Source of the DNA: Paucibacter sp. Y2R2-4 | GTDB lineage: Bacteria > Pseudomonadota > Gammaproteobacteria > Burkholderiales > Burkholderiaceae_C | Reading direction: 5' to 3' | Length of the DNA: 64,000 nt | NCBI RefSeq assembly: GCF_025717535.1 | Contig: NZ_JAJIRO010000003.1 | Coordinates: 682,001 to 746,000, forward strand | Shown: positions 1 through 64,000 of the stretch, in pieces | How the letters are laid out: the number at the start of each line of letters is the position of its first letter | How positions within the stretch are numbered: the stretch's first letter is position 1 | Program-made: the position numbers and the translations under genes | Notes under the pieces: model-generated | Told to the model about the DNA's origin: nothing | Database searches by the model: none | The model's input: only the letters and a program-made list of their open reading frames with translations

Positions 1-984
1 GCGTGAGGCTTGGTGCGCCAGCTCATTGGCCTTGCTCGCGGTTTCGGCGTTGTTCTTCACGGCGGCAGACATTTGGTCCATGGACGCTGCGGTCTGCTCC
101 AAAGCTGAGGCTTGCTGCTCGGTGCGCATGCTCAGATCGTTGCTGCCGGTGGAGATGTCCCCGGAAGCGCCGGACACTTCCACCGCGCTGCTGCGGATCT
201 GATCGACGGTGGCGGCCAGATGCACCTGCATGCGCTGCATGGCGTGCAGCAGCTGCCCCATTTCATCTTCGCTTTGGATCTCGATGCGTGAGCTCAGGTC
301 TTTGTCACTGATCAAGGCTGCCACTCGCAGCGCTTCGCGCAAGGGCCGGGTGATGGAGCTGATGATGCGCCAGGCCAGCCCTATTCCGGCGGCCAGTGCT
401 AAGCCCAACACCAACAGCACAACCCAGACGGAGGATCTGAAGGCCTGTTGGCTTTTGGCGTATTCCAACTCGGCCACGGTCAGCTGTTCGTCGACCAATT
501 CAGCGATGGCGCCGGTGAAGGGATCAATCGCGGGGTAAAGCTCTTGGGTCGCGAAAGCCTCGAGTTGCTCGGCGTTTTGAGACTGCAGCAGGTCTTTGAG
601 CTTGAGCGTGCCAGCCTTGGCCGGCGCCATCAGGGCAGTGGCCTTGGCCAACAAGCGGGCTTCATTGCCCTCGATCTTGGTGGCGGTGTAGGCCGCCCAT
701 TGCTGAGCCACGATGTGCTCCGCTTCGCCCACCAGTTTCAGGGCGGCGCTCGGGTCTAGGCTGCGGGCGCGCACCTTGTGCGTTGTGTCCACCACATTGA
801 CGGCATAGGCATCCGAAACCTGCTTGAGCTGTTTGAGCGGCACCACGCGGTCTTTGTAGACGGTGTCAATGGCTGCATTCATCTCCGACATGGCATGCAA
901 ACACCAGCCGCTGACCAAGCCCAGCATCAGCATGAGCAAAGTGGAAAGCAACACCAGCCGCGCTTTGATGCTGTTGATCTGCAT
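1..984 (-). CDS. Methyl-accepting chemotaxis protein, 3' end outside window
   Basis: Membrane chemoreceptor that senses a ligand and signals to CheA/CheW. 328 residues are visible: TM1 about 8-30, a periplasmic helical (4HB-type) sensor about 31-183, TM2 about 184-206, HAMP about 207-260, then the start of the cytoplasmic signalling helix, with typical segments such as MRTEQQASALEQTAASMDQ. The left edge of the window cuts the gene inside the methyl-accepting domain. The ATG start is preceded by AAAGG five bases upstream. No che gene is adjacent. The receptor is unlike the soluble PAS receptors at 47-52 kb, because it has two membrane spans and a short periplasmic domain. The ligand is unknown. 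Confidence 0.93.
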   Translation of the reverse strand, partial: MQINSIKARLVLLSTLLMLMLGLVSGWCLHAMSEMNAAIDTVYKDRVVPLKQLKQVSDAYAVNVVDTTHKVRARSLDPSAALKLVGEAEHIVAQQWAAYTATKIEGNEARLLAKATALMAPAKAGTLKLKDLLQSQNAEQLEAFATQELYPAIDPFTGAIAELVDEQLTVAELEYAKSQQAFRSSVWVVLLVLGLALAAGIGLAWRIISSITRPLREALRVAALISDKDLSSRIEIQSEDEMGQLLHAMQRMQVHLAATVDQIRSSAVEVSGASGDISTGSNDLSMRTEQQASALEQTAASMDQMSAAVKNNAETASKANELAHQASR

Positions 985-1256
985 ACAAACCTTTCAGGCT
1001 CAGTCCTGCATGCACTCTACGTGTGATGCCGCTGTTCGTCATTCTTTTTGAAGCAATGTCTGAGGGTCAGGTCTTGCGACTTGGGGGGGGCGTGCCTGCC
1101 CGATGCCTGGCCCCGTCAGCTGCTGGGGCTAGGGGAAATGCTCCCCCTGAGTTGAGCGCCCCTGATTCAAGCGCCCTTGAACGCGGGCTAGGCGCTGAGG
1201 AGCTGTTTCAAGAAGATGTGGGCCACGGACATTCAAACTCAAGCGTGAACCCTCCA

Positions 1257-1973
1257 ATGAAACACCTCATCCTCAGCGCCGCCCTGCTGGCCTCAGGCCT
1301 GGCCCAGGCCAGCCCTTTGTTCATGAATGCCGCCGATTTCGTCGGGTCGAATGGCTTGTCGGTGTTGAATTCCACGGCGGGAGATGGCACTCTTGGCTTC
1401 GCCGCGAACAGCAACTTTCGCGTGGCGGAAGATTTCAAAGTCACGGGCAATGGCTGGCATGTGCAAAGCCTGGACTTCTTTGCTTATCAAACGGGGGGCA
1501 ATGGCTTCACCTTCACCGGCGCTACCTGGCAAATCAAGTCGGGTGATGTGAACAGCGGTCAGATCATCGCTTCCGGCAGCAACGAGGTGAGCAATGGGGG
1601 TAGCGTGGGCTACCGCGTCACCAGCACCACCTTGAGCAACACCAGTCGCAACATCTATCGCATTCAGGTGGATATCCCCGATATCGACTTGTTCGCAGGC
1701 GACTACTGGATGACCTGGTCGCTGACGGGCACATCGGCATCAGGGCCTTTCGCCCCTTCCCTGGTGACTCCTGGAGGCAATGCGCAGCAAGGCCCAGTCA
1801 ACGGCCTTTTTGCTCAGGTCCTTGACAGCGGCAGCAGTCGAGCGGTGGAGCTTCCCTTTGCTGTGAATGGCTCGTTGCTGCCGCAAAGCAATGCGGTGCC
1901 AGAACCTTCGGGGCTCTTGCTCACCGCTTTGGCGGGGCTGGCCATGTTGGCCAGCAAGCGCCGTCGTCGCTGA
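1257..1973 (+). CDS. PEP-CTERM sorting-domain exported protein
   Basis: Exported protein of 238 residues. It has an N-terminal signal peptide (cleavage probably after about residue 19, LAQA-SP). At the C-terminus, VPEP at about 214-217 is followed by a hydrophobic helix and ends in RRRR. That tripartite tail is the PEP-CTERM signal recognised by exosortase, which usually goes with exopolysaccharide or biofilm production. The body is rich in Ser, Gly, Thr and Asn and looks like a beta-rich surface domain; its function is not recognised. I start at the ATG directly before the signal peptide rather than at longer in-frame starts, because the upstream part has no signal-peptide character. No exosortase gene is in this window. 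A terminator-like hairpin follows. Confidence 0.85.
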   Translation: MKHLILSAALLASGLAQASPLFMNAADFVGSNGLSVLNSTAGDGTLGFAANSNFRVAEDFKVTGNGWHVQSLDFFAYQTGGNGFTFTGATWQIKSGDVNSGQIIASGSNEVSNGGSVGYRVTSTTLSNTSRNIYRIQVDIPDIDLFAGDYWMTWSLTGTSASGPFAPSLVTPGGNAQQGPVNGLFAQVLDSGSSRAVELPFAVNGSLLPQSNAVPEPSGLLLTALAGLAMLASKRRRR

Positions 1974-2003
1974 TCGATACGCCAACAAGGGCGCAGGGAT
2001 GGG

Positions 2004-2028
2004 GCCGGAGCGCCATGCTCTGGCTTTT
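2004..2028 (+). terminator. Intrinsic terminator after the PEP-CTERM gene
   Basis: An eight-pair stem (GCCGGAGC with GCTCTGGC, one G-U pair) with a five-base loop is followed directly by TTTT. It lies 31 bases after the PEP-CTERM stop and just before the convergent hydrolase gene. Confidence 0.6.
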
Positions 2029-2056
2029 CGCCTAAGGGCGTCCGCACCTTGAAGGC

Positions 2057-3358
2057 TCAAGGCTTTGTCGCCGCTTCCTGCGCCTGTGCCAGGTGCTTGC
2101 GGTAGCTGTCCAGCACCCTGGGGCTCCGCCCGGCGGCTTCGCCCAAGCTCAGGGCGCGGCTGAATTCGGCGCGTGCCTCGGTGTGGCGACCGAGCTTCAT
2201 CAGCACTTCGCCGTGGCTGTCGGCGGCATTGTCTGATTTGTCGTAAAGCCGGGCATTGGCGCTCAAAACCCAAGCCGCCAGTTGCACGCGCGGCGTCACT
2301 TGGCCATTGCCAAGGATGGCATAGCCGGCATTGTTGACCTCAGCTTCACTGAGGCCCGGCGCGCGAATGGCGAGGTCCACGGCAGCTTGCGGATCGGTTG
2401 CGCTGGCCGCGGCCTGCAAATCTTGACTGAGCTTGGCGCGCGCGGCTTCGATGGCGCGGCGCTGGGCTTGCTCTTGTGCCAGTCGAATCACCTGGTCGAC
2501 GGCGGCGACCACCAACTGGGGCTCATCAAACTGGATGTGGTGGCCGCTGACCGGCGTCAGCACATGGGCGCCATTGCTGAATTGGCTGAAGAACTCGGTG
2601 TGCAACTGGCGCCAGGCGGCCATACCGGCGGGCGTGTGCAGGAGCACTTCGGGCTTGGCATAGCGCTTGGTGGAGGTCAGCACGACCGCCGGAACGTCGG
2701 GCAGCTGTGCCGTGGTCTTGTCGATGGCCGGCAGCCTGCCTGCGTCCATGATGCTTTGGATGTAGCGCAAATCAGCGCGGAACTTTTCCGGAGCGCCTTT
2801 TTCGAGTTGCGCCTGCTCGGCCGCCAAGCGCGGCGCATCCAGCGGTTTGAGCACTTGGTCGTAGCGCTCATGCGCGGGATCGACAAATACAAGGCCGGCG
2901 ATTTGCTCGGGATGGCGGCTGGCAAAGTCGCGGATCAAGAACGCGCCATAGGAATGACCCACCAGCACATAGGGCGGCGGCAACTGGGCGGCTAGCAACA
3001 AGGCCGAAAGGTCGCGGCCACTTTGCTGCAAGCTGACCGGGGCCGGGCTGGCGTCACTCTGGCCATAGCCGGCTCGCGAATAGACCAAGACTTTGGCGCG
3101 CGGAGCCAATTGCGGTGCCACCCGGCGCCAGGCGCTCAGGTCCATGCTGAAGCCCGACTCAAAGACCACCGTGGCTGCGCCTTGGCCCATGCGAATGGCG
3201 TGCAGTTTGCGGCCGCCAATGTCGACCATCTCTTCGTTCGGCGCAGCGGGCGCTTGAGCGAGAGCGGCGACGCTCAGGCTGCTGAGCAGCAGCGCCGCGA
3301 TGCTGCGGTTCAGCACTTTGTTCAAGGCGCTTTGCGGCCAGATCGATGGTGAGTTCAT
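2057..3358 (-). CDS. Secreted alpha/beta hydrolase with C-terminal helical (TPR-like) extension
   Basis: Predicted exported alpha/beta-fold hydrolase of 433 residues. A signal peptide covers about 1-35 (cleavage near ALAQA). The nucleophile elbow GHSYG places Ser at about 136, and the catalytic His is in SGHHIQFDEP near 273-274. The core ends near residue 295. The remaining 140 residues are helical and contain a tetratricopeptide-like segment (GEVLMKLGRHTEARAEFSRA), uncommon for simple hydrolases. The start is the ATG just before the signal peptide; a longer in-frame extension has no signal-peptide character. The substrate is unknown. It is single-gene and convergent with the PEP-CTERM gene. 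Confidence 0.85.
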   Translation of the reverse strand: MNSPSIWPQSALNKVLNRSIAALLLSSLSVAALAQAPAAPNEEMVDIGGRKLHAIRMGQGAATVVFESGFSMDLSAWRRVAPQLAPRAKVLVYSRAGYGQSDASPAPVSLQQSGRDLSALLLAAQLPPPYVLVGHSYGAFLIRDFASRHPEQIAGLVFVDPAHERYDQVLKPLDAPRLAAEQAQLEKGAPEKFRADLRYIQSIMDAGRLPAIDKTTAQLPDVPAVVLTSTKRYAKPEVLLHTPAGMAAWRQLHTEFFSQFSNGAHVLTPVSGHHIQFDEPQLVVAAVDQVIRLAQEQAQRRAIEAARAKLSQDLQAAASATDPQAAVDLAIRAPGLSEAEVNNAGYAILGNGQVTPRVQLAAWVLSANARLYDKSDNAADSHGEVLMKLGRHTEARAEFSRALSLGEAAGRSPRVLDSYRKHLAQAQEAATKP

Positions 3359-3614
3359 GGAAGGCGAGTCGAGCGGAGCGGGTTGGACAACAAGAGTGTG
3401 TGACTCTAGGTGGCCCTCCGTTCGCTGGCCTGCTGAATGCGCCAAAGCGGCGCTGCGCAGGGATAGACGGTCAAAAAGCTGGAACAGGCCGACGTGCAAA
3501 AACACAAGCTCGGGCTTGTTCGCGAACGCACAGACGCCTGCAGGGCCAGCAGCGACGCTGCGAGCAGCGCACAAGCCTCCTCTGGCTTGCGCTCACACCC
3601 GAAAGAGGCTCCTC

Positions 3615-3974
3615 ATGACTCACTTCCGATCCGTCCCGCAACTCTTCCCTTGCGCATTGGCCGTGGCTGTTGCGCTGACTTTCGCTGCTTGCAGCAAAGC
3701 ACCGGAGCCCAGCGTGGCATCACCGCCCGATATGGCTGCGACCGGCGCAGGCCCGGTTCAAGTTTCAGACCTTGCTGTCACCGAGCATGTGAAGACTGCC
3801 TTGCAGAACGACGAGGTGCTCAAGGGTTTTGACATCCAGGTCGTGACGAACAAGGGCGATGTGCGCTTGATCGGGGTCTTGAACACCCAGGCTCAGATTG
3901 ATGAAGCCCTGCGTATTGCGCGGGCGGCGGAAGGGGCTCACAGCATTCACGATGAGCTGAGTGTGAAGCCATAG
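3615..3974 (+). CDS. BON-domain lipoprotein
   Basis: Small envelope lipoprotein of 119 residues. It has a signal peptide with lipobox TFAAC (Cys about 27), a short linker, and one BON domain at about 52-118 (VKTALQNDEVLKGFDIQVVTNKGDVRLIG split over several strands). BON domains (OsmY/HyperOSM type) are thought to bind phospholipid or other envelope surfaces and are often stress related. Several in-frame upstream starts exist; this ATG is chosen because it begins the lipoprotein signal peptide. It is convergent with the DUF3149 gene. Confidence 0.87.
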   Translation: MTHFRSVPQLFPCALAVAVALTFAACSKAPEPSVASPPDMAATGAGPVQVSDLAVTEHVKTALQNDEVLKGFDIQVVTNKGDVRLIGVLNTQAQIDEALRIARAAEGAHSIHDELSVKP

Positions 3975-4028
3975 GGTGAGAGGGGCGGCTCCTTGCGACC
4001 GCTCTTGAGCGGCGTGGGCGTCTTGGGC

Positions 4029-4181
4029 TCAGGACTTTTGAGCCGCAGCGCGGGCTTCATCGGCATGCATATGGCCGATGAAGTAGCGCACATAAAAGGC
4101 GCCCATACCAAGCACGATGCCAATGGTGGCGATGCTGAAGAGGCCGACGTCGCTGCTGAAAAGATCCATGAAGAGTTTCAT
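4029..4181 (-). CDS. DUF3149 small membrane protein
   Basis: A 50-residue peptide, MKLFMDLFSSDVGLFS at the N-terminus followed by one transmembrane helix (about 13-35) and a short charged tail. The pattern matches the DUF3149 family of tiny inner-membrane proteins of proteobacteria, function unknown. The start is fixed by an excellent ribosome-binding site, AAGGAG six bases upstream of ATG; a longer version starting 12 codons earlier has no such site. It lies between the convergent BON lipoprotein and the EamA transporter. Confidence 0.82.
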   Translation of the reverse strand: MKLFMDLFSSDVGLFSIATIGIVLGMGAFYVRYFIGHMHADEARAAAQKS

Positions 4182-4410
4182 CTTTGCTCCTTGGGGTGCT
4201 GAGGGCTGGGCCCTCATGATGTGAATGATTGGATGCCTCGACGCCAGCGCCGTCTCTGACTTGGCTCAAGCTTTTTGCAGCTGAAGCCAAGGCGAACGCA
4301 GGGGTGGCTGTGTCCTTTGCGCTGCCTCAAGCGCGGCCGGGGATGAAGCCAGCCTGACGAGGGATGAAACTTTCAGAGGCTGAGCGGCGCTTGCCTCAGA
4401 ATCCCGACTC

Positions 4411-5328
4411 ATGAGTTCGAGCGCCCGACTTCCTTTCAAGCATTTCTTGCTGGCCCTGGCCGTGGTGGCTATTTGGGGCAGTAACTTCGTCGTCATACGG
4501 CTGGGCTTGAATGCGCTGCCGCCCTTGCTGTTTGCGGCCTTGCGCTTTTCTTTTGCGGTCTTGCCGGCGATCTTTTTCTTGAAGAAGCCGGATCTGCCTT
4601 GGCGCAATCTGGCGGCCTATGGGCTTTTGATCGGCGTCGGCCAGTTTGGGCTTTTGTTTTTGGCCATGCGCGGGCCGAATGCAGCGATTTCGCCGGGCCT
4701 GGCCTCCTTGGTGATCCAGACCCAGGTGTTCTTCACCCTGATGTTGTCGATGCGGATCAACAAAGACCGGGTGCAGGCTTATCAATGGCTGGCCCTGGCC
4801 TTGGCGGCCTCGGGCATTGCCTTCATCGCCAGTCATACCGATGGCAGCGCCACGCCCTTAGGTCTGCTGATGATTCTGGCGGCGGCTTTCAGTTGGGCCT
4901 GCGCCAATATGGTCGGCAAGCAAGCGGGGCGGGTGAATATGTTGGCCTATATGGTGTGGACCAGCGTCTTTGCGGTCCCGCCCTTGCTGCTCTTGTCCTT
5001 GATCGTCGAGGGGCCTCAGGCCATGGCGGCAGGCCTGGATCGGGCCGATCTCACGACCTGGGCCGCCGTGCTCTGGCAGGCTTTGGGCAACACCTTGTTC
5101 GGTTATGCCGCCTGGGGTTGGCTCTTGGCTCGGCATGCACCGGCCACCGTGGTGCCTATGGCTTTGCTGGTGCCGGTGTTCGGCATGAGCACGGCCGCTC
5201 TGGTCCTGGGCGAGAGCCTGCCGGCCTGGAAGCTGATCGCCGCCGCCCTCGTGCTCAGCGGCCTGGCTTTAAATCTGCTGTGGCCCTTGCGGCCTTGGCG
5301 TGCGGCGGCAGTGGCGGCGCGGTCCTGA
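4411..5328 (+). CDS. EamA/DMT-family transporter
   Basis: Inner-membrane drug/metabolite transporter of 305 residues with about ten transmembrane helices arranged as two EamA repeats. The first repeat opens with the typical VVAIWGSNFVVIRLGL segment and the second with ILAAAFSWACANMVGK. The protein has the usual family length and is closest in style to the RhaT/YedA amino-acid or metabolite exporters. The substrate cannot be read from sequence. The gene stands alone; the next gene starts 37 bases downstream on the same strand. No clear ribosome-binding site precedes the ATG. Confidence 0.88.
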   Translation: MSSSARLPFKHFLLALAVVAIWGSNFVVIRLGLNALPPLLFAALRFSFAVLPAIFFLKKPDLPWRNLAAYGLLIGVGQFGLLFLAMRGPNAAISPGLASLVIQTQVFFTLMLSMRINKDRVQAYQWLALALAASGIAFIASHTDGSATPLGLLMILAAAFSWACANMVGKQAGRVNMLAYMVWTSVFAVPPLLLLSLIVEGPQAMAAGLDRADLTTWAAVLWQALGNTLFGYAAWGWLLARHAPATVVPMALLVPVFGMSTAALVLGESLPAWKLIAAALVLSGLALNLLWPLRPWRAAAVAARS

Positions 5329-5365
5329 GCTATTTTTCAGCGGACGTGGCGCAGCTGAAGCGCGT

Positions 5366-6154
5366 ATGCTCCTCAGCATGTGGCACGCAAAACACCTCCC
5401 CTTCGCGCCTCGCCGGGCCTTCTTGTTCAGCCTTGCTGGTGTCGCCTGCAGTGGCGTCTGGGCGCAGGCGGGCGGCAATAAGTCGGCCGGCTTGCCAGCC
5501 AAGAACTTATGGATCGAGCTACGCTGGGTGGACAGCAGCGTCAGTGCCGCCGTTGTGGCCGGTGTGCGCGAAGGTGCGGTGGTAATCGGCACTTCCGGTT
5601 CGGTGTCGCCGCGCGGTGGCGCCAGCCTCAGCACTCAGCGGCGCGATGAGCACGGCGGCCAGGTGCAGCGGCTCCTGGTTTTGAACGGCAATGCGGCCTC
5701 GGTGCAGTTCACCGAGAACGTGCCCATGCAGTGGGTGGACTTTGGCATTCAGGTCGAGGCGCAGCCGGGTGCGCCGATCTCCGGGCCCCCCGCAGGCAAG
5801 GTCATCGCCGTGCCGCGCAGCGGTTTCACCGAGCAAACCCAGGGCTTCAACGTCACGCCGCAATGGCCGGGCGGGCAGGCCCCGGTGCGCTTGGAAGTGC
5901 GGGTGCAGTCCCCCACTCAAAGCTCTGGCCAAGCCTCTAACTATGGCTCCACCCAGGCCCATGGCGGGCAGGGTGCCGCTGGCACTGCGCAGACCACGGT
6001 GCTCAGCACGGTGTCCGCGCCCCTGGGCGAATGGGTGACGGTGGCGCGCAGCGGCGCCAGCGTTCAAGCCCGCGAGCGCGGTGTGCTCAGCACCCGTGAT
6101 GCCGAAACCCAGCGCAGCCGCGAGTTGCAGATCCGCGTCGATCTGGCGCCTTGA
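5366..6154 (+). CDS. Secreted protein of unknown function
   Basis: A 262-residue protein, not recognised. It has a signal peptide (RRAFLFSLAGVACSGVWAQA, ending about residue 35) and a beta-rich body. A segment around residues 90-125 (VQRLLVLNGNAASVQFTENV) resembles the short repeat found in secretin-like or type II/III secretion N-domains, but no secretin core is present. The last 80 residues are Gln-, Gly- and Ser-rich and then end in short charged strands. An alternative ATG lies four codons later. The gene sits between the EamA transporter and the chitinase, with no sign of operon coupling. Confidence 0.6.
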   Translation: MLLSMWHAKHLPFAPRRAFLFSLAGVACSGVWAQAGGNKSAGLPAKNLWIELRWVDSSVSAAVVAGVREGAVVIGTSGSVSPRGGASLSTQRRDEHGGQVQRLLVLNGNAASVQFTENVPMQWVDFGIQVEAQPGAPISGPPAGKVIAVPRSGFTEQTQGFNVTPQWPGGQAPVRLEVRVQSPTQSSGQASNYGSTQAHGGQGAAGTAQTTVLSTVSAPLGEWVTVARSGASVQARERGVLSTRDAETQRSRELQIRVDLAP

Positions 6155-6282
6155 AGTGGTCGCCGGGAGGCTTCGCCATGCCGGGGCGAGCAGCGCCCGG
6201 ATCTTCAGCGAATCTTAATGATTGGTATTTAATTGGCATTGAATGCGGTGATAGGCTAGCGCCCTCACTCAGGAGTCGCCGA

Positions 6283-7560
6283 TTGAAGACCTCAGCCCTT
6301 GTTCTTGCCCTCAGCTTGGGGCTCTTTGCCAATACTTGCGCACAAGCGGCTGAGCCGGCGCCTGCTGCACCGACTTCTCCTTCAGCATCGCTCTTCGGCG
6401 CCAAGCCCATGGCCTTTGAGCGCAGCAGCGCCAAGGTGGTCGGCGTGTATGTGCCGATGTGGGAGAGCACGGCGGTCGTCGACCGTATTCAGCCGGGCAG
6501 CGTGACCCATTTGCTCTACGCCTTCTTGCGCCTGTGCGGCCCGGGCCAGTTACCCAAGGATGCTGCTAAATGCGAGGGCAAGCAGGACTATCAACTCACC
6601 AGCGCCGGCGTGGAGAAACGCTTTGATGCCGCTTTCTTGCGACTCAAGGCCCGCGAGCCGCATGTGCAGGTGCTGGCCTCGGTGGGCGGCTGGGGCGGAT
6701 CGGACGGTTTCTTCCATCTGGCCAATGACCCGGCGCGCCGCGCGGTGTTTGTCGCCTCGGCGCTGCAGTTCCTGCGTGATCACCCAGGTTTTGATGGTAT
6801 CGACATTGACTGGGAGCACCCCGGCGACAACGGCGCATCCAACGGGGTACAACTCGGCAGCCCCGCCGATGGGCAGGGTTATGCCGATCTGATGCATGAC
6901 TTGCGCCGTGCCTTTGACCGGCTCACTGCCGAGACTGGCCGACCTTATTTGGTGACCACGGCGGTCAACACCAGCCAGGCCGTGGTCAAGCGCATCAACT
7001 TCAAGCGCGCGGCCGAAGCCTTGGATCTGGTCTTCATGATGACCTATGACTTCTACGGCAACTGGTCCAAGGTGGCGGGCAATCACAGCACGCTGCGCAA
7101 CTCCTCGCCCGAGGCCGATGACAGCATCGAACGCTCGGTCAAGAATCTGGATGAAGCCGGCGTGCCGCGCGCCAAGATGGTGGCTGGCGTGGCCATGTAC
7201 GGGCGCGGCTTTATGGGGGTGGACAAGCCGCAAACTGGTGCCGCCAAGACGGGCGGCTACCCCGGCGCCGATGGTTCGGCCGGCTACCGCGAAATTGCCA
7301 GCCGCTACCTCGGCCCCAAGGGGCAGGGCCTGAATGGCTACAAAACGGTGTTCGATGCGCAGACCCAGGCCTGGAATTTGTTCCATCCCCAGAACAAGCT
7401 CTGGATGGGCTATGACGACCCACGCGCTGTGCTCTTGAAGGGCGACTATGTGCGTAAGAACGGCCTGGCCGGTCTGTTTGCCTGGGAGCTCAGCCAGGAC
7501 AACGGCGATCTGCTCAACGCGATGAATCTGGGCGTGGGGCACTTGCCGCTGAAGCCCTGA
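6283..7560 (+). CDS. Secreted GH18 chitinase-like glycosyl hydrolase
   Basis: Glycoside hydrolase family 18 enzyme, predicted to cleave chitin or related beta-1,4-GlcNAc polymers outside the cytoplasm. The family motif DGIDIDWE is intact, with the catalytic acid Glu at about 178; MTYDFYG and the C-terminal WELSQD substrate-binding segments are also present. A signal peptide occupies about 1-22 (ending CAQA). I choose a TTG start because AGGAG lies seven bases upstream and it begins exactly at the signal peptide. An ATG 44 codons upstream would bury the signal peptide internally. Total 425 residues; no separate chitin-binding domain is seen. Confidence 0.88.
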   Translation: MKTSALVLALSLGLFANTCAQAAEPAPAAPTSPSASLFGAKPMAFERSSAKVVGVYVPMWESTAVVDRIQPGSVTHLLYAFLRLCGPGQLPKDAAKCEGKQDYQLTSAGVEKRFDAAFLRLKAREPHVQVLASVGGWGGSDGFFHLANDPARRAVFVASALQFLRDHPGFDGIDIDWEHPGDNGASNGVQLGSPADGQGYADLMHDLRRAFDRLTAETGRPYLVTTAVNTSQAVVKRINFKRAAEALDLVFMMTYDFYGNWSKVAGNHSTLRNSSPEADDSIERSVKNLDEAGVPRAKMVAGVAMYGRGFMGVDKPQTGAAKTGGYPGADGSAGYREIASRYLGPKGQGLNGYKTVFDAQTQAWNLFHPQNKLWMGYDDPRAVLLKGDYVRKNGLAGLFAWELSQDNGDLLNAMNLGVGHLPLKP

Positions 7561-7609
7561 TCGAGCTTGGGCGCCAACCCTTGGGCCTCAGCCTGGACTC
7601 AGCTGAAGC

Positions 7610-8158
7610 TCAGGGTTTGGCGGCGTTGAACAGGTACACGGCCTTGTAGGAGATGCGGGCAATCTGGCCCGCCTGAGTGGCCGAGCAGCCGCCGGCCGGC
7701 GCTTTGCCGCCGCTGGTGCTGATGCGCTGAATGCTCTGGGTCTGAGCGAAAACGCCGCTGCCGCTATGGGACTTGGCGGCCAGCAGCAGCCAAGGGATGG
7801 CGTTGGCGTCCGGGCCGTTGTCGCGCGACTTCACTTCGCCGACCACCTTGCTGCCGTCTTGGGACTCCCAAGTCGGGCCGCCGTAATGCTTGCCCACGCT
7901 GCGGCCGCTGTCGTCAAAGAGTTCGGCTTCCGGGCCTTTGAAGCTCCATTCAAAGCGCTTGGCATCCTCTTTGCTGGCTTGGCACTCGTAGATCTGCACG
8001 CCAAAAGCTTGCAACTCCAAGTGTTGAACCTGTCCGCCCGGGGTTTTGATGGCTTCGGGCAAGGCGACGGTGCCGGCTTGTGCCGTAGCGCAGTACAGCA
8101 GGGCGGAGAAGAGGGCGGCGGGCAAGGGGCTGGACTTCAAGGCGGGAGCAAATGTCAT
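7610..8158 (-). CDS. DUF3455 secreted protein
   Basis: A 182-residue exported protein with a signal peptide to about residue 28 (ATAQA). The body carries segments typical of DUF3455: VQIYECQA, WSFKGPEAELFDDSGR, KHYGGPTWES, and a C-terminal PAGGC..ARISYKAVYLF. The family is found in bacteria and fungi, and its function is unknown. The gene is convergent with the chitinase and separated by about 50 bases. Confidence 0.83.
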   Translation of the reverse strand: MTFAPALKSSPLPAALFSALLYCATAQAGTVALPEAIKTPGGQVQHLELQAFGVQIYECQASKEDAKRFEWSFKGPEAELFDDSGRSVGKHYGGPTWESQDGSKVVGEVKSRDNGPDANAIPWLLLAAKSHSGSGVFAQTQSIQRISTSGGKAPAGGCSATQAGQIARISYKAVYLFNAAKP

Positions 8159-8319
8159 GGATGTCAGGAATCAGGTGTCAGGTATAGGGTCAGGGTTGAC
8201 TCAGCTGGCGTGTTTCATCTGGCTGCAGCCGAGTTGCCGATGATCGCTGGCGCCAGCCGCAGAGCCGAAAGTCACTCAGCGCTGCGACGTCTCGTGGGCC
8301 GAGAGCCCTTCCTGGTCCC

Positions 8320-9036
8320 TCACCAAGGCAGCGACTCTCCCGAGTAGCTCAGAAACTGACCGCTGTCCGCCGGGCTGAGGCGGCTCAACACGGCCAACAT
8401 TTCCGCCGCTGCTTGGCTGGCCGGGCGACCGATCTCCGCGCCTCGAAACGGCGCCGAGAGCGCCGAGCTGACTGTGCCGGGGTGCAGCGCCACCAAGACG
8501 CTGCGCGCTTGCGTTCGGCGCAACTCAATGGCGGCCGTTTTCACCAACATATTGAGTGCCGCCTTGGAAGCCCGGTAGCTGTACCAGCCGCCCAGGCGGT
8601 TGTCCTCAATGCTGCCCACCTTGGCCGAGAGCAGGGCCATCACCGCGTGCTGGCGGTCCAACAAGGGCGTGAAGTGGCGCATCAGCAGGGCCGGGCCCAG
8701 CGTATTGACGCTGAAGGTGCTCAACATTTGGGCGTAGCTGAGCTGTGCGAGCTGCTTCTCCGGCATCTGCTGGCTCTGGTGCAGCGTGCCCGTGGCATTG
8801 ATGATGAGGTGGAAAGGCCCTGCGTCTTGCAGCGCCAAGGCCGCGCGGGCAATCGAGGCCTCGTCTTCAAAGTCGATGGCAATCGAAGACCTGCGGTGCA
8901 GGCCCAGCACCTGGGCGCAGCGCGGGTCTTGCTGCAAGAGTTGCTCGAAGGCCTGGCCGATCGCGCCGCTGGCACCGACGACGAGGGCGCGATAGCCGTC
9001 CGGCAGGGTGTTCGCCGCAGTAGCCGTCGTGCTCAT
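8320..9036 (-). CDS. Short-chain dehydrogenase/reductase (SDR)
   Basis: Rossmann-fold NAD(P)-dependent oxidoreductase of 238 residues. It has the glycine-rich nucleotide motif GASGAIG (about 21-27), the INATGTL strand near 80, Ser near 137, and the catalytic pair Tyr154-Lys158 in YRASK. It resembles the csgA/C-factor-like SDRs. The start codon overlaps the stop of the upstream TIGR02450 gene by ATGA, so the two are probably translationally coupled. The substrate is unknown. Confidence 0.88.
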   Translation of the reverse strand: MSTTATAANTLPDGYRALVVGASGAIGQAFEQLLQQDPRCAQVLGLHRRSSIAIDFEDEASIARAALALQDAGPFHLIINATGTLHQSQQMPEKQLAQLSYAQMLSTFSVNTLGPALLMRHFTPLLDRQHAVMALLSAKVGSIEDNRLGGWYSYRASKAALNMLVKTAAIELRRTQARSVLVALHPGTVSSALSAPFRGAEIGRPASQAAAEMLAVLSRLSPADSGQFLSYSGESLPW

Positions 9037-9287
9037 AGCCAGCCCTGCCGCCATTGGCTGTCGTCCTTCAACTCCCGCCAAGCAATGCGCCGGCACTGGC
9101 CGGAGTGAACCGCCTCCAAATCCACCCAGGCCAGGGCGGCGGTACTTGGCGCAGCGCTGGGCGGTGTGCTGGGTTCCGAGGTTTCCACCTCAATGAGGCG
9201 AACCACCATGAAGTGCTTCTCCTTGTTCTGCGGCAAGCACGCCGTCCATTTGCTGTGCAAGAGCTTCTTGGGATGAATGCGGTTCAT
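9033..9287 (-). CDS. TIGR02450 family Trp-rich small protein
   Basis: An 84-residue cytosolic protein with the features of TIGR02450: N-terminal NRIHPKKLLHSKWTA, a central KEKHFMVVRLIE, and C-terminal conserved W residues (WRELKD, WRQGWL). Function unknown. It is the first gene of a two-gene unit with the SDR, overlapping it by four bases. It is divergent from the FAD oxidoreductase, with 148 bases between their starts. Confidence 0.87.
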   Translation of the reverse strand: MNRIHPKKLLHSKWTACLPQNKEKHFMVVRLIEVETSEPSTPPSAAPSTAALAWVDLEAVHSGQCRRIAWRELKDDSQWRQGWL

Positions 9288-9435
9288 GGGGCGCAGCCTA
9301 GCCCAGATCGGCCTTGCGCTGGAGCTGAGCCAGCGATGGCGCAGTCAGCCGTCGGGAGATTGTTTGACCGCCCTGCAGCCGGCGATCGCCTGGTGCAGGA
9401 TGCTGGCTGTTAACGATGATCTTGGAAATAAACGC

Positions 9436-10437
9436 ATGTCTTCGAGACCGCATGTCGCTGTGATCGGCGCCGGGCTGGCCGGTTTGTCTTGTGCGCTTCG
9501 CTTGCAGGAGGCCGGGCATAGGGTCACGGTTTTCGACAAAAGCCGTGGTGTGGCCGGTCGCATGAGCACGCGGCGCAACGACGCCTGGCAATGCGACCAT
9601 GGCGCGCAGTACTTCACCGCCCGCAGCGCAGAGTTTCAAGCCGAGCTGGCGCGCTGGGTGGAGGCCGGTGTGGCGGCCTTGTGGACGCCGAGACTGCAGG
9701 TGTTCGGCGGCCTCGCTGCGCACTCGCCAGATCAAGAGCTGCAACGCTGGGTGGGCGCCCCCATGATGACGGCGCCGGCCCAATGGCTGGCGCAAGGCCT
9801 GCAGGTTCACAAAGAGGCCCAAGTAAGCGGATTGCTGCGCGAGGGCCAGGGCTGGCGCTTGTGTGGCACGGAGAGCGTGACCGGGGGCGAGGCTTTTGAC
9901 CGGGTGGTTTTGGCCGTGCCCGCGCCCCAGGCGGCAGCGCTCTTGGCGGACTGTGCGCCGGCGCAAAGCCTGGCCGCCCAAGCCGCTGCGGTGCGCATGC
10001 GCGGCTGTTGGGCCCTGATGCTCAGCTATGCCCAGCCCTTGGACTTGGGCTATGACGCCGCCTTTGTCAATGCAGGCCCCTTGCGCTGGGTGGCGCGCAA
10101 CAGCAGCAAGCCGGGCCGCAGCGGCGCTGAAACCTGGCTTTTGCATGCCGAGGCCGAATGGAGCGAGCAGCGCCTGGCGCTGCCGGCCGAGGCGGTGGCG
10201 GCGCAGATGCTGCAGGCTTTTGCGGACTTGGGCGGCCCGGCGCCGGCCACTTGGGTGACGCACCGCTGGCTTTATGCGGACACGGCGCCCGAGGGGCAGG
10301 CTGCGGCGCTCTCAAAGCCCGGGTATTTGTGGGTGCCCGAGCTGGCGCTGGGCCTGTGCGGCGACTGGTTGAACGGCGGCAAGGTGGAGGGCGCTTACTT
10401 GAGTGGGCGACAGTTGGCGGAGCAGGTGTTGGCCTGA
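9436..10437 (+). CDS. NAD/FAD-dependent oxidoreductase, COG3380 type
   Basis: A 333-residue flavoprotein. The dinucleotide-binding motif GAGLAGL sits at about 11-17, followed by the family-specific DKSRGVAGRMSTRR (about 36-49) and QYFTARS. The C-terminus carries the second FAD contact (LCGDWLNGGKVEGAYLSGR). The group is related to renalase and amine oxidases; the natural substrate is unknown. The start is the ATG right before the Rossmann strand. Longer in-frame starts run through the promoter region of the divergent TIGR02450 gene. Confidence 0.85.
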   Translation: MSSRPHVAVIGAGLAGLSCALRLQEAGHRVTVFDKSRGVAGRMSTRRNDAWQCDHGAQYFTARSAEFQAELARWVEAGVAALWTPRLQVFGGLAAHSPDQELQRWVGAPMMTAPAQWLAQGLQVHKEAQVSGLLREGQGWRLCGTESVTGGEAFDRVVLAVPAPQAAALLADCAPAQSLAAQAAAVRMRGCWALMLSYAQPLDLGYDAAFVNAGPLRWVARNSSKPGRSGAETWLLHAEAEWSEQRLALPAEAVAAQMLQAFADLGGPAPATWVTHRWLYADTAPEGQAAALSKPGYLWVPELALGLCGDWLNGGKVEGAYLSGRQLAEQVLA

Positions 10438-10538
10438 AGCAAGGCCCCAACTTGGGGCGAATACGGGTAGACACAGCCAGGGGCTACCGCACAATATGCC
10501 GTAGAAAACAAGTGCTATGCAGCCTTTGGGGGTTAAAG

Positions 10539-13500
10539 ATGCCGGCAGCACCTGTGCCCTATCTGGAATCAGAAAGACTGAGTGCCTTGCGCAGTTTGGG
10601 GGTGCTGGACAGCCAGCCCGAGCCCGAATTTGACGCCTTGGTTCAAGCCGCCGCATTGGCTTGCGCCAGCCCGATTGCCCGAATCGGCCTGGTAGATGAA
10701 AAACGTGTTTGGTTCAAGGCCGGCGTCGGTCTTGAAGGCCTGGACGAATTGCCGCGCGACGAGGCTTTTTGTGCCCATGCGCTGGTGGCGGGCGGCTTGT
10801 TTGAGGTGGAAGACGCCAGCCAGGATCCGCGTTTTTGCGATCTGCCTGCGGTGCGCGGGCCGGTCGGCTTGCGTTTTTACGCAGGGGTGGTCTTGCGTTT
10901 GCGCAGCGGCCAAGCCCTGGGCACCTTGTGTGTGTTGGACATGCAGCCCCGGCGCCTGAGCCCCCAGCAAGCATCTGTCTTGATCCATTTGGCCGATGCC
11001 GTGGTCTACGCTTTGGAGATGCGCCAGCGTGTGCAGGCAGAGCTGCACATGGCGGCCGAACTGGCCGAACGAGACGCCTGGTTTCGGACTCTCAATGAGG
11101 CCGCGCCCGTGGGCGTGTTCCATGCCAATGCCAGTGGCGCTTGCACCTACACCAACCCGCGCTGGCAAGAGATTTTTGGCTTGAGCCTGGCGCAAAGCCA
11201 GCAGCAAGGCTGGTTGCAGGCGGTGCATCCGCAAGATCAGGCGCGCGTCTTGCAGCAATGGTTGGCCTGTGCCCGCTCGCAGCGCGAGTTTGAAATGGAG
11301 TTTCGGGTGTCGCCGCCCACCGGTGGCTTGCGCCATGTACATGTTCGAAGTCGGCCGGTGCTGGGCAAGGCCGATGAGCTGATCGGCCATGTGGGCGCAG
11401 CGCAAGACATCAGCGAGCGCCTGCGCGCACAAGAGCAGCTGCGCCAGAGCGAGGCGCGGTTGAGCATGGCCTTGGACAGCGGCCGCATCGGCATCTGGGA
11501 ACTGGACTTGCGCAGCGGCGGCCTGGTCTGGGATGCTTGGATGCACCGCCTCTACGGCATGGAGCCCAGCGCGGCGCCTATCAGTTACGCCCATTGGGCC
11601 GCCTGTTTGCATCCGGAAGATCGGGTTCGCGTCGAAGGCGAGGTGCACGAGGCCATTCAGGGCTTGAAGCCCTTGGATACTGAGTTTCGCGTGGTGTGGT
11701 CCGATGGCAGCGTCCATCACCTGCGGGGCTCGGCGCGCCTGGTGCATGGCGAGCAGGGTCAGGTCTTGCGCATGGTCGGCACCAACTGGGATCTGACCCA
11801 GATCCGCCGCCTGGCCGAGGAAATGGCCGCGCGCATGGGCGCGGTGCTGGCCGAGCAGCATGAGTTGCTCTTGGTGACTTTGCGATCGATTGGCGACGCC
11901 GTCATCACCACCGACGCCAAGGGCCAGGTCGTCTGGATGAATCCGACCGCCGAACGTCTGACCGGTTGGGGGGCCGACGAGGCCAAGGGACGGGCGCTGG
12001 AGCAGGTGTTTCACATCATCGACGAGAACACCCGCGCGGTGACGCCGAACCCGGTGAAGCTCTGCTTGCAAGAGGGCAAGACGCTGACCCAGGCACGCCA
12101 CAGCTTGTTGATCTCTCGCCAAGGGGAGGAGTTCGGCGTGCAGGACTCGGTGGCGCCGATCCGCAATGAGCGGGGCGAGGTCTTCGGCGTCGTGCTGGTC
12201 TTTCATGATGTGACCGAGCAGCGCCGCCTCAGCGGCGAGATGAACTACCGCGCCACCCATGACCCGCTGACCGGCTTGATCAATCGCAGCGAGTTTGAGC
12301 TGCGCCTGCGCCGCGTCTTGGAGCAAGCGCAGGGCGATCGCAGCCAGCATGCGTTGCTTTACATCGATCTGGATCAATTCAAACTGGTCAACGACGCCTG
12401 CGGCCACGCGGTCGGTGACCAGCTCTTGCAGCAGGTCGCGGGCATGTTGGGCGAGGCGGTGCGCAGCCGCGATACCTTGGCCCGTTTAGGGGGCGATGAG
12501 TTTGCGGCCCTGTTGGAGCATTGCTCGCCGGCGCAGGCCCAGCGGGTGGCCCAGCAGGTCTGCGACCGCATGGAAGACTTCCGCTTTGTGCACGACCAGC
12601 GGCGTTTTCGCATCGGCGCCAGTATCGGCCTGGTGCCCATCAATAAGCGTTGGTCCACCACGGCGGCGATTTTGCAAGCCGCTGATACTGCTTGTTATGC
12701 CGCCAAGGACTCGGGGCGCAATCGGGTGCACACCTGGTTTGACACCGATCAGGCCATGCATGCCCGCCACGGCGAGATGCAGTGGACCACCCGCATTGAA
12801 CATGCGCTCGACGAAGACTTGTTCGTGCTGTTCGCCCAGCGCATCGAAACCATGGACTTGCAAGAGCATCCGGTTGATAAGCCGCCAGGCCTGCATGCCG
12901 AAGTCTTGCTGCGCATGGTGGATGCCGAAGGCCATCTGATCCTGCCGGGCGCCTTTTTGCCGGCCGCCGAGCGATTCAATCTTGCTACCCGCATCGATCG
13001 CTGGGTGCTCAGCCGGGTGTTGGCCTGGATGCGCGCCGAGCCCCGCTTGGCGGAGGTGGAGATGCTCAGCGTCAACCTGTCCGGCCAGTCGATCGGCGAC
13101 CGTGCTTTTCATCGCTGGGCGCTCGAAGCCTTGCGGGAAGCCGGGCCGGATTTGTGCCAGCGCCTCTGCCTGGAGATCACCGAGACCGCCGCCATTACCA
13201 GCCTGGCCGATGCGGCTTTGTTCATCGAGCAGGCGCGTGAGCTCGGTGTGCGCGGCGCTTTGGATGACTTTGGCGCCGGTGCGTCTTCATTTGGCTATTT
13301 GAAGAACTTGCAAGTCGACTATCTGAAGATCGACGGCCAGTTTGTGCGCGACCTGGTCAGCGATCCGCTCGATGAGGCGGCCGTGCGCTGCTTTGTCGAT
13401 GTGGCCCAGGTGGTGGGCATGCAAACCGTCGCTGAGTATGTGGACAACCCGGCGGTCTTGCAGCGCTTGCGCGAGATTGGCGTCGACTTCTCGCAAGGCT

Positions 13501-13577
13501 ATTTGTTGCATCGGCCCGCGCCCTTGACGGCATTGATCGGCGCGGAGCTGGCCTCAGAACTGCTCGGCCATGATTGA
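10539..13577 (+). CDS. GAF-PAS-PAS-PAS-GGDEF-EAL c-di-GMP signalling protein
   Basis: A 1012-residue cytoplasmic sensor without transmembrane helices. It has an N-terminal GAF domain (about 25-165), three PAS/PAC domains (about 175-300, 305-425, 450-570), GGDEF (intact GGDEF at 651-655, predicted diguanylate cyclase) and EAL (about 765-1005). The EAL signature reads E-V-L (788-790) instead of E-A-L; the other phosphodiesterase residues (NLS, ExTE, DDFG, LKID) are present. Both activities are therefore possible, with some doubt about the phosphodiesterase. The start follows a weak ribosome-binding site; the ATG fits the beginning of the GAF region. Confidence 0.9.
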   Translation: MPAAPVPYLESERLSALRSLGVLDSQPEPEFDALVQAAALACASPIARIGLVDEKRVWFKAGVGLEGLDELPRDEAFCAHALVAGGLFEVEDASQDPRFCDLPAVRGPVGLRFYAGVVLRLRSGQALGTLCVLDMQPRRLSPQQASVLIHLADAVVYALEMRQRVQAELHMAAELAERDAWFRTLNEAAPVGVFHANASGACTYTNPRWQEIFGLSLAQSQQQGWLQAVHPQDQARVLQQWLACARSQREFEMEFRVSPPTGGLRHVHVRSRPVLGKADELIGHVGAAQDISERLRAQEQLRQSEARLSMALDSGRIGIWELDLRSGGLVWDAWMHRLYGMEPSAAPISYAHWAACLHPEDRVRVEGEVHEAIQGLKPLDTEFRVVWSDGSVHHLRGSARLVHGEQGQVLRMVGTNWDLTQIRRLAEEMAARMGAVLAEQHELLLVTLRSIGDAVITTDAKGQVVWMNPTAERLTGWGADEAKGRALEQVFHIIDENTRAVTPNPVKLCLQEGKTLTQARHSLLISRQGEEFGVQDSVAPIRNERGEVFGVVLVFHDVTEQRRLSGEMNYRATHDPLTGLINRSEFELRLRRVLEQAQGDRSQHALLYIDLDQFKLVNDACGHAVGDQLLQQVAGMLGEAVRSRDTLARLGGDEFAALLEHCSPAQAQRVAQQVCDRMEDFRFVHDQRRFRIGASIGLVPINKRWSTTAAILQAADTACYAAKDSGRNRVHTWFDTDQAMHARHGEMQWTTRIEHALDEDLFVLFAQRIETMDLQEHPVDKPPGLHAEVLLRMVDAEGHLILPGAFLPAAERFNLATRIDRWVLSRVLAWMRAEPRLAEVEMLSVNLSGQSIGDRAFHRWALEALREAGPDLCQRLCLEITETAAITSLADAALFIEQARELGVRGALDDFGAGASSFGYLKNLQVDYLKIDGQFVRDLVSDPLDEAAVRCFVDVAQVVGMQTVAEYVDNPAVLQRLREIGVDFSQGYLLHRPAPLTALIGAELASELLGHD

Positions 13578-13689
13578 GTGGGGGCCGACCCTGCTGTTGC
13601 GCTGAGCTTCGTCCGCGCCGCTTTGCGAAGCGCCCCACAGCTTGCCGCACAATGCGGGCCTTGCTTTTGAGCCCTTGCTGACCTTGTCC

Positions 13690-15300
13690 ATGCCTGTATC
13701 GAACCCCGACCGCCGAACCCTGCTCGCCAGCACTGCCATGCTGGGTTTGGGTACCTGGGTCGCCGGTTGCAGCCATGTCGGCACGCCCAAAGACACCCTG
13801 GTTCAGGCTTTCGCCTTTGACGACATCATCACCCTGGACCCGGCGGCTTCTTTCGAAGTCTCCGGCGGCGAGGTCTTGGGGAATACCTACGAGCGCCTGG
13901 TCGGGCTGAACTTGGACGCGCCGGGCGAGGTCTTTGGCGTGCTGGCGCAAAGCTGGGAGGTTTCCGCCGACGGCCAGGTCTTCAGTTTCACCCTCAAGCC
14001 CGGCCTGCGTTTCGCCTCCGGCAATGCCCTGACGGCCGAGGACGTGGTGTTCTCCTTGCAGCGCGCGGTGCGCATGGACAAGACCCCGGCCTTCATCTTG
14101 ACCCAGCTGGGCCTGAGCAAGAGCAATGTCGAAGAGAAGGTGCGCCAGACCGGCCCGCTGACTTTGCAATTGCAGATTGGCAAGCCCTTCGCGCCCAGCT
14201 TTGTGCTGAACTGCCTGACGGCCACCGTGGCCTCGGTGGTGGACAAGCGCCTGCTCTTGGCCAAGGCCCAGAACGAAGACTGGGGTGCCGCCTGGCTAAA
14301 GCTCAACCATGCCGGCTCCGGCCCCTGGACTCTGCGCGACTGGCGTGCCAATGAAATCCTGGTGCTGGAACGTAACGAGCAATTCCATGGCCCCAAACCC
14401 AGCCTGGCGCGGGTGATTTACCGCCATGTGAAGGAAGCTGCCACCCAGCGTCTGCTGCTGGAAAAAGGCGATGTCGATATCGCTCGCAATCTGGCACCGC
14501 AGGACTTGCTGGCGCTGGCCAAGAGTTCAGAAATCCAGCTGACCCAAACGCCCAAGGGCTCGCTCTACTACCTGGGCCTGAACCAGCGCCATCCTCTGCT
14601 GGCCAAGCCCGAGGTGCGCGAGGCTTTCAAATGGTTGGTGGACTATGAAGCCATCGGCGCCACGCTGATCAAGGGCATCGGCGTGCCGCATCAGAACTTC
14701 TTGCCGCTGGGCCTGCTGGGCGCCAGCCGCGAGCAGCCCTTCCGCTTGGACGTCGATCGCGCGCGCGCGCTACTGGCCAAGGCCGGTCTGTCGCAGGGCT
14801 TCAAGATCAGCATGGATGTGCGCACGGTGCAGCCGGTGCAAGGCATTGCCGAGGCCATCCAACAAACGGCGGGGCGCGCCGGCATTCAGATCGAGATCAT
14901 TCCCGGCGATGGCAAGCAGGTGCTGACCAAGTACCGCAACCGTCGCCATGAGCTTTTCATTGGCGACTGGGGTTGCGACTATTGGGACCCTCACACCAAT
15001 GCCGACACCTTCACCCGCAACCCCGACAATCGCGACGATGCCAAGAACCGGCCGCTGAGCTGGCGCAATAGCTGGGAGATCCCCGAGCTGACCCGCCAGA
15101 GCGATGCCGCCGTCTTGGAGCAAGACCCGCAGCGCCGCATCCAGATGTATGAAACGCTGCAGGCCGAGTTCCGCCGCAGCAGCCCTTTTGTGATGATTTT
15201 TCAGCAAACCCAGGTGGCCGGTGTGCGCCGCCAGGTGCAGGGCTTTCGCATCGGCCCGACTTCTGAGACCACCTTGATGGCGCCGGTGAGCAAGGCATGA
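13690..15300 (+). CDS. Peptide ABC transporter, solute-binding lipoprotein (SBP family 5)
   Basis: Periplasmic solute receptor of a peptide/nickel-type ABC importer, 536 residues. The N-terminus has twin arginines (RRTLLAS) and a lipobox (VAGC, Cys about 21), so it is probably membrane-anchored. The body shows SBP_bac_5 hallmarks: FDDIITLDPAAS, YERLVGLN, FTLKPGLRFASG, LTAEDVVFSL and a late DWGCDYWDPH. It is the first gene of a five-gene operon; its stop overlaps the next start by ATGA. The ATG chosen begins the signal peptide. Confidence 0.93.
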   Translation: MPVSNPDRRTLLASTAMLGLGTWVAGCSHVGTPKDTLVQAFAFDDIITLDPAASFEVSGGEVLGNTYERLVGLNLDAPGEVFGVLAQSWEVSADGQVFSFTLKPGLRFASGNALTAEDVVFSLQRAVRMDKTPAFILTQLGLSKSNVEEKVRQTGPLTLQLQIGKPFAPSFVLNCLTATVASVVDKRLLLAKAQNEDWGAAWLKLNHAGSGPWTLRDWRANEILVLERNEQFHGPKPSLARVIYRHVKEAATQRLLLEKGDVDIARNLAPQDLLALAKSSEIQLTQTPKGSLYYLGLNQRHPLLAKPEVREAFKWLVDYEAIGATLIKGIGVPHQNFLPLGLLGASREQPFRLDVDRARALLAKAGLSQGFKISMDVRTVQPVQGIAEAIQQTAGRAGIQIEIIPGDGKQVLTKYRNRRHELFIGDWGCDYWDPHTNADTFTRNPDNRDDAKNRPLSWRNSWEIPELTRQSDAAVLEQDPQRRIQMYETLQAEFRRSSPFVMIFQQTQVAGVRRQVQGFRIGPTSETTLMAPVSKA

Positions 15301-16334
15301 GTAGCGCACTTGCATCCCCTTGGCGCCAAGCCGGTCTGGCCTTGGCGCGTTTTGTGCCCGTGCTGTTGCTCACCTATTTGGGCCTGCTGGCGGTGACCTT
15401 CTTTATCGGCCGCGTGGTGCCGGTGGACCCGGTGCTGGCCGTGCTGGGCGACCGCGCCACGGAAGCGCAAATGGCCGAGATGCGCGAGGCCATGGGCCTG
15501 AATCAGCCTTTGTGGCAGCAGTTCCTCGACTATGTGGGCAAGGTCTTGCGCGGCGACTTCGGCAGCTCAGTGCTGACCGGGCGCCCGGTGATTGATGACA
15601 TCAAGCGGGTCTTTCCGGCCACGATGGAATTGGCCACCGTGGGCATTTTGATTGGCACCCTGTTCGGCATTCCCTTGGGTGTCTGGGCCGCGGTGCGGCG
15701 CGGCCGCTTGGCAGACCAGTTGGTGCGGGTGATGGGTCTGGTCGGCTATTCGGTGCCGATCTTTTGGCTGGGCTTGATGGGCTTGGTGATCTTCTATGCC
15801 AAGCTTGATTGGGTCGGCGGCCCGGGGCGCATCGGCATCGGCTTTGCCTACAGCGTGCCAACCCACAGCGGCCTTTTGCTGGTGGACGCGGCCTTGGCCG
15901 GCGAATGGCAGGCCATGCGCAGCGCCCTGGCCCATCTGGCCCTGCCCGCGTGCTTGCTTGGTTATTTCTCGATGGCCTATATCAGCCGCATGACGCGCAG
16001 CTTTATGTTGAAAGAGCTGAGCCAGGAGTACATCGTGGCCGCGCGCGCCAAGGGCTTGAGCGAGGCCCGCATCATCTGGGCCCATGCCTTGCGCAATGCG
16101 GCCGTGCCCTTGGTGACCGTGGTGGCGCTCAGTTATGCCGGCTTGTTGGAAGGCTCGGTGCTGACCGAGACCGTGTTCGCTTGGCCGGGCCTGGGTCTTT
16201 ACATCACCAACTCTTTGCAGAACGCCGATATGAACGCGGTGCTGGGCGGCACGCTGGTGGTGGGTTCGGTCTTCATCGCCTTGAATCTGTTTTCGGACCT
16301 GATGTACCGGCTTTTGGACCCGCGCACCCGATGA
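15297..16334 (+). CDS. Peptide ABC transporter permease, DppB type
   Basis: Inner-membrane permease of 345 residues with about six helices. It carries the N-terminal conserved segment for this family (FFIGRVVPVDPVLAVLG) and the cytoplasmic EAA loop (EYIVAARAKGLSEARIIWAHALRNA). It pairs with the DppC-type permease downstream. It overlaps the binding-protein gene and the next permease by four bases at each end, indicating tight translational coupling. Confidence 0.93.
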   Translation: MSSALASPWRQAGLALARFVPVLLLTYLGLLAVTFFIGRVVPVDPVLAVLGDRATEAQMAEMREAMGLNQPLWQQFLDYVGKVLRGDFGSSVLTGRPVIDDIKRVFPATMELATVGILIGTLFGIPLGVWAAVRRGRLADQLVRVMGLVGYSVPIFWLGLMGLVIFYAKLDWVGGPGRIGIGFAYSVPTHSGLLLVDAALAGEWQAMRSALAHLALPACLLGYFSMAYISRMTRSFMLKELSQEYIVAARAKGLSEARIIWAHALRNAAVPLVTVVALSYAGLLEGSVLTETVFAWPGLGLYITNSLQNADMNAVLGGTLVVGSVFIALNLFSDLMYRLLDPRTR

Positions 16335-17260
16335 GCTCGATTGAAACATCCCTCCCTGCGAGCGGCCTGAAAGCCTGGCTGATGAGCGAGCGGCCCGCCT
16401 CGCGGCGCCAAGCCGCGCTGGGCCGGGCCTATGCCGGCTGGTGTGCGTTTGCGCGCAATCGGCTGGCGCTGCTGGGCTTGTTCATCATCCTGGTCTTGGG
16501 TCTGGTGGCGGCGCTAGCGCCCTGGCTGGCACCCTATCGGCCCGAGGTGGGTGACTTGATGACGAGCCGTTTGCTGCCGCCCTCAATCGCCCATTGGTTG
16601 GGTACCGATGACCAGGGCCGCGACATCCTCTCGCGCCTGATTCACGGCTCGCGCATCACGCTGTTTGTGGTCACCTTGGTGGCCTTGCTGGCCGCGCCGA
16701 TTGGTTTGTTGGTGGGCAGCTTGGCCGGCTTCTTGGGCGGCTGGGCCGATGCGGTGCTGATGCGGGTGACCGATATCTTCTTGGCCTTCCCGCGCTTGAT
16801 CTTGGCCCTGGCTTTTGTGGCCGCACTGGGCCCAGGCATTGAGAACGCAGTGCTGGCCATTGCCATCACCTCCTGGCCGCCTTATGCCCGGATTGCGCGG
16901 GCCGAGACCCTGAGCATTCGCAATGCTGACTACATCTCCGCGGTGCAACTGATGGGCGCCTCTAAGGCGCGGGTGGTCTTGCGCCACATCATGCCGCTGT
17001 GCCTGCCCTCGGTGATCGTGCGGGTGACGCTGGACATGGCCGGCATCATCTTGACCGCTGCGGGCCTCGGCTTTCTGGGCCTGGGCGCGCAGCCGCCAAT
17101 GCCGGAATGGGGCGCCATGATCGCCGCCGGCCGCCAATATGTGCTCGACCAATGGTGGGTGGCCGCGGGGCCAGGTCTTGCCATCTTCATCGTCAGCCTG
17201 GCCTTCAACTTGCTGGGCGATGGACTGCGCGATGCGCTCGATCCCAAGGCGGGTGAATGA
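16331..17260 (+). CDS. Peptide ABC transporter permease, DppC type
   Basis: Second permease, 309 residues. It has the N-terminal cytoplasmic segment and first helix of the OppC family (FARNRLALLGLFIILVLGL), GTDDQGRDILSRLIHGSR typical of DppC, and an EAA loop (DYISAVQLMGASKARVVLRHIMP). The ATG is fixed by the ATGA overlap with the upstream gene; a longer reading frame upstream is the shadow of the DppB gene. Confidence 0.93.
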   Translation: MSSIETSLPASGLKAWLMSERPASRRQAALGRAYAGWCAFARNRLALLGLFIILVLGLVAALAPWLAPYRPEVGDLMTSRLLPPSIAHWLGTDDQGRDILSRLIHGSRITLFVVTLVALLAAPIGLLVGSLAGFLGGWADAVLMRVTDIFLAFPRLILALAFVAALGPGIENAVLAIAITSWPPYARIARAETLSIRNADYISAVQLMGASKARVVLRHIMPLCLPSVIVRVTLDMAGIILTAAGLGFLGLGAQPPMPEWGAMIAAGRQYVLDQWWVAAGPGLAIFIVSLAFNLLGDGLRDALDPKAGE

Positions 17261-18111
17261 TGCGTGAAGAAGCGATGTTGAGCGTCGAAAACCTGCGCGT
17301 GGCCTTTCCGCTGCGCGATGGCGGCGTCCATGAGGTGGTGCGCGGCGTGTCTTTCACCCTGGGGCGCGAGCGCCTGGGCATTGTGGGCGAGTCGGGCTCG
17401 GGCAAGTCGCAGACCGGCCGGGCCATCATGGGCCTCTCGGCACCAGAGGCGCGCATCAGCGCCGAGCGTTTGGACTTTCAAGGCGTCGACCTGTTGCACT
17501 GCAGCCCTGCCGAGCGGCGTTCGCTGCGCGGTCAGCGCATCGCCATGGTTTTGCAAGACCCGAAGTATTCGCTCAACCCGGTCATGCGCATCGGCGAGCA
17601 GATCGCCGAGACCTTGCTGGCCCACCACCGCTTCAGCCGCGCCGAGGTGCAGTTGCGCGTCTTGCAGGCCTTGAGCGATGTGGCGATTGAAGACCCGGCG
17701 CGCGTCAGCCGGCTTTACCCGCATGAGGTCTCGGGCGGCATGGGTCAGCGGGTGATGATGGCCATGATGCTGATTGCCGAGCCGCAACTCTTGATCGCCG
17801 ACGAGCCCACCTCGGCCCTGGATGTGACGGTGCAGTTGCAGCTGCTGGGCATTCTCGACAAGCTGGTCCGCCTGCGCGGCATGGGGCTGATCTTCATTTC
17901 GCACGATCTGCGTCTGGTCTCGAGTTTTTGCGACCGCATCTTGGTGATGTACGCCGGCCGGGTGGTCGAAGAAATCGAGGCCAGCCGTTTGCATGAGGCC
18001 CAGCACCCCTATACCCAAGGCCTGCTGAACTGCTTGCCGCGCTTGCATCAGCCGCGTCACCCGCTGCCGACGCTGCAGCGGCAAGAGGCTTGGAAGGAGG
18101 GCGGCGTATGA
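17257..18111 (+). CDS. Peptide ABC transporter ATPase, DppD type
   Basis: Nucleotide-binding subunit, 284 residues. Walker A GESGSGKS is at about 46-53, the ABC signature reads VSGGMGQR, Walker B is LLIADEPTSALD, and the switch His is in FISHDLRL. The C-terminus has the beginning of the oligopeptide-type extension (HPYTQGLLNCLPRL). It overlaps both neighbours by four bases. The ATPases probably act as a DppD-DppF heterodimer. Confidence 0.92.
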   Translation: MMREEAMLSVENLRVAFPLRDGGVHEVVRGVSFTLGRERLGIVGESGSGKSQTGRAIMGLSAPEARISAERLDFQGVDLLHCSPAERRSLRGQRIAMVLQDPKYSLNPVMRIGEQIAETLLAHHRFSRAEVQLRVLQALSDVAIEDPARVSRLYPHEVSGGMGQRVMMAMMLIAEPQLLIADEPTSALDVTVQLQLLGILDKLVRLRGMGLIFISHDLRLVSSFCDRILVMYAGRVVEEIEASRLHEAQHPYTQGLLNCLPRLHQPRHPLPTLQRQEAWKEGGV

Positions 18112-18896
18112 GCACAAGCCAGCAAGGTTTGGGCCTGTCCATCCAAGGTTTGCAGGTCCGCTTTGGCGACTTCACCGCCATCCATGATTTGAGTTTGACG
18201 CTGGCGCCGGGCGAGAGCTTGGGACTGGTGGGCGAATCTGGCTCGGGCAAGTCGACCATCTTGCGTGCGGTCTGTGGCTTGGTGCCGCGTGCGGCCGGCA
18301 CGATCCGTCTTGTTTCTGAGAACGAGGGCAGCAGCACTCTGCCCGCTCCGGGCAGCGCGGCCTTCCGCCGCTCCGTGCAGATGGTCTTCCAGGACCCTTA
18401 CGGCTCGCTGCATCCGCGCCAGACCGTGGACCGCATGTTGGCCGAACCCTTGGCCATTCATCGCTTGGGCGAGCCCGAAGCCCGCATTGAAGCGGCGCTG
18501 GACGCGGTGGGCCTGGGGCAGGGCTTTCGCTTCCGCTATGCGCATCAACTCTCCGGTGGCCAACGACAGCGGGTGGCGATTGCACGTGCCCTGATCCTAG
18601 AGCCGCAGATCCTCTTGCTGGACGAACCGACCTCGGCGCTGGATGCCTCGGTGCAAGCCGAGGTGCTGAACCTGCTGGAGACCTTGCGTCGCGAGCGCGG
18701 CCTGAGCTTCTTGATGGTCAGCCATGATCTGGCCGTAGTCACGCATCTTTGCGAGCGCCTGGTGGTGATGCACCGGGGCCGCGAGGTGGAGACCCTGGCC
18801 GCGAGCGATCTGGCCGGGCAGCGGGTTCGCGCCGACTACACCCGGCAGCTGATGCAGGCCTCGGCAGGCTTTGTGCGGGCAGCGCATGCGACTTGA
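18108..18896 (+). CDS. Peptide ABC transporter ATPase, DppF type
   Basis: Second nucleotide-binding subunit, 262 residues. It has Walker A GESGSGKST, the perfect signature LSGGQRQR, Walker B ILLLDEPTSALD and H-loop MVSHDLAV. It is short at the C-terminus compared with many DppF proteins, with little of the oligopeptide extension left. The ATG has GGAGG eight bases upstream and overlaps the previous stop. It is the last gene of the operon; mgsA follows after 36 bases. Confidence 0.92.
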   Translation: MSTSQQGLGLSIQGLQVRFGDFTAIHDLSLTLAPGESLGLVGESGSGKSTILRAVCGLVPRAAGTIRLVSENEGSSTLPAPGSAAFRRSVQMVFQDPYGSLHPRQTVDRMLAEPLAIHRLGEPEARIEAALDAVGLGQGFRFRYAHQLSGGQRQRVAIARALILEPQILLLDEPTSALDASVQAEVLNLLETLRRERGLSFLMVSHDLAVVTHLCERLVVMHRGREVETLAASDLAGQRVRADYTRQLMQASAGFVRAAHAT

Positions 18897-18932
18897 CGCT
18901 CTGCTGTAACCCTCAATCTTTAAGATGGCTGC

Positions 18933-19304
18933 ATGAAGATTGCGCTGATCGCCCACGATGGCAAGAAGAACGAGATGGTCGCCCTGGCCGCCAACTTTTT
19001 GCCCTTTTTGAAAACCTGCACCTTGATGGCCACCGGTACCACCGGCCGGCGCCTGCATGAAGAATTGGGGCTGGAAATTGAGCGCATGCTCAGCGGCCCC
19101 TTGGGCGGCGACTTGCAGATCGGCTCTCGGCTGGCTGTGGGCCAAGTCGATGCGGTGATTTTTCTGCGCGACCCGATGACACCGCAGCCGCACGAGCCCG
19201 ATATCAACGCCCTGGTGCGTGCTTGTGATGTGCACAACGTACCCTGCGCCACCAACCTGGCTGGCGCCCGATTGATGCTGAAGTGTTGGGCAGAAACGCA
19301 CTGA
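18933..19304 (+). CDS. mgsA: Methylglyoxal synthase
   Basis: Converts dihydroxyacetone phosphate to methylglyoxal and phosphate, a bypass of lower glycolysis that relieves phosphosugar stress. The 123-residue protein has the whole family pattern: [10 protein letters not shown] at the N-terminus, [12 protein letters not shown], the phosphate loop [11 protein letters not shown] with catalytic Asp, and [18 protein letters not shown]. Length is slightly short of E. coli MgsA but normal for the family. It lies 36 bases after the ABC operon and may be co-transcribed. Confidence 0.95.
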
Positions 19305-19422
19305 TTTCGCCCCGCTTTCTTGGGTGACAGTGCGGCGGCAAGCTGGCTAAGATGCGGCAGGGCTCATGTTGCCGCTGCCGTGTGCGACGCTGCCTCCCAA
19401 CCTCCCCACCCACATGGCCTTG

Positions 19423-21537
19423 ATGGAATCGCGAATTCGCTTTAGCAAGCGCATCGGCACGCGCCTGGGCCTGGCTTTTGCCGTCCTGATGATCTCTTTG
19501 TTGGCCTTGGCTGCGCTGACGATGGTTCGGCTGGATGCTTTTTCGCGCGCCTTCACCCGCGTGGTGGGCGAGCAGGCCGAAACCCTGGAGAGCATCAACG
19601 ACGTCAGCGCCAATGCCGAGGACGCCGCGCGCAAGCTGTTGGTCTTGATCAGCAGCGAGCGCGAAACCCGGGTCTTGGCCTATACCGAAATCGATGCGGC
19701 CAATCGGCAGCTCGACTCCGCCATGCTCCTGCTGGACCAGCGCTTGCCGGCCGGCGAGCGGCGCCAGGCCTGGTTCAATGTGCAACAGCGTCTGAAGCAA
19801 TACCGGCATCGTTACGGTCAGACGGTGGACCTGATCGAGGCCGATCAACATGGCGCCGCACTCGATATGTTGGGCGGCAAGACCGAGGAAGCGCTCAGCC
19901 TCTTGATCGACGGGATTCGCAGCTTGTCCAGCCTGGAACAGGTGGCTTCGCTGCAGCAGGCCCAAGAACTGCGTGGGCAAATCGACCGCGATCGCAACAC
20001 GGTGCTGCTGCTGTGCTTGGCGGCTTTGGCCGTTGGTGGCACGCTGGCCTTGTGGGTGACGCGCAGCATTGTGCGGCCCCTGTCCTTGACTGAGGCGGGT
20101 GCCCGTGAGATCGCAGCCGGACATTACGCGCACCGCATTCCCGTCAGCAGCCGCGACGAAGTCGGGCGCTTGTCTACCGCGATGAATACCGTGGCTGAGG
20201 CCGTCGGCGAGCGTGAACAGCGTTTGCTGCGCATGGCCAATGTGGACATGTTGACCGGGCTGGCGCTGCGCTCGCGTTTCATTGCCGATGGCGATGAGTT
20301 GCTTGAGCGCTTGTCCAAGATCCGCGGCTTGGCGGTCTTGATGTGCATGGACGTCGATCGTTTGAAGACCGTCAACAGCGTGCTGGGTTTCGACGCTGGC
20401 GACGCGCTCTTGGTCAGCGCCGCCGGCAAACTCTCCGGCATGCTGGACGCCAAAGCTATTTTTGGTCGATTGGCCGGCGGCACTTTTGTCGCCTTGGTGC
20501 CGATGGATCAGGCGGAGGATGCGGCTCAATTGGCCGAACAGGTGCAAACAGCGGTGCAGCACAAGCACCGCTGGCAGGGCCAGACCTTGGATTTGTCGGT
20601 CTCGGTCGGCATGGCGCTGTACCCAGACCATGCCGAAGGCTGCGAGGCCCTGCTGCGGCGCGCCGAGCAGGCCATGTTCGAGTCCAAACGCCAGCGCTTG
20701 CCGGTGTCGGTTTACAACCCCAATTTGGAAGCCTCGCGGCTGGCACATCTGAGCTTGCTGTCGGACTTGCAAGAGGCCATCGAACAAGGGCAGTTGCGCC
20801 AGTTCCTGCAGCCCAAAGTGTCTGCGGTCGATGGCCGCCTGCTGGGTGTTGAGGCCTTGGTGCGCTGGGAGCACCCGCAGCGCGGCTGGCTGCCGCCCAG
20901 CGAGTTCATTCCCTTTGCCGAAAGCACCGGGCGCATCCGCCAGGTGACCCAGTGGATGCTGGAAGAAGCGGTGCGCACGCTGGCGGCCTGGCAGGCCGAG
21001 GGGCGGCCTTTGTCGATTGCGGTCAATGTATCGACCCTGGACCTGCAAGATGAAGCCTTGCCCGAGCGGGTTGAGGCCTTGTTGGCGGCCTCGGGTGTGC
21101 CGCCTCATGCGCTGCAACTGGAACTGACCGAGACGGGGCTGCTCGACAGCGGCATGGACCCGATTGGCGTCTTGCATTCGCTGCGCAAGCTGGGCGTGCG
21201 CCTGGCCATTGATGACTTCGGCACCGGCCAGTCCTCGCTGGCCTATCTGCAGCGCCTGCCGGTGCACGAATTGAAAGTGGATCGCAGCTTTGTGGACCGG
21301 GTCGATGGTGACGCCAAGCGTCAGGAGTTGCTGGGCTCCATCGTCAAGCTGGGGCACAGCCTGGGTTTGACGGTCACTGCCGAGGGCGTCGAGAACGAAG
21401 CCGAGCTTGCCGTCATTCGTGCCACCGGTTGCGATTTGGTGCAGGGCTACTTCATCGCCAAGCCCATGGATTTGCAGCGCCTGCAGCTATGGCGTGAGCA
21501 ACGCGACGCCCAGTCGCGCTCCGGCCCCTTGGTCTGA
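19423..21537 (+). CDS. Membrane HAMP-GGDEF(degenerate)-EAL protein, probable c-di-GMP phosphodiesterase
   Basis: A 704-residue protein: TM1 about 14-36, a helical periplasmic sensor, TM2 about 190-215, HAMP, a GGDEF-like domain and an EAL domain. The cyclase signature reads RLAGGTF (349-355) where an active enzyme has RLGGDEF, so diguanylate cyclase activity is very unlikely. The EAL motif is intact (E477-A478-L479 in VEALVRWEH), as are NVS, ELTETG, DDFGTGQSS and LKVDRSF, so it is probably a phosphodiesterase with the GGDEF domain as a regulatory module. An ATG three codons earlier is equally possible as the start. Confidence 0.9.
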   Translation: MESRIRFSKRIGTRLGLAFAVLMISLLALAALTMVRLDAFSRAFTRVVGEQAETLESINDVSANAEDAARKLLVLISSERETRVLAYTEIDAANRQLDSAMLLLDQRLPAGERRQAWFNVQQRLKQYRHRYGQTVDLIEADQHGAALDMLGGKTEEALSLLIDGIRSLSSLEQVASLQQAQELRGQIDRDRNTVLLLCLAALAVGGTLALWVTRSIVRPLSLTEAGAREIAAGHYAHRIPVSSRDEVGRLSTAMNTVAEAVGEREQRLLRMANVDMLTGLALRSRFIADGDELLERLSKIRGLAVLMCMDVDRLKTVNSVLGFDAGDALLVSAAGKLSGMLDAKAIFGRLAGGTFVALVPMDQAEDAAQLAEQVQTAVQHKHRWQGQTLDLSVSVGMALYPDHAEGCEALLRRAEQAMFESKRQRLPVSVYNPNLEASRLAHLSLLSDLQEAIEQGQLRQFLQPKVSAVDGRLLGVEALVRWEHPQRGWLPPSEFIPFAESTGRIRQVTQWMLEEAVRTLAAWQAEGRPLSIAVNVSTLDLQDEALPERVEALLAASGVPPHALQLELTETGLLDSGMDPIGVLHSLRKLGVRLAIDDFGTGQSSLAYLQRLPVHELKVDRSFVDRVDGDAKRQELLGSIVKLGHSLGLTVTAEGVENEAELAVIRATGCDLVQGYFIAKPMDLQRLQLWREQRDAQSRSGPLV

Positions 21538-21552
21538 GAACAGGCCGGCGGG

Positions 21553-21897
21553 CTACTTTCTGACCTGACCATTGCGCCCATTCCCTCCATTGGGCCCGAA
21601 CAGCGCATGCGCCAAGGCCTCAATCAGCCCTCCTGAAGAACGGCGGTCTTGCAGCGGCGCTTGGCGGGTTTGTTCGGCCAGCCGGCGATAGCGGTCTCTT
21701 TGCTCGGTTGAGCCCAGGCGCTCCCAAGCGTCGGCCGTCAATTCATACTGAACGGCCAGATGCTCGCGCTGCTGCTCCGGGCTGTCACCCGCAGCCGGTA
21801 CGCGTGAGGCGCAGGCGCTGAGGCTGAGCCACAACACGAGCGGCAAGGTGGCGCGGCATCGGGCCAGGGTTGACCGCCAATCCATGTGCTTTTTCAT
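21553..21897 (-). CDS. Small lipoprotein of unknown function
   Basis: A 114-residue predicted lipoprotein: a positive N-terminus, a hydrophobic stretch and lipobox LSLSAC (Cys about 29), then a helical, Gln/Arg-rich body with YELTADAWERLGSTEQRDRYRRLAEQ and a Gly/Asn-rich end. No known domain is recognised. The ATG chosen starts the signal peptide; another ATG lies four codons later. It is convergent with the GGDEF/EAL gene and divergent from the promoter of the 55-residue peptide. Confidence 0.65.
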   Translation of the reverse strand: MKKHMDWRSTLARCRATLPLVLWLSLSACASRVPAAGDSPEQQREHLAVQYELTADAWERLGSTEQRDRYRRLAEQTRQAPLQDRRSSGGLIEALAHALFGPNGGNGRNGQVRK

Positions 21898-22192
21898 GTC
21901 CGCAGTGTGGTCGGCACCAGGGAAGCGGCCAAGCGCTCGCTGCAAAGTGCTGTTTTTTGAGGTCTTGGGCAGCGGTTTTTGCCACCTCGAGGCGTCAAGT
22001 TGCACAAGAAAATACGGCGCCTGTTTGGGCAAATCGGCATTCCAAAGTAAAATGCTCGATTCTTTCCAACTCTGCCGCGTCGAGTTTGGGCGATTTTCTT
22101 GCTCGATCAGTGCCGCGTCTTTACTTGTTTTACTAGTAAGGGGGTTGGTGAACCTTGCTTTTTGCAACCAATCCTTTGTTCCGGAGCCATTC
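21898..22192. other. Gene-free promoter and leader region
   Basis: About 295 bases without a gene between the divergent lipoprotein and the 55-residue peptide. It holds a good sigma-70-like promoter pointing right (see separate entry) and a leader of roughly 130 bases. The leader contains short self-complementary segments: CTTACT with AGTAAG, GGTTG with CAACC, and TTGC with GCAA near 22150-22170. The leader could fold; no named riboswitch or sRNA was recognised. Confidence 0.5.
22025..22053 (+). promoter_or_regulatory. Sigma-70 promoter for the 55-residue peptide gene
   Basis: TTGGGC (22025-22030), an exact 17-base spacer, and TAAAAT (22048-22053): five of six matches to the -10 and three to four to the -35. 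The predicted transcript starts near 22060, leaving a leader of about 130 bases. Confidence 0.55.
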
Positions 22193-22360
22193 ATGGGCAA
22201 CAAAATCATCACCGAAGCCGCTCGTCGCGCTACCCCCCGCCCTGTCGCCCCCAAGGGCGTGACTTTCACTGCTCCCCGTGGCCAGAAGTGCAGCCTCGAG
22301 CGTGGTTCGCACACTCGCAGCAAGAAGAACCCTGGCAAGCGTTGCAGCAACGGCGGCTGA
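22193..22360 (+). CDS. Small basic Cys-containing protein, unrecognised
   Basis: A 55-residue protein I do not recognise. It begins MGNKIITEAARRATPRP and has a strongly basic second half, GQKCSLERGSHTRSKKNP, with two Cys about 15 residues apart, ending KRCSNGG. There is no signal peptide or membrane helix. The composition (Lys/Arg-rich, Gly/Pro, two Cys) suggests a nucleic-acid- or ribosome-associated protein, but this is inference. It has GGAG seven bases before the ATG, its own promoter and leader, and a perfect 17-pair hairpin just downstream, so it is a complete monocistronic unit. It does not match the small ribosomal proteins bL32-bL36, bS21 or THX as I know them. Confidence 0.7.
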   Translation: MGNKIITEAARRATPRPVAPKGVTFTAPRGQKCSLERGSHTRSKKNPGKRCSNGG

Positions 22361-22414
22361 TTGCCGTCGCTTGTCACTGACGTCGGCGCCCGCATCGGGT
22401 CGACGTCGGGCAGG

Positions 22415-22454
22415 GAAATGAGATGAGGCCCCGTTCAGGGCCTCATCTCATTTC
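22415..22454 (+). terminator. Perfect 17-pair hairpin, probable terminator
   Basis: GAAATGAGATGAGGCCC (22415-22431), a six-base loop and its exact complement (22438-22454): 17 uninterrupted pairs. No clean U-tract follows (TGCGCT), so it may act as a strong stabilising or rho-assisted terminator. It separates the 55-residue peptide from the COG2509 gene. Confidence 0.7.
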
Positions 22455-22527
22455 TGCGCTACGCTTTTGCATGGGTCGCGCACGCCAGCGCACTCATTTC
22501 CCCTTCTTCAATCGCTGAACGACAGCC

Positions 22528-24198
22528 ATGATTCGTATCACCGAACTCCGTCTGCCGCTGAATCACACCGAGGACGAGTTGCGTCCCGCCGTCGTGCAGC
22601 GTTTGGGTCTGAGCACTGACGCCGACTTGCTGGCCTTTCATGTCTTCAAACGCAGCTATGACGCGCGCAAGAAGTCGGCCATCCAGCTGATTTACACGCT
22701 CGACTGCGAACTGAGCGACGAGGCGGCGGCACTGGTGCGCTTCGAGGGCGACCCGCACATCAAGCCCAGCCCGGACACCCAGTACAAGTTTGTTGGCCAT
22801 GCGCCGGCGGACTTCTACACGCCTGAGGCGCAGCGCCGTCCGCTGGTGATTGGCTTCGGCCCTTGCGGCATTTTTGCCGCCTTGATCCTGGCCCAGATGG
22901 GCTTGCGGCCCATCGTGCTGGAGCGCGGTAAAGACGTGCGCCAGCGCACCAAAGACACCTGGGGCCTGTGGCGCGAAAGCGAGCTGAACCCGGAGTCGAA
23001 TGTGCAATTCGGCGAGGGCGGTGCCGGCACCTTCTCGGACGGCAAGCTCTGGAGCCAGATCTCCGACCCGCGCCATCTGACCCGCAAGGTCTTGACCGAG
23101 TTCGTCAAGGCCGGCGCACCGGAAGAAATCCTCTTCGTCAGCAAGCCTCACATCGGCACCTTCCGCTTGGTGTCCATGGTGATCAAGATGCGCGCCGATA
23201 TCGAGGCTCTGGGCGGCGAGATTCGCTTCGAGCAAAAGGTCAGCGACGTCTTGATCGAAGACGGCCCCAAGGGCAAGCACATTCGCGGCGTCACCCTGGC
23301 CTCGGGCGAGCAGATCGACTCTGATCATGTGGTGCTGGCTCTGGGCCACAGCGCCCGCGACACCTTCACGATGTTGTACGAGCGCGGCGTCTATATGGAG
23401 GCCAAGCCCTTCTCGATCGGCTACCGCATCGAGCATCCGCAAAGCGTGATTGACGCGGCGCGTTTCGGCGCCAGCGCCGGCCACCCGATCTTGGGCGCGG
23501 CGGATTACAAGCTGGTGCACCACGCCAAGAATGGCCGTTCGGTCTACAGTTTTTGCATGTGCCCCGGCGGCACGGTGGTGGCTGCCACCAGCGAGCCGCT
23601 GCGCGTCGTCACCAATGGCATGAGCCAGTATTCGCGCAATGAGCGCAATGCCAACGCCGGCATCGTGGTGGGCATCAGCCCGCAAGACTATCGGCAAGAC
23701 GGCAAGCTTGAAGGCCCGGTCAGCCCGCTCGACGGCATGGCCTTCCAGCGCATCTGGGAGAGCCGTGCTTATGAGCTGGGCGAGGGCGGCTACAAGGCGC
23801 CGGGCGCCTTGGTGGGTGACTTCATCAAGCGCCAGCGCTCCAAGGTGCTGGGCAATGTGGAACCCTCCTACAAGCCCGGCGTGACCCTCACCGATCTGCA
23901 GCAAAAAGGCCGCGGCAGCCTGCCCGAGTATTGCCTGGATGCGATCCGCGAGGCCTTGCCGGCCTTCGAGCGACAGATCAAGGGCTTCTCGCGCGCAGAC
24001 GCGGTCTTGACGGGCGTGGAGACGCGCACTTCGTCGCCGCTGCGCATCACGCGCGGCCGCGACTATCAAAGCCTCAATGTGCAGGGCCTCTACCCCGCCG
24101 GTGAAGGTGCGGGTTATGCCGGCGGCATCATGTCCGCTGGGGTGGACGGCATCGAGGTGGCGGAGGCCTTGGGCGCCAACCTGCTGGCGTCGCGCTAA
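22528..24198 (+). CDS. FAD-dependent dehydrogenase, COG2509 family
   Basis: A 556-residue cytosolic flavoprotein of the 'uncharacterised FAD-dependent dehydrogenase' family COG2509. An N-terminal small domain (1-90) is followed by FAD-binding GFGPCGIFAA (about 108-117), VLERGKDV, QFGEGGAGTFSDGKL, and a C-terminal second FAD contact GLYPAGEGAGYAGGI. It has normal length for the family. The substrate is not established for these proteins as far as I know. Monocistronic and convergent with the TIGR02285 pair. Confidence 0.88.
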   Translation: MIRITELRLPLNHTEDELRPAVVQRLGLSTDADLLAFHVFKRSYDARKKSAIQLIYTLDCELSDEAAALVRFEGDPHIKPSPDTQYKFVGHAPADFYTPEAQRRPLVIGFGPCGIFAALILAQMGLRPIVLERGKDVRQRTKDTWGLWRESELNPESNVQFGEGGAGTFSDGKLWSQISDPRHLTRKVLTEFVKAGAPEEILFVSKPHIGTFRLVSMVIKMRADIEALGGEIRFEQKVSDVLIEDGPKGKHIRGVTLASGEQIDSDHVVLALGHSARDTFTMLYERGVYMEAKPFSIGYRIEHPQSVIDAARFGASAGHPILGAADYKLVHHAKNGRSVYSFCMCPGGTVVAATSEPLRVVTNGMSQYSRNERNANAGIVVGISPQDYRQDGKLEGPVSPLDGMAFQRIWESRAYELGEGGYKAPGALVGDFIKRQRSKVLGNVEPSYKPGVTLTDLQQKGRGSLPEYCLDAIREALPAFERQIKGFSRADAVLTGVETRTSSPLRITRGRDYQSLNVQGLYPAGEGAGYAGGIMSAGVDGIEVAEALGANLLASR

Positions 24199-24212
24199 GG
24201 CTTGCAACTCCC

Positions 24213-25091
24213 TCAGTCTGAGAACTGCGGCTTGCTGCGCCGCTGATAAAACTGTTCGATCTGCGGCCCCAGGCGTTTCAAGGCCTCCGGACCAAACGAG
24301 CCGGCGCTGGCTTGCTGAAGATGGGCCGCGCCTTCGGGCGTGCCCAGCACCTGATCGATGGCGCGGCTTGCGGCCAAACCCCAAGGCGTGCGCGGGCAGG
24401 CGATGCCCAGCAGCATGGGCTGAGTGGCCCCCTGGATGGGCAGGGCGATGAAGTCCTCGACCGGCAGATCACGCGCTTGCATATGCAGCAATGCGCCACT
24501 GATGTCGATCCAGAAGTCGGCCCGACCGCGCGCCAGCATGTCTTGCAGGCGCTCACCAAAGCCCTGAGTGGCGTAGTCGGCCAAATAGGGGCCGCGCGGC
24601 TGTTGGGCCAATACGCTGTCGATGTATTCGCCATAGCTGCGCCCACGGGCGATCGCGCCTCGCAACGGCGCTTTCTTGAGCAGCAGGACCAAGTCCACTT
24701 CATCAGCACTGTTGCGCGGCACCCGGGCGAGCTTGTCGCGCCTGACCAGCAACTCAGCGGGCGCGGCCAGCTGGGTGTCGACGAAATAGGCCTCTTCCTC
24801 GCGCGCTGCGGTGCGCACGGTGAGGGGGCGGCAAGCGGGCTCGCCGCGCTGAATCATCTGCCAGCTGCGTATCGAATTGGTCGACATGGTTTCATGTCGA
24901 ATCTGCGGCAGCTTCTTGGCGATGAAGTTCAGGGTCGGGTTGCTGCGGCTGGCGTCGGCCTTCAGCCAGATGATGTGATCGAGCCGAACAGGGCTGGCAC
25001 CCGCGGCCTCTTGCGCCTGGCTCAAACCGGCTGCGGACCCGAGCGCAAGACTCAGCCCTTGAAGCAAGGCAAGCAGCAAGTTCTTTTTCAT
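24213..25091 (-). CDS. TIGR02285 family periplasmic protein, copy 2
   Basis: A 292-residue exported protein related to amino-acid-binding (SBP_bac_3-like) proteins. It has a signal peptide to about residue 27 (LSQAQA), then IIWLKADAS, RSWQMIQRGEPACRP, GRSYGEYIDSVL, ADFWIDISGALL and IACPRTPWG. It is the downstream member of a tandem pair with clear shared motifs (see 25177-26100), about 85 bases apart. No permease or ATPase is next to it, so a sensory or enzymatic role is as likely as transport. Confidence is high for the family, low for function. Confidence 0.83.
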   Translation of the reverse strand: MKKNLLLALLQGLSLALGSAAGLSQAQEAAGASPVRLDHIIWLKADASRSNPTLNFIAKKLPQIRHETMSTNSIRSWQMIQRGEPACRPLTVRTAAREEEAYFVDTQLAAPAELLVRRDKLARVPRNSADEVDLVLLLKKAPLRGAIARGRSYGEYIDSVLAQQPRGPYLADYATQGFGERLQDMLARGRADFWIDISGALLHMQARDLPVEDFIALPIQGATQPMLLGIACPRTPWGLAASRAIDQVLGTPEGAAHLQQASAGSFGPEALKRLGPQIEQFYQRRSKPQFSD

Positions 25092-25176
25092 GGCGTCCGG
25101 TCGTCCGAGGGCTGGCGGGCCAAAGAAGTGTAGATGAGCGCTTGTTCTTGCTTGGCGGGCGGCCTAGCGTCGCGCC

Positions 25177-26100
25177 TCAGAAAAACTTGCTGGGTTTGGC
25201 GCGGTCTTTGTAGAAGGCCTCTTGTCTGGCGCTGCAGACCCGCTGGGCTTCCGGCCGCAAGAGCCGCGCCGAAGACTCGCGCATCAGCGTCACACCGGCC
25301 GGGGTGCTCAAGACCCGGTCGATGGCATGAATGGCTTCCAAGCCCCAGGCATTGCGCGGGCAGGCCACGCCGATGACCATGAAGTCGGTGGCTCCTTGGA
25401 TGGGCAGCGCTTGCAGCGACTCGTTTCGCGACGCCTGTGTGTTGAGCATGAGATCCATGCTGGTCGGGAAGTCGATCAGGTAGTCGGCCCGGTCGGCCAG
25501 CAACATTTGCAGCAGCTTGCCGCCAAAGTCAGCCGGTGAATAGCTTTGCACCCGCTTGTTTTCAGGGCGTGTGGCGATGATGCCGTCGATGTAATCGCCG
25601 TAGCTGCGCCGTTCGGTCAAGGCGCCGCGCAAATTGGGGTCAGCCAACAAACGGTTCAAATCCACGGCACCTTGGCCGTCGCGGGGCAAGGCCTCGACTT
25701 TGTCGGTGCGGACGATCAGCTGCATCGGCGGCAGCAGCAAGGTGTTGCTGAAATAGGCAATGCGCTCGCGCTCACTGGAGCGGATCAAAGAGGGGTGGCA
25801 AGCCGCCTCGCCGCTCTCCAGCATTTGCAGGCTGCGCTTGGAATTGGCGCGCACCAGCTTGTGCTCGATCTCCGGCAACTGGCTGGCCACAAACTTCACC
25901 ATCTTGTCCGCCACACCGAAACCGACCCGATTCGACCCGATCTGGGTGGCGTCTGGCGTCAACCAGACAATGTTCTTGACCTGAACTTGGGGCGACAGAT
26001 TGCTGCTGCGGGCCTGAATGGGCAGGGCGATCAAAGCGGTGATCAAAAGGCTCAAGCAAACGGGTCGTAGCGAGCAGGGCAAGAAACGCGAAAGAATCAC
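25177..26100 (-). CDS. TIGR02285 family periplasmic protein, copy 1
   Basis: A 307-residue exported protein, a paralogue of the gene at 24213-25091. The shared motifs are IVWLTPDA, KRSLQMLESGEAACHP, RRSYGDYIDGII, LPIQGAT and ACPRNAWGLEA. A signal peptide covers about 1-30. The start is GTG; no good ribosome-binding site is visible and no better ATG lies before the signal peptide. The tandem arrangement indicates gene duplication, and the two copies have diverged substantially in the middle region. Confidence 0.83.
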   Translation of the reverse strand: MILSRFLPCSLRPVCLSLLITALIALPIQARSSNLSPQVQVKNIVWLTPDATQIGSNRVGFGVADKMVKFVASQLPEIEHKLVRANSKRSLQMLESGEAACHPSLIRSSERERIAYFSNTLLLPPMQLIVRTDKVEALPRDGQGAVDLNRLLADPNLRGALTERRSYGDYIDGIIATRPENKRVQSYSPADFGGKLLQMLLADRADYLIDFPTSMDLMLNTQASRNESLQALPIQGATDFMVIGVACPRNAWGLEAIHAIDRVLSTPAGVTLMRESSARLLRPEAQRVCSARQEAFYKDRAKPSKFF

Positions 26101-26194
26101 CGGGAACAGTCGGGCAGCGAAAGGTGCGCCAGCATAGGTGCTAGACGATGACGAGTCGCTCCGGTATATGCCTAATATGTCCCGGGCTTGTGCG

Positions 26195-26431
26195 CTATGC
26201 GCCCATCAACTCGATCAGCTCTTTGACGAAGTCCAGGGCCTCCTCGGGCGTGGCGAAATAGCTCTCGCAACCGAGGTCAGCCGCATCGCCGTCCGGACCG
26301 ATGTGCACGATGGACCAGCCCTGTGCGCCGCCATCAATGGCGCAGATGCCAAAGCTGCCGGGCGCCAGATCTTTGGCCGAACCCGAGGTGATGAAGATGT
26401 CTTTGTCGAGGTGGGAGTAATAGCGTTTCAC
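26195..26431 (-). CDS. Small hypothetical protein
   Basis: A 78-residue protein, not recognised. The sequence (KRYYSHLDKDIFITSGSA at the start, then GSFGICAIDGGAQGWSIVHIGPDGDAADLG and a helical end EEALDFVKELIELMGA) looks like a small folded alpha-beta domain without signal peptide. The start is uncertain: I use a GTG (26431), because the longer reading runs into the divergent DUF427 gene and has poor composition. About 75 bases separate the two divergent starts. Confidence 0.55.
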   Translation of the reverse strand: MKRYYSHLDKDIFITSGSAKDLAPGSFGICAIDGGAQGWSIVHIGPDGDAADLGCESYFATPEEALDFVKELIELMGA

Positions 26432-26506
26432 CGCCGCATTGTCGGTGCTTCGCTTCGCGGCCTGTCCGATACTGCAAGGGTTTGAATGGATTAGAGGAGC
26501 GCAGGC

Positions 26507-26791
26507 ATGACAAAGGCAGTTTGGAATGGCGTCGTGGTGGCCGAGAGCGCCAACACGGTGATGGTGGAAGGCAATCATTACTTCCCGCCGGATTCACTAA
26601 AGCGTGAATACACCAGCTTCAGCAACCATCGCAGCGGCTGCGCCTGGAAAGGTCAGGCGCACTACCTGAGCCTGTTCGTCAACGGCGAGATGAACCCGGA
26701 CGCGGTCTGGTTCTACCCCGAGCCCACCGAGGCTGCCGCTGAGATCAAGGGTCACTACGCCTTCTGGAAAGGTGTTCAGATTCAGGAGTGA
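26507..26791 (+). CDS. DUF427 domain protein
   Basis: A 94-residue protein of the DUF427 family, which is widespread in bacteria and fungi. Family features are KAVWNGVVVAES at the N-terminus, the Tyr/Phe-Pro-rich EGNHYFPPDSLKREY, and CAWKGQAHYLSL followed by AVWFYPEP. The function is unknown. The start has GAGGAG nine bases upstream. It is convergent with mltA, a few bases apart. Confidence 0.9.
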   Translation: MTKAVWNGVVVAESANTVMVEGNHYFPPDSLKREYTSFSNHRSGCAWKGQAHYLSLFVNGEMNPDAVWFYPEPTEAAAEIKGHYAFWKGVQIQE

Positions 26792-26814
26792 GGCTGCGGC
26801 GCGCCGCGCGCCTC
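26790..26814. terminator. Bidirectional hairpin between DUF427 and mltA
   Basis: Stem GAGGC with GCCTC plus an inner GCGG/CCGC helix and CGCG loop, overlapping the two facing stop codons. GC-rich, no U-tract. A plausible shared terminator but weak evidence. Confidence 0.35.
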
Positions 26815-28021
26815 AAAGTCCCGCCGCTGGCCACAGGGCCCAGAGTCGCAGGGGCTGCTTCATCCGGCCGGCTTGCGCTTCAGCCTCAGGGCCCCAGCCC
26901 CAAAAGAAGTCGGCGCGTACAGCGCCGGTGATGGCGCTGCCGGTGTCTTGCGCCATCATCAAGCGGCGCAGCGGTGTGCCGCTGAGCGGCTCGCTGGCGT
27001 CAAGCCAGACCGGTGTGCCATAGGGAATGCTGGCTTTGTCCACGGCAATCGAGCGGCCGGGTGTGAGCGGCACGCCTTGCGCGCCGCGTGGGCCGAGATT
27101 GGGGTCGGGCAGCGGCTCCTCGCGGAAAAAGACGTAGCGCGGATTTGTCCAGAGCAAGTCGCGCGCCTGCTGCGGATTGCGTTTCAGCCAATCGCGGATG
27201 CTGGGCCAAGAGGCCTCGCCGGGGCGCAGCTCGCCGCGCTCGATCAAGGTCTTGCCGATGGACTGATAAGGCTGCTCGTTATGTCCCGCAAAAGCCATAC
27301 GCACCCATTGAGGTCGGCCCGCGCTGTCGTTGATGCGTAAGCGCCCAGAGCCTTGGATCTGCAGCACCAACAGGTCCAGCGGGTCCTCCAGAAACGCCAG
27401 TTCATGCGCGCGCAAACGGCTGCGCAGCTGCGGGTCAGACTCGATCTGCTGGCGGGTGAAATAGGGGCGTCGTTGGTTCAGGTCGGCGGGCGGTGCCAGC
27501 ACCGGCACTTGAAAGCCGGCCAGCGGCCGCCTTGTTGCATCCAGCATCGGTTCGAAATAGCCGGTCACCAAGCCTTGCGCCTCTCCTTGGTGGCTCTCCA
27601 CCCGGTAGGGCTTCAAATGCTGCATCAACCACAGCGCGGCCTGGGCGTCGTCCTGCGGCGCGGGCGCTCGGTTGACGCGGGCGCAGAGCTCGGTCCAGCC
27701 CGGCGCGGGTCGCGCGCAGCTGCGGGTCATGGCCGGCCATAGCTCAGCGGCCCGGTCGGCGCCCCAGCCCGGCAGCTCGCTCCAATCGGCTTCCACCCAG
27801 CGTGAGCGATCGCGCAGCAGCACGGCGCGCGCGCGCTGGCCTTCGGTCGATGGCTGTGAGCTGGCGCTGCTGTTCACCGGCATGCTCGGTGCGGAGGCAG
27901 CTTCGACCTTGCGCACTGCGGGTGTCTTGCCCGTGTCCATCGGCGGCATGGGCGTGCTGCAGCCGGCCAGGCCCCCTAGAATCGCCAGCGCTGCGGCAGC
28001 CTGTCGCAGCCGCCTGTTCAT
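26813..28021 (-). CDS. mltA: Membrane-bound lytic murein transglycosylase A
   Basis: Cleaves the glycan strand between MurNAc and GlcNAc with formation of 1,6-anhydro-MurNAc. A 402-residue lipoprotein: signal peptide and lipobox LAGC (Cys about 21), MltA barrel domain with GLVTGYFEP and QIQGSGRLRI, and the C-terminal 3D domain with the three conserved Asp, including AQDTGSAITGAVRADFFWG. The ATG chosen starts the lipoprotein signal; a longer reading exists but is unsupported. Gcr, apaG and mltA lie on the same strand, but a small membrane peptide gene on the opposite strand separates mltA from Gcr. Confidence 0.93.
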   Translation of the reverse strand: MNRRLRQAAAALAILGGLAGCSTPMPPMDTGKTPAVRKVEAASAPSMPVNSSASSQPSTEGQRARAVLLRDRSRWVEADWSELPGWGADRAAELWPAMTRSCARPAPGWTELCARVNRAPAPQDDAQAALWLMQHLKPYRVESHQGEAQGLVTGYFEPMLDATRRPLAGFQVPVLAPPADLNQRRPYFTRQQIESDPQLRSRLRAHELAFLEDPLDLLVLQIQGSGRLRINDSAGRPQWVRMAFAGHNEQPYQSIGKTLIERGELRPGEASWPSIRDWLKRNPQQARDLLWTNPRYVFFREEPLPDPNLGPRGAQGVPLTPGRSIAVDKASIPYGTPVWLDASEPLSGTPLRRLMMAQDTGSAITGAVRADFFWGWGPEAEAQAGRMKQPLRLWALWPAAGL

Positions 28022-28049
28022 CGGGCTGTTGGCGGAAATTGAGGCTGCG

Positions 28050-28181
28050 ATGGGATTGCTTTTGCTGGAGGCGCTGGGTGCCTTGGCGCTGTTCGTGTTC
28101 ATCATCTGGTGGACCATGTTCTCGGGGCGCAAAGGGGGCGAGCGACGCCCCGACTCCGAGCCCGACGATCATCAGCGTTGA
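28050..28181 (+). CDS. 43-residue single-span membrane peptide
   Basis: A 43-residue ORF: MGLLLLEALGALALFVFIIWW followed by TMFSGRKKG-like charged residues and an acidic tail. It has one transmembrane helix (about 2-22) with a positively charged cytoplasmic end. It starts 29 bases from the divergent mltA start, and its stop overlaps the end of the Gcr gene by ten bases. From memory similar short peptides occur beside mltA or apaG in related Burkholderiales, which I cannot verify here. The ribosome-binding site is weak (TTGAGG). Confidence 0.55.
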   Translation: MGLLLLEALGALALFVFIIWWTMFSGRKGGERRPDSEPDDHQR

Positions 28182-30250
28182 TCGGGCGGCAACTCCGCTT
28201 GCGGCGCCAGTTCGCGCTTGGGGGGCAGGAAGAAGCTGCGCGGCTGTTCGCGCAAACGCCGCCAGATGGCCGAACTCAGCCGCGTCTGGTCGGCCAGGCG
28301 CACCCCGCGTGAGCGCATCGCCACCTTCAGGGCCAGATAAAAGCTGACGCTCAAGTTGAGCACACCGGTCAGCGCGATACCCGCCACACACCACCAGAAC
28401 TCGTGCATGCGGAAGATGTCGAAGCCGAGCGCGCCAATCGCGGCAAAGAGTTGGCCGGTGGACAAGGTCACATGGCGCACGTCCAGTGGCAGGCCGATGA
28501 AGTTCAGCAGCACTGGCACCAGGCCCAGCATCATGCCCAGCGAGACATTGGCGGCGACGCCGGAGATGTTGTCGCGCCACCAATGGGCCCAACGCTGCGC
28601 GCGGGCTTTGCCGAGCCGGGCGATCACTCCCGGGTTCCAGGCGATGGCGCTTTCCAGCCGGTGTAGTACAAACCAGTTTTCCACCCAGCCGGCCACCATG
28701 CTGCTGGCGAACAGCAGCACACCGGTGAAGGCGGCGAACAGCGCCGAGGGTCCAAGCAGGGTCAGCGAATGCAAGACGTAATGGGCCGGCTTCTCGCCCA
28801 CCAGCGGCGCGCCAAACAGCAGCCAGCTGCACAGTTGCACGCCCAGCACGATGGGCGCTACCACCGCCAAGTTGCCGAAGATGCCGGCGAACTGCGAGCG
28901 CAAGAGGTTGGCCACCTCGTCCACAAAGCTGTTCAGGCCGCCTTCATCGTCAATATGCTCCAGCTTGTGGGCCATGGCCGGCGCCGTCATGGCGGGCTGT
29001 TTGGTGGCCACCGTCCAGTGCAGCAAATGGATAATCAAAAAGCTCATCGCGTAATTGGCCCCGGCCCAAAAGCCCGACCAAAACGCGCTCAGACCTAAAG
29101 CGACCACGCTGAACTTGGCGAAGGTGGTGCCGGCAATGATGGCGCCACCCCCGGCCGCATGCTTGAGCATGGCGCGGTAGTCGGCGCGGTCGCGGGTGAT
29201 GTAGTGCTCTCCGGTTTCGGCGCTGCGCTCGGCCACCTTGCGGGCCAAGAGCGAGTAGTGGCTGGAAAAAAGCTGGCTGATGCTGCGCCGCTCATGCACC
29301 ACCCGCACCAGGCTGGCCAACAAGCGGGCCATCTCGCGTTGCGGATGAGAGGCGACCAAGCAGTCCAGCAAGGCCTCGATGCGCAGAATGCGCGCCTGCA
29401 TCTGCTCCAGCGCAAACACGATCTCGATCGAGACGCCGTGAGCTTCTAAATGGTCCGGAATGCTGGCGGCCGCGCGTCTGCAGGCATCCAGCAGCGCGCG
29501 CAGGTATTGCAGCGCTTGCGCGGTCGCAGCATCGTCGGCATCGCGCGAGCTGTCGCCCAAGGCGTCCACCAAATCATCACAGGCACTGGCCAGTTGTTCG
29601 AAGGGCTGGCCCACCAGCAGCTCCGCGCTCATGCGCCGACGCAGCACGCCGGCCAGCCCGTCGGCGCGCACCGCGCTGACCAAGGTGGTCAGGCCGCTCA
29701 GCATCGGGGCTTGCCAGTCCTTGTTGGCGATGTCGCTGGCTGTCGTCGTCGCCGTCGCCGTCGAAGGCTGGCGCAGCAAGCGGCTCAGGCGGGCGAGCAA
29801 GTCCTCGTCCAGGGCCATCAGCCAATGTTCATCGTCTTCGGCTGGGAAGAGCAGGTCGAAGAGTTCGGCCAGATCGGTGGTGTCAGCGGTGCGCGGCAGC
29901 AGGCGCTGGCGCAAGCGGTGCATGAACTCGGCCCAGAGGTCGACGCGCGGCGCGAAGCCCACATCGGCAAACAGGCCAATCGCATCCACATCGCGCCAGA
30001 TCGAATTCAACACCCCGGCAAAAGCCTGCGCATGCTCGGGGTTACGTTCGAGCACATTGAGCAAATGCTTGATGCGAAGCACCGGCAAGGGCGTGATGCC
30101 ACCGGCGAGCTCATCGCGCGGGGCCGGGTGGCGCAGCCATTCCAGCAGGCGCGCCAGCCACAAATTGCGGTCAGCGAGTCGGGCGCGCGGGTCGGCTGCG
30201 TTCAGCAGCGCGGTGAGATCCCAGCTGGGCGCCGATTGAAACCAAGCCAT
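28172..30250 (-). CDS. Gcr-type 'site-specific recombinase' membrane protein
   Basis: A 692-residue protein belonging to the family usually annotated 'site-specific recombinase' (Gcr; PF10136). The N-terminal half is helical and cytosolic (opening MAWFQSAPSWDLTALLNAAD). The C-terminal half has at least five clear transmembrane helices (for example FSVVALGLSAFWSGFWAGANYAMSF and SVSFYLALK). I see no Ser or Tyr recombinase catalytic motif. The ATG overlaps the apaG stop as TGATG, so the genes are translationally coupled. The name is historical; a membrane function is more plausible than recombination. Confidence 0.85.
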   Translation of the reverse strand: MAWFQSAPSWDLTALLNAADPRARLADRNLWLARLLEWLRHPAPRDELAGGITPLPVLRIKHLLNVLERNPEHAQAFAGVLNSIWRDVDAIGLFADVGFAPRVDLWAEFMHRLRQRLLPRTADTTDLAELFDLLFPAEDDEHWLMALDEDLLARLSRLLRQPSTATATTTASDIANKDWQAPMLSGLTTLVSAVRADGLAGVLRRRMSAELLVGQPFEQLASACDDLVDALGDSSRDADDAATAQALQYLRALLDACRRAAASIPDHLEAHGVSIEIVFALEQMQARILRIEALLDCLVASHPQREMARLLASLVRVVHERRSISQLFSSHYSLLARKVAERSAETGEHYITRDRADYRAMLKHAAGGGAIIAGTTFAKFSVVALGLSAFWSGFWAGANYAMSFLIIHLLHWTVATKQPAMTAPAMAHKLEHIDDEGGLNSFVDEVANLLRSQFAGIFGNLAVVAPIVLGVQLCSWLLFGAPLVGEKPAHYVLHSLTLLGPSALFAAFTGVLLFASSMVAGWVENWFVLHRLESAIAWNPGVIARLGKARAQRWAHWWRDNISGVAANVSLGMMLGLVPVLLNFIGLPLDVRHVTLSTGQLFAAIGALGFDIFRMHEFWWCVAGIALTGVLNLSVSFYLALKVAMRSRGVRLADQTRLSSAIWRRLREQPRSFFLPPKRELAPQAELPPDQR

Positions 30251-30624
30251 CAATGCAGGGCGCCGCTGTCAGCGAGCATGAACTCAGGCACTTCGGTGTA
30301 GAACACTTCGGCGGCTTCGGTGACGCAGAGCAGCCGGCCATGCATGCTGCCTTGCGGAGTCGCAATCTGGGCCCAGGAGCTGTACTGGAACTTCTCGCCG
30401 GGTGCCAGCAGCGGCTGGTGGCCGACCAGAGCCAGCCCGTCAACGGTTTGCTCGGTGCCTTGGGCATCGGTGATGTGCCAATGGCGGCCAATCACCTGGG
30501 CCGTGATGTCGCCGATGTTTTCAATCGTGATTTGGTAGCTGAAGGCGTGAACGCCCTGTTGCGCGTCGGTATGTTCGGGCAGTACCTGCACCAGAACACT
30601 GCACTTGAGTTGCGGATTAGCCAT
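30250..30624 (-). CDS. apaG: ApaG protein
   Basis: A 124-residue fibronectin-III-like fold protein. Named after Co2+/Mg2+-related phenotypes in enterobacteria; its molecular role remains unclear. Family features are VLVQVLPEHTD, FSYQITIENIG, VIGRHWHITDAQG and GVVGHQP-like GLALVGHQPLLAPG, and the conserved FQYSSWAQI and GSMHGRL. It starts at ATG. In many Burkholderiales apaG lies between mltA and rpe; here the apaG-rpe link is broken by tag and the FAS1 cluster. Confidence 0.95.
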   Translation of the reverse strand: MANPQLKCSVLVQVLPEHTDAQQGVHAFSYQITIENIGDITAQVIGRHWHITDAQGTEQTVDGLALVGHQPLLAPGEKFQYSSWAQIATPQGSMHGRLLCVTEAAEVFYTEVPEFMLADSGALH

Positions 30625-30757
30625 GGCCGGATTCTAGGCGGCTGGCCGCAAGCCTGCCGCATTCTTCGGCAGCTGTGACGGCTGTCGCGGCTATGCTGGC
30701 GGCCCCGCTTGGCCCTTTTCCTGCCCTTTTCCGGCTCTTTTGCATCTGCTCCTCACC

Positions 30758-31381
30758 ATGACCGCCGAACACAGGCACTATCTGCCGCCCGATGGGCGCC
30801 CTCGCTGCCGCTGGTGCGCCGCAGCCGCCGGTGACGCCGGCTATCTGCATTACCACGACACCGAGTGGGGCTTTCCCGTCGCTGACGACCGGCGTTTGTT
30901 CGAAAAACTGTGTTTGGAGGGCTTCCAGTCCGGCCTGTCCTGGCGCACCATTTTGAACAAGCGCGAAGCCTTTCGGGCGGCTTTTGCTGGCTTTGATTTC
31001 CACCAGATGGCCGGCTTTGGTGAGGCCGATATTGAGCGATTGCTGCAAGACGCCGGCATCGTGCGCCATCGCGGCAAGATCGAGGCCGTCATCAACAATG
31101 CCCAGCGCTGCATCGAATTGGTGGCCGAGCAGGGCTCTTTGGCGCGCTACATCTGGCGCTTTGAGCCGCAGCCCCTGGAGGCACCCGAATACGCTACCGA
31201 GTCGGAGGCCTCACGGGCCTTGTCCAAAGACTTGAAAAAGCGCGGTTGGAAATTTGTGGGCCCGACCACCATGCACGCCTTCATCCAGTCCATGGGCTTG
31301 ATCAATGACCATGCCCTGGGCTGCGTGACCCGCGAGCAGGTCAGTGCCGCGCGCAAAGCCTTCCGAGCCCCGCTGGGCTGA
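30758..31381 (+). CDS. tag: DNA-3-methyladenine glycosylase I
   Basis: Removes 3-methyladenine from alkylated DNA, first step of base-excision repair. A 207-residue protein with the full family pattern: YHDTEWGFPVADDR, LFEKLCLEGFQSGLSW, FRAAFAGFD, GIVRHRGKIEAVINNA, and GWKFVGPTTMHAFIQSMGLINDH. The zinc-site Cys/His residues are present (RCRWC at about 17-21, and a C-terminal His-Cys). The ATG chosen is the second in frame and fits the family N-terminus. Confidence 0.94.
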   Translation: MTAEHRHYLPPDGRPRCRWCAAAAGDAGYLHYHDTEWGFPVADDRRLFEKLCLEGFQSGLSWRTILNKREAFRAAFAGFDFHQMAGFGEADIERLLQDAGIVRHRGKIEAVINNAQRCIELVAEQGSLARYIWRFEPQPLEAPEYATESEASRALSKDLKKRGWKFVGPTTMHAFIQSMGLINDHALGCVTREQVSAARKAFRAPLG

Positions 31382-31393
31382 TGCGCAGAAAAG

Positions 31394-31431
31394 GCCAGGC
31401 CGCCGGCTCGAGCAGAGCGCGGCGGCCTGGC
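31394..31431 (-). terminator. 12-pair hairpin terminator of the FAS1 operon
   Basis: GCCAGGCCGCCG (31394-31405) and CGGCGGCCTGGC (31420-31431) pair perfectly with a 14-base loop. Read on the minus strand it ends in CCTTTTCTG, an uridine tract, so it terminates the leftward FAS1 genes and lies between them and the convergent tag gene. Confidence 0.75.
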
Positions 31432-31455
31432 TGCAAGACACGCTGGCTTGCGGAT

Positions 31456-31908
31456 TTACTTCGGCATGATGACGCTGTCGATGACGTGAATGACGCCGTT
31501 ATCTGCCACGATGTCGGTGCTGGTGACCTTGGCTTGGTCGACCATCACGCCGTTCTGGGTGGCAATCGTCAGTTCACTGCCTTGCACGGTCTTGAGCTTG
31601 CCGGCCTTGACGTCTTTGGCCATCACCTTGCCCGGCACGACGTGATAGGTCAACACGGCGGTGAGTTTGGCCTTGTCCTTCAGCAAGGCCTCCAGGTCGG
31701 CCTTGGGGATCTTGGCAAAGGCTGCGTCGGTGGGTGCGAACACAGTGAACGGGCCCTTGCCCTTCAGCGTCTCGATCAGGCCGGCCGCTTGTAACGCGGT
31801 GGCCAGGGTGTTGAAGTTGCCCGCAGCCACGGCGGTGTCGACGATGTCTTTGGCTTGCGCGGTCAAAGCGCTCAGGCTCAAGGCGGCAATTGCGAAATAC
31901 TTTTTCAT
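31456..31908 (-). CDS. Fasciclin (FAS1) domain secreted protein
   Basis: A 150-residue exported protein with one FAS1 domain. A signal peptide spans about 1-20 (ALTAQA). FAS1 motifs follow: [38 protein letters not shown], and the C-terminal [17 protein letters not shown]1 domains mediate adhesion between cells or to matrix. The ATG start has AAGGA upstream; a TTG-started extension into the hexamer repeat would add only Leu-Ser repeats. It is the last gene of a leftward FAS1 pair. Confidence 0.9.
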
Positions 31909-31974
31909 ATCAGTCCTTCGTTGCGGGTGGGTTGAAAGGGAATGGGGGTTTGAGGGGGGGGGCAGGCCAAGGAT

Positions 31975-32010
31975 CAGACTCAGACTCAGACTTAGACTTA
32001 GACTCAGATT
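31975..32010. repeat. Hexanucleotide tandem repeat between two FAS1 genes
   Basis: Six tandem six-base units: three CAGACT, two TAGACT, one CAGATT. It fills most of the 101-base gap between the two FAS1 genes and ends on the stop codon of the upstream one. Changes in copy number would not alter the reading frame. It may be polymorphic. Confidence 0.85.
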
Positions 32011-32933
32011 CAAGGCTTGGGCAGGATCACCTTGTCGATCACATGAATCACACCGTTACTGGCAAGCACATCGGTGGCGACGATCTTGGCCTTGCGGGCG
32101 CGCTGGTCGTTGACGTTCAGACTGCTGTCGATGGTGAAGGTTTCGCCTTGCACGGTCTTGATGGCGCTGCCTACCGGCACCTCCGCCTTCAACACCCGAC
32201 CTGAAACGACGTGATAGGTCAAGACCTGGGTCAACAAGGCCTTGTTGGCCAGCAAGGCTTCTTTGCTGATGCCGAGCTCGGTCAGCAAGCTGGCGAAGGC
32301 TGCATTGGTCGGCGCGAAGACGGTGAAGGGGCCGGTGCCGCTCAAGGTGGCGCCCAGATCGGCGGCGGTGACGGCTTCGACCAAGATGCTGAAGTCCGGG
32401 TTGGCGATTGCAGTTTCAACGACCGTCTTGTTGGCGGGCAAGAGCACTTTGTCGATGGCGTGAATGACACCATTGCTGGCGGAGACATCGGCCAAGATGA
32501 TTTTTGAGCTGCGATTGCGCCCGTCGGTGATGAGCAGATCGCTGCCGACGGCATCGATCTTGAACACACCGCCTTGCACGCTGCTCAAAGCCTTGCCCGC
32601 GGGCACTTCGCTCTTCATGACCTTGGCCGGCAGCACGTGGTAGGTCAGCACGGTCTTCAGCAGCGCCTTGTCGGCCAGCAGCTGCGATTTGCTGATGCCC
32701 AACTCGGTCAGCAGCAAGGCAAAAGCGTCATTGGTCGGAGCAAAGACTGTGAAGGGGCCTGGCCCGGTCAACGTGCTGGTGAGGTCAGCCGCCACCACGG
32801 CTTCGACCAAGACACTGAAGCGTGGGTCGTCTTGTGCGACTTCGACCAGATTGGGCGGGCTGTCGTCATTGCTGCAGGCCATCAAGAAACTGGCCAAGCC
32901 CATGACAAAAAGGGTTTTCAAGCACTTGAACAT
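32010..32933 (-). CDS. Two-domain fasciclin (FAS1) lipoprotein
   Basis: A 307-residue lipoprotein. The signal peptide ends in the lipobox FLMAC (Cys about 20), then two FAS1 repeats (about 35-170 and 175-307). Each has the [13 protein letters not shown] / LTYHVL(V) / [12 protein letters not shown](L) pattern. Probably outer-membrane-anchored adhesion or matrix-binding protein. The ATG has AGGAG seven bases upstream. It is the middle gene of a three-gene leftward FAS1 cluster. Confidence 0.92.
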
Positions 32934-32999
32934 CGTCGTACTCCTACAGTTGATGACGGCCCGCCAAGCGTGCCTTTGAAGAAACGGTGAGCGCTCGGA

Positions 33000-33016
33000 G
33001 GGACAAGAGCTGTCCC
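33000..33016. repeat. Small inverted repeat between FAS1 genes
   Basis: GGGACA, a five-base spacer (AGAGC), TGTCCC. A six-pair stem in the 93-base gap between the three-domain-cluster genes, no U-tract; may attenuate or process the transcript. Confidence 0.3.
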
Positions 33017-33026
33017 GCGCGTATGG

Positions 33027-34085
33027 CTATCGAGCGCTGAGTAGCAGCGGCTGGTCCAGGCGGTGCAAAACACCGTTGCGGGCTTGCTGGTCGCTGCCGC
33101 TGGCCAAGGCTTGTGCGTCAGGCCCCTGGCCGATCAGGCCCAAGGCGGACAGCGGCAAGCGCTCGCCATTGCTGGCGACCAAGCCATGGCCCCAAGGCAA
33201 TTCATCACTCATCCAGCGGCCGGCAAACACATAGCGGCCGACGATGTTCTGGAGCAATGAGGGGGGCTGGGCCAGCAGGCTGGTGCTGCTCAAGTCCAGT
33301 TGCTGTGCCAGCTGAGCCCAAGCGCTATTGCTGGGCGCCAGCAGCGTGAAAGGACCGCTGCCTTGCAGCCAATGGCTGAGGCCGCTGGTCTGCAAGGCGA
33401 CGTGAAAGTGGCTGAGCTCCGGCTTGCTCGCCAGCAGCTCCATCAGGCCTTGCTCGGCGGGGCGCAGCACCCGGTCGATGCTCATGGCTTGCGGGAGCAC
33501 ACCAAAGCGCGCAGGGAAGGGCTGACGCAAACGCGCTTGCCCGTCTTGGGCATCGCAAACAATGCCGCCGGCCTGCAGCTTAAGCACTGAGCCATTGGCG
33601 CAGCGCAGGAGTCGGGCCTCGCTTGATCCGGCCAAGATGGGTGTGTCTTGCGCATCCATCACCACATGACCCAGCAGCAAATGCCGCAGGCGCGGCAGGT
33701 CGGCACACAAGTCGACCCAGCTCAGCTGCCAGTCCCGCAGCAGGCTTTCAAAGGCGGTGTCGCTGGGCACCAGCAAGTGGAATGGGCTGGGGCTCCCGCC
33801 AGCGCCGGGACGAGCGGCTTGGCAGCTTTGGCCAAGTCTGCCTAAGCGGGTCAAGCCGCTGAGCATCAAGGCCTGCTCCCATCTGCCCTGTGGGGCGGGC
33901 AGCGCTGCGCTCGGCTGGGAAGGCGTGGACGGCTTTCCTTGTGACACCGGTCGCGCGCGGCTGGCCACGCAAGCCGAGGCCGCGAAGCGGGACAACAGCG
34001 TCGTTGAGCCGCGCAGACCCGGGAAGGCTGATAGAGCGGGCAAGGAGCTTGCGCTGAGCTCATTCATCAAGTTCGACATCATCAT
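33027..34085 (-). CDS. Divergent fasciclin (FAS1) domain protein
   Basis: A 352-residue protein with two degenerate FAS1 domains: FHLLVPSDTAFESLLRDW near 110-130 and GPFTLLAPSNSAWAQL near 240-255. The first 80 residues are Ser/Pro/Ala-rich without a clear signal peptide. It starts at the first of three consecutive ATG codons with AGGAG eight bases upstream. It is probably the first gene of the leftward FAS1 operon (93-base gap to the next) and is divergent from the TetR gene with a palindrome between. Confidence 0.8.
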   Translation of the reverse strand: MMMSNLMNELSASSLPALSAFPGLRGSTTLLSRFAASACVASRARPVSQGKPSTPSQPSAALPAPQGRWEQALMLSGLTRLGRLGQSCQAARPGAGGSPSPFHLLVPSDTAFESLLRDWQLSWVDLCADLPRLRHLLLGHVVMDAQDTPILAGSSEARLLRCANGSVLKLQAGGIVCDAQDGQARLRQPFPARFGVLPQAMSIDRVLRPAEQGLMELLASKPELSHFHVALQTSGLSHWLQGSGPFTLLAPSNSAWAQLAQQLDLSSTSLLAQPPSLLQNIVGRYVFAGRWMSDELPWGHGLVASNGERLPLSALGLIGQGPDAQALASGSDQQARNGVLHRLDQPLLLSAR

Positions 34086-34136
34086 TTCGCAAGCTCCTGA
34101 CGCTGCGGCTTGGGGTGTTTTGCAATCATTGGTGCA

Positions 34137-34160
34137 AATGTGAACTAAGCAGTTCACATT
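34137..34160. promoter_or_regulatory. Perfect palindrome, candidate TetR-family operator
   Basis: AATGTGAACT, spacer AAGC, AGTTCACATT: a perfect ten-base inverted repeat with a four-base spacer in the 161-base gap between the FAS1 and TetR starts. An overlapping second near-palindrome (AGTTcACA with TGTcAACT) extends to about 34167. Position and symmetry fit an autoregulatory operator of the adjacent TetR-type regulator. Confidence 0.6.
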
Positions 34161-34246
34161 GTCAACTGTGCAGTATTTGTCTGAATTGCATAGTCTCGTT
34201 TAGACGCGTCGGTATGAATTCGGCGGCAGAGTCGTAGAATCCCGAG

Positions 34247-34927
34247 ATGGCCAAACTTTCATTCCGTGAACAGCAGCTGCAGGTGCGCGAAGACGCCATC
34301 GTCGATTCGGTGAATCGCCTGCTCGCCGAAAAAGGCTTCGACCTGATGACGGTGGACGAGGTGGTGGCCGATGTGGGCATCGCCAAGGCCAGCCTCTACA
34401 AGCACTTCCCGTCCAAGGAAGACTTGGCGGCTGCGGCCATGGTCAGGGTCTTGCAGCGGGCCCTGGCTGAAGTGGCTCGCTTGCGGGCCGAGCCGGCCGG
34501 TACCGCGCTGGACCAGCTCAAGGCGCTGGCCCGCTGGACCATGCAGGTGCAACTGGCCGGGCAAATGCCCTCGCTGCCCTCGCAGAACTCCAGCCTGCGC
34601 GCCGCGCTGATCTCGCACAAGGTCTATATGGACTGCTTGCTGCGCTTGTCCGATGAACTGGGTGAGTGGATTGAAGCTGCCCAGCAGGCGGGTGAATTGC
34701 GTGCGGAGTTGCCGCCCGAGGTGGTGCTCTACACCTTGTTTGCCCGCGCCTGCGACCCGGTGCTGGGCGTCTTGAGAGCCGGCGGCCACTACAGCGAGGA
34801 GCAAATCATTGAGATCTTGCTGCTCAGCTGTTTTGGTGGACTGGCAGCGCCCGCGAGTGCCTTGTCCGTCGTGACCGCCGCAGCCGCAGTGACCGCCGAG
34901 CCCAAGCCGCGCCGAAAAGCCGCTTGA
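34247..34927 (+). CDS. TetR/AcrR family transcriptional regulator
   Basis: A 226-residue repressor. N-terminal helix-turn-helix: REDAIVDSVNRLLAEKGF then MTVDEVVADVGIAKASLYKHF (about 35-55), followed by the ligand-binding helical domain and an Ala/Lys-rich tail ending PKPRRKAA. The ligand is unknown. It is divergent from the FAS1 genes; the palindrome between them suggests that it controls the FAS1 operon and itself. No efflux gene is nearby. Confidence 0.9.
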   Translation: MAKLSFREQQLQVREDAIVDSVNRLLAEKGFDLMTVDEVVADVGIAKASLYKHFPSKEDLAAAAMVRVLQRALAEVARLRAEPAGTALDQLKALARWTMQVQLAGQMPSLPSQNSSLRAALISHKVYMDCLLRLSDELGEWIEAAQQAGELRAELPPEVVLYTLFARACDPVLGVLRAGGHYSEEQIIEILLLSCFGGLAAPASALSVVTAAAAVTAEPKPRRKAA

Positions 34928-35022
34928 GGTGCGCCCGGCGGCGAACCTTGGGTCGGCCTTGTCTCTAAAATCGCGGCCTGCCCCACATTTTTGGGCGGGC
35001 TCCTGAGGCCTGCCATCAAGCT

Positions 35023-35706
35023 ATGAGCTCCAACTTCTGCATCGCCCCCAGCATCCTCTCGGCCGACTTTGCCCGCTTGGGCGAGGAGGTCCGCAACGTT
35101 CTGGCGGCCGGTGCCGACTGGATTCACTTCGACGTGATGGACAACCATTACGTGCCCAATCTGACCTTTGGGCCCATGGTCTGCGAAGCGCTGCGCAAGC
35201 ACTCGGTCAAGCCGGACGGCACGGCTTGCCCTATCGATGTGCACCTGATGGTGGAGCCAGTGGACAGCCTGGCCGTCGCTTTTGCCAAGGCCGGTGCCGA
35301 CATGGTGACCTTCCACCCCGATGCCTCCAAGCATGTGGACCGCACCCTGCAGCTGATCAAGGCCGAGGGCAAGCAAGCCGGTTTGGTCTTCAACCCGGCC
35401 GAGCCGCTGGATGTGTTGGAGTGGGTGATCGACAAGGTCGACATGATTCTGATCATGAGCGTTAACCCCGGCTTTGGCGGCCAGAGCTTCTTGCCCAGCG
35501 CGCTGAAGAAGCTGGAAGCGGCCCGCAAAATTATCGACAAGAGCGGCCGCAATATCCGCTTGGAAATTGACGGCGGCGTGAAGGTGGACAACATCCGCCA
35601 GATCGCTGATGCCGGCGCTGACACCTTTGTGGCCGGCTCGGCCATCTTCGGCAAGCCCGACTACAAGGCCGTCATCGACGCGATGCGCGCCGAATTGGCC
35701 CGCTGA
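35023..35706 (+). CDS. rpe: Ribulose-phosphate 3-epimerase
   Basis: Interconverts ribulose-5-phosphate and xylulose-5-phosphate in the pentose phosphate pathway. A 227-residue TIM barrel with [14 protein letters not shown], the metal-binding [39 protein letters not shown] and EIDGGV near the C-terminus, all intact. The next gene (tyrosine phosphatase) follows after six bases, suggesting co-transcription. A weak eight-pair stem sits 23-47 bases upstream of the ATG. Confidence 0.97.
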
Positions 35707-35712
35707 TCGGCC

Positions 35713-36207
35713 GTGCCTTCAGTCCTCTTCGTCTGCACGGCCAATATCTGCCGCTCACCGATGGCCGAGGCGGTGCTGAAAGCGCGCCGCGAGGCCATGG
35801 GGCCGGACGGCGTTGCGGCCTTTGCCCAGGTGCAATCGGCCGGTGCGCGTGCCGGCCCACGCGGCGAGCCCATCGATGCGCGTGCGCTGGCGGCCTTGCA
35901 GCGTGCTCAGCTTTCGGTCGAAAAGAAGTGGCGCTCCAAACGGGTGCAGCCCGAAGATTTCGAGCGGTATGACTTGATTATGGCCATGGAGGCCGACAAC
36001 CTGGCGGTGCTTCGCAAACTCTGTCCGCCGGAGTTGCAGCACAAGCTGCATTTGCTCTTGGACTTTGTGCCTGGGCTGGAAGGGCAAGACGTGCCCGACC
36101 CTTACTTCGGCCCGGCTGCCGGCTTTGACCATGTGCTGGCTTTGATCGAGCGCGGTGTGGCCGGCTTGGGCGAGGCTTGGCGCAAGGGCGACTTGATCAA
36201 GGCCTGA
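35713..36207 (+). CDS. Low-molecular-weight protein-tyrosine phosphatase
   Basis: A 164-residue phosphatase with the P-loop CTANICRS (Cys8, Arg14) at the N-terminus and the general-acid loop DPYFG near 130, the complete catalytic set. The start is GTG, six bases after the rpe stop. Such enzymes often act on tyrosine kinases controlling exopolysaccharide; no such kinase is in this window. Convergent with the cheY-like gene. Confidence 0.93.
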   Translation: MPSVLFVCTANICRSPMAEAVLKARREAMGPDGVAAFAQVQSAGARAGPRGEPIDARALAALQRAQLSVEKKWRSKRVQPEDFERYDLIMAMEADNLAVLRKLCPPELQHKLHLLLDFVPGLEGQDVPDPYFGPAAGFDHVLALIERGVAGLGEAWRKGDLIKA

Positions 36208-36228
36208 GCCGAGAACAGGCCTTCGCCT

Positions 36229-36663
36229 TCAGGCCACCATCACTTGGCGGTTCTTCAGCACGAGGTGAATCTTGTCGCCGATGGTGTCCTTGTTGAAAGG
36301 CTTCACCACATAGCCGCTGGCGCCCAGCTGGGCGGCGCGCACGATGTCTTCTTTGCGGCCTTCGGCCGTGACCAGCAGCACCGGCACCTGACGCAGCACG
36401 CTGCCCTCGGGCTTTTGGCGCAGCGCTTCCAGCAGCTGAAAGCCGTTCATCACCGGCATATTGATGTCGCTGAGCACAAAGTGCACCGGCTCTCCGGACT
36501 CGGCCGCCACTTCCAGGGTGCGCAGCGCCACCTGGCCGTCCTCGGCCTCCAAGATTTTGCGAAAGCCCAGCTCGCGCAGCAGGCCCGAGATGATGCGGCG
36601 CATGGTCGAAAAATCGTCCACCACCAGGAAACAGAAATCTTCGCGTTTGATCGTCGTGACCAT
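36229..36663 (-). CDS. CheY-like chemotaxis response regulator
   Basis: A 144-residue single receiver domain. Acidic pair VVDDFSTMRRI, phospho-acceptor Asp in LSDINMPVMNG (about 66), Thr in VTAEGRK and the GASGYVVKPF (Tyr and Lys) of CheY are all present, so it is a functional receiver of CheY type. It stands alone, about 9.6 kb from the chemosensory operon at 45.8-54.2 kb, which has no CheY of its own. The ATG with GGAGG ten bases upstream is chosen. Confidence 0.88.
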   Translation of the reverse strand: MVTTIKREDFCFLVVDDFSTMRRIISGLLRELGFRKILEAEDGQVALRTLEVAAESGEPVHFVLSDINMPVMNGFQLLEALRQKPEGSVLRQVPVLLVTAEGRKEDIVRAAQLGASGYVVKPFNKDTIGDKIHLVLKNRQVMVA

Positions 36664-36731
36664 GCCGAGCCATCCTCCGTCGTGTGTTGCCATCCTACCT
36701 AGGCCTGCGGCTGCACACGCCAAAACACAAA

Positions 36732-36751
36732 GGGCAGCCCTTAGGCTGCCC
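36732..36751 (-). terminator. Intrinsic terminator after the Old Yellow Enzyme gene
   Basis: Eight-pair stem GGGCAGCC with GGCTGCCC, four-base loop. On the minus strand it is followed by TTTGTGTTTT. It lies 26 bases after the oxidoreductase stop and before the cheY-like gene. Confidence 0.85.
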
Positions 36752-36776
36752 GCAAATGTGTGGAACTTTACTCAGC

Positions 36777-37832
36777 TCAGAGCGTTGGGTAGTCGGTATA
36801 GCCCTTGGCGCCCGGCGTGTAGAAGGTGCTGGAATCCGGTGCATTGAGCGCGGCGCCGGCCTTGAGGCGGGCCGGCAGGTCCGGGTTGGCGAGGAAGCCG
36901 GTGCCGAAAGCCACCGCGTCGAGCAGGCCGGCCTCAATGGCTTGCTGTGCCTCTTCGCCGCTATAGCCCATATTGCCGATCAACACGCCCTTGTACTTGG
37001 CGCGCGCGACCGGCATGACGTCGGCCTTTTGCACCTGGAAGAAGTCGGCACGCATCACATGCAGATAGGCCAGCTTGAAATCGTTCAGGCGCTCGGCCAA
37101 GAAGCCGATCAGGCCGACCGGGTCGCTGTCCACCATGCTGTTGTAGCTGTTCAGTGGCGACAAGCGCAGGCCGACGCGCTCCGAGCCGATGGCCGCAGTG
37201 ACGGCCGTGAGCACCTCAAACAGGAAGCGCGCGCGGTTTTCCAGAGAGCCGCCATAGGCATCGCTGCGCTTGTTGACGCCGTCGCGCAGGAACTGGTCGA
37301 TCAAATAGCCGTTGGCGCCATGCACCTCCACGCCGTCGAAGCCGGCGGCAATCGCGTTGCGTGCGGCTTGCGCAAAGGCTTCGACGATGGCGGGCAACTC
37401 ATCGGCGCGCAACTCGCGCGGCTGCGCATTCGGCAACTTGCCTTGCGGCGTGTGCACCTCGCCCTCAATGGCGACATTGCATGAAGACACGTTCTCGGCG
37501 CCGGCATTGGCCGCCGGGTGGGCGGCGCGGCCGGAGTGCCAGATCTGCATGAAGATGCGGCCGCCCTTGGCGTGCACCGCGTCCGTGACCTGCTTCCAGG
37601 CTTGCACCTGCTCGGTCGAATAAATGCCGGGCTCGGCCACAAAGGCCGAGGTGCCCGGCGCCACCATGGTGCACTCGGTGATCAAGAGCCCGCCGCTGGC
37701 GCGCTGAGCGTAGTACTCGGCCATCAAGGCATTGGGCATGTGGCCGGCATCGGCGCGGGTGCGCGTCAGCGGCGCCAAGAGCACGCGATTGGGAAGGGTC
37801 AGGGCGCCGACTTGCAGAGGGGTGAAAAGCAT
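36777..37832 (-). CDS. Old Yellow Enzyme alkene reductase, NemA type
   Basis: FMN- and NADPH-dependent ene-reductase of 351 residues acting on N-ethylmaleimide-, nitro- or enone-type electrophiles. Family features: LFTPLQVGALTLPNRVLLAPLTRTRA, MAEYYAQRASGGLLI, HSGRAAHP, the substrate His/Asn pair in VEVHGANGYLIDQFL, RAGYSGEEAQQ-like GNMGYSGEEAQQAI, and C-terminal NPDLPARLK. Monocistronic, with a good terminator downstream. No regulator gene is adjacent. Confidence 0.93.
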   Translation of the reverse strand: MLFTPLQVGALTLPNRVLLAPLTRTRADAGHMPNALMAEYYAQRASGGLLITECTMVAPGTSAFVAEPGIYSTEQVQAWKQVTDAVHAKGGRIFMQIWHSGRAAHPAANAGAENVSSCNVAIEGEVHTPQGKLPNAQPRELRADELPAIVEAFAQAARNAIAAGFDGVEVHGANGYLIDQFLRDGVNKRSDAYGGSLENRARFLFEVLTAVTAAIGSERVGLRLSPLNSYNSMVDSDPVGLIGFLAERLNDFKLAYLHVMRADFFQVQKADVMPVARAKYKGVLIGNMGYSGEEAQQAIEAGLLDAVAFGTGFLANPDLPARLKAGAALNAPDSSTFYTPGAKGYTDYPTL

Positions 37833-38001
37833 GGATTTCGCCTTTGGGCTACGAAGAATGGCGACACAGTAGCAGTTCGCGAAAGGCCTGGGGTACGCAG
37901 ACTTGCGAAAAATGAGCTAAGGCCACCGATCCACGGATCAGGCAGAAAAGGTAGTTTTACCGAACGCCGCTTTCAGGCCGAAGGCTTTGATTGGCGACTT
38001 C

Positions 38002-38031
38002 TTGTCAAGCCGCTTCAAAGCATGGTGTACT
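38002..38031 (+). promoter_or_regulatory. Weak sigma-70-like promoter for the GGDEF/EAL gene
   Basis: TTGTCA (five of six), 18-base spacer, TGTACT (four of six), about 70 bases before the ATG. Plausible but not strong. Confidence 0.35.
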
Positions 38032-38098
38032 GCACGCGCAAGTGGGAGTCCCTTGTTGCCAGGACTAGAGCTTCGAAAGTGCGCAGCGGAAGAGCTTC

Positions 38099-40687
38099 AT
38101 GAAAGCGATGCATATGCCGCCAGAACCTGAAATGCTGCCTTGCACCGGGTCGAGCCTGGATTTGAGCTTTGTCGATGCGCTTCAAGACATCGTGGCTCAG
38201 TTTGATGGGGAGTTGCGGCATCTCTATGTCAACAAGGCGATTGAACGCCTAACCGGGCGCTCGCCTGAGAGCTTCATTGGCCACTCCAATCGTGAACTCG
38301 GCATGCCGCCAGAGCTGGTTGAGCTCTGGGATGCGGCCTTGATCCAGGTGTTCAGGTCCGGCGAGCCGGGCGTGATTCAGTTCTCCTTCGGCGGGCCACA
38401 AGGCCCGCATCTGATGCAGACCCGCCTGACGCCAGAGTTTGATGCCAGCGGACGGGTCTGCTCGGTGGTCACGGTGGCGCGCGACCTGACGCATCTGGCG
38501 CGGCAGTTGCAGCAAGATCGTTGCTTGCCTTCGCCGGCTGCGATCATTTGCGCCGACCATCCGGCTTCTGCTGTGATGCCGGGCTCGGCAAGGCAGTCGG
38601 GCCGAACTGCACTGCCGCTTGAGCCGACATTTGATGCGAATCTGGAGGCCGAGCACTTCAAAGCCATCGTGCAAAGCTCAGACGACGCCATCATCAGCAA
38701 GACGCTCGATGGCCGGGTCACCAGCTGGAACGCGGGGGCGCAAGCCATCTTCGGCTACAGCGCTGAAGAAATGATAGGCCGGCCTTTATTGGTCTTGTTT
38801 CCTTTTGACCGCAAGGAAGAAGAACGCTTCATTCTGGAGCTGCTCGTGGCCGGCGAGAAAGTGGACCACTTCGAGACCGTGCGCTTGCGCAAGGACGGCA
38901 GCATGGTGCATGTCTCGGTCTCGATCTCACCGATTCGCGATGCGCAGAACCGGGTGGTGGGCGCCTCCAAGATCGCCCGCGACATCACCAAGAGCAAGTT
39001 GGCCGAGGCGCGTTTGCGTCAGTCCGCCGATGTCTTCACCTATGCCAGCGAAGGCATTGCGATCTCCGATGGCTCAGGCAGTCTCTTGGACGTCAATGAG
39101 GCCTTCTCTCGCATCACGGGATATGAGCGTCAGCAAGTGTTGGGCCAGTCTTGGCGCGTGCTCTTCGGTGGTAGCGAAGCCATGCAAAGCATTGAAGCGT
39201 TGTGGCGAGAGCTCTTGCAAACCGGCCATGGCCAGGGCGAAGTCTGGAGCCGGCGCCGAGATGGCAGTGATTTCGTCGCTTTGCTGACGGTCAGCGCCAT
39301 CACCGAGCAGTCAGGTCGGGTACAAAGTTATGTGATTCTCTTCTCGGACATCACGCCCTTGCGTATGCAGACCAAGAAGTTGGAGCATGTGGCCCACTAC
39401 GACGCGATGACCGATTTGCCGAACCGCCTCTTGCTCTCAGATCGGCTGCGTCAGGCCATGGCCAACAGCTTGCGCCAGGAGCAGAGCCTGGCGGTTCTGT
39501 ACCTTGACTTGGACGGCTTCAAAACCATCAATGACAGCCATGGACATGCGGTGGGTGATCAATTGCTGATTGCGGTCTCGCGGCGCATGAGTTCGGTGCT
39601 GCGTGAGGTCGACACCTTGGCCCGCATCGGTGGCGATGAGTTCGTGTTGGTGTTGGTGGACGTGCATCGTCAGCTGGAGTTCAAGTCGCTGCTGGCGCGC
39701 ATCCTGAAAGCCTGCTCCGATCCGATTCAAGTCGGCGATCTTGCTCTGCAGGTTTCGGCCAGCATTGGCGTGACTTTGTTCCCGCAAGACAATGTCGATG
39801 CGGATCAGTTGATGCGTCATGCCGATCGCGCCATGTACGAGGCCAAGCAGGCCGGAAAGAACCGCTATCAACTGTTTGACGCGGCGCAGGACGCCGAATT
39901 CAAACATCGCGGCGAGGCCTTGCAACGCATTCAGCAGGGGCTGCATGAGGCCGAGTTCAGGCTGCATTTTCAGCCCAAGGTCAATTTGCGCACCGGTCGG
40001 GTGCTTGGCGCCGAGGCCTTGATTCGCTGGCAGCATCCCGAACGTGGCTTGTTGGCGCCGGCCGAGTTTTTACCCCTGATCGAGCGTCATCCACTGGACC
40101 TGAGCCTCGGCGCCTGGGTGCTGGAGTCGGCCTTGCTACAAATCGAGACTTGGCAAGAGCAGGGCTTGAACTTGATCGTCAGCGTCAATCTCAGTGCCTG
40201 GCAGTTTCTTCAAGAGGATTTTGTGATCGAGCTAGAGCGTGCCTTGCGACAGCACCCTCGGCTGAGGCGTGATTGCCTGGAATTGGAAATTCTCGAAACC
40301 AGTTCGCTCGAGAATTTGCAAACCGTGGCGCGCAAGATCAAAGCTTGTCGGCAACTTGGCGTGTCTTTCTCGATCGATGATTTCGGCACGGGCTATTCCT
40401 CACTGACCTACTTGAAGAACCTGCCGGCCGAGACCTTGAAGATCGACCAGAGCTTTGTCCGCGATATGTTGCTCGACCATGAGGCACGCGCCATTGTGCA
40501 AGGCATCATTGGCTTGGCGGCTGCTTTTAATCGGCAGGTCATCGCCGAAGGCGTAGAGACACCGGAGCATGGTGCCGAACTGCTGGCCCTGGGCTGCGAG
40601 CAGGTGCAAGGTTATGGCATCGCCAGGCCCATGCCCGCTGAAGAAATGCCGCAGTGGGTGAGGGCTTGGGAGGCGAGTAGGTCCTAG
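38099..40687 (+). CDS. PAS-PAS-PAS-GGDEF-EAL c-di-GMP protein
   Basis: An 862-residue cytoplasmic sensor with no membrane helices. Three PAS/PAC modules (about 25-145, 185-305, 310-435) are followed by GGDEF (intact at 511-515, IGGDEFVLVL) and EAL (intact E639-A640-L641 in AEALIRWQHP), with NLS, LEILETSS, DDFGTGYSS and LKIDQSF. Both synthesis and degradation of c-di-GMP are possible. The gene ends one base before the convergent RND permease stop. Confidence 0.93.
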   Translation: MKAMHMPPEPEMLPCTGSSLDLSFVDALQDIVAQFDGELRHLYVNKAIERLTGRSPESFIGHSNRELGMPPELVELWDAALIQVFRSGEPGVIQFSFGGPQGPHLMQTRLTPEFDASGRVCSVVTVARDLTHLARQLQQDRCLPSPAAIICADHPASAVMPGSARQSGRTALPLEPTFDANLEAEHFKAIVQSSDDAIISKTLDGRVTSWNAGAQAIFGYSAEEMIGRPLLVLFPFDRKEEERFILELLVAGEKVDHFETVRLRKDGSMVHVSVSISPIRDAQNRVVGASKIARDITKSKLAEARLRQSADVFTYASEGIAISDGSGSLLDVNEAFSRITGYERQQVLGQSWRVLFGGSEAMQSIEALWRELLQTGHGQGEVWSRRRDGSDFVALLTVSAITEQSGRVQSYVILFSDITPLRMQTKKLEHVAHYDAMTDLPNRLLLSDRLRQAMANSLRQEQSLAVLYLDLDGFKTINDSHGHAVGDQLLIAVSRRMSSVLREVDTLARIGGDEFVLVLVDVHRQLEFKSLLARILKACSDPIQVGDLALQVSASIGVTLFPQDNVDADQLMRHADRAMYEAKQAGKNRYQLFDAAQDAEFKHRGEALQRIQQGLHEAEFRLHFQPKVNLRTGRVLGAEALIRWQHPERGLLAPAEFLPLIERHPLDLSLGAWVLESALLQIETWQEQGLNLIVSVNLSAWQFLQEDFVIELERALRQHPRLRRDCLELEILETSSLENLQTVARKIKACRQLGVSFSIDDFGTGYSSLTYLKNLPAETLKIDQSFVRDMLLDHEARAIVQGIIGLAAAFNRQVIAEGVETPEHGAELLALGCEQVQGYGIARPMPAEEMPQWVRAWEASRS

Positions 40688-40688
40688 T

Positions 40689-43600
40689 TCAGGCCGGTTT
40701 TTGCGATGGGGCTGTCATGGGCGCCTCAGGCACTTCGCGAACATCGGGGCCACTGCCGCTGAAGCGGTCCAGCGCCAGATAGATCACCGGCGTGATGTAG
40801 AGCGTCACCGCCTGCGAGAGGATCAGTCCACCCACCACGGCCAGGCCCAAGGGTTGGCGCAGCTCGGCGCCAGCGCCAAGGCCCAAGGCAATCGGCAAGG
40901 CGCCCATCAGGGCCGCCAGTGTCGTCATCATGATGGGCCGGAAGCGCAAGATGCAGGCTTGGCGGATGGCCTCAGGGGGGCTCATGCCGCCATTGCGCTG
41001 CGCGTCGAGCGCGAAGTCGATCATCATGATGGCGTTCTTCTTGACGATGCCGATCAGCATCAAGATGCCGATGGTGGCGATCAGCGTCAGATCCATGCCG
41101 AAGAGTTGCAGCGTCAGCAGCGCCCCCACCGCCGCCGAAGGCAGGCCGGCCAAGATGGTGATGGGGTGGATATAGCTCTCGTACAGCACACCCAAGAGCA
41201 CATAAATCACCGCCACGGCCAGGCCAATCAGCAGCAGCTGCCCGCCTTGTGAGTCTTGGAAGACCGCTGCATCACCGCCATAGCTGGTGATGATGCTGGA
41301 GGGCAATTGGATGTCCTTGACATAACGGTCCAGCTTGGCGGTGGCATCACCCAGCGGCACATCGGGTGCCAGATTGAAGGAGATGGTGATGGCCTGCAAC
41401 TGCCCTTGGTGGTTGACGGCGGTAGGGCCCAGGCCGCGCTGCACGGTGGCGAATGCGGTCAGCGGCACCAAGGCACCGTTTTTGCCGCGCAGATGGATCT
41501 TGGCGAGCGCATCTTCGTTCTCGCGTTCCGAGTCACCCGCTTCCATGATGACTTGGTAGGTGTTGCTTTCCGCATAAATGCTGGACACCTGGCGTTCGCC
41601 GAAGGCGTTGTAGAGGGCACTGCGCAGATCCTGCATCTGCACGCCCAGGGTGCTGGCGCGCTCGCGGTCGATGATCAAATTGGCTTGCAGGCCGCGCAGC
41701 TGCGAGTCGCTGGTGACGTCGCGGAACAGCGGGTCGGCGCGCAGTTTCTCTTGCAGCTTGCCGACCCAGAGGTTCAGCTCGCCGGCCGCCACCGATTGCA
41801 GCGTGTATTGATAGCGGCTCTTGCTTTGGCGCCCGCCCAGCTGCAGGTTCTGCACCGGGCGCAGGTAGACCTGAATGCCAGGCACGGCGCGCAGCTTTTT
41901 GCGCAGGCCTTCCAGCACCTCTTTCATCGGCGGGCGTTCGCCACGCGGCTTGAGGTTGATGAAGAGTCGCCCGGTGTTGCCGGCGTTGCCGCCGCCACCA
42001 CCGCCGCCTACGGCGGCCGAGACGCTGGCCACGGCCGGGTCGTTCTTGACCAATTCGGCGACGCGCTCTTGCAAGACCGTCATGGCATTGAAGGAAATGT
42101 CTTCCGCCGCCTCGGTGCTGGCCTGGATCTGGCCGATGTCTTCTTCCGGGAAAAAGCCCTTGGGGATGACGATGTAGAGCCAGGCGGTCGCCGCAAAGCT
42201 GGCCACGGCCACGGCCATCACCCAGCGGCGATGGCGCAGCGCCAGATCCAGGCTGCGGGTGTAGGCGCCCAGCACGGCATTGAAGGACTTCTCGAACACG
42301 CGGCCCAGGGCGCTCTCTTCATGCGCGTCATGCGCCTTCAGAAAGCGGCTGCACAGCATGGGCACCAGACTCAGCGACACCAGGGCCGACACCAAGATCG
42401 ACAAACCCACAATCACCGCAAACTCGTGGAAGAGCAGGCCGATCACGCCCGGCATGAAGAAAATGGGGATCAGCACCGCCACCAAAGAGATCGAGATCGA
42501 CACGATGGTGAAAGCCATTTCCCGAGCGCCGCGCACGGCGGCAGCGAAGGGGTCCATGCCGTCTTCGATGTGGCGATGGATGTTCTCCAGCATCACGATG
42601 GCGTCGTCCACCACCAGGCCCACGGCCAGGGTGATGCCCAAGAGCGAGATGTTGTCGAGGCTGTAGCCCAGGGCGAAGAGCAGCGTCAGTGCGCCGATCA
42701 GCGAGATCGGCAAAGACAGGGTGGGGATCATCGTGGCCGCCGCGCGGCGCAGGAACAAGAAGATCACCAGCACCACCAGGGCCACCGTCAGCGCCAGGGT
42801 GAAGTACACATCGTGCAGCGATTCGCGCACCGACAAAGAGCGGTCGTTCAAGGTACTCATCTGCACCGAGGCGGGCAGCTGGCCTTCAAAGCGCGGCAGC
42901 ATGGCCTTGACGGCATCCACCACCTTGACGGTGTTGGCATCCGGCTGGCGCTGCACCGCCAGCACGATGGAGCGCTCGCCATTGAAGTTGGAGAAGGACT
43001 TGGTGGTCTCGAAGCTGTCTTGCACCTCGGCCACATCGCGCAGCAGGATGGGTGTGCCGTTGCGCGCCGCCACCACGATGGCGCCGAACTCTTTGGCATT
43101 GCGCAGCTGCTTATTGGCCTGGATGGTCAGGGTCTGGCGCTTGCCGTCGAGCACGCCGACCGGCGTGTTGGCATTGGCGCCGCGAATCGCTGCCTGCAGC
43201 TCTTCCAGCGTGATATTGCGTTGGCTGAGCAGGTCGTTGTTGACCTTGATGCGCACTGCATAGCGCTTTTGCCCAAAGATGGACACCTGGGCCACACCCT
43301 CGATGGTGGAGAGGCTGGGGGTCAGCAGGTTCTCGGCAAAGTCATTCAACTCCGAGAGATTGATGGAGGGCGAGGTCAGCGCCACCAGCAGCACCGGCGC
43401 ATCGGCGGGGTTGACCTTGCGGTAGCTCGGTGGCGAGGTCATCTCGGTCGGCAGCGCGCGCAGCGCACGGAACAGCGCCGCCTGCACATCGACCGCGGCC
43501 GCGTCGATATTGCGGGAAGACTCGAACTCCAGCGTCAGCGAGGTGCTGCCCAGAATGCTGGTGGAGGAGATGGTGGCGAGGCCGGCGATGGTGGAGAACT

Positions 43601-43808
43601 GCTTTTCCAGCGGCAGCGCCACCGAGGAAGCCATGGTCTCGGGCGAGGCGCCAGGCAGCGAGGCCTGCACATTGATCACCGGGGTGTTGTAGGACGGCAA
43701 GGCCGCCACCGGGATCTTGCCCCAGGCTGCCAGGCCGGCAATCACCAAAGCGATATTGAGCAGCACGGTCATCACTGGCCGCCGGATGAACAACTCCGTC
43801 AATGACAT
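40689..43808 (-). CDS. RND efflux pump permease (HAE1 family)
   Basis: Proton-driven inner-membrane multidrug exporter of 1039 residues, twelve-helix RND fold. It opens with the family start MSLTELFIRRPVMTVLLN and carries the large periplasmic loops and conserved transmembrane segments (FPEEDIGQIQ, GLVVDDAIVMLENIHRHIEDG with the proton-relay Asp-Asp, GAELRQPLGLAVVGG). It resembles MdtB/MdtC. The ATG has GGAG seven bases upstream and lies two bases after the adaptor stop; a TTG two codons earlier would overlap that stop. Confidence 0.95.
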   Translation of the reverse strand: MSLTELFIRRPVMTVLLNIALVIAGLAAWGKIPVAALPSYNTPVINVQASLPGASPETMASSVALPLEKQFSTIAGLATISSTSILGSTSLTLEFESSRNIDAAAVDVQAALFRALRALPTEMTSPPSYRKVNPADAPVLLVALTSPSINLSELNDFAENLLTPSLSTIEGVAQVSIFGQKRYAVRIKVNNDLLSQRNITLEELQAAIRGANANTPVGVLDGKRQTLTIQANKQLRNAKEFGAIVVAARNGTPILLRDVAEVQDSFETTKSFSNFNGERSIVLAVQRQPDANTVKVVDAVKAMLPRFEGQLPASVQMSTLNDRSLSVRESLHDVYFTLALTVALVVLVIFLFLRRAAATMIPTLSLPISLIGALTLLFALGYSLDNISLLGITLAVGLVVDDAIVMLENIHRHIEDGMDPFAAAVRGAREMAFTIVSISISLVAVLIPIFFMPGVIGLLFHEFAVIVGLSILVSALVSLSLVPMLCSRFLKAHDAHEESALGRVFEKSFNAVLGAYTRSLDLALRHRRWVMAVAVASFAATAWLYIVIPKGFFPEEDIGQIQASTEAAEDISFNAMTVLQERVAELVKNDPAVASVSAAVGGGGGGGNAGNTGRLFINLKPRGERPPMKEVLEGLRKKLRAVPGIQVYLRPVQNLQLGGRQSKSRYQYTLQSVAAGELNLWVGKLQEKLRADPLFRDVTSDSQLRGLQANLIIDRERASTLGVQMQDLRSALYNAFGERQVSSIYAESNTYQVIMEAGDSERENEDALAKIHLRGKNGALVPLTAFATVQRGLGPTAVNHQGQLQAITISFNLAPDVPLGDATAKLDRYVKDIQLPSSIITSYGGDAAVFQDSQGGQLLLIGLAVAVIYVLLGVLYESYIHPITILAGLPSAAVGALLTLQLFGMDLTLIATIGILMLIGIVKKNAIMMIDFALDAQRNGGMSPPEAIRQACILRFRPIMMTTLAALMGALPIALGLGAGAELRQPLGLAVVGGLILSQAVTLYITPVIYLALDRFSGSGPDVREVPEAPMTAPSQKPA

Positions 43809-43810
43809 GC

Positions 43811-45130
43811 TCAAACTCCGGAGGCAGCAGAAGATGCAGCCGCCGCGGAGGCTGCGGCCTCAGGCTTCTTGGCTGCCGGGTTCAGGGCGGCGGCCTGCTC
43901 CTTCACCGGGGTGCCTGGGCGCAGGTTCTGTTTGCCGTCCAGCACCACTTTGTCTCCGGGCGCAATGCCGTCCACCACCGCCATATCGCCAAAGGCATAG
44001 CGAATCTGCACCGGCTTTTGCTGGGCCGTCTTGTTGGCATCCACGATATAGACCGAGCGCTCGCTGCCGCGCTGGATGATGGCCGCCTGCGGGATCACGG
44101 TCGCGTCCTTCAGCGTGCGCAGTTGCAGGCGGACCCGCACATACTGGCCGGGCCAGAGCTTTTGCTGGGCGTTGTCGAACTCAGCGCGCACCTTGATCGT
44201 GCCGGTGCTGCTGTCGACCAGGTTGTCCACAAAGCTGACGCGGCCGGTGGGCGGCTTCTCGCCACTTGGCGCGCCCTTGGCCGAGCGTTCGCCCGGCATC
44301 AGCACCTGGGCGCTCAGACCTTCGGCCTTATCAGCGGCAGCGGCAGTGGCCGTGCCGGCTTTCTTGTCTTGGCGCGTGGCCTGCAAGAGTGCGGCCAACT
44401 GGGTTTCTGGCAGTGAAAAGCCCACGGCGATGGGGTCCAGCTGCGCAATGCTGAGCAAGGGCAGGGCGGTGGCATTGGCCTGCACCAAGCTGCCGGCCAC
44501 CACATTGACCATGCCAGCGCGGCCGCTCAGCGGAGCGCGAATCTCGTTATAGCTGAGCGCCACCTGGGCCGACTGCAAGGCGGCTTCGTCCGACTGAATC
44601 AGCGCGCGCTGCGCCTCCAGATTGCTCAGCGCCGAGTCCACCGCGCTTTGTGCCACAAAGTTCTGCGCCTTTAGGTCGACCGCGCGCTGGTGCTGGCGCT
44701 GCAAGTCGGCCAGCGTGGCGCGGTCGCGGGCGAGTTGCGCACGCGCTTTGTCCACATTGGCGCGGTCGGCCCGGTCGTCGAAGCGGAACAGCAAGTCGCC
44801 CTTGCGCACCGACTGGCCGTCTTTGACCAGCACGTCCTTGACGGTGTTGGTGGTCTGCGCCCGCAAATCCACTTGTTTCAAAGCGGCCACCGTGCCCGTG
44901 GCTTCCAGCATCACCGGCACATCCTGCTTCAAGGCGGCCAGCACCGCCACCGTCTGCGGGCCGCCCTTGCTGGACGCTGCGCCGGAGGCCGGGCCGGATG
45001 CTGCCGTTGCCCCGGCGCTGGCTGAGCCCCCGGGCTCTGACGGTTGTGCCTGCTTTTTATTCCAGACCCAGGCACCTGCGGCACCAATGACAAGGACGGC
45101 AATCAAGGCCAGGGCGGGCTTGCGGGACAT
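43811..45130 (-). CDS. RND efflux periplasmic adaptor (membrane fusion protein)
   Basis: A 439-residue membrane-fusion protein, MdtA/AcrA type. N-terminal anchor helix (about 4-23, no lipobox), barrel and lipoyl domains (VDLRAQTTNTVKDVLVKDGQSVRKGDLLFRFDD split over two strands), hairpin, and C-terminal domain. It links the RND permease to an outer-membrane channel, which is not encoded here. The ATG chosen starts the anchor helix; a longer reading runs through the divergent promoter region. Confidence 0.93.
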   Translation of the reverse strand: MSRKPALALIAVLVIGAAGAWVWNKKQAQPSEPGGSASAGATAASGPASGAASSKGGPQTVAVLAALKQDVPVMLEATGTVAALKQVDLRAQTTNTVKDVLVKDGQSVRKGDLLFRFDDRADRANVDKARAQLARDRATLADLQRQHQRAVDLKAQNFVAQSAVDSALSNLEAQRALIQSDEAALQSAQVALSYNEIRAPLSGRAGMVNVVAGSLVQANATALPLLSIAQLDPIAVGFSLPETQLAALLQATRQDKKAGTATAAAADKAEGLSAQVLMPGERSAKGAPSGEKPPTGRVSFVDNLVDSSTGTIKVRAEFDNAQQKLWPGQYVRVRLQLRTLKDATVIPQAAIIQRGSERSVYIVDANKTAQQKPVQIRYAFGDMAVVDGIAPGDKVVLDGKQNLRPGTPVKEQAAALNPAAKKPEAAASAAAASSAASGV

Positions 45131-45280
45131 GGGTTCGCTTTCTTTTTGGAGGGGCTGCGCGGCAGGGCGAGAGCTTACTGGAAGCCGCAGTGCTTCACCG
45201 GCCGCAAGGCCCTCCATTCTTGATGCGAAACTCTTCTTTGCTTTCTCGGTTTTTGCATAGATCTGGAACTGAACGCCTTC

Positions 45281-45823
45281 ATGAACCCTCAAGTCCTTGC
45301 CGTTTTCAAAGACCCCAGTCACCGCTTCAGCAAATCAGCCGCGCCCGCAATCCAGCTCCTGACCGGCCTGGGTGTTGAGGGCGACGCGCATTGCGGCGTC
45401 ACCGTCAAGCATCGTTCGCGCGTGGCGCAAGACCCCACCCAGCCCAATCTGCGCCAAGTTCATTTGATTCAAAGCGAGCTTTTGGATGAACTGGCCACGC
45501 AGGGCTTGAGGCTGGCGGCGGGGCAGCTGGGCGAAAACCTGTCCACCCGAGGCATTGATCTGCTGGCGCTGCCAGTGGGCACGCGGCTGCGCTTCAGTGC
45601 GGGCGCCGAAATTGAGCTGACCGGCTTGCGCAACCCCTGCGCTCAAATCGAGAACTTCATGCCCGGCCTTTTGGCCGCGGTGCTGGGGCGTGACGCGCAG
45701 GGCGGGCTCATCCGCAAGGCCGGCGTCATGGCCGTCGTCCGCCTGGGCGGAGTCGTTGCGCCGGGCGACGGCATCGAGGTCTTCTTGCCCGAAGGCCTGC
45801 ATCGCCGTCTCGAGCGGGTGTGA
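45281..45823 (+). CDS. MOSC domain protein
   Basis: A 180-residue MOSC-fold protein, related to the molybdenum-cofactor sulfurase C-terminal domain. Family features are GDAHCGVTVKHRSR, NLRQVHLIQSELLDEL, GQLGENLSTRGIDL, and the conserved Cys in LRNPCAQIENF (about 120). Likely Mo- or sulfur-carrying; the target is unknown. It is divergent from the RND adaptor and convergent with cheR. Confidence 0.9.
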   Translation: MNPQVLAVFKDPSHRFSKSAAPAIQLLTGLGVEGDAHCGVTVKHRSRVAQDPTQPNLRQVHLIQSELLDELATQGLRLAAGQLGENLSTRGIDLLALPVGTRLRFSAGAEIELTGLRNPCAQIENFMPGLLAAVLGRDAQGGLIRKAGVMAVVRLGGVVAPGDGIEVFLPEGLHRRLERV

Positions 45824-45843
45824 TGCTTTTTTGACGGTCGACT

Positions 45844-46656
45844 TTAGGACGCCAGCTTGCGAAAGGCACCGTGCGACAGCGCCTGCAGCGGCGTTTCGCA
45901 GACCGGCCGGCCCTCGGCCGTGCCGATGAAGAACAAGCCGCCGGGGCGCAGCTGGCTGAGCACCCGGTCAACCACCTGACTCTTGGTTTCAGCGTCAAAG
46001 TAGATCAAGACATTGCGCAGAAAGATCACATCGAAGGGGCCGAGTTCTTCGATGGGCTTGCTCAGATTGAGCCAACCAAAGCGCACCCGTTCCTGCAGCT
46101 TGGGGTGGATTTGTGCCAAACCTTCTGAGGGGCCTACGCCGCGCAAGCAGTAGCGCCGGCGGCGGTCGGGGCTGACTTGGCGAAGGCGCTCTTCCGGGTA
46201 GACGGCACGCATCGCGCTGCGCAGCACCCGGTCGCTGATGTCGGTGGCCAGGATCTGCCAGTCCTCGCCAATTTGGCCCTGGGCTTTCAAATCGGCCAGC
46301 AGCATGGCGGTGCTATAGGCCTCGTCACCAAAGGACGAGGCAGCACTCCAGACCGACACTGAGCGCGGCCGCTCCCGGCCCAACTCTTTGGCCAGCAGTT
46401 CGTAGTGTGCCGGCTCCCGAAAGAAATAGGTTTCATTGGTGGTCAGCAGGTCCACCGTCATTTGAAACTCGCCACCGTCGTCCGGTCCGGTGATCAGCTC
46501 GTAGTAGGACTCAAAGCTGCGCAGGCCCAGTTGCTGCAAGCGCGGCGCCAAGCGGGCGTTGATCAAAGGCTTTTTGCTGTCGGGAAAGGCCAGGCCGACG
46601 GTCTCGTGCATCAAGGCCTTGAAGCGTTGGAAAGTGCTGTCCTTGAGGGGGGCCAT
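45844..46656 (-). CDS. cheR: Chemotaxis methyltransferase CheR
   Basis: S-adenosylmethionine-dependent methyltransferase that methylates receptor glutamates. A 270-residue protein: N-terminal helical domain, TTNETYFFREPAHYELL, SAM-binding VWSAASSFGDEAYSTAM, and RNVLIYFDAE. The SAM loop reads SSFGDEAYS, a mild variant of the usual CSSGEEPYS. Last gene of the leftward chemosensory operon; 38 bases after cheW. No cheB partner is seen in the operon. Confidence 0.93.
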   Translation of the reverse strand: MAPLKDSTFQRFKALMHETVGLAFPDSKKPLINARLAPRLQQLGLRSFESYYELITGPDDGGEFQMTVDLLTTNETYFFREPAHYELLAKELGRERPRSVSVWSAASSFGDEAYSTAMLLADLKAQGQIGEDWQILATDISDRVLRSAMRAVYPEERLRQVSPDRRRRYCLRGVGPSEGLAQIHPKLQERVRFGWLNLSKPIEELGPFDVIFLRNVLIYFDAETKSQVVDRVLSQLRPGGLFFIGTAEGRPVCETPLQALSHGAFRKLAS

Positions 46657-46694
46657 GGTGCGCTCGTTTCAAGAAGTGCGAAAGAGAGGGGCGT

Positions 46695-47285
46695 TCAGGC
46701 CGCCATGGGCATGGCGGCGCGCGCGCGATTGCTCTGCGCCAAGTGCGCGGCCGAGTTCGCCGAGGCCTGAGCCGCGGACGCGTCATGGCCGCTCAGCTGG
46801 CTGTGCTCGCAAAGCTGGGCCATGTCTTCCACATCAAAAGCGCGGTCGGGCTCCAGGACGATCACAAAACCCTGGGCCGTACGGCCCATGCCGCGGATGA
46901 AATCGCGGCGCACCGCGGTGCCGAAGTCGGGTGCTGCCTCGATGTCGTGGCTGGCGATATCAATCACCTCGCTGACCGCATCGACCAGCAGGCCCAACTC
47001 CTGCCGCTCGCCTGAACGCTGCGCATCGAAGATGATGATGCAGCTCTTTTTGCTGAGGCCGGCGGCGGGGCGCCCGAAGCGGGCTTGCAGGTCGATCACC
47101 GGCACTACCGCCCCGCGCAGATTGATCACGCCGCGCATAAAGCTGGGCATCAGCGGCACCGTGGTCATGGGGCCGACTTGAATGATCTCGCGCACCGTGC
47201 GGATGTCCATGGCGAACACTTCCTCGCCCAGGCCAAAGGTCAGGTACTGGGTGTTGGCACTAACGGCCTTGTCTTGGGCATTCAT
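46695..47285 (-). CDS. cheW: Chemotaxis coupling protein CheW
   Basis: A 196-residue CheW-fold scaffold linking receptors to CheA. Features: YLTFGLGEEVFAMDI, VREIIQVGPMTTVPLMP, GVINLRGAVVPVIDL, LGLLVDAVSEVIDI and GRTAQGFVIVLEPDRAF. The C-terminal 40 residues are an unusual Ala/Ser/Gln-rich extension. The ATG has AGGAG ten bases upstream. It sits between the second PAS receptor and cheR. Confidence 0.93.
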   Translation of the reverse strand: MNAQDKAVSANTQYLTFGLGEEVFAMDIRTVREIIQVGPMTTVPLMPSFMRGVINLRGAVVPVIDLQARFGRPAAGLSKKSCIIIFDAQRSGERQELGLLVDAVSEVIDIASHDIEAAPDFGTAVRRDFIRGMGRTAQGFVIVLEPDRAFDVEDMAQLCEHSQLSGHDASAAQASANSAAHLAQSNRARAAMPMAA

Positions 47286-47345
47286 GATGCGGAGGCTCCT
47301 GTGACAAAAGAGAAAAGGGGGCGTGAGCTGGCATTGCTGCGGCGC

Positions 47346-49592
47346 TCAGTAGGGGCGGAAATTGCCGTGAGTGCCGGTGGCCGCCGCGCGGTTCATGCCG
47401 GCCGATCGCGCACCCGCACTGCTGAAGCTGCTGCTGCCTCGCATCGGCGAGTTGGGCGCACGGCGTTCGACCTGTCGTGCCATGGGATGCTCAAGCCCGG
47501 CGCTTGCGCTGCTGTGGCGTACGGCGTTCGCGCTTTCCATGTCCACCTTGAAGAAGGCCACCGACTGCTGCAATTGGCCGGCCTGGTTGGACAGCTCTTC
47601 CGAGGTGGCGGCCAGCTCTTCGGAGGCGGCGGCGTTTTGCTGCGTGGCCTTGCTCAGCTGCGTCATGGCGCCGCCGATCTGGTTGACCGACTGGCTTTGC
47701 TCCATGGACGCAGAGGCGATCTCTTGCACCAAGTCGCTGGTTTTTTGGATGCTGGGCACGATCTCGCCCAGCAGCTTGCCGGCGCGCTCGGCGGTGCTGA
47801 CGCTATTGCCGGCCAGGTCGCCAATTTCCTTGGCCGCCTCCTGGCTGCGTTCGGCCAGTTTGCGCACCTCGGCGGCCACCACCGCGAAGCCTTTGCCATG
47901 CTCGCCAGCGCGTGCCGCTTCGATGGCCGCGTTCAAGGCCAGTAGATTGGTCTGGTAAGCGATGTCGTCAATGATGCCGATCTTGGCGGCGATCTGCTTC
48001 ATGGCGGCCACCGTCAGGGTGACGGCACTGCCACCTTCGCCAGCTTCCTGGCTGGCCTTGATGGCCATGCCGTCGGTGACCTTGGCGTTGTCGCTGTTTT
48101 GTGCAATCGAGGCCGACATCTGCTCGATCGAGGCGGTGGTCTCCTCCACCGAGGCGGCTTGCTCGCTGGCCGCTTGTGACAGGCTTTGTGCGGTCTCGCT
48201 GACCTGGCTGGAGGCGCCGCTCAGCGCATCGGCTGCGGCCCGCACTTCGGCAATGATGAGGGCCAGCTTTTCGCAGCTGCTGTTGGCATCGAGCTTGACC
48301 TGCTCGAAAGTGCCCTCGGCCTCGCGCTCAATGCGCTGGGTCAGGTCGCCATTGGAGATGCTGGAAAAGACCCGGCCCACGTCTTCGATGATGGCGGCGA
48401 GCTTCTCGCTGGTGGCATTGGCATCGGTCTTGACCTGCTCGAAGGTGCCTTCGTAGTCACGGGTGACGCGCTGGCTCAGATCGCCGGCGGCCAGAGCGCC
48501 AAAGACACGGCCCACGTCATCAATGATCATGGCGGTGGTTTCCATCAGGCTGTTCACGCCGGCGCACAACTGCTCGATCGGGCCGCTCTTGCCGACCAGC
48601 GGAATGCGCTGGCTCAGATCACCCTGGCGCGCCGCGGCGGTGATGAGCTGAGCTTGGTCAACCGCCTCGCGCAGCATGCGGCTGGCCATCACCTCGGCGG
48701 TGATGTCGGTGGCGTATTTGACGACCTTGAAGGGCTTGCCGTTCATGTCGAAGATGGGGTTGTAGCTGGCCTGGATCCAGACCTCGCGGCCGCCCTTGCC
48801 GATGCGCTTGTACTGGCCGGCATCGAACTCGCCGCGGCCCAGCTTGTCCCAGAAGTGGCGGTACTCCAGCGTCTGCGCAAATCCGGGCTCGGCGAACAGG
48901 CTGTGGTGGCGGCCTTTGATTTCGTCCAGGCTGTAGCCCAGCGCGTGAAGAAAGTTCTCGTTGGCGTGAAGAATGCTGCCGTCGAGCTTGAACTCAATCA
49001 CCGCTTGTGACTTGCTCACCGCATTGAGCTGGCCTTCAGAGTCAGCAGCGCGCAGCTTGGCAGCCGTGATGTCGGTGGCCAGCTTGACCACCTTGGCGAC
49101 GCGGCCCTGATTGTCAAACACGGGGTTGTAACTGGCTTCAATCCAGACTTCGCGGCCGCCCTTGGCGATGCGTTTGTACTGACCGGCATCGAACTCGCCG
49201 CGAGCCAGCTTGTCCCAAAACTGGCGGTACTCCAAGCTTTGGACGAAAGCGGCTTCGACGAAGAGGCTGTGGTGTTTGCCGCGGATTTCATCCAGGCTGT
49301 AACCCAGGGCATTCAAGAAGTTGTCGTTGGCATGCAGCACCGTGCCATCGGGCTTGAACTCGATCACCGCCTGCGACTTGTTGAAGGCATCGAGTTGGGC
49401 TTGGCTCGCCTGCAGCTGCGCTTGCAGAGTTTCAGCTTGCTCTTGCAGGGCGGCCAAGCGCTGTTCGGTCTGCGCTGTTTCTTGGTGAGCAGCACTGGCG
49501 GCTTGCTCGGCCAACAGGGTTTGCGCATGAGCTTGGCTCAAGGCTTGGCCTGCCACCCATTGTTGGAGCCAGGAGTAGGAAGGCTGGTTCAT
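47346..49592 (-). CDS. Soluble PAS-PAS-(HAMP-like)x3 chemoreceptor, copy B
   Basis: A 748-residue receptor without transmembrane helices. N-terminal coiled coil (about 1-70), two PAS domains in tandem (each VIEFK(P/L)DG...GYSLDEI(R/K)G...REVWI(E/Q)ASYNP...), then three HAMP-like units ([27 protein letters not shown]) and the methyl-accepting signalling domain with [18 protein letters not shown] and the hairpin tip. It ends in GTHGNFRPY. One HAMP-like unit of about 45 residues is extra compared with copy A (49692-51770). The cytosolic design suggests sensing of an internal signal such as redox or metabolite. Confidence 0.9.
47751..48240. repeat. Near-identical direct repeat, receptor signalling domain (copy B)
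   Basis: About 490 bases that correspond, with only scattered differences, to 50106-50595 (offset 2355). They encode the conserved methyl-accepting domain of the tandem PAS receptors, so they are homologous by gene duplication or conversion. Confidence 0.8.
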
Positions 49593-49691
49593 AAGACGGG
49601 TCCTTTGCTTGCTAAACGAAATCAAACTGGGTGGAGAGTCGCCGAGCCTGGCCTGTGGGTTCTAGGCCGGCTGGCGCTTTAAGTCGGGTTC

Positions 49692-51770
49692 TTAATAGGG
49701 GCGGAAGTTGCCGTGCGTGCCGGTGGCCGCCGCGCGGTTCAGCCCCAAGGACTTGGCGCTGTTGCCGGCTGTGCTCTGGCCGCTTTTGTTGGCGCGCATC
49801 GGTGAGTTGGGGGCGCGCCTTTCCTGCATGCGGGCGGCCTGGGTTTCGGTGGCCGCACCGAAGCCGCTTTGGCGCAGCGCCGAGCTGTCTTCGGCGTCCA
49901 ACTTGAAGAAGGCCACCGCCTGCTGCAATTGGCCGGCCTGGTTGGACAACTCTTCCGAGGTGGCCGCCAGCTCTTCGGAGGCGGCGGCGTTTTGCTGGGT
50001 GGCCTTGCTCAAATGGGTCATGGCGCCGCCGATCTGGTTGACCGACTGGGTCTGCTCGACCGATGCGGCCGAGATTTCCTGCACCAGATCGCTGGTCTTT
50101 TGGATGCTGGGCACGATCTCGCCCAGCAGCTTGCCGGCGCGCTCGGCGGTGCTGACGCTATTGCCGGCCAGGTCGCCAATTTCCTTGGCCGCCTCCTGGC
50201 TGCGTTCGGCCAGCTTGCGCACCTCGGCGGCCACCACCGCGAAGCCCTTGCCATGCTCGCCGGCGCGTGCGGCTTCGATGGCCGCGTTCAGGGCCAGCAG
50301 ATTGGTTTGGTAGGCGATGTCGTCAATGATGCCGATCTTGGCGGCGATCTGCTTCATGGCGGCCACCGTCAGGGTGACGGCACTGCCACCTTCGCCAGCC
50401 TCCTGGCTGGCCTTGATGGCCATGCCGTCGGTGACCTTGGCGTTGTCGCTGTTTTGTGCAATCGAGGCCGACATCTGCTCGATCGAGGCGGTGGTCTCCT
50501 CCACCGAGGCGGCTTGTTCGCTGGCCGCTTGTGACAGGCTTTGCGCGGTCTCGCTGACCTGGCTGGAGGCGCCGCCCAAAGCATCGGCCGCGGCTCTAAC
50601 CTCGGTGATGATGAGGCTTAGCTTCTCGCAGCTGCTGTTGGCATCGAGCTTGACATGGTCAAAAGTGCCCTCGTAGTTGCGGCTGACGCGTTGGCTCAGA
50701 TCGCCCGAAGCCAAAGCGCCGAAGACCCGACCCACATCGTCAATGATCATGGCGGTGGTTTCCATCAGGCCGTTCACCCCTTGGCAGAGCTGCTCGATTT
50801 GTCCGGTCTTGCCGGCCAGCGGAATGCGCGGGCTCAGGTCACCCTGGCGGGCTGCGGCCGTCACCTCTTGTGCTTGCTCGACGGCCTCGCACAGCATGCG
50901 GTTGGCCATCACCTCGGCGGTGATGTCGGTGGCGTATTTGACGACCTTGAAGGGCTTGCCATTCATGTCGAAGATGGGGTTGTAGCTGGCCTGTATCCAG
51001 ACCTCTCGCCCGGCCTTGCCGATGCGCTTGTACTGGCCGGCATCAAACTCGCCGCGGCCGAGCTTTTCCCAAAAATGCCGGTACTCCGTTGTTTGCGCAT
51101 AGCCGGGCTCGGCGAACAGGCTGTGATGGCGGCCCTTGATCTCGTCCAGGCTGTAGCCCAGCGTCTGCAAAAAGTTCTCGTTGGCGTGAAGAATCGTGCC
51201 GTCGAGCTTGAACTCAATCACCGCTTGCGATTTGCTCACCGCATTGAGCTGACCTTCAAAATCAGCGGCGCGCAGTTTGGCGGCGGTGATGTCAGTGGCC
51301 AGTTTGACCACCTTGGCGGGTCGCCCTTGGGAGTCAAAGACTGGGTTGTAGCTCGCCTCGATCCAGACCTCGCGGCCGCCTTTGCCGATCCGTTTGTACT
51401 GGCCGGCATCGAATTCGCCGCGTGCCAGCTTGTCCCAGAACTGCCGGTACTCCAGGCTTTGAACGTAGGAGGGCTCGACGAACATGCTGTGGTGCTTGCC
51501 GCGGATCTCGTCCATGCTGTAGCCCAGGGCGTTCAAGAAGTTGTCGTTGGCATGCAGCACCGTGCCATCGGGTTTGAACTCGATCACGGCTTGCGATTTG
51601 TTGATGGCGTCGAGCTGGGCGCGCATCGCGTCGGCTTGTTCGCGCAGGGACTGCAAGCTCTGCTGAGCCGCACCGGCGGCCTGCTCGGCGCGCTCCGTTT
51701 CTGCATGGGCATGGCTCAAGGCCTCGCCCGCAATCAGTTGCTGCATCCAAGAGTAGGTGGGCGTGTTCAT
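49692..51770 (-). CDS. Soluble PAS-PAS-(HAMP-like)x2 chemoreceptor, copy A
   Basis: A 692-residue cytosolic receptor, the close paralogue of copy B and the first of the two in the transcript. Same order: coiled coil, PAS, PAS, two HAMP-like units ([18 protein letters not shown]), methyl-accepting domain, tail ending GTHGNFRPY. Compared with copy B it lacks one HAMP-like unit and about 11 residues of the N-terminal coil. It follows cheA after 27 bases. The start ATG has AGGACT-like GGACTCGCC upstream only weakly, but it matches the start of copy B. Confidence 0.9.
50106..50595. repeat. Near-identical direct repeat, receptor signalling domain (copy A)
   Basis: Partner of 47751-48240; see that entry. 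Confidence 0.8.
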
Positions 51771-51796
51771 GAGGCGAGTCCTTCTTTGGCGTGGTC

Positions 51797-53905
51797 TTAC
51801 AGCGATGCTTGAGACATCAGCGAAGGGGAAAGGGCAGAGCGCGTCGGCGCTGCCGCGGCCAGTTGGCAAAGCGAATGAACATCGAAGATCAGCGCGACTT
51901 CGCCGTTACCGAGAATCGAGGAGCCCGACATGCCGCGCAGGCTGCGGAACATACGCCCCAGAGGTTTGATCACCGTTTGGTGCTGACCCAGCAGCGCGTC
52001 CACCTGCACGCCGTAGCGCCGGCCGGCCGACTGCAGCACCACCACACTGGCACGCTCTGGCGCCGGTGAGTCCAGCGCGTACAGCTTGCGCAGGCCCACC
52101 ACAGGCAAGACCTGACCCCGCAGCTCCACCACGCCACGGCCGCGTTCGTCCAGGCTGCTGAGGGAGGGGCGGTCTTCGATCACCTCGACCACCGCATCCA
52201 GTGGGAATACGAATTTGGAGTGACCCACGCTGACCAAGAAGCCGTCGATGATGGCCAGCGTCAGTGGCAGGCGAATCTCGATGCGGCTGCCCTGGCCTTC
52301 GCTGCTGGTGATCTGCACCGAGCCACGCAGCGCTTGGATATTGCTGCGCACCACATCCATGCCGACACCGCGTCCCGACAGATTGGTGATCTTCTCGGCA
52401 GTTGAGAAACCGGGGGCGAAGATCAGCTGCAAGATGTCTTCGTCATTGGGCACCATGCCGGGCTCGACCAAGCCGCGGTCCCAGGCGCGTTGCAGCACTT
52501 TCTGGCGATGGATGCCGCGGCCATCGTCGTCGATGCGAATCAGGATGCTGCCGGCCTCGTGGCAGGCCGACAAGGTCAGGCGCCCCTGTTCGGGCTTGCC
52601 GGCGGCACGGCGCTCGGCGGGTGTTTCCAGTCCGTGGTCCAGGCCATTGCGCACCAAGTGCATCAAGGGGTCGGCGATGCGCTCCACCACTGACTTGTCC
52701 AGTTCGGTTTCGCCGCCGACGATGTCGAGCTGCACTTCTTTGCCCAGCTCGGCCGCGGTGTCGCGCACCACGCGGCGAAAGCGCGAAAAGGTTTCGCCAA
52801 TCGGCACCATGCGCAGTTGTAGCGTGCCGTTGCGGATTTCTTCCACCAACTGGCTGATCTGGCCATTCGCTTCGACCAGGGCACCTTGGCGGGTTTGCCG
52901 CGCCAGCAGGGTGGCACCGGCGCTGGCGATCACCAGTTCGCCCAGCAGATTGATCACCGCGTCCAGCCGATCGGCTTGCACCCGGATGAAGCGTTGCTCT
53001 TCGGCCGGCGCACCGGCAGCGGCGTTGCGCTGGGCAGCGGCAGGCTCAGCGGACCGAGCCGAAAGGGGTTCGGCCTGGGATGGGCCCGACGGCCTCACTT
53101 TGATGGCATCGGCGCCGGTCTCAGCGATCTCTGCTCCGGTTTGGGCCGGGGCCGTCAAGGCTTGCAGGCTGATGTCGCAGTCTTCTTGCACAAAGCTGAA
53201 GGCGGACTCGATGGCTGCGCGATCGGCGCTGGTTTCGAAGTCGAACTCAAAGCCTAGGTGGCAGCTTTCGGGGTCCAGCGCGTCCAGGCCGGGCAGTCGC
53301 GAGATATCGCAGTGCAGCTGCTGAATCTCGCCCATGCCGCGCAAGTAATTCAGCAGCGCCATCGGGTCCAGGCCGCTGCGGAAGGCATCTTGCCGGAAGT
53401 TCAGGCTCAGATGCCAGCGGCCTCCAGCTTGGGCCTCTGGCTGAGAGTTCGGGGCACTCGCATGGTCGTGAGCCGATGTGGCCACGGTGGTTTGGCCACC
53501 CAGCAACTGCAGCTTTTCGATCAGGGCGCCGCGCCTTTGGGCGTCATCGCTGCTGTCGACCTGCTGGTTCTGTGCCTTGGCCAAGAGGTCCAGGATCTCG
53601 TCCTTGCAGCGCAGCAGCAGGGTGGACATGGCCGGGCTCAGGCTCAAGCGGCCTTCGCGCAGCAGGTCCAGCTCGGTCTCCACATGGTGGGTGAAGGCGA
53701 CCACGGCGTCCAGGCCAAACAGGCCGGCCGAGCCCTTGATGGTGTGGGCGCAGCGGAACAGGGCGTCCAGCAGTTGGCGGTTGCCGCTGTCGTCTTCCAG
53801 TTCCAGCAGCAACTGCTCCAGCGCTTCCAACTGCTCATGCGCCTCGCTGAAAAAGGCCGGCAAGGCCGTGGCGATGAAGCTGGCGTCGAGTTCATTGGGG
53901 CTCAT
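51797..53905 (-). CDS. cheA: Chemotaxis histidine kinase CheA
   Basis: A 702-residue kinase. HPt domain (phosphorylatable His54 in HTIKGSAG), a middle beta-sheet domain (about 145-255), dimerisation and HATPase domain with N-box [19 protein letters not shown] and GRGVGMDVV, and a C-terminal CheW-like domain. All kinase motifs are intact. The ATG overlaps the STAS gene stop (ATGA). The CheY it phosphorylates is probably the distant gene at 36229-36663 or one outside the window. Confidence 0.94.
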
Positions 53906-54234
53906 GCTGTGCACTCCTGGGCCAGCAAGCAGGCCCGCAAGTCCGTCATGCCCATGGCTTCTGCTGCGGCGCAGAGGCGGGCGCTGGGGTTCAGAAAGCT
54001 CAGGGGCAAAGCCAGCTTTGCGCAATGCAGGGCCATGGCTTGCAGCAACTGCAGGCCGGCGGTATCAATTTGCGTGACTGGGGCGGCATCCAGGCTCAAT
54101 GCGGTGATGGCCTCGCGTTCTGTCGCATCCGTTGGCGAAGCGGGCTGTGAACTCAGCGCTTGCAGCATGGTCGGCAGCAGTTCACCCACGGTGTAAATCG
54201 TCAGTTCCGGCGGCAGAGTCAGGTGGCTGTTCAT
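53902..54234 (-). CDS. STAS domain protein (anti-sigma antagonist-like)
   Basis: A 110-residue single STAS domain of SpoIIAA/MlaB type. It has LTLPPELTIYTVGELLPTML, a central ALSLDAAPVTQIDTAGLQLLQAM segment with the phosphorylatable position in DTAG (a Thr where SpoIIAA has Ser), and a final AMGMTDLRA. It is the first gene of the chemosensory operon and its stop overlaps the cheA start. The ATG has GGAG eight bases upstream; a GTG three codons earlier is possible. STAS-led chemosensory operons are often not flagellar. Confidence 0.85.
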   Translation of the reverse strand: MNSHLTLPPELTIYTVGELLPTMLQALSSQPASPTDATEREAITALSLDAAPVTQIDTAGLQLLQAMALHCAKLALPLSFLNPSARLCAAAEAMGMTDLRACLLAQECTA

Positions 54235-54536
54235 GCGGCACACTCCGGTTCGTTAAGCGATAAAAATGATAATTTGCAGAAATCTCTTGGCGCTTGACTG
54301 CATTGAATATCATTTTTGCCGATTTGTGGGCGTGAGTCAGCCTGAAACAGTGCAGTTCTGCACGTTTCGAAGGGCGATGTGACTTGGGGAGGGCGAGCTG
54401 TTCCGGCTTGGCCGAGGACGGCCAGGGTGCCCAGAGCGCGCAGCGGTCTGGGCAGGCTTCAGCGCTGAGGGACCTTCACAGGGCCATCAAGGCACGGCGA
54501 TTTGTGGCGTGTTGCGGAGTGCTTAGTCGCGAGGAC
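54235..54536. other. Gene-free region upstream of the che operon and after psuG
   Basis: About 300 bases without a gene. An AT-rich half next to the STAS gene contains a perfect ten-base inverted repeat (AAAAATGATA at 54262-54271, TATCATTTTT at 54308-54317). A palindrome GTGCAGTTCTGCAC lies at 54350-54363. An eight-pair hairpin TGCCCAGA/TCTGGGCA is at 54428-54454 and may terminate the psuK-psuG transcript. I could not assign a specific sigma-factor promoter. Confidence 0.5.
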
Positions 54537-55469
54537 TCAGCCCGCTTGCAGCGCGCAGGCCAGCCGCGCACCGGCGACGGCATTGTTTTTCACCAAAGCG
54601 ATATTGGTGGCCAGACTGCGGCCTTCGGTCAGAGCCTTGATGCGGGCCAGCAAAAAGGGCGTGACGGCCTTGCCCTGGATGCCTTGGGTCTCGGCCTCAC
54701 TCAGCGCCTGGGCGGTGATGGCATCGATTTCTTCGCGCGGCATGGCCTCGGCGGCGGGTACCGGGTTGCTGATGACCACACCGCCGGCCAGGCCCAGCGC
54801 CCATTTGCAGCGCAAGAAGTCGGCCTGCTCGGCGGGCGTGTCGAGGCGGAAGTCGGCCTTGAAGCCGCTGTCCGGCGTGTAGAAGGCGGCGAAATTGTCT
54901 TGGCCGATGCTGAGCACAGGCACACCGTGCGTCTCTAGGTATTCCAGCGTCAGGCCGATGTCGAGGATGGACTTGGCGCCAGCGCAGACCACCGCCACCG
55001 AGGTCTGGGCCAACTCTTGCAAATCGGCCGAGATGTCGAATGAAATCTCGGCGCCCCGGTGCACCCCGCCGATGCCGCCGGTCACAAACACCGCGATGCC
55101 GGCCAACTCGGCGCAGATCATGGTGGCCGCCACGGTGGTGGCGCCAATCTTGCCGCTAGCCAGCACATAGGGCAGGTCGCGGCGGCTGACCTTCATCGCC
55201 TCGGGCGACTGGCCCAGCAACTCCAGTTCGGCGTCAGACAAGCCGATGCGGATCTTGCCGTCCAGCACCGCAATCGTGGCCGGCACGGCGCCTTGGGCGC
55301 GGATCAGCGCCTCCACCTCGCGAGCGGTTTGCACATTCTGCGGGTAAGGCATGCCGTGCGAAATGATGGTGCTCTCCAGCGCCACGATGGGGCGGCCGGC
55401 GGCGCGGGCGGCAGCCACCTCGGGTGAAAAGGCGAGGAACTTTTGTGCGGCAGTCATTGATGTGTTCAT
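54537..55469 (-). CDS. psuG: Pseudouridine-5'-phosphate glycosidase
   Basis: Splits pseudouridine 5'-phosphate into uracil and ribose 5-phosphate. A 310-residue protein with the family pattern: [78 protein letters not shown]. All key catalytic residues appear present (Glu in ALEST, Lys in SGKIGATTV, Asn in NPVP). It overlaps the upstream psuK gene by ATGA, forming a two-gene pseudouridine-degradation operon. Confidence 0.95.
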
Positions 55470-56557
55470 GGCAAGAGCAATTCAGGGCTGAGTTCGGGCG
55501 AAACGCTGTGTTCGCTTCGCAGGGTGAGTCGGGCCAGGCGCAGGCCCAGCTTGCAGGCGGCGGCCAGATCCTCGGGCTCTTGCAGCAAGGCCGCGCAAAC
55601 GCCGGCAGCAAAGGCATCGCCCGCACCGCTGACCTCCACCACCGACGTAGCCGGCGGCTTTATGGACTTCAGCGCTTGGCCCGCTGAACCAAAGAAGAGT
55701 CGACCTGCGCCTTGGGTCACGATCAAGCGTTGCAGGCCGCGCGCGGCCAAGGCTTCATGGGCGCGCTGCAGCTGAGAGGGGTCGTCAAGGCCCAACTCCA
55801 GGCCGGTCGCGGCCGCTAACTCGTCACGGTTCAAAATCAAGAGGCTCAAGCCCTGCAGCGACTGCGGCAGCCGCGCCATCTTGGGCGCCGACACCGCCAC
55901 CGCGACCAAGGGAGCGGACTTCTCCTCGGCAGCTTCAGCCAGCAAGAACGCTAGGCTCTCGGCCGGCAAATTCAGGTCCACCAGGGTCAGCCCGGCCTGG
56001 GCTCTTTGCGCCGTGCATTGACGCAAATAGTCGGGCGTGAGCCGCTCGCACAAGTCCATCTGCGCCAGGCCCAGCACCAACTCACCCTCGGGGCTCAGCA
56101 CCGCGGTGTAGCTGCCGGTGGGCGCGTCGGCGGCGATCAGGCTGGCGCTGCTGTCGACCCCGACGCTGGCCGCATGGCCCAGCAAATAGCGCCCAGCCGC
56201 GTCATCGCCCAGCGCCGTCAAGAGCTGCACCTGCAAGCCCAGACGGGCCAGGTTCTCCGCCACATTGCGCGCCACCCCGCCGGGGCTTTCGCTCAAGCGC
56301 GCCGGGTTGGAATTGCCCATCTGCAAGGCTTCAAGGCCGCGCAGCTTGCGGTCCACATTGCTGCCGCCTATGCACACCAGCTTGCGCGCGCCCGGCAGCA
56401 CATAGGCCCGCCCGAGAATGCGCCGCTCCTTGGTGAGCGCCGCCACATAGCCCGCCACCGCCGAGCGCGACAAGCCCAGCCGCTCGGCCAAGTCTTGCTG
56501 GCTGATGAAGGGGTTGTGGGCGATCAGAGCGAGCAGCTGATCTTTTTTGGAGTCCAT
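55466..56557 (-). CDS. psuK: HTH-fused PfkB kinase, probable pseudouridine kinase
   Basis: A 363-residue protein: N-terminal winged HTH (about 1-55, [21 protein letters not shown]), then a PfkB-family kinase ([11 protein letters not shown] at the N-terminus, [15 protein letters not shown], catalytic [11 protein letters not shown] near the C-terminus). With psuG directly downstream it probably phosphorylates pseudouridine. The HTH domain suggests that the kinase also represses its own operon, and an eight-base inverted repeat lies just upstream. The ATG chosen is the one nearest the HTH; an in-frame start six codons earlier is possible. Confidence 0.85.
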
Positions 56558-56571
56558 GTGAACATCATAAA

Positions 56572-56599
56572 ACACTTGTCTTTCTAATTAAACAAGTGT
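56572..56599. promoter_or_regulatory. Inverted repeat upstream of psuK, candidate autoregulatory operator
   Basis: ACACTTGT (56572-56579), 12-base AT-rich spacer, ACAAGTGT (56592-56599): perfect eight-base arms with centre spacing of 20 bases, 15-42 bases upstream of the psuK start codon. Fits binding by a dimeric HTH protein, probably PsuK itself. Confidence 0.55.
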
Positions 56600-56693
56600 C
56601 TTATTTTTGTGGTGGGCAATATAGCTGTGAACAGTGTGCGGCTGCGGCTTGCCGCGTTGATGGCTGTCGTACGTGACTGAAAGCCGGTGCTAA

Positions 56694-56708
56694 CGTTCGA
56701 CACGAACG
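56694..56708. promoter_or_regulatory. Palindrome upstream of the secreted unknown at 56774
   Basis: CGTTCG, three-base spacer ACA, CGAACG: six-base perfect arms, 66 bases upstream of the gene. Position fits an operator; the binding protein is unknown. Confidence 0.35.
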
Positions 56709-56773
56709 GATGGGCTGGGTAGACTCGCCCGCTCTTCACGCGGCGGGCGTTCAATCAAGGGAGAAACCAAAAA

Positions 56774-57586
56774 ATGAGCAGCAAGAAAAAAGTAGTGATG
56801 ACATCCATAGCCCGGCGTCGGGTTTGGCTGAGCCTCGCCTGGGCGGCGGGTGTGGCTCTGGCGAGTGGGCCGGCGGTGGCGGCGCCCGACGATCAGGCGC
56901 GCAAATTTGTGGTGATCTCCTTGCTGGGCGACAAGCTGCAAGTGGTGTCCAGGCAGTCAAAAATCGGATCCCATTTGGATTCCAACTTGCGTGAGTCTTT
57001 TGAATTGAATGGGGGTGTTTTCGACCAAACCGCACTCGTCACTATCGATGCGCAGATCAAGCAGATCGAACCTAAAGCGACTGTCTTTGCGCTCAAGTTG
57101 GCCTCGGCTGATGTCTTGGGCGACCCGGCCAATTTGCTCGAGGGCGGACGTTTTGTCAGCCCTGCGGTGCTGGAGCCGGTACTCAAGCAATTGCAAGCCA
57201 GCCACTTGCTGCTGGTTCGGAGGCATCGCGGTGAGTTAATCATCAAGACGCTGCGCGAGAAGCAGGGTAGCGGCATGCTGGAAGGCCTGGGCTTTTTCAT
57301 CGATCGAGAGACGCCCGTGACGGATGGGCAGAACAGCGAAACCTACCGTGGCTTCCTGGCTCCGTTCACCTATTTCAAGGTCAGCCTGATCAATTTGAGC
57401 AGCGGCAAACTGGAGCGCGAGAGCATCGTCACACAGAGCGAAGCTCGGATCAGCCACCGCAAGGAGGCCGCGGCCGACCCATGGGAGGTAATGAGCAATG
57501 TCGAGAAGTTGGAGTTTTTGCGGCAACAGCTGAATCTGGAAGTCACCGCTTTGTTGCCAGCTCTGCTGACCGAACCGCAGCGTTGA
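56774..57586 (+). CDS. Secreted protein of unknown function
   Basis: A 270-residue exported protein, not recognised. Signal peptide to about residue 37 (PAVAA). The mature part starts KFVVISLLGDKLQVV and contains alternating strands and helices and one recognisable stretch PVTDGQNSETYRGFLAPFTYFKVSLINLSSG, ending in a helical EKLEFLRQQLNLEV segment. It resembles conserved hypothetical exported proteins of Burkholderiales, by composition only. The ATG has AAGGGAG upstream. It is isolated, with a palindrome in front and a 369-base gene-free gap behind. Confidence 0.7.
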   Translation: MSSKKKVVMTSIARRRVWLSLAWAAGVALASGPAVAAPDDQARKFVVISLLGDKLQVVSRQSKIGSHLDSNLRESFELNGGVFDQTALVTIDAQIKQIEPKATVFALKLASADVLGDPANLLEGGRFVSPAVLEPVLKQLQASHLLLVRRHRGELIIKTLREKQGSGMLEGLGFFIDRETPVTDGQNSETYRGFLAPFTYFKVSLINLSSGKLERESIVTQSEARISHRKEAAADPWEVMSNVEKLEFLRQQLNLEVTALLPALLTEPQR

Positions 57587-57955
57587 TGCTGGAGTTTGGA
57601 GCCAGGACTTAATGCAGTCGCCCTCACTTTGTACTGCTTGACCTCGCTTCGACTTGAGGTGCCTGGCATTGCCGCCAACAGCGTTCACCGGGCTGATCAG
57701 GCGTTGAACATGAGGCGCCAAGGAGTTGGACTGCTTCCTCTTGGCGAATGGCATGGCAAAACATCCGCCATGCCAACATTTCGTCGCGCCCCAGCCGACT
57801 TCGTCACAAAGCCCACTCCCAAGCCTGCCGGCTCAGAAACAATGAGGTACCGTGCGCTTCAAGCCTTTGGAGTCTCACGGTGATTTGGGTCGCAGGGCTG
57901 TGGCAGCGCGACTTCTCTTCTTCCTCTTGGCTGCTGCTGGCAGCTCAACGCGCGG
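57587..57955. other. Gene-free region before the LytS-type kinase
   Basis: 369 bases with no supportable gene. It holds an inverted repeat TGGCATGGC (57749-57757) / GCCATGCCA (57767-57775), nine-base spacer, which could be a weak terminator or a binding site. Composition (mixed codon-like ORFs on both strands, none with motifs) may mark a decayed or acquired sequence. No promoter for the kinase could be fixed. Confidence 0.5.
57749..57775. repeat. Inverted repeat in the gene-free region
   Basis: Nine-base perfect arms with a nine-base spacer (TGGCATGGC...GCCATGCCA). No U-tract follows. Confidence 0.5.
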
Positions 57956-59059
57956 ATGCGTCAAGCCTTTTTCTCTATCTTCAACCGGCGGGTGTTCGCC
58001 GCGGTGATGCTGATCAGCCTGCTGATGGCGCTGAGCCGCGCCTTGAGCTGGATGCCGCGCGGCGACTCAGCGATGCAGGCCTGGTTCAAGGCGGTGCTGG
58101 GCCTGTCGGGTCTGGCGCTCTTGCCGGGCGGTTTGATGCTGCTGGGCGCGGCCACGGCCGAAGCTTGCCTGGCTGGGTGGCGCCGGGCCCATCGCAGCAG
58201 TGCGCGGGCGGAGTGGGTGTTTCGCATTGCCTGGGTGGCCTTGGGCGTGGCCCTGGCGCTGCTCTTGCGCTTTGCCTGGATACAGTTCCGTCAGCCAGAC
58301 TCGATCCTGTACTGGGGCTTCTTTGTGACGCGCTGGGCCATGTACAGCTTGCTGGGCAGCTTGGCTTATGCGGTGCTCGTATGGCTGGCGGCAGAGCGTG
58401 ACTTGCGGGAGCGACTCAGCCAGGCCCAGGCGCAAAGCCAGGAGCTGCGCACCCGCCAGATGGAGGCGCAGTTGGCGGCGCTGAACGCGCAAATCGAGCC
58501 GCACTTTTTGTTCAACACTTTGGCGACCACGCGCCGCCTGTATGCCAGTACGCCCGACCGCGGCCGCGACATGCTGGGCCATCTGATCGCCTATTTGCGG
58601 GCGACCTTGCCGGCGCTGCGCGAGCCCTGGTCCAGCCTCGGGCAGGAGCTGGACCTGCTGCGCAACTATCTGGCGATTCTGCAAATGCGCATGGGCGAGC
58701 GCCTGCGTTTTGAGATCAAGGCCGACCCGAGCTTGCTGAGCTTGCGCTTGCCCCCTTTGATCTTGGCCACTTTGGTGGAGAACGCCATCAAGCATGGCTT
58801 GGGGCCTCTGAGCGAAGGCGGGCGCATCGAGATTGTGGCCAGGCGCGAAAGCACGGGCCCGCAAGCCGAGACCCTCCTGCTGGAGGTGCGCGACGATGGC
58901 GCCGGCTTTGTCGGCAGCAGCGGCAGCGGCGTCGGTTTGGCCAATACCCGCGCCCGCTTGCTGGCGTACTTTGGCCCGCAGGCTCGATTGGAGTTGGAGA
59001 CGCTGCAGCCGCGTGGCGTGCTGGCGCGCATCGTGCTGCCGGGGGAGCTGGCGCAATGA
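57956..59059 (+). CDS. LytS/AlgZ-type sensor histidine kinase
   Basis: A 367-residue integral-membrane kinase of the LytS (His_kinase, PF06580) family. About four transmembrane helices occupy 13-145, then a coiled linker, the phospho-acceptor IEPHFLFNTLA (His183) and an HATPase with NAIKHGL and DDGAGF, GVGLANTRARL. All kinase motifs are intact. It overlaps the next gene by ATGA and is probably the partner of the LytTR regulator two genes downstream. There is no visible ribosome-binding site. Confidence 0.92.
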   Translation: MRQAFFSIFNRRVFAAVMLISLLMALSRALSWMPRGDSAMQAWFKAVLGLSGLALLPGGLMLLGAATAEACLAGWRRAHRSSARAEWVFRIAWVALGVALALLLRFAWIQFRQPDSILYWGFFVTRWAMYSLLGSLAYAVLVWLAAERDLRERLSQAQAQSQELRTRQMEAQLAALNAQIEPHFLFNTLATTRRLYASTPDRGRDMLGHLIAYLRATLPALREPWSSLGQELDLLRNYLAILQMRMGERLRFEIKADPSLLSLRLPPLILATLVENAIKHGLGPLSEGGRIEIVARRESTGPQAETLLLEVRDDGAGFVGSSGSGVGLANTRARLLAYFGPQARLELETLQPRGVLARIVLPGELAQ

Positions 59060-59799
59060 CGTTTGTTGAGAACAGGCCCCGCCGCCTCTTGTGGCTCTGC
59101 ACTCATGTCTGGCGCAGCTGGAAGTCGCTGCGCGGCGGCGAGTTGCTGTGCGCCTTGGCGGTGGCGCTCTACCTGAGTGTCGAGAGCCTCGGGCCCTTGC
59201 TGGACTTTGAGCCCGAGCCCCAGTCTTGGACCTATCTGGCGTTGAGCATGGGTCAGCTCTGCATCCAGGCGCTGGTGATTCTGCTCTGCTGGTTGCCGGC
59301 GGACCGCAGCGCGTCAAACCACGCCCGACGTGGCCTGCGATTGTTGGCGGCGACCGGCCTCGGCGCGCTGGGCTCCGCACTGCTGCTGGGCTTGCTGATG
59401 CCGCCGCTCTTGTCTTGGTTGACGGACCCGCAGCTGCTGGCGGCGGCCTGCCGGGTCTGTGCCGTGCCCGACTTGATTCGCCCCAGCTGGTCGCATGGCC
59501 TGGGCGTGGCTTTGAATGCCTGGGTGGCGGGTGGCTTGGTCGTGGCGGCTTATGAGATGCACCAGCGCCGCCGCCGCAGCGCCCAGGCTCTGCAACACTT
59601 GCAAGAAGAACAAAGCCGCTATGCCCGCGATGCCGTGGCCGCCAGTCTGGCCGCGAAGAAAGCGCAGATGGAGCCGCAGGTTTTGTTCGAGGCTTTGCTG
59701 GCGATCGAGTCGGCTTATGCCCGCGGCGACCCGGATGCGGCCTCGCAGATGGATGGCTTGATCGCACAGCTGAGAGCGGCCATGGGCCGCCGGCCTTGA
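59056..59799 (+). CDS. Truncated, His-less LytS-like membrane protein (pseudo-kinase)
   Basis: A 247-residue membrane protein resembling the upstream kinase but without its catalytic parts. Four helices (about 30-50, 58-80, 96-121, 147-167) and a coiled linker precede QMEPQVLFEALLA (201-213 region). This aligns with the kinase site IEPHFLFNTLA, but the His is replaced by Gln (208) and the Asn-Thr by Glu-Ala. The protein stops at LIAQLRAAMGRRP, exactly where the kinase continues into its ATPase domain. The regulator gene follows at once, with no room for a lost tail, so it is a complete short gene. A role as a non-catalytic partner of the kinase is inferred. Confidence 0.8.
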   Translation: MTFVENRPRRLLWLCTHVWRSWKSLRGGELLCALAVALYLSVESLGPLLDFEPEPQSWTYLALSMGQLCIQALVILLCWLPADRSASNHARRGLRLLAATGLGALGSALLLGLLMPPLLSWLTDPQLLAAACRVCAVPDLIRPSWSHGLGVALNAWVAGGLVVAAYEMHQRRRRSAQALQHLQEEQSRYARDAVAASLAAKKAQMEPQVLFEALLAIESAYARGDPDAASQMDGLIAQLRAAMGRRP

Positions 59800-59835
59800 T
59801 GAAAAGACGAGAGAAACAAAAGGCTGGATGACGCC

Positions 59836-60648
59836 ATGAGCAGAGTCGTGACGGCAGTGATTGCCGAAGATGAAGAAACCCTCAGGCAGGAGCTGATCGA
59901 GGCCCTGGCTCAGGTCTGGCCCGAGTTGTCCATCGTGGCCGAGGCCAGTGATGGCATCGCGGCCTTGCGCGCCGTTGCCGAACATCAGCCGGATGTGGTC
60001 TTCCTGGACATTCAGATGCCGGGTGCGACAGGCCTGGAGGTGGCGCGTCACCTGGGCGGGCCAGCTGCAGCCGCGCTGGGCGGGGCGGCGCGCTCCAGCC
60101 ATATCGTGTTTGTGACGGCCTATGACCAATTTGCGCTGGAGGCCTTTGATGCGGGCGCGGTGGACTATTTGCTCAAGCCCTTGTCCATGCCGCGACTGTT
60201 CACCACCGTCAGCCGCCTCAAGCAAAGGTTGCACGAGGCGCCGGCTGACTTGTCGGGCGTCCTGGCGCAACTGGCGCAGCGATCCGGCGGCGTTGCAGAG
60301 GCGTCGAGTCCGCCAGCGCGCGCCCCCCTGCGTTGGATCAATGTCTCGGTGGGGCAGACCCTGCGCCTCTTGACGGTGGATGAGATCTTGTACTTTCAGT
60401 CCGATACCAAGTACACCCGCGTCGTCACCCGCGATGCCGAGGCCCTGATCCGCAAGCCGCTGAAAGAACTGGTGGAGGAGCTGGACCCGCACCAGTTCTG
60501 GCAGATCCATCGCAGCACCTTGGTCAATGTGGCGGCCATTGCTGGCGCGACACGCGATTTCCGCGGCCGCCTGCAACTCAAGCTCAAAGACCGCAACGAG
60601 TCCTTGTTGGTGGCTGAAAGCTACACCCATCGCTTTAAAGAAATGTGA
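59836..60648 (+). CDS. LytTR-family response regulator
   Basis: A 270-residue regulator: receiver domain (Asp58 in FLDIQMPG, acidic AEDEE at 10-14, Lys in LKPLS) and a C-terminal LytTR DNA-binding domain (about 165-268) with ILYFQSDTKYTRVV, FWQIHRSTLVNV and a final SYTHRFKEM. Similar to AlgR/LytR-type regulators. It follows the kinase and pseudo-kinase and completes a three-gene module. The DNA target is unknown. Confidence 0.93.
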   Translation: MSRVVTAVIAEDEETLRQELIEALAQVWPELSIVAEASDGIAALRAVAEHQPDVVFLDIQMPGATGLEVARHLGGPAAAALGGAARSSHIVFVTAYDQFALEAFDAGAVDYLLKPLSMPRLFTTVSRLKQRLHEAPADLSGVLAQLAQRSGGVAEASSPPARAPLRWINVSVGQTLRLLTVDEILYFQSDTKYTRVVTRDAEALIRKPLKELVEELDPHQFWQIHRSTLVNVAAIAGATRDFRGRLQLKLKDRNESLLVAESYTHRFKEM

Positions 60649-60723
60649 GTGGCGCTGCTGAAAACTACCCATGGTGCGGGCGGAACCAAGGGCTAGACTT
60701 CTGTCCAAGCTTTTGAGGAAACG

Positions 60724-61515
60724 ATGAAGACGGCTCAGCTGCCCCATCTGCTGCGGAATTTGCTTTTGGCGACGGTGCCTTTGGTGCTTGGCCTGAGCGC
60801 GGCCAGCGTGGGCGCGCAGCAAAAGACGCTGGAGTTGGTGCGCGGCGACGACGACTACCCGCCGTATGAAATGGTGCTCAAGGGCAAGCCCGCGGGCCTG
60901 CATGTGGAAATGGTCGAGGCCGCGGCGCAAAGCCTCGGGATGAAAGTCCACTGGCGCAGCCTGCCGTGGAAGCGCGCGCTGCTGATGGTGGAAACGGGCC
61001 AGGCCGATGCGGTGACCTACATCTCGCGCACGCCGGAGCGCGAGGCTTGGGCCGTGTTCGTGGAGGGCAATCAGCTGTCCACCGCGGAGGTTCGTTTCAT
61101 TGCTCGCAAAGACGAGGCCGCGCGCATGCTGTTCAACGGCGATGTGACAACCTTTTTGGCCCAGCACAGTCTGGTGGCCGTGCGTGGTTTTCAGTTCGGT
61201 CAGGTCGAGATTGACCGGGCCAAGCGCATCGAAGCCAGCTCCATGGACGACTTGGTGCGTCGCTTGCTCGCGGGGCACGCCAGCGTGGCTGCGGTGAATT
61301 GGATGGACTTCAATACCGTCTACCAAGGCCGGCCGGAGTTCGCCAGCATCAGCTCGCTGCAGCCGCCGATTGCCAGTTCGCGAAACTACGTCGCGTTTTC
61401 AAGCGCACGGGGTCATTCGGCCTTGGCACAGCGCTTTGCCGATGCTTTGACGCGTTACCGGCAAAGCAAGGCCTATGCGCAGCTGATGAAAAAGTACCAG
61501 CTGCCCATGCCCTGA
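60724..61515 (+). CDS. Periplasmic solute-binding protein, SBP_bac_3-like
   Basis: A 263-residue exported protein. Signal peptide to about residue 35 (VGAQQ), then ELVRGDDDYPPYEMVLKGKPAGLHVEMVEAAAQSLG, typical of the amino-acid-binding family, and C-terminal YRQSKAYAQLMKKYQLP. No transporter genes adjacent. It has GAGGAAA upstream and stands 75 bases after the LytTR gene on the same strand; it may be a sensor input for that module or a solitary binding protein. Confidence 0.87.
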   Translation: MKTAQLPHLLRNLLLATVPLVLGLSAASVGAQQKTLELVRGDDDYPPYEMVLKGKPAGLHVEMVEAAAQSLGMKVHWRSLPWKRALLMVETGQADAVTYISRTPEREAWAVFVEGNQLSTAEVRFIARKDEAARMLFNGDVTTFLAQHSLVAVRGFQFGQVEIDRAKRIEASSMDDLVRRLLAGHASVAAVNWMDFNTVYQGRPEFASISSLQPPIASSRNYVAFSSARGHSALAQRFADALTRYRQSKAYAQLMKKYQLPMP

Positions 61516-61533
61516 ATTGCCGGCAGGCTCAGC

Positions 61534-62136
61534 TCAGGGCGCGATCGAAGCTGCGCGCAACTTCAAGCCCACGGCCTGGGTCATGGTCTGCAGCTTGGGG
61601 TTGATGGCAGCGCCGCTGTCCTCGGCGACTTTCTCGCCCAGCGCGCGTTCCAGCTCCGGCACCAGCTTCTCGAACTTCTTCTTCACCGGCGACTCCAGCA
61701 GGGCAATGATTTGCCCCAGTTCCTCATCGCTGAACTGCGCCAGCAGCAGCGGGCTCAGGGTTGGCCGCACCAGGCGCTGGGCGCTGTCGCGCGCAATCGG
61801 CGTGGCCTCGTCCACATAGGTTTGTACATCGCTGCTGATGTCTTTCAGCGTGCGCTCGCGCTTCTCGACGCTCACGCGCCCTTGCAGCGCAATGCGGGCC
61901 TGCTCCATGGCGCTGGCTGCCGGGCGCTGAACCATCACCACGGCCACGTCTTCAACGCGCCACAGGCTCAAGAGCTTGTCGACCAAGGCTTGGCGTTTGT
62001 CGTTCGCCGCGGCGGGCTTGGCCACAGGCGTGGGAGTGGCAGTGGGAGTGGAAGAGGGGGTTTGGGCCAGCGAGGTCAGCGGGCTTGCCAGCAGCAAGGC
62101 GCCGCACAGGGCCATCAATTGAACGGGAGACTTCAT
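61534..62136 (-). CDS. DUF2059 secreted protein
   Basis: A 200-residue exported protein. Signal peptide to about residue 25 (SLAQT), a Thr/Pro-rich linker, then a helical domain with LVDKLLSLWRVEDV and the conserved YVDEATPIARDSAQRLVRPTL...FSDEELGQIIALLESPVKKKFEKLVPEL. These match the DUF2059 family, function unknown. It is convergent with the solute-binding protein and upstream-adjacent (same strand) to the FadL-type porin. Confidence 0.8.
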   Translation of the reverse strand: MKSPVQLMALCGALLLASPLTSLAQTPSSTPTATPTPVAKPAAANDKRQALVDKLLSLWRVEDVAVVMVQRPAASAMEQARIALQGRVSVEKRERTLKDISSDVQTYVDEATPIARDSAQRLVRPTLSPLLLAQFSDEELGQIIALLESPVKKKFEKLVPELERALGEKVAEDSGAAINPKLQTMTQAVGLKLRAASIAP

Positions 62137-62180
62137 GGGCTTTGGACGTTAGCAAGTGAGAAAGGGAAGCAGGGGGCGAA

Positions 62181-63812
62181 TCAAAATTCATGTGACATCG
62201 AGATGCCGGCATAGCGAATGCGGATGCCGCCATTGATGTCCAGCCCCGCATAGGGGTTGTAGATCACGTTGAAGAAGTTGTTGCAGTTCAGATTGCAGCT
62301 GGTGTTGGCGGGCAGATCGAACTTGCCATGGGCATAGCTGGCGGTGGCGTCGAAGCGGGTGCCGCTCTTGGTGGTGTAGCCAATGCCCACACTCTTGACG
62401 GTGAGGTCTGGCATGGGCGCGATCAAGTCCATGGCCGAGCGCGGCACCGAGCTCTTCCGCGGCTCATAGCCGGCGCGCAGATGAAGGCTCTGGCCGATGC
62501 TGAGGTCCATGCCATAGCCAAAGTGCAAGGGGCTTTGGTAGCCGCGCGGAATCACCAATTTGCTGGCATCGGGCTGGCCGAACAGGCGCGCCATCTGCAG
62601 CAGCGCGACCTGCTGGTCGAACTGAAAAGTCATCTTGTCCCAGCGCTTCCAGTTGGTCCAGTTGGCGTCCACATTGAATTGCAGAAAAGACAGGGGCTTG
62701 ACCTTGATGCCCACCTGCGCATGTTCGGGGAAGGGCAACACCAGGGTGACGTTGCCGCTTTGCACCGCCGGGATGGAGGTCGGCATGCCAAAGGTGGCCG
62801 CCAGGATGGGCCCTTGCAGGCTGGCATACATGCCGTCTACAAATTTGCGCAGCATGGGGTCGGCTTGGAAGCTGAAACGGCCCGTCATGGCCGTCTTGCT
62901 GCCGAACTGATAGCTGGCGCCCAGCGCAAACCAGTCCTTGGGCTCCCACAAAACGCCCAGGTTCAGCGTGGGGTCTACCGGCGCGGTCAGCTCAAAGTCC
63001 ATATTGCCGGCCTTGTTGAAGGGGCGCAGTCGGCCCTCTTTGCCGCCGCCGCACAGGCCAAAGGCCAGGGTGTCCAGCGGGTTGCCTTGGTCACCGCACC
63101 AAGCATCTTGCAGCTTGCCGATGATGCCCAGCAATTGGTTGGGCATGCGCATATCGGTGTTGAGCGCAAAGCCCTGGTGAGCAATGGGCACGCCAATGCC
63201 AAAGCTCAGCGTGTCGCTGTATTGGTAGGCGGCGGTCGGTGAGAGATAGACCAGGCGCTGAATGACGATCTTCTTGCCGTCAAAGCGGGCCGGGTCGTTC
63301 GGGTCTTCGGTGCGGTCAATGCCCACGGCCATGGGCACATAGGACGCGGTGCCAAAGGTCCATTTGGAGTCGGGCGCATGAAAGGCCAAACCCAGACCCG
63401 CACCCACGGCCGAAGGCAGGGGCCGCTTGATCGGGCCGTAGAGCGGCAAAAACAGCGAAGCGTTGACCTTGTCGCCGGTGCGCGTGCCGTTCAGCGGGTC
63501 TTCTTTCCAGCCGCCGATGTCAAAGTCGGGCGGCTGCGAGAAGCTCGCATAGGGCTTGATGGAGGCGCCGAACACCGCATCCTGGCGCCGATTCGCCTTC
63601 AGTCGCGCCAAGCCGGCGGGGTTGAAGTGGATGGAGTCCAGGCCCGGCGGGTCGGCCACCACCGCATTGCCCATGGACATGGCCACCACGCTGGCGCCCA
63701 GGTTGTCGGTCAGTGCGGCTTGGGCGTTTGGCTGGGCCCAGAGCAGGGCCGCGCCGGCCAAAGCCAGCCAGCCGCCTGCGGGCCTGGGGCGGCCCACTGC
63801 AAAACTGCGCAT
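62181..63812 (-). CDS. FadL/OmpP1-type outer-membrane transport protein
   Basis: A 543-residue outer-membrane beta-barrel for hydrophobic substrates such as fatty acids. Signal peptide to about residue 32, then the typical FadL N-terminal plug (LGASVVAMSMGNAVVADPPGLDSIHFNPAGLARL), barrel strands, and a C-terminal aromatic end (ISMSHEF). It is longer than E. coli FadL and has an inserted Cys-containing loop (NTSCNLNCNNFFNV) near 507-520. It lies ten bases after the stop of the next upstream gene and is probably co-transcribed with it. Confidence 0.92.
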   Translation of the reverse strand: MRSFAVGRPRPAGGWLALAGAALLWAQPNAQAALTDNLGASVVAMSMGNAVVADPPGLDSIHFNPAGLARLKANRRQDAVFGASIKPYASFSQPPDFDIGGWKEDPLNGTRTGDKVNASLFLPLYGPIKRPLPSAVGAGLGLAFHAPDSKWTFGTASYVPMAVGIDRTEDPNDPARFDGKKIVIQRLVYLSPTAAYQYSDTLSFGIGVPIAHQGFALNTDMRMPNQLLGIIGKLQDAWCGDQGNPLDTLAFGLCGGGKEGRLRPFNKAGNMDFELTAPVDPTLNLGVLWEPKDWFALGASYQFGSKTAMTGRFSFQADPMLRKFVDGMYASLQGPILAATFGMPTSIPAVQSGNVTLVLPFPEHAQVGIKVKPLSFLQFNVDANWTNWKRWDKMTFQFDQQVALLQMARLFGQPDASKLVIPRGYQSPLHFGYGMDLSIGQSLHLRAGYEPRKSSVPRSAMDLIAPMPDLTVKSVGIGYTTKSGTRFDATASYAHGKFDLPANTSCNLNCNNFFNVIYNPYAGLDINGGIRIRYAGISMSHEF

Positions 63813-63822
63813 GAGCCTGGCC

Positions 63823-64000
63823 TCAGAAGTTCAGGGGCAGATTGAAGCCCAGGGTGAAGGCCGGCGAATCCGGGCCCAAGCCCACGCCGACCGACACGTT
63901 CACCGTGGTTTGCGGCGAGGCGCGCACGCCCAGACCAAAGCTGATTTGACCCGAGGTCTGCGGTGCGGTCATGCTGGTGCTGCCGTCGGCCAGATGCAGC
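63823..64000 (-). CDS. Outer-membrane beta-barrel protein, C-terminal end only
   Basis: The last 58 codons of a gene running off the right edge, read leftward. The visible end has alternating strands (SGQISFGLGVRASPQTTV, VNVSVGVGLGPDSPAFTLGF) and finishes with an aromatic residue (LNLPLNF-like NLPLNF), the mark of a beta-barrel. It resembles MetA-pathway-type outer-membrane proteins. Its stop lies ten bases before the FadL-type start, suggesting an operon. Confidence 0.6.
   Translation of the reverse strand, partial: LHLADGSTSMTAPQTSGQISFGLGVRASPQTTVNVSVGVGLGPDSPAFTLGFNLPLNF

Follow-up and report, generated by a model that had tools for sequence, protein, structure and literature searches.

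Histidine kinases typically act as homodimers, and it is already known that dead histidine kinases can control live ones. The closest functional precedent for the locus described here is the FasB-FasC-FasA system of group A Streptococcus, which likewise combines two kinase-like genes with one regulator; FasB and FasC interact in two-hybrid assays while no homodimers are formed, FasC without its kinase domain works, and the regulator FasA belongs to a ComE-like family (PMC12675982). FasC has been proposed to be a pseudokinase, and it retains His246 and needs it; in the published model the phosphate is placed on FasC, with FasB not ruled out (PMC12675982). In Caulobacter, the kinase-like protein DivL controls CckA and needs neither its acceptor residue nor its ATPase domain (PMC9491836). 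In the RetS-GacS pair from Pseudomonas, one kinase controls the other through mixed oligomers (PMC12675982 and PMC9491836), and RetS and GacS additionally homodimerise (PMC12675982). A ChrS pseudokinase that lost its ATPase domain by frameshift still alters the output of the paralogous kinase, as is proposed below for gene B of this locus; however, the ChrS protein is laboratory-evolved and kept its His, and its truncated form gave no significant heterodimer in two-hybrid assays (PMC9491836). BtsS/BtsR and YpdA/YpdB consist of the same kinds of kinase and regulator as genes A and R of this locus, but in the text consulted they comprise a kinase and a regulator and no pseudokinase subunit (PMC5936718, PMC5552118). 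Overlapping triads of kinase, pseudokinase, and LytTR regulator, in which the His is lost and then the ATPase domain is missing, were not found described in the open-licence PMC literature searched.

The window, which is the whole stretch of 64,000 nucleotides that was analysed, contains three genes designated A, B, and R. The features of the locus are as follows.

57778-57807, forward strand: putative LytTR-type tandem site, ATTTCGTCGC at 57778-57787 and ACTTCGTCAC at 57798-57807 (alignment and matrix scan; predicted binding)
57956-59059, forward strand: A, a LytS-type sensor histidine kinase of 367 amino acids (PF06580 and HATPase_c)
59056-59059, forward strand: overlap of the A stop and the B start, ATGA (sequence; same junction type in relatives)
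59056-59799, forward strand: B, a predicted LytS-like pseudokinase of 247 amino acids (ORF call, profile scan, orthologue residues, AlphaFold2 model)
59143-59553, forward strand: membrane part of B, with hydropathy peaks at residues 30-48, 61-79, 96-114, and 148-166 (hydropathy and model helices)
59449-59460, forward strand: CxxC of B (CRVC, residues 132-135) in the loop that joins helices 3 and 4 and is predicted to be periplasmic (topology by eye from charge and hydropathy)
59632-59784, forward strand: DHp-like H-box region of B, residues 193-243 (A-B alignment and orthologue alignment)
59677-59679, forward strand: Gln208 of B at the His position, opposite His183 of A (58502-58504)
59836-60648, forward strand: R, a LytTR response regulator of 270 amino acids (PF00072 and PF04397; phospho-acceptor Asp intact)

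A has four hydropathy peaks ahead of its H-box, the phospho-acceptor His183, and Pfam matches to His_kinase (PF06580, E 1.1e-20) and HATPase_c (E 1.7e-06). R has both a receiver with the conserved Asp (E 7.1e-20) and a LytTR domain (E 2e-24), and its best NCBIfam match is BtsR, at 132.6 bits and under the cut-off of 246. The G+C content of B by codon position (0.67/0.51/0.82) is near the values of A and R, so its coding signal resembles that of its neighbours. A solute-binding protein gene (SBP_bac_3) lies downstream of R at 60724-61515, while no gene of this type was seen directly behind R in ten relatives' loci inspected by eye.

An earlier note had described B as a LytS-like gene between a LytS kinase and its LytTR regulator, and the ORFs and coordinates agree with that description. 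None of the three features expected of a LytS kinase is present in the window protein: the score against PF06580 is 14.6 bits over residues 197-243, below the gathering cut-off of 25.2, there is no H-box His, and the Pfam scan found no HATPase_c domain that could carry N, G1, and G2 boxes. BLASTP of A against B aligns the linker and H-box with 41% identity over 73 columns (E 3e-07), with the remaining aligned stretches at E 0.088 or worse, and it is in this alignment that the claimed replacement of the acceptor His by Gln is seen. The protein was also said to end where the ATPase domain would begin, and in the AlphaFold2 model of the short B (mean pLDDT 84.5) the chain indeed stops past the second DHp-like helix; Foldseek with this model returned nothing useful, with a best E of 1.4. 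The proposed ATGA coupling to A and the position of the regulator downstream were both recovered, yet B and R do not overlap and are 36 bases apart, a gap that leaves no space for an ATPase remnant between them.

Orthologues of A, B, and R were found in an identical set of 24 of 299 family genomes, representing 14 of 141 genera, as judged from three genome lists matched by eye, with cut-offs placed at visible score gaps, part of the candidates per genome scored, and genomes that are not independent of each other. The cut-offs were above 250 bits for A (next best 199) and above 330 bits for R (next best 285), while B was required to match across the whole protein, with genome G175 counted from two pieces. 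Some match to B at E 0.001 occurs in 133 of the 299 genomes, but beyond the 24 these are weak matches to the H-box end. Within the window's genus, 6 of 18 genomes have A and these six are also the ones with B, and one genome from another family (G687) also has the trio. The 29 loci compared here are those of the 24 family genomes, four more from the genus (G001, G003, G008, and G010), and G687. The three-gene order that the earlier note had proposed to look for in relatives is constant: all 29 loci read A-B-R, with B adjoining R and the B start overlapping the A stop by four bases (ATGA, GTGA, or TTGA). An intact kinase, a dead kinase homologue, and a LytTR-type regulator are adjacent, as would be expected of a FasBCA-like system, and the ComE-like family of FasA is presumably LytTR-type as well. 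DivL has sensor domains and a genome context unlike those of B, and RetS and GacS are not known to be an overlapping co-encoded pair.

Outside the family, a profile of 16 full-length Bs searched against 399 genomes of the order, a few of them in the family, gave a full-length match only in G687, the other listed non-family matches being partial or to the kinase region. Other B profiles searched against the order and the class (330 and 303 genomes) led to 32 retained loci, 30 of them non-family, where 0 of 32 LytS ORFs is His-less; these searches were samples, with scoring of at most four to six candidates from each genome and inspection of the retained loci. No AlgZ/AlgR-hemC context was seen by eye across ten loci, and 25 clusters of conserved neighbours, many of them antisense frames, include no member from the window's genome. 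In G175 (L154 / L065), B is frameshifted while A and R are intact, in a draft assembly where an error is possible. In G050 (L151, 11448-11963), a phosphatase-like gene overlaps the end of R (PF22741 PTP-NADK, scanned in the G050 copy), and similar ORFs lie about 3.2-3.7 kb past the A start in eight genomes.

The residues expected of a working kinase and regulator are retained in A and R and largely replaced in B. At all 29 loci A has the His and the tested residues of the N, G1, and G2 boxes, with the exception of one G1 position that is Asn, Asp, or Thr, and R has the acidic residue, Asp, Thr, and Lys at all 29. In B, counted on 28 loci with the frameshifted G175 excluded, the His site is Gln in 22, Ala in 3, Glu in 2, Arg in 1, and His in none, and the Asn four residues past it is Asp or Glu in 27. 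FasC needs its His (PMC12675982), whereas here only A has one, and FasC and B are likened by description. Full-length Bs of 347-394 amino acids are encoded in 21 loci. All 21 have other residues in place of the N-box Asn, the Asp and first glycine of G1, and the two glycines of G2, but the column of the second G1 glycine is still Gly in 19, so the ATP site is not wholly erased. The earlier note had named two observations that would make B a decaying copy, an intact kinase at this position in relatives and a premature stop in this strain only. Neither was borne out. Relatives do encode a longer protein, but the His is present in 0 of 28 and the N-box Asn in 0 of 21, and the short form is common to seven genomes.

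When four relatives of B were scanned with PF06580, the three full-length proteins passed (39.7, 31.7, and 28.0), while the short B from G164 was unmatched. The model of a full-length B (pLDDT 84.8, pTM 0.57) keeps a kinase-like fold. Its Foldseek matches, which include many ordinary histidine kinases' kind of fold, number DesK, DivL (4q20), ChpT, and RetS from its complex with GacS (7n0e) among them; these four have E-values of 1e-5 to 1e-4 and TM-scores of 0.25-0.34 over the whole query, and ordinary kinases were matched as well. Mean pairwise identity among full-length Bs is 0.73 in the H-box helix, 0.63 in DHp helix 2, 0.49 in the ATPase part, and 0.39 in the membrane part; that conservation peaks in the H-box helix although its His is gone points to a helical contact, with either A or R. 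In 17 pairs selected by hand, NG86 dN/dS ranged over 0.11-0.61 in B, 0.06-0.54 in A, and 0.02-0.29 in R, with B above A in 12 of the 17 and R under both in 16. Judged by these ratios, B is under purifying selection.

The suggestion that B copies the membrane part of the kinase upstream does not hold, as the mean identity of A and B from the same genome is only 0.19 there, compared with 0.32 in the linker and DHp region and 0.25 in the ATPase part (21 full-length-B loci). In a tree of 65 LytS proteins, 27 Bs form one clade apart from the As with a UFBoot of 76, or 95 for the 25 that remain without the two from G124. This may reflect a single origin of B, at low support and with attraction among fast-evolving sequences as a possible cause. 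A His-bearing B from G099 is nested among the His-less Bs. The seven short Bs (231-249 amino acids), which end past the DHp-like helices, also form one clade, which includes the window's genus and G164 and has a support of 0.999 on A and R and 1.0 on B; the ATPase part was therefore most simply lost once, atop an already dead kinase. A CxxC in the loop past helix 3 is shared by all 7 short Bs and absent from the 22 others, and since the seven are one clade this counts as one event and not as seven. Among the short Bs the H-box helix is 0.67 identical versus 0.55 for the membrane part.

Similar gene sets occur elsewhere in these genomes. Among 20 LytTR-regulator neighbourhoods, hand-picked and non-random so that the proportion is not a frequency, 11 have a His-less LytS ahead of the regulator and 7 have a single His-bearing LytS, while the other two are the class I triad of G221 again and the G099 locus, in which B bears His and lacks the ATP boxes. 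A LytS with the His and N-box lies upstream of B in 10 of the 11, overlapping it by four bases in 8 and by ten bases in 2; the G2 pattern matches five of these ten paralogous As, and the other five have Thr in place of Asn. At least two triads each are present in G024, G127, G100, and G221. On the reverse strand of L189 (G124) the order is A1-B1-A2-B2-R, each gene is joined to the next by an ATGA overlap (four in all), and the His site is occupied by Val or Met, so the kinase and pseudokinase are present twice as a pair. The residues at the His site of paralogous Bs are Val, Met, Leu, and Asp. The B-like LytS of G099 (L238, 756-1853; L214 is the same place) keeps the His (EPHLLF) without the ATP-box patterns, and it is the only B examined that retains the phosphate-receiving His expected of a FasBCA-like system. 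In L225 (G212, 2776-4023), a His-less B is followed by a LytTR regulator, but no LytS gene is seen ahead of B, where the gene appears by eye to be zinc-dependent dehydrogenase-like. His-less proteins account for 2 of 33 LytS ORFs in 12 neighbouring-LytS stretches, both from G124, and a scan of 188 loci found no His-less LytS beyond the known triads. The window's genus also has runs of three or four LytS genes (L177, L178, and L179), all of them His-bearing (QPHFLF).

LytTR regulators recognise tandem repeats of the type seen upstream of A. The window has two imperfect copies of TTTCGTCGC in direct orientation, repeating at a 20-bp period, 149-178 bases upstream of A. A matrix built from five of the six genus loci and tested on 29 upstream stretches scored above all 40 block shuffles in 13 of 24 other loci at a spacing of 20, and likewise in 13 of 24, a slightly different set, at spacings of 20-22; among the 29 stretches the tandem site is absent in G010, G164, G069, and G687, among others. 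The window's site is the sole zero-mismatch match of the degenerate pattern in its genome. Over 14 genomes the pattern had 52 matches versus 40 for a reversed control and matched the operon in 8; five of the matches are without mismatch, at the operon in G000, G127, and G221 and at a BAAT-type gene in G003 and G009. A tandem TTCGTCGC site, possibly a shared LytTR box, stands ahead of this BAAT/acyl-CoA thioesterase-like gene (L279, 1501-1528, and L302-L310) whether the triad is present or absent. It scores 14-15 of 16 in three triad-less genomes and 10 of 16 in the window's genome, so the tandem site is not specific to R. A wider R regulon acting through the tandem site was dropped on account of the 52 matches versus 40 in the control and of the BAAT-type site in genomes without the triad. 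R may still regulate itself through the predicted tandem site ahead of its own operon.

Taken over the 29 loci, the probable explanation, one that we favour without regarding it as secure, is that B serves a three-component LytS system as its dedicated pseudokinase subunit, pairing with A and tuning it. The earlier note had taken B for a non-catalytic gene that is maintained together with the kinase, and this is well supported by co-occurrence in 24 of 299 genomes, overlap in 29 of 29 loci, dN/dS below 1 in 17 of 17 pairs, and the A-B-A-B-R arrangement. The sequences show co-inheritance, overlapping genes, intact A and R, a dead B, and selection on B; that B pairs with A and tunes it is inferred. 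B is more likely to be a functioning partner in regulation than a gene in decay. Contact between A and B would be made by their membrane bundles and their DHp-like helices, producing a heterodimer or a mixed oligomer in which only His183 of A would be phosphorylated, by the ATPase domain of A itself. B would be a second sensory membrane input that sets the balance of kinase and phosphatase activity of A toward R, and the CxxC in the predicted periplasmic loop hints at an input linked to thiols or a metal. The ATPase fold of B would first have been kept as an inert scaffold; its loss would have followed, most simply as a single event in an ancestor shared by the genus loci and G164. Some observations count against A as the partner. 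A short B might not pair, given that truncated ChrS gave no significant heterodimer in two-hybrid assays (PMC9491836). L225 suggests that B may function without an adjacent A, the conservation of the H-box helix would fit binding to R too, dN/dS is higher in B than in A in most pairs, and B of G175 is frameshifted.

It is unlikely that B acts on R instead, as a membrane homodimer whose DHp-like bundle docks R and holds or releases it. The H-box helix of a kinase also touches the receiver, so docking would be consistent with this helix being the most conserved stretch of full-length B despite the lost His, and L225, where a paralogous B and R stand with no A beside them, and a B beside R at every locus point the same way. 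However, co-occurrence is as tight for A and B as for B and R, it is A that B overlaps at every locus, and both Bs of A-B-A-B-R come after an A. The Asn four residues past the His is important for phosphatase activity in other kinases, and its near-complete replacement by acidic residues in B, together with a His site that is chemically unconstrained in orthologues and paralogues, makes it improbable that B still has a role in phosphate chemistry by way of another residue, either as an unorthodox acceptor or as an R phosphatase, despite the paralogous B of G099 having the FasC configuration of His without ATP boxes. The short Bs of the genus could be membrane thiol or metal proteins that merely share the operon and lie outside signalling, as a CxxC confined to them would allow, but this is very improbable with the H-box helix more conserved than the membrane part and the operon order unchanged. 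Even with catalytic motifs gone, seven loci without the ATPase domain, and the G175 frameshift, B as a decaying duplicate of A is effectively ruled out by conservation (His-less in 14 genera and one other-family genome), selection (dN/dS below 1), and divergence (distant from A, separate in the tree, and with no ATPase remnant fitting the gap before R).

If B is a pseudokinase subunit pairing with A, a broader proposal can be made, which is offered tentatively and may well prove wrong: the LytS kinases of this Burkholderiales family may include an obligate heteromeric receptor class, in which an ancient pseudokinase lineage was co-duplicated with its kinase, giving each genome several triads. 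The grades would run from His kept with dead ATP boxes, through His lost, to deletion of the ATPase domain, and the resulting pairs would be asymmetric and singly phosphorylatable, with two different sensor membranes. Some short genes annotated as "histidine kinase" could be real subunits, and a conserved pair of kinase and dead kinase with graded loss would make the contribution of a pseudokinase subunit directly testable.
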